IMG/VR virus record: IMGVR_UViG_3300045051_000575
Span: 1 to 41,177 of that record
DNA length: 41,177 nt
Source: a virus
Reading direction: 5' to 3' (one strand)
In this document: in pieces, positions 1 to 41,177 of the stretch
Layout of the letters: each line of letters starts with the position of its first letter
How positions within the stretch are numbered: position 1 is the stretch's first letter
Notes under the pieces: model-generated
The model's database searches: none
The model's input: the letters and a program-made list of their open reading frames with translations, nothing else
Told to the model about the DNA's origin: nothing
Position numbers and translations under genes: made by a program

Positions 1-227
1 GCTGGCGCCGAGGAGGTCCTCGACGAAATAGGCGGCGAATGTGGCTCGCCACCAGAATCTGCAAGGATTGACAACAGAGTTGGCAGCAAGCGCGTTTCGG
101 CGGGGCGCGTGAAGTTCGGCCTCTAAGTGCGATCTTCTGAGCTGTTTGAAGGTGCCCTTTATGGCTACTCCACGATCAGCACTTTCGTGATGAAGATGAG
201 CAGCTAGGACCCATCAAAAGGCCTTAC
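1..227. other. Left flank with no assignable complete gene
   Basis: No complete gene is supported here. On the + strand the first frame stays open from the edge to a TAA at 124-126 (41 codons). On the - strand one frame stays open from 213 to the edge but contains no ATG, GTG or TTG; its final 20 codons have a protein-like composition (aromatic-rich, starting RFWWRATFAAY). Either could be the end of a neighbouring gene or the remnant of a broken one. The stretch lies directly downstream of the methyltransferase gene that ends at 228. Confidence 0.3.
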
Positions 228-1928
228 CTAAGTCGCGCCCGAGGCAAATCTGGGGTTCACGTAAACCTTCTCTTCGGATGGCCTTGTCAGACCATTAAAA
301 GGAAGAAGCAGCTCTCCTTGACGAGGATCGTGCTTCCCTCTTCGCTGAGGCTGGGCATCCGGCTGAGCCGCGCGTCGGGCAAGATGGTCGGAGGTTGGCA
401 GGATCGGCCGAACTCCGTCTTCAAAGTATTCTTCAATCGAAACGATCTGGAGGCGCGGGTACTGGCTGCTTCCCACTGAGTAAAACCCAGCGCTTGCCGC
501 ATTGACCCGCATGTCGCGGGTTGGGCGACGCAAGCAAATGAAGAGGCCACCATCGGCCTTCTCCCTCTCGAGGACGCCGCGAAAGTCGCGCAGCTCTGAC
601 ACCCCGACGTTTCGTCCCCCCTTAACGGAAGTGAGGATTCGACCAAAACCGCGGCCTGGGCCAGCCCTGAAGAAGATTTCCCCATCAATGCCGCGATCCG
701 CGCCCCGCTTGACTTCACGCAGCTGCTGGACCCCAACCAGGTAGTTAGCCCACCACTGGAACTGGAACTTGTCACGCTCGGCGAGACGGGTTGCGCTCCG
801 GAGATCGTTCGGTCGGCCATCGAGCTCGTACCCGACGCCCTCCTTCAAGCCAAAATGCCGCTCTAACCGATCCTGAATCACCTGTACCGCGTGGTAGGCT
901 ACGTCGATGCCGATCCATTGGCGCTGTTCTTTCTGGGCGACATGGACAGTCGTGCCGCAGCCACAAAATGGGTCGAGGACGACGTCGCCGGGGTTGGTCG
1001 ACGCCGCAATGATGCGATCAAGGAGGGCAAGTGGTTTCTGGGTCGGATAGCCAAGCCTCTCCTTTGCAGTGTTGCCGACCCGCTGAATATCGACCCACAC
1101 CGAGTCAGTCTGCTTTCCAGGCTTTTCGTCTAGATAGACCTTGCGACCGTCAAGCCTGGGAGTACCGTCCTTCCGCGTGAGGATCAGGCCCTTTTGCCAC
1201 CACTCTTCAAGCTGATCGATCGAAGCTCCCCAAGCGCGATTGCCAGGCGGTTTTGAGCCTCGCCATTCGACCTTCCGATCAGCGGAGCCCCCCATCATAG
1301 TTAGGTCCTGCCCAGTGTAGAGCCTGCCGTCCGCATCCACCTTGTAGCGGGAAAGCTGTTCTGCCGAGTAGCCCTGAAACGTCTTGTTCCATGTGTATCG
1401 GTCGGACTTAGTGCAAAAGAGGATCGTGTCGTGCACCCTGGGAAACGTCTTCGACTTGACGTTGTGAGCGTTCGTCCTGCGCCAGATAATCTCATTCCTG
1501 AAGCGGCTAGGACCAAAGACCCCGTCCAGCATCAGCTTCAGGTAGTGACTCGCGGTCGGGTCGCAGTGAAGGTAGAGCGATCCCGTCGGCTTGAGCACCC
1601 GCCGAAGTTCGTGGAGGCGTACCGCCATCATGACTAGGTAGGCCATCAGGTTGCTTCGACCCAGGGCAGAGTGCAACGCGCTGACGAAAATCGCTAAAGT
1701 CCCGCCGATACGAGCAATCTCGTCGAAAGCCCACTCCGCCTCCTCGTCCCAGGTCCAGGTGTCGCGAAATGCTTCAGCTTGGGCCGAGACTGCCTTCTCC
1801 GGATCGAAGAAGACGTTGTAGCGTGCGTCACTATTGAAAGGCGGATCTAGGTAGACGAGATCGACGCATTCGTCGGCGATCTTTTCTCTCAGGATCTCGA
1901 GGTTGTTCCCGAAGAAGAGCTTGTTCAT
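228..1928 (-). CDS. Beta-class DNA methyltransferase fused to an Mrr-like endonuclease domain
   Basis: About 566 residues. The N-terminus has DPPF at residues 28-31 (motif IV) within LVYLDPPFNS. Motif I comes later (LDPFCGCGTT, around residue 320), so the motif order IV-TRD-I marks a beta-class amino-methyltransferase, typical of adenine-N6 or cytosine-N4 modification. After it, roughly residues 370-500, comes an Mrr-like nuclease region with a GADRGIDGE acidic segment and SVKGG, consistent with a PD-(D/E)xK core. Known family behaviour is site-specific methylation; the fused nuclease could make it a one-protein restriction-modification enzyme, which is inference. ATG 1928 begins the conserved MNKLFFGNN segment; ATG 1970, directly behind GGGGGAG, and TTG 1979 are alternative starts. 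GC content and codon use are clearly lower than in the phage genes, suggesting separate acquisition. It probably lies just outside the phage right end. Confidence 0.85.
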   Translation of the reverse strand: MNKLFFGNNLEILREKIADECVDLVYLDPPFNSDARYNVFFDPEKAVSAQAEAFRDTWTWDEEAEWAFDEIARIGGTLAIFVSALHSALGRSNLMAYLVMMAVRLHELRRVLKPTGSLYLHCDPTASHYLKLMLDGVFGPSRFRNEIIWRRTNAHNVKSKTFPRVHDTILFCTKSDRYTWNKTFQGYSAEQLSRYKVDADGRLYTGQDLTMMGGSADRKVEWRGSKPPGNRAWGASIDQLEEWWQKGLILTRKDGTPRLDGRKVYLDEKPGKQTDSVWVDIQRVGNTAKERLGYPTQKPLALLDRIIAASTNPGDVVLDPFCGCGTTVHVAQKEQRQWIGIDVAYHAVQVIQDRLERHFGLKEGVGYELDGRPNDLRSATRLAERDKFQFQWWANYLVGVQQLREVKRGADRGIDGEIFFRAGPGRGFGRILTSVKGGRNVGVSELRDFRGVLEREKADGGLFICLRRPTRDMRVNAASAGFYSVGSSQYPRLQIVSIEEYFEDGVRPILPTSDHLARRAAQPDAQPQRRGKHDPRQGELLLPFNGLTRPSEEKVYVNPRFASGAT

Positions 1929-2055
1929 CTTCACCGCGCCCGTGGGCCCAAGGGCCGAAGTTGGCGACATCTCCCCCAAGATGGTCGGAGGAGAATCTAT
2001 CGGGCACGAGTTTTCTCCAACAGAGATTAAGCATTTGTGAGCAAGTTCAGGAGCC

Positions 2056-2075
2056 GATGGTGCAACGCTGCAACG
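2056..2075. repeat. Candidate phage right terminus
   Basis: Directly after the last phage gene (stop at 2076-2078) there is GGTGCAAC followed by a second GCAAC, giving the pattern GCAAC-N3-GCAAC. The same GTTGC/GCAAC units recur at the other end of the phage (40746-40840). A left-end copy of GTTGCAC is followed by CCGAT at 40775-40779, and CCGAT also precedes GGTGCAAC here (2054-2058). That could be a 5-bp target duplication. An alternative reading places the end at TG 2061 with ATGG as the duplicated bases. The exact junction is not settled. Confidence 0.35.
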
Positions 2076-2885
2076 TCAGATTGCCCAATTCCCGATGATC
2101 AGCTCACCCCGCCCGGCCTCTTCGACGGTCTTCTTCGACCCGATCGAATAGGTCGTTCGGACCTCGGTCAGGTGGAACCGGCCGAAGATCTGGCGGACGT
2201 CGGGGTGGTCGTTCAGGGACAAGAGGAACCGGCCCTTGATGCGTCCGAGCTGGTCCGCCATTTCCTCGAACCGCGCCCGCGAAAAGAGGCCTGGGCCGTA
2301 GTCGCCCTCGTTCCCGTAGTAGGGCGGGTCGAGGTAGAAGAGCGTGCCCCGCCGGTCCAGCCGATCGATAAAGGCTGCGTAGTCGAGGTTCATCACCGTG
2401 ACCCCGGAGAGGCGGGCATGCAGGGCCTCGAGGTCGGGCTCGAGGGTGGTCAGATTGAACCTGGCCGGACGCTCGGTCGCGACCCCGAAGTTCCGCCCCG
2501 AGATCTTGCCGCCGAAGGCCAGGCGCTGGAGGTAGAGGAACCGGGCGGCGCGCTGGAGGTCGGTCAGCGTCTCGGGGTCGACCGCGACCAGGCGCTCGAA
2601 GTTGGCCTGCGTCGTGATCTGGAAACGCAGGAGGTCAAGGAAGGCGACGTAGTGCTCCTGGAGCATCCGGAAGAGCGTGTAGACCTCACGGCCACGGTCA
2701 TTGATGAACTCGGCCCGCGGCGCCCTTGTCCGCCGTAGAAAGATCCCGCCCATTCCGACGAACGGTTCGGCATAGGTCTCGTGATCGTCGCGGTCGATGA
2801 TCGCGCAGATCCGGCGGGCAAGGTTCTTCTTGCCGCCGAGGTAGGGGGCGATCGGGCGGATCGGGTGGACTTCGGTCTGGGGCAT
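2076..2885 (-). CDS. DNA adenine methylase, D12 (Dam-like) class
   Basis: About 269 residues. The order is PYLGGKKNLA (residues 14-23, motif X), AEPFVGMGGIF (39-49, the SAM-binding motif I) and FYLDPPYYG (around 183-190, catalytic motif IV). This is the alpha-class layout of Dam/DpnM enzymes that methylate adenine-N6. ATG 2885 was chosen because AAGGA lies about 10 bases upstream and the conserved domain starts a few residues later; longer forms from 2939 or 3002 are possible. It is the last phage gene at the right end, the position where Mu carries its mom DNA-modification operon, so protection of phage DNA from host restriction is the likely role (inference). It is separated from the fibre genes by a strong hairpin cluster and so may be expressed independently. 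Confidence 0.88.
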   Translation of the reverse strand: MPQTEVHPIRPIAPYLGGKKNLARRICAIIDRDDHETYAEPFVGMGGIFLRRTRAPRAEFINDRGREVYTLFRMLQEHYVAFLDLLRFQITTQANFERLVAVDPETLTDLQRAARFLYLQRLAFGGKISGRNFGVATERPARFNLTTLEPDLEALHARLSGVTVMNLDYAAFIDRLDRRGTLFYLDPPYYGNEGDYGPGLFSRARFEEMADQLGRIKGRFLLSLNDHPDVRQIFGRFHLTEVRTTYSIGSKKTVEEAGRGELIIGNWAI

Positions 2886-2971
2886 TTCAGGCGATTCCTT
2901 AAGGATTTGCCCCGAGCCTGATCGGGCAGGGGCGGCCATAAGGTTCTCTTGGTCGGCGGGGCGGTTCTTGG

Positions 2972-3030
2972 CCTTCAACCCCGTGTTGAAGGGGCGCTCC
3001 AACGCCCGTTCAACCCCCTGTGCAGGGGGT
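2972..3030 (-). terminator. Hairpin cluster between fibre genes and methylase
   Basis: Just past the stop of the 3030-3386 gene is a perfect 8-bp stem (3013-3020 with 3023-3030, two-base loop). Next comes GTTGAA (2985-2990), which can pair either with TTCAAC at 3009-3014, extended by a GC-rich inner stem with one mismatch, or with TTCAAC at 2974-2979. The two pairings exclude each other, as in an attenuator. There is no U-run, so a factor-dependent terminator or processing site is also possible. Confidence 0.5.
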
Positions 3031-3386
3031 CAGAAATTGTCCCCTATGGTCACCGGGATGTAGCCCTCCGATGGGACGGTCTCTTGCAGGCCGCCCGGCC
3101 AGATGACCTTGAAAAGGCCCATGCAGCTTTTCCGGGCCTGGCCGGTATCGGTCGCGCCCCATGGGTAGAAGACGACGCCGTCCGCCGGCGTCAGGGCGGT
3201 CGAGACGCCGTTGATGTCGTAGGTCCCGTTCGCGATCACGGCGGCCTGGTCGTCGATGAAGACGGCGTCGGTCGCCTCGTCCCGCAGGCTGAAGTTGCAG
3301 CTCGTGGCCCCGACCAGGCTGAAGCCGAACTTGTACGCGATCCAGGGGCGGCGGTCGCCCTGGCGGATGGTGAACTTCGCGGCCAT
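3030..3386 (-). CDS. Small fibre/baseplate-like protein (BppU-like N-terminal fold)
   Basis: 118 residues starting MAAKFTIRQGD. The pattern of a short beta-rich domain with IRQGDRRPWIAYKF, a central insertion and a closing GYIPVTIGDNF is typical of small BppU-like (DUF2479-type) phage fibre or receptor-binding accessory proteins. The family call rests on overall pattern, not on a diagnostic motif. Its ATG overlaps the TGA of the preceding repeat protein (TGATG), so the two are translationally coupled. It is the last gene of the tail-fibre run and is followed by a hairpin cluster. Likely a virion surface protein. Confidence 0.6.
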   Translation of the reverse strand: MAAKFTIRQGDRRPWIAYKFGFSLVGATSCNFSLRDEATDAVFIDDQAAVIANGTYDINGVSTALTPADGVVFYPWGATDTGQARKSCMGLFKVIWPGGLQETVPSEGYIPVTIGDNF

Positions 3387-4204
3387 CAGGCGATCTCCAT
3401 GATCTGGCCCCGGCGGGCCGGGTTGAGGATTGTGCCCACACGCGGGTCGTCGTTCAGGATGCGGCCGGGCGGGCGCGGGCGGGAAAGAAGACGGCCCTGG
3501 CGGCGGGCCTGGGTGAGGAGCTGGCCCGCACGCGGGGTGTCGCTGGCGAAGGCAAGGCTGCCGAAATCGTAGGCTCCGACCTGGATGCCTGTGGCCGTGC
3601 CGGTCAGGGGCAGCGTGCCAGAGGCGGCGGCACGTGCCGGGGCGTCCGCGTCGCCGGAACCGCCCAGGGGCAGGCTGCCGGAGCCTTGCGCGGCGGCCCG
3701 GGCATCCGCGTCGGCCGCACCGGTCAGCGGCAGATCGCCCGCGCCCTGCGCGGTGGCCCGGGCGTCGGCATCGGCCGCGCCGGTCAGGGGCAGGGTCCCG
3801 GCCGCCTGTCCCTTGGCCAGGGCATCCGCGTCGGCCGAGCCTGTCAGCGGCAGCGTGCCGGCGGCCTCGGCATTGGCGTTCGTGCCGGTCGTGCCGCTGG
3901 CGCTGCCGCTCAGCGGCAGAAGGCCGCTCGCCTGGGCCGTGGCCCGTGCAGCCCCGGTGGCGCTGCCGGTCAGGGGAAGGGAGCCAGCCGCCTGCCCAGC
4001 GGCGCGGGCGTCGGTATCGGCCGAGCCGGCCAGGGGCAGCGCACCGCTGGCCTGGGCGGCGGCGCGGGCATCCGCATCGGCCGCACCGGTCAGAGGCAGC
4101 GTGCCCGAGGCCGCGGCCGTCGCGCCAGCACCGCCCGCTCCGCCCAGGCTGATCGTATCGCCGCCAAGGACGACCCGGTCGCCGTTGAGAAGCAGGATCC
4201 CCAT
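3386..4204 (-). CDS. Repeat-containing tail fibre protein (nine ~20-residue repeats)
   Basis: 272 residues. After a short MGILLLNGD leader, residues about 30-206 consist of nine degenerate repeats, each centred on LPLTG. LPL occurs at 36, 56, 76, 96, 118, 138, 158, 178 and 198, so the period is 20 residues with one 22-residue spacing. Between them are stretches rich in Ala, Asp and Gly (ADADARA-like). At DNA level this is a 60-bp tandem array. The C-terminus (207-272) differs: basic, with RRQGRLLSRPR and a closing IMEIA. A likely role is a length-variable fibre shaft or spacer. No known domain was recognised. It is coupled on both sides in the fibre operon. Confidence 0.65.
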   Translation of the reverse strand: MGILLLNGDRVVLGGDTISLGGAGGAGATAAASGTLPLTGAADADARAAAQASGALPLAGSADTDARAAGQAAGSLPLTGSATGAARATAQASGLLPLSGSASGTTGTNANAEAAGTLPLTGSADADALAKGQAAGTLPLTGAADADARATAQGAGDLPLTGAADADARAAAQGSGSLPLGGSGDADAPARAAASGTLPLTGTATGIQVGAYDFGSLAFASDTPRAGQLLTQARRQGRLLSRPRPPGRILNDDPRVGTILNPARRGQIMEIA

Positions 4205-4587
4205 CAGTCAGCCAGCTTCGGAAACCGCGCCTTGACCTCGGCCACCTTGGCCAGCCAGTCCTCGCGGTCGCATTCGTCGCGCTGCCACTTGAAGAACATC
4301 GGGTCAGCTTCCTCGGCCAGCGCCTGGCGCAGGGCGGCGTCCCGGGCGGTCTCGGCCTGCCGCGCCGCCTCGGCCTTCTCGGCTGCGATCTCCTCGGGCG
4401 TCGGCTGATTGGGCGGCTCCGGTTCGCGCGGCAGCCATGCGCCATCGACCCTGCGGTGCGTGATCAGGGTTTCGGCGTCGACGCCCTCGACGAACTCGGC
4501 ACCCTCGACCCACGCCGGTCCGAACCACGCGGCGAGCCCTTCCGGTGTAAAGCGGACCCAGAACCCGAGCTTGATGCTGTCCTGCAT
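4204..4587 (-). CDS. Fibre-operon protein with charged coiled-coil C-terminus
   Basis: 127 residues. The N-terminal half (MQDSIKLGFWVRFTPEGLAAW and onward) is a small compact domain. Residues about 64-100 are a Glu/Ala-rich helix (EEIAAEKAEAARQAETARDAA) that looks like a coiled coil. Its place among fibre genes and its acidic helical tail recall tail-fibre assembly or accessory proteins, but no diagnostic motif is visible, so the function is open. It lies 1 base from the gene upstream and its stop overlaps the start of the repeat protein. Confidence 0.55.
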   Translation of the reverse strand: MQDSIKLGFWVRFTPEGLAAWFGPAWVEGAEFVEGVDAETLITHRRVDGAWLPREPEPPNQPTPEEIAAEKAEAARQAETARDAALRQALAEEADPMFFKWQRDECDREDWLAKVAEVKARFPKLAD

Positions 4588-4588
4588 G

Positions 4589-5551
4589 TCAGAAGTCCGT
4601 TTCGATGTAGAGGCCGAAAAGGCAAATACCGATGACCGAAGATGTCCCTCCGACCGAGAATGACGCGTAGGGGTTCAGCCCGGTCGTCGTCGACGGAAGG
4701 TCGGTCGTGACCGTGCCGGTCGCCACCGCACCGGTGTTCAGGTTGGTGATCTCGTAGTTCACGCTTTGCGTCGTCCCCGGTCGGCTAAACATCGCGATCT
4801 CATAGACATCGGTCCGATCTGCCGTCGGCACCGGAAAGCTTGGCCCAAGGTCGATCTTGGTCGACACGCCCGATGCATCGTTGTGAAAGAACTGGATGTT
4901 CGCGTCGGCGGAATCCCATCCCATGCCGACCTGATTTGTGCGCGACGAAGGCTCCACATCCGTCCCCGCCCCGGTCGAGGTGTTCATGCCGACAAAGGCC
5001 CGCGTCGTCGTCGTGGCAACGCCGGTGGCCGGGCCCCAGCGGCAGACGAAGTGAAAACCGCCGTCGCCGGCTGCGTTGCTGCCGATCGTGAACTGCGCCG
5101 CACCGCCCCGGAAACCGACCAGCGCCGTCGTCGATGCAGTCGTGATCAGGTATTCGACGCCCCGCATCTTGGAATAGCGGTTCGTCGCCGCCCAGTTCTT
5201 GGCCGTGGCCGTCCCTGCCCCGTTCAGCACGATCCCCAGCGTGTTGACCGTGGCCGCGTTCCCCGTCGGAAGGGCGTAGCCGATCTTGTTCCGCGCTAGG
5301 TAGGGCTGGAGCGAGGTATCCAGCCCACTCGGCCCAATGATCGCAGGCAACAATCGCCCGGCCACATCGCGCCCAAAGAGCTTCAGGCCGCCGGCGGCGG
5401 GCGGGCTTGGGGTTGCTACCGCCTTCAGGCCAAGTTCGACCAGCCGGTTTAGCAGCCCCATCGCATCGGGTGAGCCCTCTTTCATCACCACGAAAAGGTC
5501 GGCGAGGTCCTGGTCCCGTGGCGTCAGGAGTGCCAGGTCGATGTCGGCCAT
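4589..5551 (-). CDS. Putative tail fibre / receptor-binding protein
   Basis: 320 residues. A short N-terminal helical attachment region (MADIDLALLTPRDQDLADLF) precedes a large domain rich in Gly, Thr, Ser and Asn with beta-strand periodicity (residues about 95-320), including repeated TTT and GG turns. This is typical of concanavalin-like or beta-sandwich fibre heads. The position downstream of the tail tip genes supports a receptor-binding role (inference from synteny). No enzymatic motif was noticed. If it sets host range it should be among the most variable proteins between related phages. Confidence 0.6.
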   Translation of the reverse strand: MADIDLALLTPRDQDLADLFVVMKEGSPDAMGLLNRLVELGLKAVATPSPPAAGGLKLFGRDVAGRLLPAIIGPSGLDTSLQPYLARNKIGYALPTGNAATVNTLGIVLNGAGTATAKNWAATNRYSKMRGVEYLITTASTTALVGFRGGAAQFTIGSNAAGDGGFHFVCRWGPATGVATTTTRAFVGMNTSTGAGTDVEPSSRTNQVGMGWDSADANIQFFHNDASGVSTKIDLGPSFPVPTADRTDVYEIAMFSRPGTTQSVNYEITNLNTGAVATGTVTTDLPSTTTGLNPYASFSVGGTSSVIGICLFGLYIETDF

Positions 5552-5554
5552 GCC

Positions 5555-5956
5555 TTACGCTCCGCCGGCGTTGATCGTGAAAGAGATCACCGTCACCTGC
5601 TGGCCGACCGCGAGGACGTTGTTGTCGATGGTCATGTCGCCGCCGCCGCCCGTGGCAGTGACGCTGCCCTGGATGTGGCAGGTGGCCCCCTGCTTCAGCC
5701 GGAAATGCCCCACGGTGCCGGCGGCATCGGCGGCGAGATCCTGCCATGCGCCAAGAAGGCTTTTCGCACCCGCTGCCGCCGCCGCCGCCCAGTCTGCGGG
5801 CAGAGCCATGGAGGCGAGGAGCGTACCGGTATCGGCGGCGGCGGGGTTGGCCGGTGCAGGGCCTGAACGGAGCTCAAGCGTCGGGGATGCACCGATCAAT
5901 GTCTCGATCGCGTCGAGGCTGGCGTTGCGGGCTGCGGTTGAAAACTGGAAGGCCAT
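5555..5956 (-). CDS. Small fibre-region structural protein
   Basis: 133 residues starting MAFQFSTAARNASLDAIETLIG. It has an alanine-rich N-terminal half and a beta-rich C-terminal half with a TATGGGGDM turn and VTVISFTINAGGA at the end. Proteins with this start are common next to tail-fibre genes in Rhodobacterales phages, but no biochemical role is known to me. It sits 2 bases from its neighbour and 3 bases before the next gene, within the fibre operon. Likely a virion component. Confidence 0.55.
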   Translation of the reverse strand: MAFQFSTAARNASLDAIETLIGASPTLELRSGPAPANPAAADTGTLLASMALPADWAAAAAAGAKSLLGAWQDLAADAAGTVGHFRLKQGATCHIQGSVTATGGGGDMTIDNNVLAVGQQVTVISFTINAGGA

Positions 5957-5958
5957 GG

Positions 5959-6582
5959 TCAGGGTCCTTTGGTTGCAAGGTCGGCAAGGGTCTGGGTGAA
6001 CGCGGTCTCGATGGCGCGCAGGGCCTCGTCGTCCCGGGCCGCGGCGATGGCGTTCATCGCGATCTGCCGGGGGCGCTCGGTCGCGGCTCCGATCGTCTTG
6101 AAGGCCTCGGACAGGTGCAGCCAGATCTGGGCCAGCTGCCAGGGCGTCGGCGCGGTGACGCCGACCTCGTTCGCCAGAAGCGGGTAATCGTCCAGCGTCG
6201 CGGGTTCGCCCGCCTGGTCGGCCTCGCGAATGTAGGCCAGCGCCTCGGCGCGTTTCTCGAGGTAGAGCGCGTCCTGCCCGGCGATGGAGGTGTAGAACTG
6301 CCGGCGGAAGGTGTCGGCCTCGGCATTGATCCGGGTCACGCTGGCCGCGCGGGCGCGGTCAAGCATGACGGCCCGCCAGGCTGCGATATCCTCGGCAGAG
6401 GGGGCTGGCTCGGGCTCGGGCAGCGTCGGCCGCTCCTCCCAGACCCCATCACGATAGCGCAGGCGGGAAAGGTCGGCCTTGGTGAAACGTTCGGGCAAGG
6501 GCACCGCACCGTCAGGCAACTCGCGCAGCCTCCCGCCAGCGGTCGGATAGCCGTCTGAGTCGATGAAGGCAAAGTCGATCAT
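5959..6582 (-). CDS. Tail-associated protein, function unknown
   Basis: 207 residues from ATG 6582 (MIDFAFIDSDGYPTAGG), overlapping the preceding stop by four bases (ATGA), which decides this start over an upstream ATG. The first 60 residues form a small domain ending in a W/E/R-rich segment. The rest (about 80-207) is helical with many Ala, Arg and Glu residues. The arrangement of a short N-terminal adaptor with long helices resembles fibre-assembly or adaptor proteins, but this is a guess from composition and context. Confidence 0.55.
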   Translation of the reverse strand: MIDFAFIDSDGYPTAGGRLRELPDGAVPLPERFTKADLSRLRYRDGVWEERPTLPEPEPAPSAEDIAAWRAVMLDRARAASVTRINAEADTFRRQFYTSIAGQDALYLEKRAEALAYIREADQAGEPATLDDYPLLANEVGVTAPTPWQLAQIWLHLSEAFKTIGAATERPRQIAMNAIAAARDDEALRAIETAFTQTLADLATKGP

Positions 6583-8885
6583 CGCGTCACCTCGGCGACC
6601 GCGAAATTGATCTCCTTGATCCACGTTTTCGCCGGGTTCCAAGTCGACGTGCGGCGAGTGCAGACGACGCGGTACTGAATGTCCTCAAGTCGCTCGGCGA
6701 TGCTTCCCGTGCTCGAGAACGGATTCCAGACATTGGTGCCGAACTCGCTGACGTATGGGGCACTGAACTCTACCACCAGCTCCCAGGCACTGTAGGGCAG
6801 CCCATAGGGTTTCCGCCTTGTCTCAAGCGCGACCTTCATCTGGTTGGGGGAAGTGTCGGAGGCGAGCGTGTTGCTGAGCTCACAGATGAAGGCCCGGCGC
6901 CAGATTTCCCCGACGTTCACCGGGCCATGGTTGTAGGTCAGGAGGACCGTCCCGGTCGGCGTGTCGTTCGCAAGGATCGGCCCCGGCACATACACCTCGA
7001 ACCTATCCGTGACGGATCCAATCGCAAGGTCCGGCCGCAAGAGCAGGGTCGCAGGCGTCGTCGCGGCCATCCAGGCCGTCCAGTCACTCGGCCGGTCGAC
7101 GACCGGCTGGGCGCGCACCTGGTAGACGGTCGAGGGCAGGATGCCTTCGGAGATGATCAGCGTTCCGGCAGCGACGTCATGAGTCGAGCCGCGCGCGATC
7201 ACGACACCGGTCGCCTGGACGCGGGCCTCCCAGAAGATGCCCGTCACGTCTGGCAGGTCCGTCGACCAGGTCATCACGAGGGCCGGGCGCCGGGCGGTGC
7301 CGGACGCGTCCGGGATCGAGGCCCCGCTCACGGCAAAGCCCGGCAGGGTCTGGACGGCCGGAAGGACGGGCAGGACCGAGATTTCGGGCGGGGCGGCAAG
7401 CTCGGGGTAGCTGTAGTCGTCGGGATCGCGTTCCTTCAGGATCAGCGCCTGCAGCCCGGTCAGAAGATCCTCGGTGAGACCGGCGATCTCGAACACCTTG
7501 TCGGTGTAGCCATTGCCGGGGCTGGTCCAGGTCAGCGCGTCCAGGGGCTCGATGCGGGCAAAGTCGGGAGGCAGCGTAAGGTCGTGTCGGCGAAAGCGCC
7601 GCTCTTCCTCGACATAGGCGTACATCAGGCGGCGCACCTGGGCCGGATAGGGCACGGCGACGAGGTTCAGGTCGGCCACGAGGCGCTGGCCCTGGTCGGC
7701 GGCCTCGTAGGTCGCGTTGAAGTAGGGTTCGGCGTCCTTCGACTGCCACGCGCTGGCCGGGTCGGGATAGCTTGCGTTCGCCCCGTTGTAGCTTGACGCA
7801 AAGCTCGGGAAGGGCAGGAAGTCCTGGGGCTTGGTGATGACGATGTCGTCGTCGGTGAAGGACATGACCGGCAGGCCGGGCGGACCGACGCGGATCTTCC
7901 ACTGGCCGCCGATCTCGGCCAATTGGCCCGAGCAGGCCTTCATCAGCTCGGCCAGGACGTCGGCGGGCTCTTCGTCGACCGCGACCTCGAGCCCTGCGCG
8001 GAACTGCGGCTCGGTGCCGGCCGCGCCATTGCTGACCGGAAGGTCGCATTCGTTCATAGCCGCAAACCAGGTGGCCAGCGGCAGGTCCGCCTCGGGCAGG
8101 TTGCCGCCCCAGATGCTGTTGTCGGGCAGGCTGATGCCGCGCATGACGTTGTAGGCGGCGACCACCGGGTTGGCAGTCGGCTCCCACGTCGCCTTGTTCG
8201 CCCAGCGGTGCGCGCCCGAGCCCCCGACGGTCGTATCCTTCCGGGGGTCGTAGAGCGGGATCCCGTTCATCTCGAACCGGCAGCGCGGCAGGCCGGGGAA
8301 AAGCTCGCGGTTGTACTTGAAGGTGACGATGGCATAGCAGAGCCCGCGCCCGATCATGTCCCCGTTCCACGGCCGCTCGGGATAAAAGCCGTACTTCGAG
8401 GCAAGCATCGGATCGACCACTGTCTGGGTGCCGTCGTAGTACTTGACCCAGGCATGGCCGGTGTACTCGCCCAGGACCGGGAGCCCGTAGGTCGGGTCGG
8501 CGACCGCGCCCAGGAAGACGTACTGGCTGTTGATCATCACCCGGCTCAGGGTCGCGCCCGGGATGTCGGAAAGCACGATGACATAGGTCAGGAAGGCGTT
8601 CGGGGTCTGGCCGGCGGTGCCATGGCTCATCGGCGGGGCGGCAAGCGTGCCGGCCGTCGCGTATTTCAGAAGCGGGAAGGCTTGCGGGTTGATGCCGCCG
8701 GTCTGGGTGACCTTGGTCTTGATCCCGGGCTCGCGCGGGGCATCGGGGCGCATGGCGCGCTGCAGGGCCGACAGGGCGACCACGACCAGGAGGCGACCGA
8801 AAAAGGTGGTGAAGAACCCACCGGCCGCGAAGGCGGCGGTGACCGAGGTGGCGATCGCGGCGATGGCGGCTCCGACGGCGGGCAT
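6579..8885 (-). CDS. Large tail tip / host-specificity protein (GTA gp15-like by position)
   Basis: 768 residues. It starts with a hydrophobic Ala/Gly-rich segment (residues 1-45, including FAAGGFFTTFFGRLLVVVAL) that may be a membrane-active helix. A long mixed alpha/beta body follows, with Ig/fibronectin-like beta-rich parts (about 540-650). In the gene transfer agent of Rhodobacter and in related siphophages the order is tape measure, distal tail, hub, NlpC-like peptidase, then this central fibre or hub. The same order is seen here, which supports the assignment. It likely closes the tail tube and contacts the cell. Confidence 0.72.
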   Translation of the reverse strand: MPAVGAAIAAIATSVTAAFAAGGFFTTFFGRLLVVVALSALQRAMRPDAPREPGIKTKVTQTGGINPQAFPLLKYATAGTLAAPPMSHGTAGQTPNAFLTYVIVLSDIPGATLSRVMINSQYVFLGAVADPTYGLPVLGEYTGHAWVKYYDGTQTVVDPMLASKYGFYPERPWNGDMIGRGLCYAIVTFKYNRELFPGLPRCRFEMNGIPLYDPRKDTTVGGSGAHRWANKATWEPTANPVVAAYNVMRGISLPDNSIWGGNLPEADLPLATWFAAMNECDLPVSNGAAGTEPQFRAGLEVAVDEEPADVLAELMKACSGQLAEIGGQWKIRVGPPGLPVMSFTDDDIVITKPQDFLPFPSFASSYNGANASYPDPASAWQSKDAEPYFNATYEAADQGQRLVADLNLVAVPYPAQVRRLMYAYVEEERRFRRHDLTLPPDFARIEPLDALTWTSPGNGYTDKVFEIAGLTEDLLTGLQALILKERDPDDYSYPELAAPPEISVLPVLPAVQTLPGFAVSGASIPDASGTARRPALVMTWSTDLPDVTGIFWEARVQATGVVIARGSTHDVAAGTLIISEGILPSTVYQVRAQPVVDRPSDWTAWMAATTPATLLLRPDLAIGSVTDRFEVYVPGPILANDTPTGTVLLTYNHGPVNVGEIWRRAFICELSNTLASDTSPNQMKVALETRRKPYGLPYSAWELVVEFSAPYVSEFGTNVWNPFSSTGSIAERLEDIQYRVVCTRRTSTWNPAKTWIKEINFAVAEVTR

Positions 8886-9301
8886 CAGGGCACCCGGAAC
8901 GCAAGGCTGGCAGCGCTGCGGGGGATGAGGCCAAGCCCAGGGTCCTTCAGGACGAGGATGCTTTCGCCCTCGAAGATCCCCAGTGCCGGGGTGCCGATCT
9001 CGCCGATCACGGCGACGTCGCCGACCATGGCAAAGGCCGGTGGCACTTCGTCCAGAAGGCTACGGACGAGGGCGACGTGATCGGCCAGCCCCTCGGCCGC
9101 AAGCCGCTTCAAACCCCCTTTCAAGGTCGTGTAGGCCTCGCGGAATTCGGCGGCCGGATCGGCCCCGGTCATGGCTTCGACCGCCCCGGCGACGAAGAGG
9201 GCGCAATCGTGCCGCCCATAGACCAGGGGCTCGTCCCGCACCGCGGCGAGGTAGGTCACCAGGCGCGGTCGCCAGTCGGGAAGGCGCGGCGGGATCTTCA
9301 C
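8885..9301 (-). CDS. NlpC/P60-like tail peptidase (DUF6950-type)
   Basis: 138 residues. VYGRHDCALFVAGAVEAMTG places a candidate catalytic Cys at residue 33 at the start of a helix, as in NlpC/P60 cysteine peptidases. A later GDVAVIGE block corresponds to the second conserved strand of the small DUF6950 phage branch. Family knowledge suggests cleavage of peptidoglycan peptides by the tail tip during DNA entry. The equivalent gene in gene transfer agents (gp14) sits in the same place. It overlaps the hub gene by four bases and the large tip gene by one. The exact catalytic His was not identified, so activity is uncertain. Confidence 0.72.
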   Translation of the reverse strand: MKIPPRLPDWRPRLVTYLAAVRDEPLVYGRHDCALFVAGAVEAMTGADPAAEFREAYTTLKGGLKRLAAEGLADHVALVRSLLDEVPPAFAMVGDVAVIGEIGTPALGIFEGESILVLKDPGLGLIPRSAASLAFRVP

Positions 9302-9975
9302 TTGTCCGACCTCTGGTTCATGATGGCACGGACCAGGCTCGCGGCGGCCGGGTTGAACGCGGCAGAGGCTGCACCAGCCCGGCGCTCGCCCCAGTAGACG
9401 TCGACCTCGCCCGAGACGTCGGCGTACCGCATGAACCGGTCACCCAGCCGTCGCTTCTGCGACTCGTCGGACCGTTTCAGGGTCAGGGTCCGGGTCAGAT
9501 AGCGCGCGGACGAGGCGACCGTGACCTCGCAGCGGGTCGCCCCGCTGTCGGCCTCGATCGTCAGCTCCACCTCGTCGATCAGCCCCTTGAAGACGCGGTG
9601 CGGTTCGCTGATCAGCTGGCTGGTCACGGGATCGAAGAGTGCCCGGTGGATCTCGATCGGGGCAAAGCGCGAGTCAAAGGTGCGGATCAGGGTCGCGACC
9701 GTGTCGTTCAGGGGTGACAGGGTCAGGCGCTGCATCCGGACATTGATCCCGGCCTGCGAGACCAGGGGCGGCACGCCCATCAGGCCGCCCGCGCCGACAT
9801 AGGTCCGGGGGCTGCCGCCGATGGTGAAGCTCCGGTCGTCCGACCCGGTCCAGAGGCCAAGGAATTCTGGCAGGCCGGTCGTGCGGTTCCGCGCCTGCAC
9901 CCAGATCAGGATCCGCGCGACGATGTCGGTGCGGTTCTGGAAGGCGTTCTGGGTGGGGGTGTCGAAGCTGCGCAT
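9298..9975 (-). CDS. Minor tail / hub-like protein (GTA gp13 position)
   Basis: 225 residues from ATG 9975 (MRSFDTPTQNAF), with GAGG about 6 bases upstream. A beta-rich body contains LIDEVELTIEADSGATRCEVTVAS, a pattern like the hub domain family of small tail proteins (DUF2163-like). The C-terminus is helical (FNPAAASLVRAIMNQ). The assignment rests mostly on synteny between a gp12-like distal tail protein and an NlpC-like peptidase. Likely part of the tail tip hub. Confidence 0.6.
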   Translation of the reverse strand: MRSFDTPTQNAFQNRTDIVARILIWVQARNRTTGLPEFLGLWTGSDDRSFTIGGSPRTYVGAGGLMGVPPLVSQAGINVRMQRLTLSPLNDTVATLIRTFDSRFAPIEIHRALFDPVTSQLISEPHRVFKGLIDEVELTIEADSGATRCEVTVASSARYLTRTLTLKRSDESQKRRLGDRFMRYADVSGEVDVYWGERRAGAASAAFNPAAASLVRAIMNQRSDK

Positions 9976-9977
9976 GG

Positions 9978-10640
9978 CTACCTCAGGCTCTGGACCCAGT
10001 CGAAGGCGAGGCCCTCGTAAAGCGTGCTGCGCCCCGTTGCGTCGGTGGCGCTGCCCGCGACCATCACTGCCTTGCAGAACGGCTTCCGCAGGGTGACGGC
10101 AGCCCCCGCGACGGCACCCGGGCGGATCGCCGGATGGATCTCGAAAAGCGGCGTCTGGCCCGACCCGTTGGCAACGACCGTCGTGTCGACGACCTTGTGG
10201 AGCGCCTGGCGGGTGACCGAAAGACTCGTGTAGGCAAAGGACAGGTAATCGCCGGAGCTCAGGGTGTAGCCGGCCGGCAGCCCGGTCAGCGACAGCTCGC
10301 GCGGGTCGGCCCCGAGGGCAAGGATGGTGACGGCTGCGGCCCCAAGGATCGCTCCGGTCGGATCGAGAAGCGGGTTCGGACGCCGGCGGTCGTACATCAG
10401 GAACGACTTGCCCGGGCCGCGCAGGGCGCTTATCAGCACGTCCGGCCGCCCGAACTCGGATCGCGTCATCGGCCCAAGCTCGATGCGCCCGCCCCAGAGC
10501 CGCTCGCCCATGTCGGCCGTCAGCTGCTCGCCGCCGGCGGTGCGCGACTGGCTCATCTGCTCGATGAGGTTGCAGGTGGCCGAGGCGACAAGCAGCGTGT
10601 CGGCGAATGTGGCCAGGGCCAAGGGATAGGTCAGCGCCAT
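9978..10640 (-). CDS. Distal tail-like minor tail protein
   Basis: 220 residues (MALTYPLALATFADTLL). Beta-rich, with no enzyme motif. It directly follows the tape measure gene (one shared base) and precedes the hub-like gene, the position of distal tail proteins in gene transfer agents and B3/RcapMu-type siphophages. The segment LGPMTRSEFGRPDVLISALRG followed by a FLMYDRRRPNPL stretch is typical of tail proteins that build the ring below the tube. Assignment by context rather than by motif. Confidence 0.6.
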   Translation of the reverse strand: MALTYPLALATFADTLLVASATCNLIEQMSQSRTAGGEQLTADMGERLWGGRIELGPMTRSEFGRPDVLISALRGPGKSFLMYDRRRPNPLLDPTGAILGAAAVTILALGADPRELSLTGLPAGYTLSSGDYLSFAYTSLSVTRQALHKVVDTTVVANGSGQTPLFEIHPAIRPGAVAGAAVTLRKPFCKAVMVAGSATDATGRSTLYEGLAFDWVQSLR

Positions 10641-12769
10641 CAGCCCCTCCGCTTCTGGTCGCGGCTGACGCGCTGGAAGGCGACGGGGACGCCCTCGCGG
10701 TCATAGACGCTGATCATGGCGGCGGCCCCCTTGCGGATCTTTGCCTCGATGGCCTGGTCGCCCTGGACGCCGCGCAGGTCCATCATGATGGTGGCCGGCA
10801 TCTGGCGGCCGGAGCGGCCTGTCACGGTGCCGCCCGCATCGCCGATCGGGCCGCCGGCAGCGCGGCCAGGTCCGGTGCGGCCCCCGGCGTTGATCGCCTC
10901 GAGGAGCTGACGGTTGCGGGCCGTGGCGCGGGCATTGACGACGAACTCACCATTCGAGAGCGGCGTCAGGATCGAATCCGACTTACTGGTACCGGGGCCG
11001 TAGACCATGCCGCCCTCGGCCTTGCCGGGGCCGAAAAGGCCGGACAGAAGCGACTGACCACCGAAGAGGCTGCCGAACGGACCTGACCCGAAGAGCGCGC
11101 CCTGGATCCCGGCCTGGATCAGGCTGTTGACGATGTTCTTCAAGACGTCGTTGAAGGACTCGCCCTTGACGATCAGCGACTCGAGCGCCTGCGTACCGAT
11201 GTCCTCGAAGAACTCGGCGCGCGCCTTGGCCCCTTCCATCAGGAGGGCCTCACGTTCGCGCGTGGCGATCAGCTCCTCGACCTTCTGGCGCTCGGCCTCG
11301 GTCGCCCCGGTCAGCGCCTCGCGGTGCTGCAGCATCTCGGCCTGGATCGGGTTCGTGACGCGCAGCGCCGCGATCTCGCCTTCAAGCCCGGTGATCAGCT
11401 CCTGCAGCGCGCTGGCCTCCTCCCGTGCGGCCCCTGCGCCGCCGCCGCCACCGGGGGTGCGGACAGGCTGGTTCCGGGAGCCGAGCGCGTTCTGCGCGGC
11501 CGTGCCGCCCGGCGTCCGTCCCCCGTATGCCGTCAGTGCCTGCCCGCCCGGCGAGAACTCGATCGCCATCTGGTCAAGCTGGTCCTGTGCAGCTGCTGCC
11601 GCCTGCGCCTGGCCGATGGTCGCAACGATGTCCTGCGCCATCCCCAGAAGCTGACTAGCGACAGGAAACGCGGCCTGGAAGGCGGCGGTCAGGCGGCTGC
11701 CGTCGGCTGCGTTCAGCGTGCTGACGACTTTCTGGGCCGCCCGGCTGAGAACTTCAGCCGCCGCGGCAGCACTGTCGCTTTCGGTCGCCACGTCGCCGGT
11801 CGCGACGGCGGCCGCGCGCAGGGCAGCTTCGGTGTTGAGGACGCTCTGGTAGAAGGCCCTTTGCTCTTCGTTCATCCCGGCGACACCGCCGGTGATCTCG
11901 GCAAACCGTGTCCTCAGCGCTTCGACGGCCGCCAGCTGCTCACCAACACCCGAGGCATTTCCGAGGTCGGAGAGCAGCGCCCTGATTTCGCGCACGACCG
12001 GGTCAAGCCCTGCGCGCACGTCCTTCGGATCGAAGCCGAGAAGGCCGGCAACTTCGCCAACCTCGGTGTTGAAGAAACCGTCCCCGATCGAGTCCCGGAG
12101 CTGCTTCGCGGCGGCGTCGGCCTCGCGCATGATGTCGGCAATGCGCAGGGCGTTCAGCTCGCGCTGCATGGCGACGAGCTCGGGTGTGACCGCGCCGAAG
12201 GTCTCGCGCAGGTCGTCCAGCGACCTTCCGCTCTCGTCGCGCCAGTTCTTGACCGCGTCTGTGACGGCCTTGATCCGGTCCTCTAGGGTTACTGCCTCCT
12301 CGCCAGCGCTCATCAGCCACTGGATCATGGCGGCGCCACCTGCGAGGCCCGCGATGAAGACCAGGTTCATCGGGTTGAGCATCTGCAGGAATGCCGCGCC
12401 CAGGGCCTGCACCGCTCCGGCCGCCCCCATCGGGCCGATCACCTGGGTGATCTGTGTTCCCTGTTGGATCGCCAGCTGCAGCGGGTTTTGTCCCGCCGCC
12501 AGCATCATGCCGATGTCGTTGAACTGCGCGACTAGGTTGCCGGTGGCCCCGGTGGCCATCTGGGTGCTGCGCGTGTAGGCCTGGTTTGCCTGGGCCGCGC
12601 CCCGACGTGCGGCCGCCTCGGCCGTTGCCGCAGCCGCCCCGGCCTTCGAGGACGCGGTCGCCTTGTCCGTCGCCGCCCCCACGCCCTGCACCCCGCGCGC
12701 GGCGGCCTCGATCTCGGCTTTTGCGGCGGTGGTCTCGGCACGAAGGACAAGGGTGAAGTCGAGGCTCAC
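10640..12769 (-). CDS. Tail length tape measure protein
   Basis: 709 residues, starting GTG with a GTGA overlap to the preceding frame. The N-terminal 70 residues are Ala-rich and helical (SLDFTLVLRAETTAAKAEIE). Hydrophobic segments occur around 125-160 (IGPMGAAGAV to FIAGLAGGAAM), then long helical regions with QQGTQITQVIG and, near the C-terminus, a Gly-rich part with FGSGPFGSLFGG and YGPGTSKSDSILTPLSNGEFVV, a signature of many tape measure C-termini. Length relates to tail length; about 700 residues predicts a siphovirus tail of the order of 100 nm. It follows the tail assembly chaperone pair, as is standard. Confidence 0.9.
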   Translation of the reverse strand: MSLDFTLVLRAETTAAKAEIEAAARGVQGVGAATDKATASSKAGAAAATAEAAARRGAAQANQAYTRSTQMATGATGNLVAQFNDIGMMLAAGQNPLQLAIQQGTQITQVIGPMGAAGAVQALGAAFLQMLNPMNLVFIAGLAGGAAMIQWLMSAGEEAVTLEDRIKAVTDAVKNWRDESGRSLDDLRETFGAVTPELVAMQRELNALRIADIMREADAAAKQLRDSIGDGFFNTEVGEVAGLLGFDPKDVRAGLDPVVREIRALLSDLGNASGVGEQLAAVEALRTRFAEITGGVAGMNEEQRAFYQSVLNTEAALRAAAVATGDVATESDSAAAAAEVLSRAAQKVVSTLNAADGSRLTAAFQAAFPVASQLLGMAQDIVATIGQAQAAAAAQDQLDQMAIEFSPGGQALTAYGGRTPGGTAAQNALGSRNQPVRTPGGGGGAGAAREEASALQELITGLEGEIAALRVTNPIQAEMLQHREALTGATEAERQKVEELIATREREALLMEGAKARAEFFEDIGTQALESLIVKGESFNDVLKNIVNSLIQAGIQGALFGSGPFGSLFGGQSLLSGLFGPGKAEGGMVYGPGTSKSDSILTPLSNGEFVVNARATARNRQLLEAINAGGRTGPGRAAGGPIGDAGGTVTGRSGRQMPATIMMDLRGVQGDQAIEAKIRKGAAAMISVYDREGVPVAFQRVSRDQKRRG

Positions 12770-13130
12770 GGGAACGTCTCCTCGTTCCCGGCAGCGATGG
12801 CCCCGGCTTCGATCAGCTTGATGTCGGACCAGAGGGCAGGGGTCACTTCGACACCTGCGTTCTCGAGGTCGACGCGGACCCCGGCATAGTCAAGGCCGGT
12901 GCGGCGCAGGGTGCCGTCGCCGGGGGCGACGATGCGCCATTGCGTTGCGACCGACAGGAAGGCGTGCAGCGCCGCCACATGCTCTTCCCAGATGCCTTCC
13001 TCGGGTTCATGGTCGTCTTCCTCAAGGATCAATCCCCAGCGGCGGGCATCGTCCGCCGCCTCATCTCCCGGTCGGCGTTCCCCGCCGAGCGTGCCGGTCG
13101 CCCAGGCGCGCCCGGCCCAGATCAGTTTCC
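12766..13130 (-). CDS. Tail assembly chaperone, frameshift extension (gpGT-like)
   Basis: This frame has no good start of its own. It becomes the C-terminal part of a 228-residue fusion if ribosomes slip back one base at GGGAAAC (13125-13131). The first residues after the slip read LIWAGRAWATG and the segment ends GNEETFP. It contains acidic stretches (LILEEDDHEPEEGIWEE). In siphophages such as lambda, the short and the fused chaperone bind the tape measure protein and recruit tube subunits. Its stop overlaps the GTG of the tape measure gene. Confidence 0.75.
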
Positions 13131-13451
13131 CGCGCGGGCCTTTGCCATCGCGAGCGCATAGGCCCGGATCAGCGCGAACTGGACGAAGGGCGTGCGGAAC
13201 AGGCGGTCGGACACCTCGTCCGAGGGCGGCATGGGCTGGTCGAACTCGTCCACCACGTCGCCGAAGCCGGACACGATCGCCCGGCAGTAGCTTTCGGTGC
13301 CTTCCGGGGTATGCAGGTCGTGGTGGGCCAGCTCGTCCTGGGGGACGACGCGGAACGTCACCTTCAGGGACTGCTCCGCATGCCCGCCGTCGACCGGGAC
13401 CATGACGGGAACGGAATGGGTGAAGGTCGGGTTCTTGACGATCTTGAACAT
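13122..13451 (-). CDS. Tail assembly chaperone (gpG-like), carries a -1 frameshift site
   Basis: 109 residues from ATG 13451 (MFKIVKNPTFTHSV). It has the size and composition of a lambda gpG-type tail assembly chaperone and sits exactly between the tail tube and tape measure genes. The last codons read GGA AAC TGA, forming the slippery heptamer G GGA AAC immediately before the stop. Most ribosomes should end here; a fraction should enter the -1 frame and produce the longer fusion. The ATG 13451 start was preferred to upstream codons because the conserved domain begins there. Confidence 0.8.
   Translation of the reverse strand: MFKIVKNPTFTHSVPVMVPVDGGHAEQSLKVTFRVVPQDELAHHDLHTPEGTESYCRAIVSGFGDVVDEFDQPMPPSDEVSDRLFRTPFVQFALIRAYALAMAKARAGN
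13125..13131 (-). promoter_or_regulatory. Programmed -1 ribosomal frameshift heptamer GGGAAAC
   Basis: On the - strand the sequence is G GGA AAC TGA in the frame of the chaperone gene. This matches the X XXY YYZ rule and is followed at once by the stop codon, which favours pausing. Moving one base back opens a frame that continues to 12766. Chaperone genes at this position in siphophages commonly use such a site. Confidence 0.8.
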
Positions 13452-13477
13452 GGCAGCCTCGGTTGGGGGAAGGGGTG

Positions 13478-13499
13478 GCACGGGCAGACCTGCCCGTGC
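13478..13499 (-). terminator. Hairpin after the tail tube gene
   Basis: A perfect 10-bp inverted repeat (GCACGGGCAG with CTGCCCGTGC, two-base loop) fills the gap just after the tail tube stop codon. No U-run follows, so it may be a partial terminator or an mRNA-stabilising 3' structure that raises expression of the abundant tube protein relative to genes downstream. Confidence 0.5.
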
Positions 13500-13502
13500 G
13501 CG

Positions 13503-14444
13503 TCAGGCCAGCGTCAGGGTCCACTGGTTGTTGCCGGAACCCGTGGGCAAAGGTTGCAGGCTCAGGGGCCATTCCTTGATGCCTTGCGCGTTCTCCAGGC
13601 CCTGCGGGCGCTGCATCTGGGCCGAGGGCGCGTTCAGGGTCGCGATGTTGCCCGCACCGATCCCGTGCACCAGGTTGACCGGGACGGCGGTCTGCGCGGC
13701 GGCAAGTGCGAAGGGGTTGATCAGGGTCAGCGCCTCGGCCTCGACCTGGCACTTGATCAGGTCTTCGCGCTGGGTGATCAGGATGCCTTCGGCCCCGACC
13801 AGGAAGCGCGGCTCGACCTGGCAGCCGAGATCGAGCTCGAAGGTCCGCATGACCATCGACACGCCGTTGATCGTGAATGTCGGCGTGTTGGCCGAGGACA
13901 CCACGCGGGGGGCCCGGAAGCCGGTCAGCACCGGGTTGCCCCGCGCGGTCTCGGCCGGCTGGGTGAAGAGACCGGTGAACTCGAACTCGATGTAAGGAAT
14001 GCCCTGGGCGTTGATCGTGAACTTGGCCGTGCCCCGGCAGCCGGTGATGGCGTAGCGGGTGGTGCCGATCCAGAGGTAGAAGGTGCCCGAGGCCTGGTTG
14101 TCGGTGATCGGGTTGTAGACGACGCTGACGCCGGCGTTCACCACCTGGGCGCAGCCGCAGGCGCGCAGCAAGGGGCCCCAGGCCGGCGCGGTGCCGGCAG
14201 TGCCGGATGGGGCGAGTTCCACCTTGAAGCTCAGCTTCTGGTGCAGCTCGTTCGGGATCGTGCCCTGCGGGCCGAAATACGGCAGGTCGAGGTCGCGGTT
14301 GACGTCGCTGCCCTGCATCGGCTGCAGCTTGACCTCGGTCGCAAGGATCGCGTCGGTGCCGACGACCGGCACAGGATCGACGCCGTAGGTCGTCTCGATC
14401 TTGAAAAGCAGGATCTTCGATCGCCACGAAAGCGGGGTCGTCAT
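13503..14444 (-). CDS. Major tail tube protein
   Basis: 313 residues (MTTPLSWRSKILLFKIETTYG). The start segment with KIETTYGVDP and the beta-rich body with repeated short Gly/Thr turns are characteristic of siphovirus tail tube subunits of B3/RcapMu-type phages. A strong ribosome binding site (AAGGAGG, six bases before ATG) and a hairpin just after the stop fit a highly expressed structural gene. There is no contractile sheath gene, so the particle should be a siphovirus despite Mu-like replication. Confidence 0.82.
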   Translation of the reverse strand: MTTPLSWRSKILLFKIETTYGVDPVPVVGTDAILATEVKLQPMQGSDVNRDLDLPYFGPQGTIPNELHQKLSFKVELAPSGTAGTAPAWGPLLRACGCAQVVNAGVSVVYNPITDNQASGTFYLWIGTTRYAITGCRGTAKFTINAQGIPYIEFEFTGLFTQPAETARGNPVLTGFRAPRVVSSANTPTFTINGVSMVMRTFELDLGCQVEPRFLVGAEGILITQREDLIKCQVEAEALTLINPFALAAAQTAVPVNLVHGIGAGNIATLNAPSAQMQRPQGLENAQGIKEWPLSLQPLPTGSGNNQWTLTLA

Positions 14445-14445
14445 C

Positions 14446-14676
14446 TCAGGCCTCCTTCACGGCAGTGCGGCGGGACTTGAAGGCCGGTTCGGCGTCCTCT
14501 TGAACGGAGGCTTCAACCTGGGCTTCAACAGGGGCTTCCGCCGCCGCTGCCCGGACCGCGAGCCGGTAGCCTTCCGCCGTCGGGGGCTCGACCATGGTCA
14601 GGCTGCCGTCCTTCTCGCGGATGTAGGATCCGCCACCCGATGGAAGGTTTTCTGCGGGTAGGGTCTGGTCGGTCAT
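14446..14676 (-). CDS. Mu gp38-like small head-tail region protein
   Basis: 76 residues from ATG 14676 (MTDQTLPAENLPSGGGSYIREKDGSL). The first half resembles the small gp38-type proteins of Mu-like phages, with a GGSYIREKDGSLTMVE segment. The second half is Ala/Glu/Val-rich. It overlaps the tail terminator gene by four bases (ATGA) and lies one base before the tail tube gene. Its role in virions is not known. Confidence 0.6.
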   Translation of the reverse strand: MTDQTLPAENLPSGGGSYIREKDGSLTMVEPPTAEGYRLAVRAAAAEAPVEAQVEASVQEDAEPAFKSRRTAVKEA

Positions 14677-15131
14677 GTCGGGATCCTCAGCTGGTCGCCC
14701 AGGGCGAAGTCGATCTGGTAGAGAAGCGTGCCGGTGGCCATGTTGACGACCTGGCCACGGACCAGGCGGAAGACGCCGACGGCATGCTCCGGCCCCCAGC
14801 CGCAAAGGGCCTCGATCACCGCCCACTTGACCTCGTCGAAAAGGTCGAGCGCATTGCCGCCCGGCCCCTGCACATTGCGGAAGGTGAGATAGACCGTGAC
14901 CGTCTCGTCATAGGACTGGCGGAAGAAGCCCGTGCTGGCGTCTGCCGTGCCGCCCGCAAGCCCGGTCGCGATGACGTTCGCCGCCGGGGTCACCTGCGGC
15001 AGCTGGTTCGCGCCCATGAGCTGCGCCAGGTGCGCGGCCCCCTCGACCCGGCCGGCAAGCGTGGGCACACGTTCCTTCAGGCGGTCGATCACCAGGGCGG
15101 CGACCGTGGGGTCATTCTCATCCCGGGGCAT
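14673..15131 (-). CDS. Tail terminator-like protein (Mu gp37 family)
   Basis: 152 residues (MPRDENDPTVAALVIDRLKERVP). An N-terminal helix with VIDRLKERVPTLAGRVEGAA, a central Gly-rich loop and a C-terminal strand region ending YQIDFALGDQLRIPT match the gp37-type proteins found after gp36 in Mu-like phages. These are thought to cap the tail or act at the head-tail joint. Position after the DUF1320 gene and before the tail tube supports this. Confidence 0.7.
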   Translation of the reverse strand: MPRDENDPTVAALVIDRLKERVPTLAGRVEGAAHLAQLMGANQLPQVTPAANVIATGLAGGTADASTGFFRQSYDETVTVYLTFRNVQGPGGNALDLFDEVKWAVIEALCGWGPEHAVGVFRLVRGQVVNMATGTLLYQIDFALGDQLRIPT

Positions 15132-15559
15132 CAGACGAACCCCGTCATGTTGTCTTGGGTCAGCTGGCGGTCGCGGTCGGTGATCCGCGCGCCGGAGCCT
15201 TCGACGTTCGGGGCCTCAAGGCCGGCGGCGGTCAGGGCGACGGTGCCCGCGCTGATGTCGCGCAGCATGGCCAGTGCCTCCTTCTGGTCGGCGACGATCT
15301 TCTCGTCCGGCTGGAAGGTGTGCAGGCCGTAGAAGACGAGGCTCCCGGCGATCTTCACGAGAAGCGGCTGGGCGACGGTGAGGGGCAGCTGGTACCGGCG
15401 GGCAAGGTAGCCGTCGATCACCGCGTCAGCATCGGCGATGGCGCGGTCGATCACGGCCTCGTCGATCACCCCGGCCGGGAACGGCCCGCGATCGGTGACC
15501 GCGATCAGCGCGGTGTCTCCGTAGCGGTCGGTCAGCTGGGCCAGGGTGACGTAGGCCAT
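15131..15559 (-). CDS. Mu gp36-like head-tail connector (DUF1320)
   Basis: 142 residues starting MAYVTLAQLTDRYGD. This opening, followed by a helical domain with AVIDRAIADADAVIDGYLARRYQLPL, is the hallmark of DUF1320 proteins (Mu gp36), small helical adaptors at the head-tail interface. One-base overlap with the gp37-like gene and a four-base gap to the gp35-like gene show the usual Mu-type order. Confidence 0.88.
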   Translation of the reverse strand: MAYVTLAQLTDRYGDTALIAVTDRGPFPAGVIDEAVIDRAIADADAVIDGYLARRYQLPLTVAQPLLVKIAGSLVFYGLHTFQPDEKIVADQKEALAMLRDISAGTVALTAAGLEAPNVEGSGARITDRDRQLTQDNMTGFV

Positions 15560-15563
15560 GGGA

Positions 15564-15968
15564 TCAGGCCTCGCCCAGGACGAGGACGGTCAGCTCGGGA
15601 TCGGCGTTCAGTAGCGCGATCTGTTCTTCGGCCAGGTCAGCGGCCGGGATGTCCACGGGCTCGGGGCCGAAGTGACGGCCAGCGCGCCAGCGGCCCTTGG
15701 CCGGGCCCTTCACGCGCAGGACAAAGCCGGTGGCGACCGGCGGCTTCACTTCGGGATCAGGGACCACCGGTGCCGCGGCCGTTGCTGCCAGCGCAGCCTC
15801 GGCACCGGTGGTTTCCGGCATTTGGGGGGAAGCCGGATCAGGGGTGACCGGCGCAAGGGCCTGGGTCACGGTTTCAGGCAAGGGTTTGGCCTCGGCCGCG
15901 GCTGCGATGGCAGGGGCAGGGACCGGGGCAGGGGTCGGGGCCGGTTTGGGCTTCGACGGGCGGGACAT
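15564..15968 (-). CDS. Mu gp35-like capsid-region protein with Pro/Ala-rich leader
   Basis: 134 residues. Residues 1-80 are a low-complexity Pro/Ala/Thr-rich leader (SRPSKPKPAPTPAP). Residues about 82-134 form a small domain (GRWRAGRHFGPEPVDIPAADL, then LLNADPELTVLVL) like the gp35 domain that follows the major capsid gene in Mu-like phages. GAGGAAA lies about 7 bases before the ATG. The function of gp35 is not known; a link to head completion is inferred from its position. Confidence 0.7.
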   Translation of the reverse strand: MSRPSKPKPAPTPAPVPAPAIAAAAEAKPLPETVTQALAPVTPDPASPQMPETTGAEAALAATAAAPVVPDPEVKPPVATGFVLRVKGPAKGRWRAGRHFGPEPVDIPAADLAEEQIALLNADPELTVLVLGEA

Positions 15969-15991
15969 GGGCGTTTCCTCTGTTGGGAAGG

Positions 15992-16043
15992 CTTGATCGA
16001 GGAAGGGGCCGACCGGTCGGGCCGGCCCCTCTGCTGGATCAAG
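15992..16043 (-). terminator. Nested hairpin after the major capsid gene
   Basis: An inner GC-rich stem (AGGGGCC at 16004-16010 with GGCCCCT at 16024-16030) lies within an outer stem (CTTGATC at 15992-15998 with GATCAAG at 16037-16043). It fills the gap after the capsid stop codon. As with the tail tube gene, this could reduce downstream transcription or protect the 3' end of an abundant mRNA. No U-run is present. Confidence 0.5.
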
Positions 16044-16070
16044 TCGGTGGTCAGGCTCGGGCGGTCAGGC

Positions 16071-16964
16071 TCAGGCGAGCCACGGAACGACCAGAAGCTC
16101 GGCCGTGCCCTTCCACTCGTTGGTCTCGCCGCCGGTGGCGTATTCCGAGTTCAGGATCTTCCGGGCGGCGCTTTCGAGGCTCGGAGGCACGACCAGGAGG
16201 TTCGGGGTGATCCCCAGCGGGCGGCCGTAGTCGCCCTTCATGCCCATGAGCGTCGAGCGCGCGGTCGCATATGCGGCGGCATTGAGCGTCTGCTGCGAGC
16301 CGTAGGCCATCTGCCAGAAGCCGTAGCCGGTATTCGCCCGCGCATCCGAACCGTAGAGAAATTCCTTGTTCTTGAAGACGTTCTCGTCGGTCGGGTTGTC
16401 GAGTGCGGTGAACTGGAAATCCTTCCGCTTCTGAAGGATGATCGGCTTGATCGCCCGGCTGACGTCGAGAAGGAACCACGGCGTGCCGGCACCGCCCCCC
16501 GTGTTCGAGACCGCGGTCGGGTTGCCGTTCTCGTCCAGGACGGGGTGGTCGGTGTCGAAGAAGAACTGGCCGTCGTAGCAGTTGGTGGTGAAGCCCGCCT
16601 TCAGCTGGGCGAAGACCATCAGGTCCCACTGCGCGCCGGTGGCCATGCCCATCTCGGTGAAGAGCGGCGTGTAGATCCCGAGCGTGTCGGTCTCGATATC
16701 GTCCTTGTCGACCGCGAGCGTCAGTTCCAGCGCCTTTTCCTTGATGGCGTAGTCGTGCTGCTGGAGGTTCTGGACGGCGCGCGGGCCGACCCATTCGCGG
16801 ACGTTCGGGATCTTGCCGAGCCAGCCGTACTTCTGTTCCTTTTGGGAAGAAGGGACGACGGTGGCCACCCGGGCATAGGCGGTCGACGCCTGGGAGAGGC
16901 CGTTCTGGAAGGACGTCTTGAAGCCGACGCGGAGGCTGTCGAGGTTCGCTGCGTTGACGAGCAT
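16071..16964 (-). CDS. Major capsid protein (Mu gpT-like)
   Basis: 297 residues (MLVNAANLDSLRVGFKTSFQNG). The start, the YARVATVVPSSQKEQKYGWLG segment and the middle QLKAGFTTNCYDGQFFFDTDHP are characteristic of gpT-type Mu head proteins with the HK97 fold. The length is close to Mu gpT (about 305). AAGGAA sits 8 bases before ATG. It follows the protease/scaffold and decoration genes, as in Mu, and precedes a nested hairpin. Confidence 0.95.
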   Translation of the reverse strand: MLVNAANLDSLRVGFKTSFQNGLSQASTAYARVATVVPSSQKEQKYGWLGKIPNVREWVGPRAVQNLQQHDYAIKEKALELTLAVDKDDIETDTLGIYTPLFTEMGMATGAQWDLMVFAQLKAGFTTNCYDGQFFFDTDHPVLDENGNPTAVSNTGGGAGTPWFLLDVSRAIKPIILQKRKDFQFTALDNPTDENVFKNKEFLYGSDARANTGYGFWQMAYGSQQTLNAAAYATARSTLMGMKGDYGRPLGITPNLLVVPPSLESAARKILNSEYATGGETNEWKGTAELLVVPWLA

Positions 16965-16976
16965 GTCTGGGGTTCC

Positions 16977-17408
16977 TTACGAGAGCACGGCGCGGGTGAG
17001 GGCTTCGTCGAACCGGACCCAGACGCCCTGGGCGTCCACCATTTCGACGACGCCTGCGGGCGAGCGGGTGTTGGTGCCGTTCGTCTTGGCGACCGTCTGG
17101 TCGTCGACGATGTAGCAGACGGTGCCGATGTCGGCCTTGGTGATCAGGTCACCCGCCGACGAGTTGGCGAAGCGGTGCACGCCCGGCCGGTAACGGATCG
17201 GGGTGACGCCGGCGGTGGTCGAGGCCAGGCGTTCCTGCGCCACGCCAGCGCCAAAGCAGGCCAGGGCAGTCGCGCCCTCGATGAGATCGCCAGTGGCGTT
17301 CCGCATCAGGATGGCACCGGCGAAGATCGCCTGGTTCAGCCCCAGCGTGCCGGTGCGCTCGTCGCCCTCGGCACGCGGGGTGTTACGGTCTTGGGTCAGC
17401 GGCGGCAT
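16977..17408 (-). CDS. Capsid decoration-like protein
   Basis: 143 residues (MPPLTQDRNTPRAEGDERTG). A beta-rich small protein containing AGAILMRNATGDLIEGA and VGTVCYIVDDQTVAKT-like strands, similar in pattern to capsid-fibre or decoration proteins encoded between protease and capsid in many phages. No diagnostic residues were identified. One-base overlap with the protease gene. Expected to be made in large amounts with the capsid protein. Confidence 0.65.
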   Translation of the reverse strand: MPPLTQDRNTPRAEGDERTGTLGLNQAIFAGAILMRNATGDLIEGATALACFGAGVAQERLASTTAGVTPIRYRPGVHRFANSSAGDLITKADIGTVCYIVDDQTVAKTNGTNTRSPAGVVEMVDAQGVWVRFDEALTRAVLS

Positions 17409-17980
17409 CAGGCGTTCTCCTCAGCCAGGGTTTTCGCGTAGGCCTCCTGCGAGAGGCCGAGTTTCGTCGCCGCCTCGACCTGGGCCGAGTTCAGCGAGAC
17501 CGCGCCGTCCTTCGCAGGCGGCGGGGTGGTGAGGGCGCCGGTTGCGGTCAGCATCGGCATGCCGTTCACGAGGCTCTCGGCCGTTTCCTTGTCGGACATG
17601 TGCAGCGCGATCATCGCCTCGCGGTTCGCGGCGTTGACCCCGGCGCGACGGTCGGCGATGGCCTTGTCGATGAAGGCCTCGGCCGACTTGCGCTTCTCGC
17701 CCGATTCCAGCGCCTCGACGCGGGACTTGAGGCTCGTGTTCTCGGACTGGAGGGCGATCAGGTCGTCCTTGCCGGCCTTGGCCAGGTTCGCGGCCGCGAC
17801 GATGGCTTCGGGCCGGGCGTCGGCCGCCAGACCGAAGGCCAGGCCGATCGTCGACAGGGCCGACTGCATCGCGGTGTCGCCTTCCGGCTTCTTCAGCGCC
17901 TTGATCGCGGAAAGGATGTCCTCCTCGGACGCCCCCTCTGCAAGGCCGAGCGCGGCGGCCATCTTCGCCATGGCATCCAT
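17408..17980 (-). CDS. Nested scaffold protein (Mu gpZ-like) from an internal start
   Basis: An in-frame ATG at 17980 (MDAMAKMAAALG, 190 residues) is preceded by AGGAGAG at 17985-17991, a strong ribosome binding site inside the protease gene. The encoded segment is the helical, Ala/Glu-rich C-terminal half. In Mu, gene I (protease) similarly contains gene Z, the scaffold, expressed from an internal start. The presence of a good site at exactly the domain border supports independent expression here. Confidence 0.7.
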   Translation of the reverse strand: MDAMAKMAAALGLAEGASEEDILSAIKALKKPEGDTAMQSALSTIGLAFGLAADARPEAIVAAANLAKAGKDDLIALQSENTSLKSRVEALESGEKRKSAEAFIDKAIADRRAGVNAANREAMIALHMSDKETAESLVNGMPMLTATGALTTPPPAKDGAVSLNSAQVEAATKLGLSQEAYAKTLAEENA

Positions 17981-18469
17981 GGAGCTCTCCTGGTTGAGTG
18001 AAACGAGGCCCTTGAGGTTCGGGCGGTTGACGAGGCTGGCCCGGAGGATCGCGACGACCCGCTTGGCCTTGTCGTGGAGGATGACCGGGGACATCGCGCG
18101 GTAGGCCTTGTCGGCCACCAGGGCGCGTCCGGCGCCGGTCCATTCGACCCGGCCCCAGATCCCATCGGCGCGGGCCTGCAGTTCGGTGATCCAACCCCGG
18201 GCGGGCGATGGCTCGCCCTTGCCCGACTTCAGGTCCTCGGCATGGTTCTCGTCGATTTGCAGCTTCGGCTGGTCGGCGAAGCTTGCCGCGATGATGGCAT
18301 CGGCATCGATTACATCGTAGGGCCCCCTGTTGTCCGAGGTCTGGACCTTGCCCTGCGCCGTCGGCAAGAGATGGACCCACTCAGGCACGTCGCCGGATTG
18401 GGCGAGGTCCTGAGCGGCCATCGTGGCCTTGAAGAGGGGCGGGGCAGCCTGTGTCATGCCCCGGATCAT
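17408..18469 (-). CDS. Head maturation protease / scaffold (Mu gpI-like)
   Basis: 353 residues from ATG 18469 (ATG 18457 is also possible). Residues about 20-160 form the protease domain with VHLLPTAQGKVQTSDNRGPY, IDENHAED and ARGWITELQARADGIWGRVEW, typical of the Mu gpI family. Residues about 164-353 are the helical scaffold part. The enzyme matures the prohead by cleaving scaffold and itself. It lies upstream of decoration and capsid genes, as expected. The gap before it (18470-18570) contains a 16-bp dyad also present upstream of the lysis genes. Confidence 0.9.
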   Translation of the reverse strand: MIRGMTQAAPPLFKATMAAQDLAQSGDVPEWVHLLPTAQGKVQTSDNRGPYDVIDADAIIAASFADQPKLQIDENHAEDLKSGKGEPSPARGWITELQARADGIWGRVEWTGAGRALVADKAYRAMSPVILHDKAKRVVAILRASLVNRPNLKGLVSLNQESSMDAMAKMAAALGLAEGASEEDILSAIKALKKPEGDTAMQSALSTIGLAFGLAADARPEAIVAAANLAKAGKDDLIALQSENTSLKSRVEALESGEKRKSAEAFIDKAIADRRAGVNAANREAMIALHMSDKETAESLVNGMPMLTATGALTTPPPAKDGAVSLNSAQVEAATKLGLSQEAYAKTLAEENA

Positions 18470-18494
18470 CGCGATCCGGCAGTGGTCAAACCAT

Positions 18495-18510
18495 CCGCAA
18501 GGGCTTGCGG
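18495..18510. promoter_or_regulatory. Dyad upstream of the protease gene (candidate late regulatory site)
   Basis: CCGCAAGGGCTTGCGG is a near-perfect palindrome in the 101-bp gap between gpG and the protease gene. It differs by a single base from the dyad at 27083-27098 upstream of the lysis genes. Mu has C-dependent late promoters at the same two places (P-lys and P-I). Alternatively both are RNA hairpins that end the preceding transcript. Confidence 0.45.
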
Positions 18511-18570
18511 GGAAAGCCGGTCAGACGGTGAAGGGGGATGCCGGCAGCCTGACCGTTCCCGGCGGGCCGG

Positions 18571-19077
18571 TCAAGCGCCGCCAGCTGCGGCCGCCTCGAA
18601 CCACTCGGCGACGATGTCCAGGATCGCCGTCTCGTCCTCGGCCGAGATCCCGAGGAAGGGTCGGGCCGGGATGTTGCCCCAGGGTATCGGCGCGCCCCGG
18701 CTGGTCTGGCCAAAGGCTCCTTTCGCCGCGCCCAACTGCTGGACGGCGGCGTAGATCATGGGCGAGCCCCACTCGATCCGGTCGGGGAATGCCTCGTAAT
18801 TGATGGTCGACGACAGTGATCCCGAAGGACCGAAGAGCGGCCGGGTGTCCAGCCGGTTCGTCCTGCGTCCGCCCTGGCGCGCGATGGTGACCGGCGACTT
18901 CGGGGCCCAGACCGATCCATCCGGCGCGCGGCCGGTGGGGAAACGATCAGTCGTGGACTTCACCAGGTATTCGCCAAGGTCCTGGAAGAGGGGCAGCGGG
19001 TTTGCCAAGGCGGAAACCGTCCGCTGCAGGGCGGGGGTGATCTGGTCGTTCGTGATCTCGAGGGTGATGCCGGTCAA
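18571..19077 (-). CDS. Virion morphogenesis protein (Mu gpG-like)
   Basis: 168 residues (MTGITLEITNDQITPALQRTVS). The pattern of a short strand, a long helix and then DRFPTGRAPDGSVWAPKSPVTI, followed by GSLSSTINYE and a closing PARPFLGISAEDE segment, is the recognised gpG (virion morphogenesis) family. In Mu it is a tail-connecting protein encoded after gpF. Here it follows the gpF fusion gene and one small unknown gene. Confidence 0.9.
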   Translation of the reverse strand: MTGITLEITNDQITPALQRTVSALANPLPLFQDLGEYLVKSTTDRFPTGRAPDGSVWAPKSPVTIARQGGRRTNRLDTRPLFGPSGSLSSTINYEAFPDRIEWGSPMIYAAVQQLGAAKGAFGQTSRGAPIPWGNIPARPFLGISAEDETAILDIVAEWFEAAAAGGA

Positions 19078-19080
19078 ATG

Positions 19081-19105
19081 AAAGCCCCCTGCGCAAGGGC
19101 TTTCG
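19081..19105 (-). terminator. Hairpin between the small post-gpF gene and gpG
   Basis: An 8-bp inverted repeat (GAAAGCCC with GGGCTTTC, nine-base loop) fills the 33-bp gap. The loop side contains CCCTTGCG on the - strand, also found in the dyads at 18.5 and 27.09 kb. A partial terminator or regulatory hairpin is likely; no U-run. Confidence 0.4.
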
Positions 19106-19110
19106 GCCCG

Positions 19111-19431
19111 TCAGGCGGGCGCGTACTCGAAAGCGCGGATCGAGGTGCTGATCCGGTAGAGATCGGCGTCGTCGGCGGCAACGCCCTGGGCAAGGACGAT
19201 CTCCGTCTCGGCGCTGAAATGGTCCTGCAACAGCCGGTCCGCCGCGTCAAAGTCCGGTGCCGCCTTGAACCGGGCGACAAGATCGTCGGTGCGATCAGCG
19301 GCCGCGTCGAGATCGAACCCGGCAGCCACCCACCGCTGCACCTGGTCGGCATTGCCGAGGTAGGGCACGAAGGTGTGACTGCCCGATGCGCGAACAACGC
19401 GGCGTCCCCCCTCATCCCATCTGCTCTGCAT
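19111..19431 (-). CDS. Small unknown protein directly after the gpF-ART gene
   Basis: 106 residues (MQSRWDEGGRRVVRASGSHTF). Mixed alpha/beta, acidic, with a DLDAAADRTDDLVARFKAAPDFDAA helical part. Not recognised. It overlaps the end of the gpF-ART gene by 20 bases, so the two are translationally coupled. Because it is next to a possible toxin-like domain, an immunity or packaging-partner role is conceivable, but nothing in the sequence shows this. Confidence 0.5.
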   Translation of the reverse strand: MQSRWDEGGRRVVRASGSHTFVPYLGNADQVQRWVAAGFDLDAAADRTDDLVARFKAAPDFDAADRLLQDHFSAETEIVLAQGVAADDADLYRISTSIRAFEYAPA

Positions 19432-20818
19432 GTCGTGCCTCCAGCGGAAGATCGGTCCAGCGGTGCCGCAGATCCTCGCTCACTTCGAGGTATAGCACAT
19501 CGTTCCGCTCCTGTTTAGCCAAGATGGTGAACTGGAGCCCTGATGGCAAGAGCACCTCCTCTTCCTTGTCTGGAAACAAGGACAGCCATTGCACGTCCCG
19601 GCCGCTCCGGCCCCGGATGACGAAGACGATCGGGCCGGAGAAGGCCTTCTCTGCTTCCTTCGACGAGCTCGACAGGCTTTCGAAGCTGAAGCGCGTTCCG
19701 ACCGGGGCGTTGCGAAAGAACTCGGTCAGGCGAGGTGGCGGCACGGTGATGCCTCTGACTGTCGCGCCAGAATAGCCCGGCAAGCGTCGCAGGGCATTGT
19801 CGATGATCTCGACCAGGCGCAACGCAACGGGGCTGGCGTCCAGCCCAAGCGCGCTCTGCCGAGAAGCATAGTTCAGGCGGGAATGGTAGGAGCCGGTGTA
19901 GATGTGGATCGCGGCAGCTTCCGCAGGGCTGATGGCGCTTACCCCAGCGGCAGCAAGCCGCGCGCGCATGTCGTCGATCAGCTGGCCGATGCGACTGACA
20001 CCGAGCTCTTTCAGAAGCTCGCGCACCTCTCTTCCGTCCGGACGTTTGGCGACCTCTTCGGTGGTGGCCTCGAGATCCTCGCCAAGCGGCAGGGGCAGCT
20101 GCTTGGCCTTGGTGCGCAGCTGGGCGATCACGTCCTGGACGGCCGACCGTCCAGGCGCATAGGCCCAGCCCTTGTCGATCCCCACCGGCGCGCCGGTCTT
20201 CGGGTCAAGCGTCTGCCAGCCATCGGGCAGGGGTTTGCCGGGTTGGCCGCCCAGGCGCTGCGCACCCGCAAAGGACCGGGCCCCCACGACATAGCAGCTG
20301 CAGCCCCAGCCGTTCGGGGGCGCATGGGTGGCCCAGAAGGGATGGTCGGGTGGTAGCACCAGGCCGTCCCAGCCAAGGTGGATGATCCGGGGCTCGGCCG
20401 ATCCGCCGTGGCGGTAGACCCAGAGGGTGAACCCGCCTTCGATCAGCTGGGCCATCCGGCCGGCAGCATAGGAGGTCCGCATGTTCGTCCGGTAGATCAC
20501 CCGCGTCCGCCAGGCCTCGCCAGCCTTCGTGCCTTCTCCGGTCCAGCCGTGCCAGCCGCGCTCTTCGACGATCTGGCGAAAGTCGCGGCGGAACTCCTCC
20601 AGGCTCGTGCCTTTGGCAATCGCCTTCTCGACGGCCGCCGCAAGATCGGCGAGGAGGTCAGCCTTCGTCGCCCCCGCGACCATGAAGGCGCGGTCGTGCT
20701 GGTCCTGCCAGAGGTCGTCCCATCTCGCCGTCGGCACCAGGTTGCCGAGCCGCAGGCGAAAGGCGGCAACCGCCTCCTTGAACGGCTTGCGGAAGGTGGC
20801 CGTCAGCTCGTCAGCCAC
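19412..20818 (-). CDS. Mu gpF-like head protein fused to an ADP-ribosyltransferase-like domain
   Basis: About 468 residues from GTG 20818, which overlaps the portal stop by eight bases; ATG 20863 would add 15 residues. Residues 1-225 are a Mu gpF-type minor head protein (TRVIYRTNMRTSYAAGRMAQL at 105-125, then EGGFTLWVYR, DGLVLPPDHPFW and WGCSCYVVGA). Residues about 298-436 fit the mono-ADP-ribosyltransferase fold of the R-S-E class: VRG with Arg355, an STS-like FESLSSSSK (379-387) and EEE at 419-421 (ExE). gpF occurs in few copies inside the head, and proteins in this place can be ejected into the cell. The ART part may thus modify a host protein on infection, as T4 Alt does (inference). ART tails on phage head proteins are known, but targets mostly are not. 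Confidence 0.85.
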   Translation of the reverse strand: MADELTATFRKPFKEAVAAFRLRLGNLVPTARWDDLWQDQHDRAFMVAGATKADLLADLAAAVEKAIAKGTSLEEFRRDFRQIVEERGWHGWTGEGTKAGEAWRTRVIYRTNMRTSYAAGRMAQLIEGGFTLWVYRHGGSAEPRIIHLGWDGLVLPPDHPFWATHAPPNGWGCSCYVVGARSFAGAQRLGGQPGKPLPDGWQTLDPKTGAPVGIDKGWAYAPGRSAVQDVIAQLRTKAKQLPLPLGEDLEATTEEVAKRPDGREVRELLKELGVSRIGQLIDDMRARLAAAGVSAISPAEAAAIHIYTGSYHSRLNYASRQSALGLDASPVALRLVEIIDNALRRLPGYSGATVRGITVPPPRLTEFFRNAPVGTRFSFESLSSSSKEAEKAFSGPIVFVIRGRSGRDVQWLSLFPDKEEEVLLPSGLQFTILAKQERNDVLYLEVSEDLRHRWTDLPLEARHAEQMG

Positions 20819-22451
20819 CGGCGCCCTCGCTGTCGCGAACCAGGGCGGCGCGGCCCCCGGCATGGCTTGCCATCATCGCGTTCGCGAGGACTCCGGCGAG
20901 GTCGGTCACGTCGAGATCCGGGTAGGCCGCAAGGAGCATCTCGCGCAGCTCCTCGAGACTGCCGGCGGCCTCCATCATCGCCTCGATCCGTGCGAGCATC
21001 GCCTCCATCGCCGGGGCGGCCTCCTCGGCCAGGCGGTCGGTCAGAAGGTCGATTTCGGAAGGGGCGGATTTCCGGGCCGTGGAGGGGCCTTCCGCGTTGA
21101 GGGCGGTCTCGGTACCTCCAGAGGGCTCGACCCGTTTAAATTCGCCGGAAACCTGTTTAAATTCGGAAACGGGGGGCTGGGGGCCGGTCGCAGCTGCGCC
21201 GCCACCGCTCGGGCGCAGCAGTTTGGCCCCCGGCTTGGGGTCGGAGAGGCCGAACTTGTCCCGGAGCTCGCCCTGGTCGACCTCGAGCCCGCGGTCGACC
21301 AATCCGCCGATCGCAGTCGAGAGCGCGACCAGGTCCTCCTTCTCGGGCTCCTCGATCTTCAGGCGCGGGTAGACCTTCTGGGGGCCGAAGTTCAGCTGCA
21401 TCCAGGGCCGGATCAGATCCCGGTTCAGGATCGCGGCCAGCGCACGGGCGTCAGCGGTCTGGATCGACTTCTGCACCTCGCGGTGCTCCTTGCCGGACCC
21501 CAGGCCCCCGGTCACCGCATCGGTCGTCGCGGTCTGGCCAAGGACTGCCTTCGAGATCTGCATGTCGAGCCAGTTGGCCCGGTTCTCGTAGAGGTCGGAC
21601 GAGGCCCCGACGTTCGAGGTCTCGATGAACTCGATCTGCATCGATTCCGGGATGATGGCGGCGCAGTCGCCGGCGATGTTCGAAACGGCGGTGAAGAGGG
21701 TGTCCTTGTCCTTCTCCGATGCCTCCGGCCCGAACTTGCCGAGGCGCAGGGGCTGGCCGTAGGTCTGGGTGAAGATCGCCCAGTCGCGCTGGGTATAGGC
21801 CTTGAACATCCAGCCCCAGGCGGCGACCCGTGCAAGGCCCGATCGCAGCGTGATCCCGGACTTGGCCTTCACCTGGGCGAAGACGAACTTGAAGGCGGGC
21901 AGCGGTACCTCCTGCCCGGTGTCGGTCAGCATCAGCGGCGTCTTCAGGTCGCTCCGATCGAACCGGAACCAGCGCGGGTCACGGTATTCGAGGCGCAGGG
22001 GCATCCACTGGCCTTCCGAGGTGTCCCAGAGGATCTCGGTCATCGAGTAGCCCTTGCCGATGCAGTCGAGGATGTCGAAGACCTCCTCGGTCAGCTCGTC
22101 GCGGTTGAGCCAGTCGCGCACCATCTGGGCATGGGTCTCGGCCTCGGGCGTGTCGTCGCCGGCCTCGACAGTGAACGGCATCTGGCTGACGGCGCGGCGG
22201 CGGGTGCCAAGGACGCCGAGGTAATGGGCGTCCCGCTCCTCGATCGTCTCGGCGAGCTCGAGGTAGCGGATCGCATCGCCCTGGTCCGCCTCGCGCAGGA
22301 TCGACGCAAGGCGGTTCGGGTTCAGCCCGTCGGCCGGGTAGCCCGAGATCGGCGAGCGCACCCCGCCGATCGTGGCACGGCTGATCTCGGTCTTGAGGAC
22401 GGCCTTGGTGACCGGCTGGCCACGGGAATCGAGGAGCTGGGCGGTTTTCAT
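20811..22451 (-). CDS. Portal protein (Mu gp29-like, DUF935)
   Basis: 546 residues (MKTAQLLDSRGQPVTKAVLKTE). The conserved segments are LASILREADQGDAIRYLELAETIEERDAHYLGVLGTR-type core, DWAIFTQTYGQPLRLGKF and the C-terminal helical crown. This is the DUF935 portal of Mu-like phages, forming the dodecameric DNA entry ring. It lies between the terminase and gpF genes as in Mu and overlaps the terminase by four bases. The last 120 residues are acidic and helical. Confidence 0.95.
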   Translation of the reverse strand: MKTAQLLDSRGQPVTKAVLKTEISRATIGGVRSPISGYPADGLNPNRLASILREADQGDAIRYLELAETIEERDAHYLGVLGTRRRAVSQMPFTVEAGDDTPEAETHAQMVRDWLNRDELTEEVFDILDCIGKGYSMTEILWDTSEGQWMPLRLEYRDPRWFRFDRSDLKTPLMLTDTGQEVPLPAFKFVFAQVKAKSGITLRSGLARVAAWGWMFKAYTQRDWAIFTQTYGQPLRLGKFGPEASEKDKDTLFTAVSNIAGDCAAIIPESMQIEFIETSNVGASSDLYENRANWLDMQISKAVLGQTATTDAVTGGLGSGKEHREVQKSIQTADARALAAILNRDLIRPWMQLNFGPQKVYPRLKIEEPEKEDLVALSTAIGGLVDRGLEVDQGELRDKFGLSDPKPGAKLLRPSGGGAAATGPQPPVSEFKQVSGEFKRVEPSGGTETALNAEGPSTARKSAPSEIDLLTDRLAEEAAPAMEAMLARIEAMMEAAGSLEELREMLLAAYPDLDVTDLAGVLANAMMASHAGGRAALVRDSEGAGG

Positions 22452-23869
22452 CGGATGGATCCTCTCAGTCTGGCCCCGAGCGGCGCGCGGAAGCGGTCGC
22501 GGTCGTCATCATCATCCGGGCCTAAGCCGCCCCGGCTGGACCCTGCCCCGCGATACTCGTAGCTCGCCTCGCCCAGCTCGGCCGCCGTGACGGCCAGGGC
22601 GGCGGCCCAGAAGCGGTCGGCGTGACCGTCTGTCTCGCCATCGGCGATCAGGCGGCGCTGGCCGGCGACGCCCACCTGGCTCTTGATCGCATGGAGGTCG
22701 GACCGCAGGACGGGGTCGCCCGCAGGGATTCGCAGGCGGCGGTCCTGGAAGCGCTCCTTCAGGACCGTGGCCATCCCCAGCTTGTTCGCCCCGGTGAAAA
22801 GGACGCCCTCGACACGGGAACTGCCATGGCGGCGCTGCGCGTCCTCGACCGGCTTCTCGCCCATCCCGGTCTGGTCGATCTTGGCGCGGATCACCCGGTA
22901 GCGGGCGAAGACATCGGCCAGAAGCGCGTCCTGCTCTGCAAAGCTGATCCGGCGGCGGGCGATGACCTCGCGGGTCCAGAGGACGTCGCCGACCATCTCG
23001 CAGACCCAGATCACGAATAGGTCGTTCCGCGCGGCGATGTCGACGCCGATGAAGCAGGACCCGCCCTGGTAGTTCCCGGGCTTGCCTGCGCCCTCGGCCT
23101 CGCAGCTCGAGATCAGGTCGTAGTCAAGCCAGGCACTGGCCTCGTCCAGCCACTTCAGCTCGTATTCCTGCGCCCAGGCATCCTCGTCGGCCATGCCGCG
23201 GCGAAGCATTTCAACATCCCGGTCAAGGCCCTGTTTAACGGCCTCGTAAATGTCGACCACGTGGCGTGACCAGACCGAGTCCTCGGCGGTCATCAGCTCG
23301 TAGAACTTGTTGCCCTTGCCGTTCGGGGTCGAGATCACCCGCAGTTTCTGCCGGCCCTTGGAGATGACTGGGAACAGCGCCGCCCAGATCTCGCGCGACT
23401 TCGCATGGAAGGCGAACTCGTCCAGGATGACGTTGGCCGAAAAGCCGCGCGCGGTGTCGGGGTTCGCGGGAAGCGCCGTGATCCGGCTGCCGTTCGGAAA
23501 GGCGACCTCCATCGCCTTGTAGACGGCGTCCGGCCCCTTCTCCTGCGGGGCGCGGAACTCGGTCTCCTCGAAGGTCGGCTCGCCGCCTTTGACGATGGTG
23601 TTGTAGACCTCGTAGAAGGCCTTGGTGAAGGGCTTGATGACCTCGGTCATCATTTCGGCCGCCTGGCGTTCGCCCCGGCTGAGGATCACCCAGCGGGCGC
23701 GGCGATCCTCGGCCCAGCCCCGGAAGCAGTCGTCGGAACACTCGCCCCCGGTCGAGAAGGTCTTGCCGGTCTGGCGGGCGAACATGCCGATCTTGAACCG
23801 GCTCTCGTCGGCGATCCAGGCCCGCTGGTAGGGCAGGAAGTTGATGACGGGGCGGACGAGGGCGCTCAC
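22448..23869 (-). CDS. Terminase large subunit (Mu gp28-like)
   Basis: 473 residues. Walker A-type ARQTGKT at residues 31-37 and Walker B VILDE at 147-151 form the packaging ATPase. The C-terminal half has the RNase H-like nuclease part with FIGVDIAARNDLFVIW (around 278) and later acidic residues. Packaging in Mu-like phages is headful from the integrated genome, taking in flanking host DNA. The start overlaps the stop of the upstream gene (ATGA). Confidence 0.95.
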   Translation of the reverse strand: MSALVRPVINFLPYQRAWIADESRFKIGMFARQTGKTFSTGGECSDDCFRGWAEDRRARWVILSRGERQAAEMMTEVIKPFTKAFYEVYNTIVKGGEPTFEETEFRAPQEKGPDAVYKAMEVAFPNGSRITALPANPDTARGFSANVILDEFAFHAKSREIWAALFPVISKGRQKLRVISTPNGKGNKFYELMTAEDSVWSRHVVDIYEAVKQGLDRDVEMLRRGMADEDAWAQEYELKWLDEASAWLDYDLISSCEAEGAGKPGNYQGGSCFIGVDIAARNDLFVIWVCEMVGDVLWTREVIARRRISFAEQDALLADVFARYRVIRAKIDQTGMGEKPVEDAQRRHGSSRVEGVLFTGANKLGMATVLKERFQDRRLRIPAGDPVLRSDLHAIKSQVGVAGQRRLIADGETDGHADRFWAAALAVTAAELGEASYEYRGAGSSRGGLGPDDDDDRDRFRAPLGARLRGSIR

Positions 23870-24123
23870 CCCTTGAACTCCGCCCTGCCAGACTTATCGC
23901 GCAGGATCGCCGCAGCGGCCTTGGCGACCAGCGCCCAGACGGTCTGGCGGCGATTGTGGCCTTCGATCCGCAAGTCGCCACCGTCCCAGGGGATGTTGAG
24001 GTCGATCTCCTCCAGCTCCTCCCAGCTCAGGGCATAGTCGCTGATGTCGGCAAGGTCGCTGAGGTTGACCAGTTCCGCGGTGGCGATCTTGTCGCCGTTG
24101 ATCCTGATCTCGATCGTCAGCAT
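23866..24123 (-). CDS. Conserved small unknown between Acb2-like and terminase genes
   Basis: 85 residues (MLTIEIRINGDKIATAELVNLSDLADISDYALSWEE). Beta strands in the first 30 residues are followed by an acidic turn and a basic/Ala-rich helix ending (EGHNRRQTVWALVAKAAAAIL). The family is not recognised by function. It is coupled by a four-base overlap to the terminase and lies four bases after the Acb2-like gene. The position makes a role in packaging or in anti-defence equally possible. Confidence 0.55.
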   Translation of the reverse strand: MLTIEIRINGDKIATAELVNLSDLADISDYALSWEELEEIDLNIPWDGGDLRIEGHNRRQTVWALVAKAAAAILRDKSGRAEFKG

Positions 24124-24127
24124 GGCG

Positions 24128-24379
24128 TCACTCGTCCTTGGGCAGGCGCACCCGTCCCGGCTTGAACACGGCGCGGTTCACGGCCATGAAGCCCTGCTCG
24201 ATTTGCGTCCGGCCCACCGCCAGCCAGCGCTTGTCGATGTCATCGCGCTCGGCCAGCTCGTCGAGAACGCGCAGGACCTCTTCCTCGATCTGCTTGTTGT
24301 AGCCGACCGTGGCGACCGCCAAGCCCGATTGCGGCTTGTAGCCCGGGACTGGCAGGCCCTCATGCTTCGTGTCGCTCAT
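24128..24379 (-). CDS. acb2: Acb2/Tad1-family cyclic oligonucleotide sponge (anti-CBASS)
   Basis: 83 residues. The segments GYNKQIEEEVLRVLDEL (26-42) and RWLAVGRTQIEQGFMAVNRA (51-70), followed by VFKP, are the signature of the Acb2/Tad1 hairpin domain. Acb2 proteins of Pseudomonas phages form hexamers that bind cyclic di- and trinucleotides and so block CBASS immunity; relatives act on Thoeris signals. The family was recognised from sequence pattern; ligand choice cannot be read here. It overlaps the gp27-like gene by four bases within the late operon. Late expression is odd for an early defence inhibitor, so it may also be transcribed earlier from another promoter or act in lysogens. Confidence 0.85.
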   Translation of the reverse strand: MSDTKHEGLPVPGYKPQSGLAVATVGYNKQIEEEVLRVLDELAERDDIDKRWLAVGRTQIEQGFMAVNRAVFKPGRVRLPKDE

Positions 24380-24915
24380 TCTGCAAACCCCATGATGCGG
24401 CGCGCCTTGGCGGCGGCTTCGGCGTCGATGTCGCCAGTGGCGACGGCACTGGTCAGGGCGGCGTCCTGCTTCGCCTTCAGCCGCTTCTCGACCTCCTGGG
24501 TCAGCTTCTCGTTGATGCCGGCAGCGGACATCAGGTCCTTCAGCATCTTGCCCAGGAAGTGCAGGTCCTTGGCCTCGATCACCTGGTCGGCGTCGGACAT
24601 CGCCTTCACCAGGTGGACGGCCTGCGCCGCAACCAGCTGGAAGAGGGTCTGGTAGATCGCACTCTCCTCGCCGATTTCCATCTCGGCCAGGACGTGCTTC
24701 GACACCTGGAAGGCATCCCGCTGCCGCTTGAGAAGCAGGCTGAACTCGCCCACGGCGGTCTTTCCGATGCGGACCTCAAGCCCTTCTGCCTCGAGCCAGA
24801 AGTTCAGCTCTTCCGTCACCTTCACGATGTCGGCAAAGCCGCGCGCGGCGAGCGTGGCCTCAAGCTGCTTTCGCAGGGCGTCGGGGATCAGGTCCAGCTT
24901 CTTCGGGGCGGGCAT
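24376..24915 (-). CDS. Mu gp27-like protein (DUF3486), candidate small terminase
   Basis: 179 residues (MPAPKKLDLIPDALRKQLEATLAARGF). It has an N-terminal HTH-like part (residues about 15-60), then long helices with FQLVAAQAVHLVKAMSDADQ and a Lys/Glu-rich coiled-coil C-terminus. This matches DUF3486 (Mu gp27), which sits just before the large terminase and is thought to be the small, DNA-recognising subunit. AGAGGTGAG precedes the ATG. Confidence 0.88.
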   Translation of the reverse strand: MPAPKKLDLIPDALRKQLEATLAARGFADIVKVTEELNFWLEAEGLEVRIGKTAVGEFSLLLKRQRDAFQVSKHVLAEMEIGEESAIYQTLFQLVAAQAVHLVKAMSDADQVIEAKDLHFLGKMLKDLMSAAGINEKLTQEVEKRLKAKQDAALTSAVATGDIDAEAAAKARRIMGFAE

Positions 24916-24919
24916 GGGC

Positions 24920-25222
24920 TCACCTCTTGGGCGACGGGCGCTGCACCCCGGGGTGGCGCACGGTCCCCTGGGCCACGTCGATCCCGCGCTGGGTGGCGGT
25001 CAGGACCACGAGGCCCGAGGCCAGCTCAGTCCGTGTGGCCAGTCCTTGCTCTTCCAGCCAGGCGCCCTCGCCCGCAACCTGGTCGCGGGTGAAGCCGATG
25101 CCGAAGTCCTGCAGAAGCGTGGTGATCATCGCCACGTTCGACGTGTACTGCGGAGCCTCCTCCAGAAGGCGCAGGATCGCGATGCGGGCATGCTCACGCA
25201 GGGTCTCGAGGTAAGCGGTCAT
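24920..25222 (-). CDS. Mu gp26-like winged-helix protein (VpaChn25_0724-type)
   Basis: 100 residues (MTAYLETLREHARIAILRLLEEAP). The opening segment, the NVAMITTLLQDFGIGFTRDQV helices and the LTATQRGIDVAQG strand-turn fit the small winged-helix family found between gp25 and gp27 in Mu-like phages. DNA binding is likely, but the target is unknown. It overlaps its upstream neighbour by four bases. Confidence 0.82.
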   Translation of the reverse strand: MTAYLETLREHARIAILRLLEEAPQYTSNVAMITTLLQDFGIGFTRDQVAGEGAWLEEQGLATRTELASGLVVLTATQRGIDVAQGTVRHPGVQRPSPKR

Positions 25223-25581
25223 TTCGGTCTTCCATCCAGCAGGTGGTCTTCATGGCGTTCGACGATGGTCTCCAGCCGTTCCATCAGCCGGTTCCGCCCG
25301 TCGATGACGGCCGCCATGGTCTTGAGCTCGCCCTTCAGCTCGGTGATCGAGATCTGCAGGTCGTGCATGTCCTGCTTCGCCGGCAGGCCGCGCAGGGTCT
25401 GCTCCATGCTGGCAAGGCGGGCGTCGTGGCGGTCCATCCGCTCGGACCCCAGCTTGAAGCGCTCGTCCACGCCCTTGAACCGGTCGTCGACGTTGCGGTC
25501 GCGCGTCCGCCACCAGGTGTAGACGATCGTCGCGATCGCCAGCACGAAGGACAGGGTGACGGTGAAGTCGAACTCGATCAC
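25219..25581 (-). CDS. Mu gp25-like membrane protein (DUF2730)
   Basis: 120 residues from GTG 25581, which overlaps the holin stop by four bases (GTGA). Residues about 5-22 form one membrane helix (TVTLSFVLAIATIVYTWW). The remainder is a long coiled coil (FKGVDERFKLGSERMDRHDARL, then LQISITELKGELKTMAAVI). This layout is typical of DUF2730 in Mu-like phages, a probable spanin-like or lysis accessory protein. The function is inferred from place next to holin and endolysin. Confidence 0.8.
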   Translation of the reverse strand: MIEFDFTVTLSFVLAIATIVYTWWRTRDRNVDDRFKGVDERFKLGSERMDRHDARLASMEQTLRGLPAKQDMHDLQISITELKGELKTMAAVIDGRNRLMERLETIVERHEDHLLDGRPK

Positions 25582-26093
25582 TTCCGCGCCTCCGTGACCT
25601 TGGCTGCCACGTCCTTGATCGTGTGGCCGCCCATGTAGAGGCCCATGTAGAGGCCGGTGAAGGTGACCAGCTGCTCCCAGGGCATGGGTGGCAGGGCGAT
25701 CTTCCAGATGGCGTTGGCGACATGGAGGACGATCACCTGCCAGGCCCAAAGGGCCATGACGAAGTACATGCCGAGCGGCCGCCAGTTGGCCTTCCAGCCG
25801 CCCTCCTCCTGCTCGGCCATCAGGATCGCGTTCTGATGTTCCAGGCCCTTGGCATAAAGCCCGATCATCTCGGGCGTCAGGGGTGCCACCTGCCGCATGG
25901 CCTCGATCACCTTGCCGGGGTTCGCCTCGGCCAGCGCCTCGAGTTCCTCGGGCTTCACATTGGCCCGTGCGGCGAGCGCGGCCAGGACATCGCCCGCAAG
26001 GCCACCGTTCGCATCGCCAAGCTTGTGCTCGAGGATCGACCGGATGATCGGAAAGCCCGACTGGAGGGCCAGGGCGGCAAGGGTAGCAGACAT
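25578..26093 (-). CDS. Holin (GTA-type three-TM holin family)
   Basis: 171 residues. The first segment (SATLAALALQSGFPIIRSIL) is weakly hydrophobic. Two clear membrane helices follow, WRPLGMYFVMALWAWQVIVL (104-123) and LVTFTGLYMGLYMGG (about 142-156). The DANGGLAGDVLAALAAR block and this spacing match the GTA holin family of Rhodobacterales. It should form lesions in the inner membrane that release the endolysin. Start and stop are coupled to endolysin (TGATG) and gp25-like genes. Confidence 0.85.
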   Translation of the reverse strand: MSATLAALALQSGFPIIRSILEHKLGDANGGLAGDVLAALAARANVKPEELEALAEANPGKVIEAMRQVAPLTPEMIGLYAKGLEHQNAILMAEQEEGGWKANWRPLGMYFVMALWAWQVIVLHVANAIWKIALPPMPWEQLVTFTGLYMGLYMGGHTIKDVAAKVTEARK

Positions 26094-27001
26094 CAGAAGC
26101 TCCGGAGGAGGGCCGCGACGCGCGGCAAGGGGGATTGGATGGCGGCGGCGATCTGGTCGCGGTAGCGCCAGGCGAGCCAGAGGGCGTAGATCGCACCGGC
26201 GGCGAAGATGATCTCTGCGGCATGGGGAATGCCGGTCAGGATTTGATCCGCGCCGCTGACCTGCGATGTCCCGGCCACGGCAGGAACGCCGACCGCCGGG
26301 ACGGCCTTGCCCCGCGCGTCGAGGGCGCGCTGCAGGGTCGAGAGCGTGGCGCGGCCGATGATGCCATCGACGGTCAGGTCGTGCTTGGCCTGAAAGCCCG
26401 TTACGGCCGCCAGCGAGACATGGTCGGGGCTCTGCCCCGGATCGAAGCCGAGCTTGCGGAACCCCTCGCGAACCGCCGCCAGTTCGGCATTCGACAGCTC
26501 AAGGGTGATCTTCGCAGCCGTCGCCCGCACAGGCCGCCCCGCGACCTTCTTGTCGCTGGCATAGCGCCCGAACCGCATCATCTCGTATTCCGCCTCGCGG
26601 CGGCGGACGAGGCCAGGCAACACCTGGCCGCCGCCCTTGGTCCAGCGCTTCAGGCCGGCCTCCACCATCACCCAGTCGCTCAGCTTCCAGGCCTTGACCC
26701 AGCTCGCCCGGTGAATCGCGCCGGTGTTGAAATCAAAGCTTACGCCGCTGTCGAACTCGTGCTGTTTCGCCTTCGGCATGGCCTTGGCCACGCGCGGCTC
26801 GTAGTTCCGGCGCAGCGCCTCGCTCAGCAGGCGGTCGGATTCCTCCCGGGTGATGACCATGCCGGGCTTGACCTTCACGACGCCCGAGGCGCTGGTCAGC
26901 CCGACGCCGATGGTCAGGACATCCGCCGGGCAGCGATAAGCCTTCAGGACCTCGCCTTCGTGCAGCTTGAGGTCGGCCCGTCCCTTGGCGCTGGTCTGCA
27001 T
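26093..27001 (-). CDS. Endolysin: GH24-type muramidase, peptidoglycan-binding domain and C-terminal TM segment
   Basis: 302 residues. The N-terminal domain (1-150) has LKLHEGEVLKAY (candidate catalytic Glu15), TIGVGLT at 30-36 and the FDFNTGA segment of GH24-like lysozymes. Around 170-232 is a peptidoglycan-binding type-1 domain (VREGFRKLGFDPGQS, DGIIGRATLSTLQRAL). After a Val/Pro/Ala-rich linker there is one hydrophobic segment (IIFAAGAIYALWLAW, about 262-277) and a basic tail. A C-terminal membrane anchor is unusual for an endolysin and may hold it at the inner membrane until lysis. First gene of the late lysis operon. Confidence 0.88.
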   Translation of the reverse strand: MQTSAKGRADLKLHEGEVLKAYRCPADVLTIGVGLTSASGVVKVKPGMVITREESDRLLSEALRRNYEPRVAKAMPKAKQHEFDSGVSFDFNTGAIHRASWVKAWKLSDWVMVEAGLKRWTKGGGQVLPGLVRRREAEYEMMRFGRYASDKKVAGRPVRATAAKITLELSNAELAAVREGFRKLGFDPGQSPDHVSLAAVTGFQAKHDLTVDGIIGRATLSTLQRALDARGKAVPAVGVPAVAGTSQVSGADQILTGIPHAAEIIFAAGAIYALWLAWRYRDQIAAAIQSPLPRVAALLRSF

Positions 27002-27082
27002 CGGAAAACCCCCAGGTCTCGGCCGGGCGCTCCCCGGCAGGTGTCCGGATCAGTTTGCGATGGATCAGGGGTTGATTATCAC

Positions 27083-27098
27083 CCGCAAGGGTTTGCGG
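27083..27098. promoter_or_regulatory. Dyad in the gap before the lysis genes (candidate late activator site)
   Basis: CCGCAAGGGTTTGCGG lies in the only sizeable gap (27002-27100) between the Mor/C-like gene and the endolysin. On the - strand it is followed after two bases by GATAAT (27080-27075), a possible -10 element. Mu has its C-activated P-lys at this place. A near-identical dyad lies upstream of the protease gene. A hairpin that ends the middle transcript is the alternative. Confidence 0.5.
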
Positions 27099-27100
27099 TG

Positions 27101-27457
27101 TCAGAAGAGGCTGGGCTGCCGGGGATCATTTGCGGGGCGGGGTTGAAGCCAGCCGCGCACGGTCACATCGGTCGCGTGCAGTCTGCGGGCGATTTCGGCG
27201 TGTGACAAGCCTTGCGTTTTCATCATCGCCGCGAGCCACGGCTTTGCGGTCGGCACCCGGCGCGGCAGGCCCAGGGCGGCAAGCTCGGCCACCCTCTCGG
27301 CCCCGATCATCTGCTCGACCTCCGACCGGCCCTTGGGCGTCGGCGAAAGGTAAAGCTCCGCACCTCCGAAGCGCATCAGGAAGGCGAAGGCGAGCTCGGG
27401 GCCAAGGACCTCGACATAACCTTCGATGGCGGCGGGCGGGCGCGGCGTATCGGTCAT
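27101..27457 (-). CDS. Mor/C-like transcription activator
   Basis: 118 residues from ATG 27457, overlapping the upstream stop by four bases. Residues about 10-60 (GYVEVLGPELAFAFLMRFGGAEL, then LSPTPKG) correspond to the dimerisation part of the Mu Mor/C family, where FGG and a following strand are conserved. A C-terminal HTH (SHAEIARRLHATDVTVRGWL, about 88-107) would bind DNA. In Mu, gene C lies right before the lysis genes and activates late promoters; the same place here supports a late activator. The Mor/C assignment is from pattern and position. Confidence 0.72.
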   Translation of the reverse strand: MTDTPRPPAAIEGYVEVLGPELAFAFLMRFGGAELYLSPTPKGRSEVEQMIGAERVAELAALGLPRRVPTAKPWLAAMMKTQGLSHAEIARRLHATDVTVRGWLQPRPANDPRQPSLF

Positions 27458-27693
27458 CCCTCTCGCTCCAGGATCGCGATGAGGGCGCGGTTTTCCCGTT
27501 CCAGCAGGGCAAGGGCCGAGGCGGTCCGCATTGCCTCCTTCTGCACATGGTCTAGCCGCTTCCGCGTCAGCGCATGTGCCTCGCATTCTGCGGTGAAGGC
27601 CTGCTCGAGGATGGTCATCCGGTCGCAAAGCGCCAGGAGCGCCTGCTCCTGCGCGTTCAAGCGACGCGGATCGTGCTCGACCCAGCGCTTCAC
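27454..27693 (-). CDS. Small coiled-coil protein, function unknown
   Basis: 79 residues from GTG 27693, a GTGA overlap with the methyltransferase stop. It is almost wholly helical (LNAQEQALLALCDRMTILEQ, LTRKRLDHVQKEAMRTA, LERENRALIAILEREG) with heptad spacing of Leu/Ile/Met, suggesting a coiled coil. No known function; expressed between a DNA methyltransferase and the late activator. Confidence 0.55.
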   Translation of the reverse strand: MKRWVEHDPRRLNAQEQALLALCDRMTILEQAFTAECEAHALTRKRLDHVQKEAMRTASALALLERENRALIAILEREG

Positions 27694-28337
27694 TGCGCGG
27701 CTCCGAACTTGCCTGCCTGATCGCCCCAGGTGGCCCAACCTTCGCGGTCGGTGCGGCTGAAAAGCTCCAGCTTCCGGGCGTCGGGCATCAGCTCCTCGCA
27801 GGCATGGAACGCCTCGTCTGGCTTGCGGCTGTGCTCGCGGGCGGTGGCCTCGATCGTCACGGTACCGTTCGGCCAGATCTCCGACCAATCGCCCGTGCCC
27901 TTGAATCGCTCGTCATGGGTGATCACCGCCGACCGCGTGGCGCGTGTGGTTTTCGGGCTGCCCCGCGTCCCGATCAGGAAAGGCTCGTTCGACGATCGCA
28001 GGATGTAGCCGGTCCCGAAACTGATCTTGCCGCGCGTGGTGCGCTTCAGCCAGGTCCCGGCGGTCTTGAAGCTGAAGCCCCAGGCCGCCAGGACCTCCAG
28101 CGCCTGCGGCAACTGCGGGTTCACGGCCCAGAGCCAGAGCAGGCAATCCTGTGCCGCCAGCGCCTCAACCGGCAGTGCCTTGATCGCGGCCAGGTCCATC
28201 GTCTGGTACTGCGCCTCGGGTGCCTTCGCATAGCCCTTGGCGCTGAACATCTCGTAGGACCACGGCGGGTCCGCCATGATCAGGCCGAACCCTCCGGCGG
28301 GCCGGATCGCCAAGAGTGATCCGTTGCCCCGGGTCAT
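27690..28337 (-). CDS. MT-A70 family adenine-N6 DNA methyltransferase
   Basis: 215 residues. ADPPW (residues 22-26) is the catalytic DPPW motif; the following WLWAVNPQLPQALEVLAAWGF and GYILRSSNEPFLIGTRG segments are typical of MT-A70-like phage enzymes. No restriction partner is next to it, so it is an orphan modification enzyme that may protect phage DNA or influence gene timing. This is one of two methyltransferases clearly within the phage. Coupled at both ends. Confidence 0.92.
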   Translation of the reverse strand: MTRGNGSLLAIRPAGGFGLIMADPPWSYEMFSAKGYAKAPEAQYQTMDLAAIKALPVEALAAQDCLLWLWAVNPQLPQALEVLAAWGFSFKTAGTWLKRTTRGKISFGTGYILRSSNEPFLIGTRGSPKTTRATRSAVITHDERFKGTGDWSEIWPNGTVTIEATAREHSRKPDEAFHACEELMPDARKLELFSRTDREGWATWGDQAGKFGAAQ

Positions 28338-28519
28338 CGACCCGTCCTCACCGCGATAACGAGATCCTTTGACAGCCGCTGGCGTCGCATCCGCAAAAGG
28401 GCCAGGAAGTGCTCCTGCTCCTCGATCAGGTCGTCCAAGGCGGCAATCCGCACCTTGATGCCCTGGGCCTCCGGGGTTTCCTGGCGGAGGTGCGAACTCG
28501 GTCCGATTGCTCCCCTCAC
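28334..28519 (-). CDS. Small helical protein, function unknown
   Basis: 61 residues from GTG 28519 (GTGA overlap with the gene upstream). Residues 20-55 form one long amphipathic helix (VRIAALDDLIEEQEHFLALL, then a basic RMRRQRLSKDL). It may be an adaptor or a DNA/RNA-associated small protein. Not recognised. The coupled start and stop are the main evidence that it is real. Confidence 0.5.
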   Translation of the reverse strand: MRGAIGPSSHLRQETPEAQGIKVRIAALDDLIEEQEHFLALLRMRRQRLSKDLVIAVRTGR

Positions 28520-28785
28520 TCCCCGTCCTCCTCGATCGACCTTTCGCGGCGGCGGTTGGCGCGACCCCGCTGGGGGGCGGATTTCACCTGGACACAGCTC
28601 ACCAGCCGGTCCTCGACCAGGACGTAGCGGATGCCGTCAGAAACGGTCGCGACGGCCCCGGCCTCGATGGCTGCATCGACCTTGTGACCGAGCTCGATCC
28701 GGACCGCCTCGACGTCGATGCCCTGCACCCGCTCGAGGTGCCGCAGCACGGCGTGGTCGGTGACATGGGCGATGGGCTTCTTCAC
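28516..28785 (-). CDS. Small middle-region protein, function unknown
   Basis: 89 residues from GTG 28785 (GTGA overlap). Segments HVTDHAVLRHLERVQGIDVEAVR and VSDGIRYVLVEDRLVSCVQV suggest a compact alpha/beta fold. A His-containing helix followed by strands is reminiscent of small DUF4258/BrnT-like proteins, but the resemblance is weak. The C-terminus is basic and disordered (GRANRRRERSIEE). Lies between GemA-like and MT-A70 genes. Confidence 0.5.
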   Translation of the reverse strand: MKKPIAHVTDHAVLRHLERVQGIDVEAVRIELGHKVDAAIEAGAVATVSDGIRYVLVEDRLVSCVQVKSAPQRGRANRRRERSIEEDGE

Positions 28786-29219
28786 AGGATGATCCCCGCG
28801 CGGGCGCACATGCCCTTCAGGGCTTCGATCACGGTGGCGATCTGGCGATGGTCCTGCATGGCGTCGATATCGAAGATCGCCGCGCCCCAGGACTTCTCGA
28901 ACCGGGCGCGGATGAAGGCGTTCAGCCCCTTGGCCCCGCCCAGATCGACCGCCCCGGCTTTGTGCAGCTTGCCCCATAGGACATGGGCGAACCGGGTATC
29001 CGCCCGCTTCGCCGCCGGGCGCTGCGCCCGCGCCTTCCCGGCATGGGGCTTGAACCCCTTCTCCTTCAGCGCGGTGACCAGCTTCGACAGGTCCGCCTCG
29101 GTCATGTCCAGCATGGATGCCTTGCCCGTGACCAGAAGCTGCAAGTCGCGCCGGGTCTCGCCGTCGATCCCGAGCTCGCGGCAGCCGACATGGACCATCT
29201 TCTGCAGGGCGCGGGTCAT
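28782..29219 (-). CDS. gemA: Mu gp16/GemA-like regulatory protein
   Basis: 145 residues (MTRALQKMVHVGCRELGIDGETRRDL). The opening helix, the HVGCRELGID segment, the LVTALKEKGFKP block and WGAAIFDIDAMQDHRQIATVIEAL at the end identify the gp16 (DUF1018, GemA) family of Mu-like phages. In Mu, GemA changes host gene expression through DNA supercoiling effects; its exact activity here is unknown. Four-base overlaps with its neighbours. Confidence 0.88.
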   Translation of the reverse strand: MTRALQKMVHVGCRELGIDGETRRDLQLLVTGKASMLDMTEADLSKLVTALKEKGFKPHAGKARAQRPAAKRADTRFAHVLWGKLHKAGAVDLGGAKGLNAFIRARFEKSWGAAIFDIDAMQDHRQIATVIEALKGMCARAGIIL

Positions 29220-29554
29220 GCGCGGGCCTCGTAGTATTCGGGCCGCGCCGCGAGTTCGGCAGCGATGAACAAGTCGGCAAAGAGTGGAAACTTCTTCTCG
29301 ATACGCTTGCGCAGGTTTGACCGCCGCACCCGGGCCTTGGCCTCGGCACTACACCGCCTTACCGGGCGCTGCTCAATCATCTCCCACCCTACGGACCAGC
29401 CACTGCCCGGACCCATTTCCAGCCATGCTTCGTGGATTTCCGGTGGGACGGGGTGCGCTCGGTCGCAAAGGACCGCCTTCAGGACACGCGGCATGCCATT
29501 CGGCGGTGGCTTCGGACCGCTGCGCCAAGCCAAAGTGCAGCGCCACTTACTCAT
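29216..29554 (-). CDS. Conserved middle-region protein, function unknown
   Basis: 112 residues (MSKWRCTLAWRSGPKPPPNGM). The C-terminal part RRSNLRKRIEKKFPLFADLFIAAELAARPEYY (from about residue 77, quoted in part) recurs in small phage proteins near GemA, but the function is unknown to me. Basic and helical. Four-base overlap with the gemA-like gene and a 15-base gap from the gpF-domain fragment. Confidence 0.55.
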   Translation of the reverse strand: MSKWRCTLAWRSGPKPPPNGMPRVLKAVLCDRAHPVPPEIHEAWLEMGPGSGWSVGWEMIEQRPVRRCSAEAKARVRRSNLRKRIEKKFPLFADLFIAAELAARPEYYEARA

Positions 29555-29569
29555 GACGCCACCCGGAGG

Positions 29570-29881
29570 TTAGTCGAACGCTCCCACGCCGTCGTTGGGA
29601 TTGACGGTCTCCCACCAGGTGGGAAGGGCCTTGTCAGGGTCGCCGCCAAGCCGCCGTGCGCCTCGTTCGTTCCGCGCACCGACAACGCCGCAATGGCACC
29701 TGCCCCGATGCGGTGGACGCCAGCTCTCCCAGAAAGGGTGCTCGGGCGGCAGAACGACACCGTCAAAGGCGGCGTGGCTTTCGGGGCAGGAAATAGGGTC
29801 GTAGGCCCGGTAGACCCACAACGCGAACCCGCCCTCGCGAAGCTGGGCGAGACGCCGTTCCTTGAACTCTGCCCGATCCAA
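29570..29881 (-). pseudogene. Stand-alone gpF-domain fragment, probably frameshifted
   Basis: 103 residues from TTG 29881. EGGFALWVYR, DGVVLPPEHPFWESW, CHCGVVGARNERGARRLGG and WWETVNPNDG match the central segments of the gpF head protein at 19.4-20.8 kb (EGGFTLWVYR, DGLVLPPDHPFW, CSCYVVGARS, QRLGG). A well-placed ATG at 29931, coupled by ATGA to the upstream gene, opens a different frame whose first codons (MSALVINIRATSG) resemble the preceding gpF segment (VIYRTNMRTS). This suggests that a single-base change split a once continuous gene. It lacks the gpF N-terminus and the ART domain. A slippage mechanism cannot be excluded. Confidence 0.6.
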
Positions 29882-29927
29882 GCCCGATTCCCTCCGCTGG
29901 TAGCGCGGATGTTAATGACCAAGGCAC

Positions 29928-30338
29928 TCATGCCGCCACCGCCATTTCCGTCTCGGCAGGCCGGGCCCATTCGATCAGGACGCCGCGAAAGCAGCCGGGG
30001 ACCGTCTCGGGGTGGTGGTCCCGCCAGAAGGCCCACATGTCGACGGCGTCGACAAAGCCATCGCGCAGGGCGAAGGCGTCCAGGTCGCGGACCGGGACGC
30101 CGTCGGTGACGATCCGGGCGATCTCGCCTTCGCGGAAGGTGATCTTCACCTCCATCACGGTCAGGCAGGGCGTGTCGGGCAGGATGCGGCGGCAGTGGGC
30201 GGTCCGCATGCCGGTGTAAAGCTGCAGAAGCTCGCCCGGGCGGGCGTGGCGGCGCTGGCCGTGGGCGCGGATCGTCTGGGTCTTCAGGCCCTGGCGGATC
30301 GGCTCGACGAAGCGCGGGTTGAAACTGTAGGCGACCAT
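29928..30338 (-). CDS. ASCH/PUA-like small phage protein
   Basis: 136 residues (MVAYSFNPRFVEPIRQGLKTQTIRA). The start, with a KTQTIR-type motif followed by GELLQLYTGMRT and the CLTVMEVKITFRE strands, is typical of small ASCH-like proteins (PUA-related beta-barrel) in phages, possibly binding nucleic acid. ASCH members can act on modified nucleosides, but no activity is proven for this type. It follows a strong hairpin after... the HU gene upstream, suggesting a boundary in expression. Confidence 0.65.
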   Translation of the reverse strand: MVAYSFNPRFVEPIRQGLKTQTIRAHGQRRHARPGELLQLYTGMRTAHCRRILPDTPCLTVMEVKITFREGEIARIVTDGVPVRDLDAFALRDGFVDAVDMWAFWRDHHPETVPGCFRGVLIEWARPAETEMAVAA

Positions 30339-30359
30339 GGGGAACTCCTCGCGTGGCAG

Positions 30360-30387
30360 CGCCCCCGGCCCGGGTCCGGGCCGAGGG
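30360..30387 (-). terminator. GC-rich hairpin after the HU gene
   Basis: In the 60-bp gap after the HU gene a long GC-rich inverted repeat is seen (GCCC...CGGCCCG with CGGGCCG...GGGC, three-base loop). It could partially end transcription or stabilise the HU mRNA. No U-run. Confidence 0.45.
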
Positions 30388-30398
30388 CGGGAGGGCAG

Positions 30399-30665
30399 TC
30401 AGGCCTTGGACTTCGCGGCCTTAAAGGTCAGCACGGTGGAGGCCGGGATCTCGACCGGCAGGCCGGTCTGCGGGTTCCGGCCGGTGCGGGCGGCGCGGGT
30501 TTTCATCTCGAAGGTGCCGAAGCCCTTGATGATCACCTTGTCCCCAGCTGCGGCCGCGCCCCGGATCAGGTTCAGGACGGCATCGACGCATGCGCCGGCG
30601 GCGGCTTTCGTCATGCCCTGGGTTTCGGCCAGGTCGTCGATCAGGTTTCCCTTTGAAACAGTCAT
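30399..30665 (-). CDS. HU-family DNA-binding protein
   Basis: 88 residues from ATG 30665 (MTVSKGNLIDDLAETQGMTKAAA). The IIKGFGTFEMKTRAARTGRNPQTG segment (about 55-76, quoted in part) is the HU/IHF DNA-binding arm, with the conserved Arg-Asn-Pro. Mu transposition needs host HU and IHF for bending of the ends; a phage-encoded HU may serve the transpososome or compact the DNA (inference). Preceded by a 90-bp gap and followed by a hairpin, so it may have its own expression unit. Confidence 0.93.
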   Translation of the reverse strand: MTVSKGNLIDDLAETQGMTKAAAGACVDAVLNLIRGAAAAGDKVIIKGFGTFEMKTRAARTGRNPQTGLPVEIPASTVLTFKAAKSKA

Positions 30666-30738
30666 TGAAGGTCTTCCTCTGATGGCAGCACCATTCGGTG
30701 CGGGTTGAACCCGACGGACTATCCGCCGGGGATGGGCG

Positions 30739-30760
30739 TGACCCCACGAAGGTGGGGTCA
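30739..30760 (-). terminator. Perfect hairpin at the end of the small membrane protein gene
   Basis: TGACCCCAC and GTGGGGTCA (9 bp, four-base loop) pair perfectly; the stop codon of the 30758-30886 gene is part of the stem. Likely a transcription boundary between the upstream early operon and the HU gene. The gap 30666-30738 holds a second small stem (GCACC with GGTGC) and no gene. Confidence 0.5.
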
Positions 30761-30886
30761 GTGGCTTGCCTGGGTGACGGCGACCAGCAGGGTCAGGCAC
30801 AGAGCAACGGCGGCGGCATCCCAGCCGCGGCCGATGAGAACCCCAAGTGCGGTGCAGACCAGGAAGAAGGCGAAGGCCTCGGCCAT
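30758..30886 (-). CDS. Small single-TM protein
   Basis: 42 residues from ATG 30886 (MAEAFAFFLVCTALGVLIGRG), four bases after the DUF3164 stop. Nearly the whole chain is hydrophobic with two possible short segments (AFAFFLVCTALGVLIG and AVALCLTLLVAVTQ). Small membrane proteins in early phage operons can act in superinfection exclusion or defence modulation, but nothing specific is visible here. Confidence 0.5.
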   Translation of the reverse strand: MAEAFAFFLVCTALGVLIGRGWDAAAVALCLTLLVAVTQASH

Positions 30887-30890
30887 TGGG

Positions 30891-31544
30891 TCACGCCTTC
30901 GCCAGATCGATGCTGACCGCCGCCCAGGGACCGTCAAAGGTCTCGCGGCGGTAGCAGCGGACATAGGTCTTCGACCCGACGACCCGCATCGCGTCGCGGA
31001 TCGCCTTCATGGCGCGCTGCCAGCGGGGGTCCTCGATCTCCAGCCTCAGGAGCATGAAGATCTCGGACCGGTTGATCTGGCCTTCCTTGTCGGTGTTGAA
31101 GGCGCGGGTGACGATGGCGCGGATCTCGTCACGGGCCCCTTCGGACCATTCGTTCAGGCACTCGTCGACCAGCGCCTTGGCGATCTGCAGCTCGGGGCCG
31201 AAGACGACGTTGTCGGCGACCTGGACGGTGACCTTGAAGAGCCCGTCGAAGGACATCAGGGTCTTGTTGCCCTTCACGCCGCCGATGGTCGTGTCGTACT
31301 CCTGCGCCAGCAGCGCCTCGAAGCCGCCGATGTCCTCGAAGGTGTGGGCCTTGAAGCGGGCGACCTGGTCGGAAAGCGCGATGGCATAGCCCATGATCTT
31401 GCGCACGACCTCGTCCTGTAGCTGGTCCTGGGCCTTGATCATCGCGACGGGCACCAGCGCCCCTTTCGCGTCGCGCATGTAAGCCCCGTCCCCGACGATG
31501 ACGGTGCCGCTCGGGATCGGGGCGGGATTGAACTCACTGGCCAT
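30891..31544 (-). CDS. DUF3164 family protein
   Basis: 217 residues (MASEFNPAPIPSGTVIVGDGAYMRDAKG). GAYMRDAKGALVPVAMIKAQDQLQDEVVRKI and the later TTIGGVKGNKTLMSFDGLFKV (quoted in part) are the recognised DUF3164 pattern, common in Mu-like phages between the transposition genes and gemA. The function is unknown; an effect on replication is suspected from its place. It overlaps the upstream gene by 11 bases. Confidence 0.88.
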   Translation of the reverse strand: MASEFNPAPIPSGTVIVGDGAYMRDAKGALVPVAMIKAQDQLQDEVVRKIMGYAIALSDQVARFKAHTFEDIGGFEALLAQEYDTTIGGVKGNKTLMSFDGLFKVTVQVADNVVFGPELQIAKALVDECLNEWSEGARDEIRAIVTRAFNTDKEGQINRSEIFMLLRLEIEDPRWQRAMKAIRDAMRVVGSKTYVRCYRRETFDGPWAAVSIDLAKA

Positions 31545-31776
31545 TGCGGGCCTCCTTTGGTGCGGTGAAGATCAGGTCAGCGGGCGGGGTCTCGCCCGGC
31601 GGGGTGGCGATCAGGCCGAAGGCCAGAAGCGTGCCGGTCATCGCGGCGATGTCGTCGATCGAGAGGGTGGTTATCCCGCGAATGTCATCGCGACAGACCC
31701 GGCCGACGGCGCGGGAGGCCTGCTCCAGCATCTCGCGTTCGGTCCAGCGGGTGACGTTGGCGAAGGGCTCAGCCAT
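31534..31776 (-). CDS. Small early protein, function unknown
   Basis: 80 residues from ATG 31776 (MAEPFANVTRWTEREMLEQAS). A helical N-terminal half with REMLEQASRAVGRVCRDDI, then a strand/turn region. Overlaps its neighbours by 8 and 11 bases, showing tight packing. Not recognised. Possibly a small regulator or accessory protein of the replication block. Confidence 0.5.
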   Translation of the reverse strand: MAEPFANVTRWTEREMLEQASRAVGRVCRDDIRGITTLSIDDIAAMTGTLLAFGLIATPPGETPPADLIFTAPKEARNGQ

Positions 31777-32053
31777 GGGCCACCTCCAGCTGCTGGAGGA
31801 GACCCGTCGCGGCCTTGCGGGCCTCGGCATCCGTCAGCTGGTCGTCGCGCAGGACAGAGAGGGCGGCGATGACCTGCCACGGTCCGGTGAACCTGCGGCG
31901 ATACTGGTCGGGGACGGAACCCGCGCGCTCCCAGTTCCGGATGGTGTTCTTCGACAGGCCGAGCTTCTGCCGCAACTCCTCGCGCGTCGTCGCCCCGTAG
32001 ATCTGCATCAGGCGGTCGAGATCGCTTTCAAATGTGTTGGTCAGCGCGTTCAT
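31769..32053 (-). CDS. HTH regulator (CI/bacteriophage repressor-like HTH)
   Basis: 94 residues from ATG 32053, overlapping the upstream stop by four bases. EELRQKLGLSKNTIRNWERAG (about 24-44, quoted within the limit) is a clear helix-turn-helix with the KNTIRNWE recognition helix, as in phage CI-type regulators. The C-terminal half is helical. It may tune the early-to-middle switch. It lies with two other DNA-binding genes in the MuB-downstream block. Confidence 0.75.
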   Translation of the reverse strand: MNALTNTFESDLDRLMQIYGATTREELRQKLGLSKNTIRNWERAGSVPDQYRRRFTGPWQVIAALSVLRDDQLTDAEARKAATGLLQQLEVAHG

Positions 32054-32424
32054 TCCCCGCCCTCCTTCTTGAAGATCGGGCAGCGCTGGCAGGCGCGGAA
32101 CATGCGGGTGCGGGTCGGGTTGCCGACGGCGAAGACCTTCGCCTTCTCGCGCCAGTCCTGGCATTCGTGGCTCGGCAACTGCCCCAGCGCGGGGCAGTCG
32201 ACGCGGCCATTCATCAGGACGCCCCGGACCCGCTCCTCGATCCGGTCATAGGACCCGGCGTACTTCTTCCGAAGGACGGTCGAGACCACGGCGGGCGAGC
32301 GGTCAAGCTCGGCCGCGACCTTCGACTGGCTCGTCCGCTGGCAGGCCAGGGCCAGCGACCGGACCCAGTCCGGCAGGGGCGCGCCCCAGGCCTCTTCGGC
32401 GGTGGCGATCAGGTCGGGCGTCAT
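32050..32424 (-). CDS. HTH protein with Cys-rich C-terminus
   Basis: 124 residues from ATG 32424. SQSKVAAELDRSPAVVSTVLR (about 32-52) is an HTH of the XRE/Cro-like kind. The C-terminal part carries CPAL (76), an HEC, and CQRCP near the end, so four Cys that may bind zinc or an iron-sulfur cluster. The pair HTH plus Cys cluster is seen in Rhodobacterales transposable phages downstream of MuB; target sites are unknown. Coupled by four-base overlaps. Confidence 0.68.
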   Translation of the reverse strand: MTPDLIATAEEAWGAPLPDWVRSLALACQRTSQSKVAAELDRSPAVVSTVLRKKYAGSYDRIEERVRGVLMNGRVDCPALGQLPSHECQDWREKAKVFAVGNPTRTRMFRACQRCPIFKKEGGE

Positions 32425-32969
32425 TGGCCACCCCCGATCAGCACGGTCTCTTCCGTGTTGGAGTCGATCACCGCGCGGACGCGCTTTTCCTTTGGGGCGC
32501 GGGGGCCGGTGTTGCGGATCAACCGGTAGATCGCCTCGGTCTTGCCGGGCACGGCCTTGCGCGCCACGCCCAGGTATCCGGCCCCGAGAAGCGCGCGGCA
32601 GTAATCCTGCGCGGCCTCGGGCGTGACCAGCGTTTCCTCGGTCGTTGCATGGGCGGCAAGATCGCGCGGGGTGAAGCCCGACTTCATCTGCCGCATCGCG
32701 GTCCACATGTTCTGCTCGGGGCTGCGGGCCTTCGCGGCCAGGACCTGGCGCGCGCCGGGCTTCACGGCCCAGACCGACCGGATGCGGTGGCCCGAGGAGA
32801 CGAGCTCCAGCAGGTCGGCCTCACGCCAGGTACGGACGATGTTGCGCGCAAGGTCCTCGCTGACGCCCATCTTCAGCTGGACGTCCGCGACGGTGAAGGT
32901 GGCCTGGGCGGCGGCAAAGGCGAAGGCCGCGTCAAGCGTGGTCTGGGCAACGGGGCGGCGCGCGCTCAT
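32421..32969 (-). CDS. Winged-helix-like DNA-binding early protein
   Basis: 182 residues (MSARRPVAQTTLDAAFAFAAA). TFTVADVQLKMGVSEDLARNIVRTWREADLLELV (about 24-57, quoted only as a description of the region) forms two HTH-like helices and a wing. A second similar region (GFTPRDLAAHATTEETLVTPE) follows at about 97-117. It could be a tandem winged-helix regulator or replication accessory factor. It overlaps MuB by four bases. Function not known. Confidence 0.6.
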   Translation of the reverse strand: MSARRPVAQTTLDAAFAFAAAQATFTVADVQLKMGVSEDLARNIVRTWREADLLELVSSGHRIRSVWAVKPGARQVLAAKARSPEQNMWTAMRQMKSGFTPRDLAAHATTEETLVTPEAAQDYCRALLGAGYLGVARKAVPGKTEAIYRLIRNTGPRAPKEKRVRAVIDSNTEETVLIGGGQ

Positions 32970-33739
32970 GCGGCCCTCCCCTTGCGGACGACCGCCGGTA
33001 CCGCGCCGCGCCGCAGGGTTGGCGGATCACCCGTGTGGAAGGCTCCGTTGCCCCAGTCGGCGAGGGTGACACGCGTCAGGCCCCGGACGGCGGCGAACTC
33101 GGCGATGGCGGCCAGGTTGGTCGAGATGTAACGGATCGAGGCCTTGGACGAGGTCAGGACCGCCTCGCGAAGCTCGGGCACGATCTCGACATCGCGGGCA
33201 TAGACCCGGGCAAGGTGCTCCACGTCCTTGATCGTGCCGGGCTCGGCCTCGACCCAGGCGAGCATCCGGCCATGCACCCGTTCCCAGGCTTGCAGGCGCT
33301 GGGGCAGAAGCTCCTCGCCCATCAGGATGACCGGGGCGCCGGACTTGTCGTGCAGGTGCCGGACGGCCTCGATCGTCTTCGTAGAAAGGATGTGGTCGGC
33401 CTCGTCGATGATCAGCGGGCGACCGGTGATCGCAAGCTCCTGCGCGGCCTGATCGAACATGTCCGGGATCAGCCGCTTGGGGCGCAGGCCAAGCTCGGTC
33501 ACGATCATTTCCAGAAGCTTCTTCAGCCCGCCGAAGGGCATCGCCTCGACGTGGCAGGCGTTCATCGTGTTGGTGGCGTAGATCCCGCCCGTGGTCTTGC
33601 CCAGACCCGCGCGCCCGTAGAAGCAGCCCATGCCGGGCAGGCCCGCCCCCCGGTTCTGGGCCCGGTCGATCAGCGCGACCAGCCGCGTGACGTTCGCCAG
33701 CGGTGCGACCGTGTTGTAAAGTGTGCCTTTTTCTGACAT
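32966..33739 (-). CDS. MuB-like transposition ATPase (target DNA activator)
   Basis: 257 residues, shorter than Mu B (312). Walker A GRAGLGKTT at 42-50 and Walker B LIIDEAD at 109-115 mark an AAA+ ATPase. In Mu, B binds target DNA as filaments, delivers it to the A transpososome and provides target immunity. AAGGAGAG lies about 4 bases before the ATG, one of the strongest ribosome binding sites in the window. A 60-bp gap separates it from the transposase. Confidence 0.94.
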   Translation of the reverse strand: MSEKGTLYNTVAPLANVTRLVALIDRAQNRGAGLPGMGCFYGRAGLGKTTGGIYATNTMNACHVEAMPFGGLKKLLEMIVTELGLRPKRLIPDMFDQAAQELAITGRPLIIDEADHILSTKTIEAVRHLHDKSGAPVILMGEELLPQRLQAWERVHGRMLAWVEAEPGTIKDVEHLARVYARDVEIVPELREAVLTSSKASIRYISTNLAAIAEFAAVRGLTRVTLADWGNGAFHTGDPPTLRRGAVPAVVRKGRAA

Positions 33740-33799
33740 CGTTCTCTCCTTGCTCGACTACCGCCGCCGTGGGGCCTCGACCGCCCCCGGCGGCTTTCC

Positions 33800-35965
33800 T
33801 CATCCGAAAATCGTGTCCCCGAAGTCGTCCCAGAGCAGGCGCTCTGACCGGTACTCCGAGGTGTTCTGGAAAACCGAGAGCCAGCGCTCCTGGTCGCGTG
33901 TGACGGGGCGCCCGGCCTCCAGCGCCCGCTCGATGTCGAGGGCACGGCGGAAGCGGTCGCGGGCGGTCTCCTCGGCGGCCGGGAACGGGGCCTTGCCTGC
34001 CCGCGCGGCGTCGAGGCTGGCCACGACGCCCTGCTCGATCCGCTGGAAGGTGGCCGCGTCGATCGGCGGCGATCCGGACGGCCGCGCCGGGGCCTCGGCC
34101 ACCGGCTTGCCGCCCGACTTGCCCCCCAACTTGCCGAAAACCGGCTTCACGACCTTGGCCTCGACCATCGGCGCGGGCGCGCTGGGCAGGCTGTCCATCG
34201 TCAGGCCCAGCTGCATCGCCGTAAGGGTGCGGTGCGCCTCGGCCTCGGCCTTCTGCGCCTTCAGCCAGGTGGAGCGGGCGCGCGCGTGGATCCGCGCTTC
34301 GTCCATGTCGAAGAACCCGACCTTCAGGCGGCACTCGGCATGGCCGAGATAGGCTCCGTCCTGGGCGTAAACGTGGATCCCGGACCAGAGATCGGCAGGG
34401 TCGAAGCGGATCACCACGCGCGCGCCAGCGAATTCGGTCAGCCAGGGCTCCCAGAACTCGTTGCCTTGGAAGCGGATCATGCCGCTCTTTGCATCGGCCC
34501 GCAGACCTTCGGCCCCGAGAAGCCAGAGCCGGCGCTGCGCCTCGGTCGCCTTGCGGATCGGGGCGGTGGCATAGCTTTCGTCGAAGACCGCGTTGAAGGA
34601 CCGCCCGAAGGCGACCTCCGACCGGCGGTTCTCGCGGGCGTTGTGCTCCTCGATCCCCTCCGAGACGACCTTCAGGAACTCCTCGAGCTCGACGGCGCGG
34701 CTGCCATAGTTCTCGGGCTTCGCATCAGGGCGGTTGCCGGTATAGGCCCCGGCCAGGCGCGGGTCCTTGGCGATCGACTGGCACATGTCGCGGAAGGCGC
34801 GCTCGATCGGCTTCGATTGGCCAGAGTAGGGCGTCGCCCAGTGGATCGTGCAGCCAAGCGCGGTGAAGAGGCCCGGGATGTCGTCTTCCTTGACCTTGAA
34901 GCGGAACCGGGTCGCCGCACCGCCGGTGATCGCCTTGGCCGCGAACTCGCGCCCGTTGTCGAGAAGCACATGCTCGGGGATGCCCCAGGTCTCGATCATG
35001 TCGCCGGCGCAAAGCATGACGGCGGTCGAGTTCGGAGTCTGGTCGATCCGCCAGGCAAGGATGCGGCCCGAGTAGATGTCCTGGAAGGCCACCATCTGCG
35101 GGCGGGTGATCAGGCCCGGCTCGCCCGCGACCGCAGGCCAGCGGACGAAGACGTCGAACTTGTGGAAGTCGGCGTTCACCGCCTGCAAGGCGGCGAGGCA
35201 GGTCTTGTCGCGCACCTGGGCCGGGAAGAGGCGCTTCACCGCGTCCACGCCCTGCCGGGCCAGCACCTGAGTCACCCGGCTGACGGCGGCGTCGAGGTGA
35301 CGGCGCATGGTCCGCTCGGGCAGGATGTCGAGACCGCGCTCACGGGCCACCCGGACGGCGCGGCGATAGCAATCAGTGAAGGGAGGGGCCTCGAGCCGCA
35401 GATAGTCGGACTTCAAAAGGTTGAAGAACTCAGGGCTGCATTCTTTGGCGCGGGGGCGCTTCTCTGCGGCACGGTTCCGGGGGGCGAGGTAAGCCAGCCG
35501 GTCGTGCGCGGCGATGCCCTCGATCATCTGGAACCAGGACCAGATCGTGCGGGCCCCGATGCCTTCCATCTTGGCCACTTGCTCGACGGCAAGGAAGCGC
35601 CCGATGGCAGGCTCCAGCGCCTCGACCTTCTGGATAGTGAGGAGCCGGGCGGCGGCCTTGTCCCGCACCGCCTGAGGCAATGACTCGCACCATGACCAGA
35701 CCTCGTCCCGCATGCGGGCAGCGACGATCTTCGGCTGCATCGTCTGCTTGAGCAGGGCCTGTTGCGCCTCGTTCGGGAAGAGCTTCCAGCTGTACTCCCA
35801 TCCGCCGCCCTTGCCTGCCCGACGGCGGGCGAACTTCGTTGCCGCGCGCCAGTTCAGACGTTCGGCGAGGGCATCGACACCTTGCCGGGTCTTCGGCAGA
35901 ACCGGCAGGCCGCTCTCCGCAATCTGCGCCGGGGTCCACCATTCCTGGGCAGGGGTGAGGGTCAT
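33800..35965 (-). CDS. MuA-like DDE transposase
   Basis: 721 residues from ATG 35965, which overlaps the ParB-like stop by four bases and decides this start. Residues 1-75 form the winged-helix domain (EWWTPAQIAESGLPVLPKTRQ, cf. Mu A Mu_DNA_bind). Residues about 90-250 are the end-binding HTH domains. The catalytic RNase H-like core has Asp266 (NADFHKFD), Asp336 (LLDNGREF) and Glu388 (KPIERAF), almost the same numbering as Mu A (D269, D336, E392). A beta-barrel and C-terminal MuB/ClpX-interaction region follow. It cuts the phage ends and joins them to target DNA for integration and replicative transposition. Confidence 0.97.
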   Translation of the reverse strand: MTLTPAQEWWTPAQIAESGLPVLPKTRQGVDALAERLNWRAATKFARRRAGKGGGWEYSWKLFPNEAQQALLKQTMQPKIVAARMRDEVWSWCESLPQAVRDKAAARLLTIQKVEALEPAIGRFLAVEQVAKMEGIGARTIWSWFQMIEGIAAHDRLAYLAPRNRAAEKRPRAKECSPEFFNLLKSDYLRLEAPPFTDCYRRAVRVARERGLDILPERTMRRHLDAAVSRVTQVLARQGVDAVKRLFPAQVRDKTCLAALQAVNADFHKFDVFVRWPAVAGEPGLITRPQMVAFQDIYSGRILAWRIDQTPNSTAVMLCAGDMIETWGIPEHVLLDNGREFAAKAITGGAATRFRFKVKEDDIPGLFTALGCTIHWATPYSGQSKPIERAFRDMCQSIAKDPRLAGAYTGNRPDAKPENYGSRAVELEEFLKVVSEGIEEHNARENRRSEVAFGRSFNAVFDESYATAPIRKATEAQRRLWLLGAEGLRADAKSGMIRFQGNEFWEPWLTEFAGARVVIRFDPADLWSGIHVYAQDGAYLGHAECRLKVGFFDMDEARIHARARSTWLKAQKAEAEAHRTLTAMQLGLTMDSLPSAPAPMVEAKVVKPVFGKLGGKSGGKPVAEAPARPSGSPPIDAATFQRIEQGVVASLDAARAGKAPFPAAEETARDRFRRALDIERALEAGRPVTRDQERWLSVFQNTSEYRSERLLWDDFGDTIFG

Positions 35966-36783
35966 TCGCCGTGACCCTCCATCTCGGCGATCTCTTTCGA
36001 GTGCGCGTGAAAGAACTTGCGCTTCGCCGCCATCGGCGCGCGCGCCCAGGCCTTGCAAAGGGCAGTGAACGCCTCTTCAACAGGGTCTTTAACGGGCGGT
36101 GCTTCACCGTTTGCTTCGGCCTTGGCAGCCTTGATGGCCGTTGCGACCTTCTTCCCCTCGAGCAGCGCCTCGACGGCGCGGGCGCGCAGCGGCTGGTCGC
36201 CGATCTTGCCCAGCTTCTCGATCTCGCTGATCGCAATGCGGTGTGGTGAAGCCTGGAGAGCGTCCCGCTCTTGGCGCGTCAGCGCGCGACCGGCTGCGAT
36301 GACCCGGCGGATCGTGCGGTCTGAAACCTGACGTTGCTCTGCGACGACTTCTGCAAAGGACAAATTTGTCCTTTGCAGACCGTTCTTCGCCAGCGCACCC
36401 GCGACCCCACCCTTTGTTTCCGGGTGCAGCTTTTCGTATTCGGCCTGATAGACCCCGAGGAAGATCGCGTCCTGAACCGGCGTCATCCCGGCGGTGAGGT
36501 TGCCGGTCACTTCCAGCATCCGGGCCTCTGCAGCATTGCAGTCCAGCACGTCGCATCGGATCGTCTCGCGGCCAAGCCGGTTCATAGCTTCCAGCCGATG
36601 GGCCCCGTCGATCAGGGTATTCACCTTGCCCGCCCGGCGCACCGTGATCGCGCCCAGGAAGACGCCCTCCTCGATCACCTGCATCAGGGCGGCGACCTTG
36701 GCCTCGCTGATCGGGCGCAACCGGTCGGTGGGCATCATGATGTCGGCGATAAGCAGATCGGTGAACGACGGGAGGGACTTCAT
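35962..36783 (-). CDS. ParB-like protein of the transposition operon
   Basis: 273 residues. LRPISEAKVAALMQVIEEGVFLGAITVRRAG (about 22-52) and DGAHRLEAMNRLG (61-73) form the ParB N-terminal (CTP-binding/nuclease-like) domain, with GAHR in place of GERR. An HTH follows (SFAEVVAEQRQVSDRTIRRVI, about 142-162). Located directly upstream of the transposase. Plasmid-type partition is not needed in a lysogen, so DNA-end handling, regulation or lytic genome positioning is more likely (inference). Known in Rhodobacterales Mu-like phages. Confidence 0.85.
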   Translation of the reverse strand: MKSLPSFTDLLIADIMMPTDRLRPISEAKVAALMQVIEEGVFLGAITVRRAGKVNTLIDGAHRLEAMNRLGRETIRCDVLDCNAAEARMLEVTGNLTAGMTPVQDAIFLGVYQAEYEKLHPETKGGVAGALAKNGLQRTNLSFAEVVAEQRQVSDRTIRRVIAAGRALTRQERDALQASPHRIAISEIEKLGKIGDQPLRARAVEALLEGKKVATAIKAAKAEANGEAPPVKDPVEEAFTALCKAWARAPMAAKRKFFHAHSKEIAEMEGHGE

Positions 36784-37028
36784 TTCAGGTCGGGCGCCTT
36801 TGTCATGGTGTAGTAGAAGCGGGGTCCGTGGGGCGTCTGCTCGCGGATACAGGTGATCTCTGCGCCCCGATGGCGCAGCTCGGAGACGACGGCGGGGACG
36901 GCCATCACGCGGGCGCCCCGGACGATCTGCCGCGTCGTGTGCGGCTTGCCGTCCGAGAGGAGCTGCAGCACCCGGCGCAACCGGGGGCTGGCAAGCGTAG
37001 CCGCGTGGATATGGCCGACGGCGCTCAT
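36780..37028 (-). CDS. Small winged-HTH protein
   Basis: 82 residues from ATG 37028 (MSAVGHIHAATLASPRLRRVLQ). LLSDGKPHTTRQIVRGARVMAVPAVVSELRHRGAEI (described, about 29-64) is a typical winged helix, with a FYYTM strand at the end. Likely a DNA-binding regulator of the early operon. It overlaps the zinc-finger gene upstream by four bases and the ParB-like gene downstream by four bases. Confidence 0.65.
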   Translation of the reverse strand: MSAVGHIHAATLASPRLRRVLQLLSDGKPHTTRQIVRGARVMAVPAVVSELRHRGAEITCIREQTPHGPRFYYTMTKAPDLK

Positions 37029-37354
37029 CTCGGCCGACCGGACCGAGGCGCGAGGCCGTAAGGGTTCCACCCGTCGGCGCTCTGGGCCCGGCAGCGGGTG
37101 CACATCCGGTTGTGGATGCCCTCGCTCTCGAACGGGGCGCGGCAGCACATGCAGGCCCGGGTGCCGCGCTTCAGCTTGGCGTCGGTCCGCGCCTGCGCCG
37201 CGTCCATCGCGGTCAGCGCGCGCTCCCGGTTGGCATAGACCGCCAGTTGCGGGACCCCGGCCGGATCGACCAGCCGCCAGCCCTGGCCGGGGCAATAGAG
37301 AAGCGACCAGAGCGCGGGTTTCGGCTTTGCGAAAAGGAAGTTGTCGCTGCCCAT
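37025..37354 (-). CDS. Small zinc-finger protein
   Basis: 109 residues (MGSDNFLFAKPKPALWSLLYC). The C-terminal part carries CMCC (68-71) and CTRC (about 87-90), a four-Cys zinc-finger-like cluster. The N-terminal half (LLYCPGQGWRLVDPAG and NRERALTAMDAAQ) forms a small mixed fold. May bind DNA or another early protein. Coupled to neighbours by one- and four-base overlaps. Confidence 0.6.
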   Translation of the reverse strand: MGSDNFLFAKPKPALWSLLYCPGQGWRLVDPAGVPQLAVYANRERALTAMDAAQARTDAKLKRGTRACMCCRAPFESEGIHNRMCTRCRAQSADGWNPYGLAPRSGRPR

Positions 37355-37590
37355 CAGCGGCGCTCCTTCCGGGCCAGCATCTGCGTGATCTGGCCCAGCA
37401 CATGGGTTTCCCGCAGGCCGCTCAGGCAGGTGAACACTGCGTCGACCTCACGCGAGTAGCGCATCGTCGCCTCGTCGCGGAGGGTCTGGGGCAGATCGCG
37501 GTCCTTGCGCTGGCCGTCGGCCACCTGCGCGGCGGCAAGATGGGCGACCATGGCGGTCCATTCGTGGGGGACAGGCGAACCTGTGGTCAT
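37354..37590 (-). CDS. Small early protein, function unknown
   Basis: 78 residues (MTTGSPVPHEWTAMVAHLAAAQ). Mostly helical with RYSREVDAVFTCLSGLRETH and a basic C-terminus (MLARKERR). Not recognised. TGATG overlap with the next gene and a short gap to the ClpP-like gene upstream. Retained as real because of its good coupling and coding-like composition. Confidence 0.5.
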   Translation of the reverse strand: MTTGSPVPHEWTAMVAHLAAAQVADGQRKDRDLPQTLRDEATMRYSREVDAVFTCLSGLRETHVLGQITQMLARKERR

Positions 37591-37601
37591 GTGGCAGCTC
37601 C

Positions 37602-38066
37602 TCAGTCGCAGGCGGAAAGGTCGGGGGCCATGGCCAGGACTTGCGCCCCGGTCAGCCAGGTGAAGTCGCGCGAAAGCGCCCAGTCGGAACGGTAGGCCTC
37701 GGCGATTTCTGCCGGGAGATAGGCGGCGATCATGTCGATCAGCCCCAGCAGGTTTCGGATGCTCTGGTCGTCAGACCAGGGGCCATGGAAACCGAACGAA
37801 GCCTCGGGCGACACACAGACCCGGGGGTGGCCCAGGAACATCGTGCAGGCCGAGTTGCAGACCCCGACGATGCGCACTTCCTTGTGTGCAAAGGCGGCGA
37901 CCTGGTCGGCATAGTCTTGGATGTTGCCACCGCCGTCCGACCGGATCGTCAGCGTCCATGGGGTTTCGATGACCCAGTCGCCGCTCTCGAAAATGTCGTC
38001 CACCTCGTCGGCGAACGCAGGGCCCGCCAGCAGCGTGAGGGCAAGAAGGGCAGGGATCACGCGCAT
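37602..38066 (-). CDS. Exported ClpP/crotonase-fold protein (COG3904-like)
   Basis: 154 residues from ATG 38066 (MRVIPALLALTLLAGPAFADE), a clear signal peptide with cleavage after AFA (residue 19). The mature part has RSDGGGN (42-48), CNSACTMFLG (70-79, candidate nucleophile Ser72) and ASFGFHGP (89-96, His94). This Gly-rich oxyanion loop, Ser and His arrangement fits the ClpP-like periplasmic proteins related to COG3904. It should act in the periplasm. A secreted protease-like protein is unexpected in the early region of a transposable phage; an envelope role such as superinfection exclusion is possible (speculation). Confidence 0.72.
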   Translation of the reverse strand: MRVIPALLALTLLAGPAFADEVDDIFESGDWVIETPWTLTIRSDGGGNIQDYADQVAAFAHKEVRIVGVCNSACTMFLGHPRVCVSPEASFGFHGPWSDDQSIRNLLGLIDMIAAYLPAEIAEAYRSDWALSRDFTWLTGAQVLAMAPDLSACD

Positions 38067-38347
38067 GCTGGCTCTCCGGCGATGGCGGTCAGCTGCTCGA
38101 GGATCCGCGCAAGGAAGGTCGCAAGGCCGGCGTCGGACGCCAGCGCAAGCAGCCGGTCCTCTGCCATCAGGCACGCGTCCAACGCATCCCGTGCAGCCGC
38201 GCAGTCAAGCTCCGGCGCGGTGTCGAAGGCCGCATGCGCGGCCCGCGCGTCCTTCACCGCCTGGGCGGCGGCGAGGAAGTCCTTCAGCCGCGCCTCCTCG
38301 GCGGCGGCGACCATGCGACGGTTGCGGTCGATCGGGGAGACGTTCAT
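38057..38347 (-). CDS. Small helical early protein, function unknown
   Basis: 96 residues from ATG 38347 (MNVSPIDRNRRMVAAAEEARLKDF), chosen because it overlaps the upstream stop by four bases. Almost wholly helical with many Ala/Asp/Leu residues and three Cys. Its stop lies inside the beginning of the ClpP-like gene (10-base overlap). No known family. Confidence 0.52.
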   Translation of the reverse strand: MNVSPIDRNRRMVAAAEEARLKDFLAAAQAVKDARAAHAAFDTAPELDCAAARDALDACLMAEDRLLALASDAGLATFLARILEQLTAIAGEPACA

Positions 38348-38610
38348 GCCACCACCCCGCTGCGCAGCACGCGGTCGAGGTGGTTGAGGCAAAGCTGCCC
38401 GCGCGGTCCGATGATCAGGGCGACGAGCTCCTCGTCCGCTGCGACCGAGGCCTGCAAGTGCGTCAGGGCCCGGTCCGGGTCGGTGGCCTCCAGCCGGTCG
38501 CCGAGGCCAAGCTCGGCCTCGCTGACGGCCGCAAGGGTCCGAAGGTCGCGCAGGAAGGCGCGCAGGATCTCGGCAGAGGATGTCACGGAGGTGGCAGCCA
38601 TGTCGTTCAT
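38344..38610 (-). CDS. Small helical early protein, function unknown
   Basis: 88 residues from ATG 38610 (MNDMAATSVTSSAEILRAFLRDL). Helical with VSEAELGLGDRLEATDPDRALTHL (about 28-51, described) and a C-terminal NHLDRVLRSGVVA. The start lies in a TGATG overlap with an upstream stop. Not recognised. Confidence 0.5.
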   Translation of the reverse strand: MNDMAATSVTSSAEILRAFLRDLRTLAAVSEAELGLGDRLEATDPDRALTHLQASVAADEELVALIIGPRGQLCLNHLDRVLRSGVVA

Positions 38611-39170
38611 CACATGCCCCCCAGGCTCAGGATCAGGGGGATGAGGCCGAACAGGAACGCGACGCAGATCAGGTCGCCGGCCAGGCTGTCGTCCAGCCGC
38701 CGGCCCGGCAGGGTTTCCCCTATCGCCGGGCCGGAAGCCTGCTTACCCTGCGATGCGCCAACACGCACAGGAGAAGAGACATGGCGGACACTCAGATCAG
38801 ATTGCTCGAGAACAAGGTCAACGTGCTCGAGGCGGTCTTGTTCAGCCTCATCCCGGCCATCAACAAGCTGACTCCCGGCACTGCCGCCGAGACCATCACC
38901 GCTCTGGAGCGCCAGGCTGAGGCGGCCAATAGGCGGGGTGATGCCCTTGCCCACGCGCTCTTGCTCGGCGCCGCCGATCAGGTCGGTTACACTTGCGGCT
39001 TGCCCGGTTTTGCCAACCGCGGGAGCTGATCTCCGTTCGATGAAGTGTTCCCTGGCCACGGCCGGGTCAAAAAACCCCGGGGATAGCTTGGCTGTAAGTT
39101 CCGCCGGGGCCCCGATCTCCGGGCAGATGAACAGCGCCACGCTCCGGCGCAGACGAGCGAACAGCATCAT
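38610..39170 (-). CDS. Early ORF possibly interrupted by an opposite-strand gene
   Basis: 186 residues from ATG 39170, which has AGGAGG four bases upstream, one of the best ribosome binding sites here. The first 45 residues (MMLFARLRRSVALFICPEIGA and onward) and the last 27 (LDDSLAGDLICVAFLFGLIPLI, one membrane helix) look coding. The middle is antisense to the + gene at 38781-39029 and has a random composition. The stop is coupled to the next gene (TGATG). Either the + gene was inserted into this gene, or two small genes share the frame by chance. Confidence 0.42.
   Translation of the reverse strand: MMLFARLRRSVALFICPEIGAPAELTAKLSPGFFDPAVAREHFIERRSAPAVGKTGQAASVTDLIGGAEQERVGKGITPPIGRLSLALQSGDGLGGSAGSQLVDGRDEAEQDRLEHVDLVLEQSDLSVRHVSSPVRVGASQGKQASGPAIGETLPGRRLDDSLAGDLICVAFLFGLIPLILSLGGM
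38781..39029 (+). CDS. Small helical gene on the opposite strand (moron-like)
   Basis: 82 residues (MADTQIRLLENKVNVLEAVLF). AGGAGA lies 8 bases before the ATG. The first 35 residues have leucine-zipper-like spacing (IRLLENKVNVLEAVLFSLI), then ALERQAEAANRRGDALAHALLL. It is the only + strand gene among the early - strand genes, so it needs its own promoter, and could be expressed in the lysogen. No convincing promoter or terminator was found. Function unknown. Confidence 0.6.
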   Translation: MADTQIRLLENKVNVLEAVLFSLIPAINKLTPGTAAETITALERQAEAANRRGDALAHALLLGAADQVGYTCGLPGFANRGS

Positions 39171-39208
39171 GCTGCCTCCTTCTTCGATTTTGGGGGAATG
39201 TGCGGGCA

Positions 39209-39463
39209 TCAGGCGGCCCTTCCCGATGCGCGCGGGCCCGGCTGTGGCCGCGCGATGTGCTCAGGCCACTCGAGGTCTTCCGGCCAGTTGTCGGAGAACC
39301 AGGCGATCAGGACGGATGCCTTGCGCAGGGTGCATCCCGCGCCGGCCTTGAGGCGACCGAAGAACTTTCCGTCCGTCGCCGCATAGGTGGAGACGGTCGA
39401 AAGCTTCAGGCCCCGGTGTGCACCGTAGCTTTCCGCAAGTTTGACGAGAGTCTGGGTGTCCAT
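39209..39463 (-). CDS. Cro/Ner-like early regulator
   Basis: 84 residues from ATG 39463 (MDTQTLVKLAESYGAHRGLKLST). LSTVSTYAATDGKFFGRLKAG (about 21-41) resembles an HTH with the recognition helix near DGKFF. This protein type lies divergent from the repressor in many Rhodobacterales phages. It is the first early gene, immediately behind the operators, the place of Mu ner. Expected to repress both the repressor promoter and, later, the early promoter. The assignment is from pattern and position. Confidence 0.65.
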   Translation of the reverse strand: MDTQTLVKLAESYGAHRGLKLSTVSTYAATDGKFFGRLKAGAGCTLRKASVLIAWFSDNWPEDLEWPEHIARPQPGPRASGRAA

Positions 39464-39474
39464 CACCGGCCTGT

Positions 39475-39492
39475 ATCGGAGTTTTCTCCGAT
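39475..39492. promoter_or_regulatory. Operator O1
   Basis: ATCGGAGTTTTCTCCGAT, a perfect 7-bp inverted repeat around TTTT, just upstream of the Cro/Ner-like gene and overlapping its transcript start region. Best of three related sites; likely bound by the repressor and/or the Cro-like protein. Confidence 0.8.
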
Positions 39493-39522
39493 CAGTTACC
39501 CGGAGTTTTTACCGATAGTCAA
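39493..39522 (-). promoter_or_regulatory. Early promoter (PE)
   Basis: On the - strand TTGACT (39522-39517) and TAACTG (39498-39493) are separated by 18 bp. The -35 match is good, the -10 match weak. Operator O2 exactly fills the spacer, which strongly supports a repressed promoter here. It would drive the Cro/Ner-like gene and the early operon. Confidence 0.6.
39499..39516. promoter_or_regulatory. Operator O2
   Basis: CCCGGAGTTTTTACCGAT, 14 of 18 positions as in O1, lying precisely between the -35 and -10 of the early promoter. Binding here should block RNA polymerase directly. Confidence 0.75.
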
Positions 39523-39533
39523 GCGGGATGTTT

Positions 39534-39551
39534 TTCGGTATTTTCTCCGAT
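39534..39551. promoter_or_regulatory. Operator O3, overlapping the repressor promoter
   Basis: TTCGGTATTTTCTCCGAT shares the right half fully with O1. It contains TATTTT (39539-39544), a candidate -10 element of the + strand repressor promoter, and ends three bases before the repressor GTG. Autoregulation of the repressor through this site is likely. Confidence 0.72.
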
Positions 39552-39553
39552 TC

Positions 39554-40234
39554 GTGGAACATGCCGAAGAAACCCTTAAGGCTTTGGTGGCGCAGCGGCT
39601 TAAGTCGCTGAATACAAATGCATATGCCGTAGAGGTTGCAGCGGGCCTGCCCGAAGACACGGTTAGGGCGATTTTGCGGGGGCAGAAGAAGTCCGGGACA
39701 ACGCTCAACAAGGCCAAGGCTGTCTGTGAAGCACTTGATCTCGAGTTCTATATCGGCCCAAAGCGTGAACCTGCCAGGCCGACGCCGCTCCGCGTCATCT
39801 CGAACCTCGATCCGGAATACGATGCCCCGACCGGCTTCGTCGTCATCCCGTGGCACAACGCGCGCCCCGGCGACGGGTCTGCCCCTGTCGCCTTCTCGCG
39901 CGCCTGGCTTGCCCGGAATGCCCTCATCCCGGATTTCCTCCAGGCGATCATCCCGGACAAGATCTCGGTGCCGGGGCCGCAGTCCTCGGACACGGTCGTA
40001 CTGCTCGACACCCGCACCGCCGACCGCAAGGGTGCCGAACTTTGGTGCTACCGGGATGACGGAAAGACTGCGGTCGGGCGGATCACCTTCAAGGGCAACC
40101 TCGCAGCGATCCACCCCTCCGACCGAGACGGCGAGGTCCGCATCGTCGAAGCCGCCTCCGCCCTTGCCCTCGGCCTGATTGGCAGGGTGGTCTGGCTCGG
40201 GCAGGTGGTGCCGGTGAAGGGCAAGGTGGGGTAG
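39554..40234 (+). CDS. Phage repressor, S24-like fold without catalytic serine
   Basis: 226 residues from GTG 39554. An N-terminal HTH (AYAVEVAAGLPEDTVRAILRG, 23-43) is followed by a C-terminal domain that has the shape of S24/LexA repressors (FVVIPWHNARPGDGS at 95-109, AFSRAWLARNAL at 113-124, DTVVLLDTRTADRKGAE at 146-162). The usual GDSM segment with the nucleophile is replaced by DKISVPGPQSSD, so self-cleavage is unlikely. No ribosome binding site precedes GTG, and the predicted transcript start (7 bases after TATTTT) falls within a few bases of it, as in leaderless cI mRNAs. Divergent from the early operon. Confidence 0.85.
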   Translation: MEHAEETLKALVAQRLKSLNTNAYAVEVAAGLPEDTVRAILRGQKKSGTTLNKAKAVCEALDLEFYIGPKREPARPTPLRVISNLDPEYDAPTGFVVIPWHNARPGDGSAPVAFSRAWLARNALIPDFLQAIIPDKISVPGPQSSDTVVLLDTRTADRKGAELWCYRDDGKTAVGRITFKGNLAAIHPSDRDGEVRIVEAASALALGLIGRVVWLGQVVPVKGKVG

Positions 40235-40244
40235 AGTTTCCAAA

Positions 40245-40742
40245 ATGGCGACATGTGCGTCTTGTGGTACGAGCCTATCGTTCTTTTCCCAGGTGGGCGG
40301 ACTCTGTCCAAAATGTCATTTCGATCAGCTGCGTTTGCAACGCGGCGATCTTCCTGAACCACAAGTCACCGGCGCTTCCGAGCCCGACCCCAAGCTTTCC
40401 GCGATCATTCTCTCGACCGAAGCCGCCCCTGACCTGCGGGTGGCGCAACGCCTCGACATCGTGACAGCTGAATTCGCCGTCGGGATGGGCCTTCTCACCG
40501 ACGTCTTCAACGCCTGGCGCGACGTCTTCGGCGGCCGCTCGACGTCCTACCAGAACGCGCTGAAGGAAGCCCGGAAAACCGTGCTTGACGAGCTCCGCCG
40601 TGAAGCCCACGCGATCGGCGCCGATGCCGTCCTCGGGGTCAGCCTCGACTACAGCGAGATCTCGGGCGGCGGGAAGTCGATGATGTTCCTTGTCGCGTCG
40701 GGGACGGCCGTGAAGCTGGCGAAGTCAGTCGGATCAGCCTGA
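40245..40742 (+). CDS. Zinc-ribbon / YbjQ-domain protein co-transcribed with the repressor
   Basis: 165 residues. Cys4, Cys7, Cys21 and Cys24 form a zinc ribbon. Residues about 52-160 are a YbjQ (UPF0145) domain with VGMGLLTDVFNAWRDVFGG (79-97), ALKEARKTVLDELRREAHAIGADAVLGV (106-133, described) and a closing strand. YbjQ proteins form homopentamers; metal binding was suggested but the role is unknown. It starts 10 bases after the repressor stop, so it is probably expressed in the lysogen, a candidate lysogenic-conversion or immunity gene. If the phage end lies at 40774, it is the last phage gene. Confidence 0.85.
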   Translation: MATCASCGTSLSFFSQVGGLCPKCHFDQLRLQRGDLPEPQVTGASEPDPKLSAIILSTEAAPDLRVAQRLDIVTAEFAVGMGLLTDVFNAWRDVFGGRSTSYQNALKEARKTVLDELRREAHAIGADAVLGVSLDYSEISGGGKSMMFLVASGTAVKLAKSVGSA

Positions 40743-40745
40743 AAA

Positions 40746-40863
40746 CCAGTTGCATGTTGCCGGTCGGGTGTTGCACCCGATCTGTGCGGCCGTATCCCCG
40801 TTTTTCAATGGCTTACGCGCAACATGCAACTGGCCTGGCAAACTCGCACCCCCATTTGCATGT
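40746..40863. repeat. Three copies of a TTGCATGTT motif at the phage left end
   Basis: CCAGTTGCATGTTGC at 40746-40760 is repeated in perfect inverted form at 40826-40840, and a shorter TTGCATGTTC copy follows at 40855-40864. Three sites of mixed orientation in about 120 bp next to the repressor operon recall the L1-L2-L3 transposase sites of Mu. If so, the phage end lies outside 40864 (for example after CA at 40877, followed by ATGG). Confidence 0.55.
40764..40780 (+). terminator. Hairpin after the YbjQ gene
   Basis: TCGGGTG, TTG loop, CACCCGA: a perfect 7-bp stem 22 bases after the YbjQ stop codon. A U-run is absent directly after it (TTTTT follows only at 40801). Likely the end of the lysogeny transcript; it also contains the candidate terminal GTTGCAC. 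Confidence 0.45.
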
Positions 40864-40864
40864 T

Positions 40865-41137
40865 CCGAGGCCGCTCAATGGCCCGTTTTGAACTGCCAGG
40901 CGCTATCGAGCGGCCATTTATGCCCTGTTTTACAGGTATTTAAACGCCTCCCCAGTTGGTCGCCCTTGGCTCGGTCCTATGCCGCCCAGGGGCCGGAAAA
41001 GCCGCCATTCCGGCCTTTCCTGCTGACATTCCCAAAGCCGCCCCGCCACGGCCGCCACAACGCGCTAACCCTTTGTTATCGCGTGTCATCCGGCATCTTC
41101 CGCCCTCCTCCGGCGTCTTCCGGCTTTCCTGCAGACT
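40865..41137. other. Right-hand non-coding flank
   Basis: No gene supported. It contains an inverted repeat (GGCCGCTC near 40870 with GAGCGGCC near 40912), an AT-richer patch around 40915-40945, and two 13-bp direct repeats CCGGCRTCTTCCG (41090-41102 and 41110-41122) spaced exactly 20 bp, which could be a regulatory site for the gene starting at 41138. Confidence 0.4.
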
Positions 41138-41177
41138 ATGGTGTCAACGCTCATCGACCCCGACACCCCGCTGGAAG
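41138..41177 (+). CDS. Possible start of a host gene (truncated by window edge)
   Basis: ATG 41138 opens MVSTLIDPDTPLE before the window ends. The short peptide looks coding and lies behind paired direct repeats, but no ribosome binding site is obvious. If the phage is removed, this gene would be divergent from the methyltransferase gene at 228-1928. Confidence 0.3.
   Translation, partial: MVSTLIDPDTPLE

Follow-up and report, generated by a model that had tools for sequence, protein, structure and literature searches.

An Acb2-family hairpin protein encoded between gp27-like and terminase genes of a Rhodobacterales Mu-like phage

Introduction

Acb2 proteins with solved structures sequester cyclic-nucleotide signals. 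Vs.4, the Acb2 of phage T4 (PDB 7uq2), holds cGAMP via Y8, H11, K23, R79 and F82, and its hexamer binds three cGAMP with a Kd of about 30 nM (PMC10097602); Y8 and F82 are also required for triggering Panoptes (PMC12657218). Acb2 of Pseudomonas phages (PDB 8h2j, 8h2x, 8ixz; 'p26') belongs to the same hairpin family. The hairpin domain, Pfam family PF24729, is also common to Tad1, which has an additional N-terminal beta domain of four strands (PMC12043709). Closer in sequence to the protein described here are RcapMu44 of Rhodobacter phage RcapMu and gene 42 of RcWaterboi (65-66% identity), which come from isolated Mu-like phages and are annotated as hypothetical, with the remark 'similar to cyclic-nucleotide binding domain' in the case of RcapMu44. 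In the open-licence literature covered, no paper was found that brings together three or more of anti-CBASS, Acb2, Rhodobacter and alphaproteobacteria.

Here, we describe a gene in a window of 41,177 nucleotides, the stand-alone virus record IMGVR_UViG_3300045051_000575 of IMG/VR. Its 83-residue product can be assigned with confidence to the Acb2 family as a new member, belonging to a branch carried by alphaproteobacterial Mu-like phages, and it is very probably a sponge of the Acb2 type that sequesters cyclic-nucleotide signals.

Results

The gene and its family

The acb2-like gene occupies positions 24128..24379 as an intact reading frame of 83 codons, from ATG to stop. The original prediction had given exactly these coordinates and left the strand unstated; the frame runs on the minus strand, from 24379 to 24128. 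The two stretches of sequence quoted in that prediction are found where they belong, the core motif RWLAVGRTQIEQGFMAVNRAVFKP at residues 51-74, as claimed, and EEEVLRVLDEL at residues 32-42. PF24729 (Acb2_Tad1_hairpin) matches the protein over the full profile, positions 1-58, with 53.7 bits (E=2.4e-14) against a match cut-off of 27 bits, far beyond chance, and a six-frame search of the virus record recovered the match again. Thus, the profile match that had been proposed as a check was obtained. The sequence profile, the comparison with PDB sequences, the predicted fold and the residues of the binding site all back the assignment to the Acb2/Tad1 type. In PHROGs the protein falls into phrog_717, whose function is not annotated. 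Searches with PADLOC and NCBIfam gave no match; since PADLOC models defence rather than anti-defence proteins, its null result does not count against a sponge. In a single-sequence phmmer search, TAL-effector repeat proteins ranked above Acb2, but these were summed weak repeat matches, none of them significant singly, and they disappeared when a profile was used.

Relatives at 50-80% identity are found in dozens of phages. By tblastn they occur in 55 phage records, the best being RcWaterboi (66%), RcapMu (65%), a Brevundimonas phage (64%) and a Rhizobium phage (62%), and further in 46 IMG/VR loci and in nine bacterial assemblies, most of which are alphaproteobacterial according to their titles. 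An alignment of 35 relatives, from which the family profile was made, shows G13, Y14, K29, E32, E33, L36, R37, D40, R51, W52, R57, T58, M65, R69, P74 and R76 to be invariant. The invariant R51 corresponds to R67 of Acb2, a residue which we take to contribute to the cyclic-trinucleotide pocket. Some relatives have peculiarities of their own: two (L036:5983-6438 and L039:4900-5400) bear a C-terminal extension of about 65-75 residues with no assigned function, and that of Rhizobium phage RHph_X2_26 (L050:3447-3986) comes after a gene annotated as TIR, which Pfam assigns to DUF1937/DUF4406.

Fold and predicted ligand site

When the profile of the 35 relatives was compared with PDB sequences, it matched Acb2 of Pseudomonas phages (8h2j/8ixz, 8e-12) best and T4 Vs.4 (7uq2, 1.5e-6) next, and nothing else at E<=0.1. 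The AlphaFold2 model of the monomer (pLDDT 86.8) is a two-helix hairpin with helices at 19-43 and 50-72, and it resembles solved Acb2 in having a short N-terminal segment followed by two long antiparallel helices. In the Foldseek search of the PDB, the top nine chains are all Acb2 or Vs.4 with a probability of 1.00, and the next-ranked match has 0.33; the TM scores of these Acb2/Vs.4 matches are 0.6-0.69, and their E-values are only 6e-3 to 2e-2, as expected because the protein is a small hairpin.

How far does the likeness extend to the residues that hold the ligand? The five contact residues of Vs.4, Y8, H11, K23, R79 and F82, fall on Y14, Q17, K29, R69 and F72, of which four are identical. 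All 35 relatives have Y14, K29 and R69, and 33 of them have F72 as well. The histidine replaced by Q17 is also absent from PaP2-type Acb2. Overall identity to Vs.4 is low, and T4 is a large virulent phage while the present one is Mu-like. With Acb2 of Pseudomonas phages the protein shares GY(R/K) and a lysine at identical spacing (Y11/K26 there, Y14/K29 here) and the motifs RWLAIG-T and RA--QP. The identity by structural alignment is about 23%, the helices are joined by a loop some 20 residues shorter than that of 8h2j, and phage group and gene neighbourhood are different.

Because PF24729 describes a hairpin that Acb2 and Tad1 have in common, one may ask whether the protein is a sponge of the Tad1 type, whose chief target would be gcADPR, the signal of Thoeris, rather than the cyclic nucleotides of CBASS, and ThsB-type TIR genes are indeed present in about 11% of the genomes of a related bacterial family. 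The architecture tells against this. Only 12 of the 83 residues precede the conserved GY motif, and the model has isolated bridge residues but no sheet domain, so that the antiparallel beta-sheet domain which precedes the hairpin of Tad1 is absent. Moreover, Tad1 appears neither in the PDB profile matches nor among the 50 Foldseek matches listed, and the residues by which Acb2 contacts cGAMP are retained. Tad1 is therefore rejected on architecture, the protein being a hairpin only, with no room for the beta domain, and a Tad1-type sponge directed chiefly at gcADPR is very unlikely. The family call is thus sharpened: the protein is Acb2-like rather than Tad1-like.

Position in the packaging operon

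On the minus strand, acb2 comes after the gene for a Mu Gp27-like protein or terminase small subunit (24376..24915; PF11985, phrog_426) and is followed by a gene for an 85-aa protein of unassigned function (23866..24123), the gene for the terminase large subunit, terL (22448..23869; Terminase_6N/6C), which forms the downstream border of this accessory slot, and the Mu-type portal gene (20811..22451). The predicted location between gp27-like and terminase genes therefore holds, with the qualification that the 85-aa gene intervenes before the terminase. The gp27 stop overlaps the acb2 start by 4 bp (ATGA), and the stop of the 85-aa gene overlaps the terL start (GTGA); therefore, co-transcription of acb2 with the packaging genes is likely. 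The Mu-like nature of the phage, as first proposed, is confirmed by matches of the record to Mu portal, MuF, transposase, GemA and Gp27, and its proposed Rhodobacterales origin is supported by relatives that occur in Rhodobacter, Tabrizicola, Rhodovulum, Thiobacimonas and RcapMu.

Two further genes on the minus strand of this record may be mentioned. The MuF-type head protein (19412-20863) bears a C-terminal ADP-ribosyltransferase-like domain (ART, 1.1e-6), and a free-standing 103-aa protein in the early region (29570-29881) shares 50% identity with part of this MuF in a stretch of 96 residues.

An exchangeable accessory gene

Among phages whose Gp27 and terminase are about 90-98% identical, acb2 may be present, absent or diverged. 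One of them (L061) has 98% identity to the window in gp27 and 94% in TerL, but only 67% in acb2 and 47% in the 85-aa protein; a second (L063; gp27 91%, TerL 94%) is without acb2 and has a GapR-domain gene and an unassigned gene there instead; and in a third (L064) acb2 is followed by a different gene. The isolated relatives vB_ThpS-P1 and vB_RhkS_P1 gave no significant acb2 match and have other small genes in the gp27-terL interval. Elsewhere the gene occupies other slots. In RcapMu and about a dozen other loci, some of which may represent the same phage in two collections, it is flanked by the major capsid gene and a gp36-like gene, as is gene 42 of RcWaterboi, and in Brevundimonas, Rhizobium and Caulobacter phages its neighbours are replication or hypothetical genes. 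Against close relatives, its dN/dS is 0.26-0.40 with dS of 0.61-0.92, higher than in the flanking genes; therefore, acb2 is under purifying selection, but it has either been exchanged or diverges more quickly than the genes beside it.

These distributions also bear on whether the protein could be a component of packaging or head assembly that has only the hairpin fold in common with Acb2. Its place between Gp27 and terminase, with the 4-bp overlap, and the adjacency of other relatives to a capsid gene would suit such a role. It is hard to reconcile with the lack of the gene in L063 despite near-identical Gp27 and TerL, and in vB_ThpS-P1 and vB_RhkS_P1, with its presence in non-structural regions of other phages, and with the retention of the predicted ligand-contact residues. 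On the evidence of presence, absence and slot, a packaging role is rejected, and we regard this explanation as extremely improbable; acb2 is an exchangeable accessory gene.

The 85-aa protein is a co-resident accessory gene product and is hypervariable. Between two loci (L002 and L003) it is 51% identical, yet acb2 is 98% and TerL 97% identical, and pN is only slightly below pS. Its ends are conserved (MLTIEVKLNG and WALVAKAAAAILGQ). A fold of four strands and one helix is predicted, for which structural relatives are only uncharacterised phage proteins; sequence relatives are found in Ruegeria phages. DUF6527 genes recur between gp27 and terL in four loci (L061, L006, L084 and L085). It might be imagined that Rhodobacterales Mu-like phages have, between gp27 and terL, a hitherto undescribed hot spot of counter-defence, and that the fast-diversifying 85-aa partner of Acb2 is an anti-defence protein acting with the sponge or guarding it, for example against sponge-sensing systems like Panoptes, but we consider this rather unlikely.

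Defence genes in related hosts

Co-occurrence was counted across 397 genomes from a single bacterial family, the one to which the host of one related prophage (G003) belongs. PF24729 is present in 18 of them, a SMODS-type CD-NTase in 39 and a ThsB-type TIR in 43; thus, possible targets of a sponge occur in related hosts, each in about 10% of the genomes of this one family. With only 18 carriers, and hence low power, neither the CD-NTase (3/18 in Acb2 carriers versus 36/379 in non-carriers, p=0.40) nor the ThsB-type TIR (1/18 versus 42/379, p=0.71) is significantly enriched in carriers. That the host of the present phage carries CBASS or a Thoeris-like defence, as originally suggested, does not follow from these counts.

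Discussion

How would such a protein serve the phage? By analogy with the homologues of solved structure, the helical hairpin would assemble into a hexamer, and pockets between protomers, formed by Y14, K29, R69 and F72, would take up the cyclic dinucleotides that host CD-NTases of CBASS produce, with a possible further site for cyclic trinucleotides at the centre of the hexamer. The signal would be sequestered, not cleaved, so that the phage might finish its cycle with the effectors of abortive infection still off, giving protection from CBASS. Since acb2 sits in a late packaging operon and overlaps gp27 by 4 bp, it is probably made in lytic growth and upon prophage induction.

With the present finding, Acb2 sponges whose ligand residues are conserved reach into a common and unannotated branch in alphaproteobacterial Mu-like phages. 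This branch includes RcapMu, a culturable phage that lends itself readily to a direct genetic test, and the gp27-terL interval is a place to seek further counter-defence genes.
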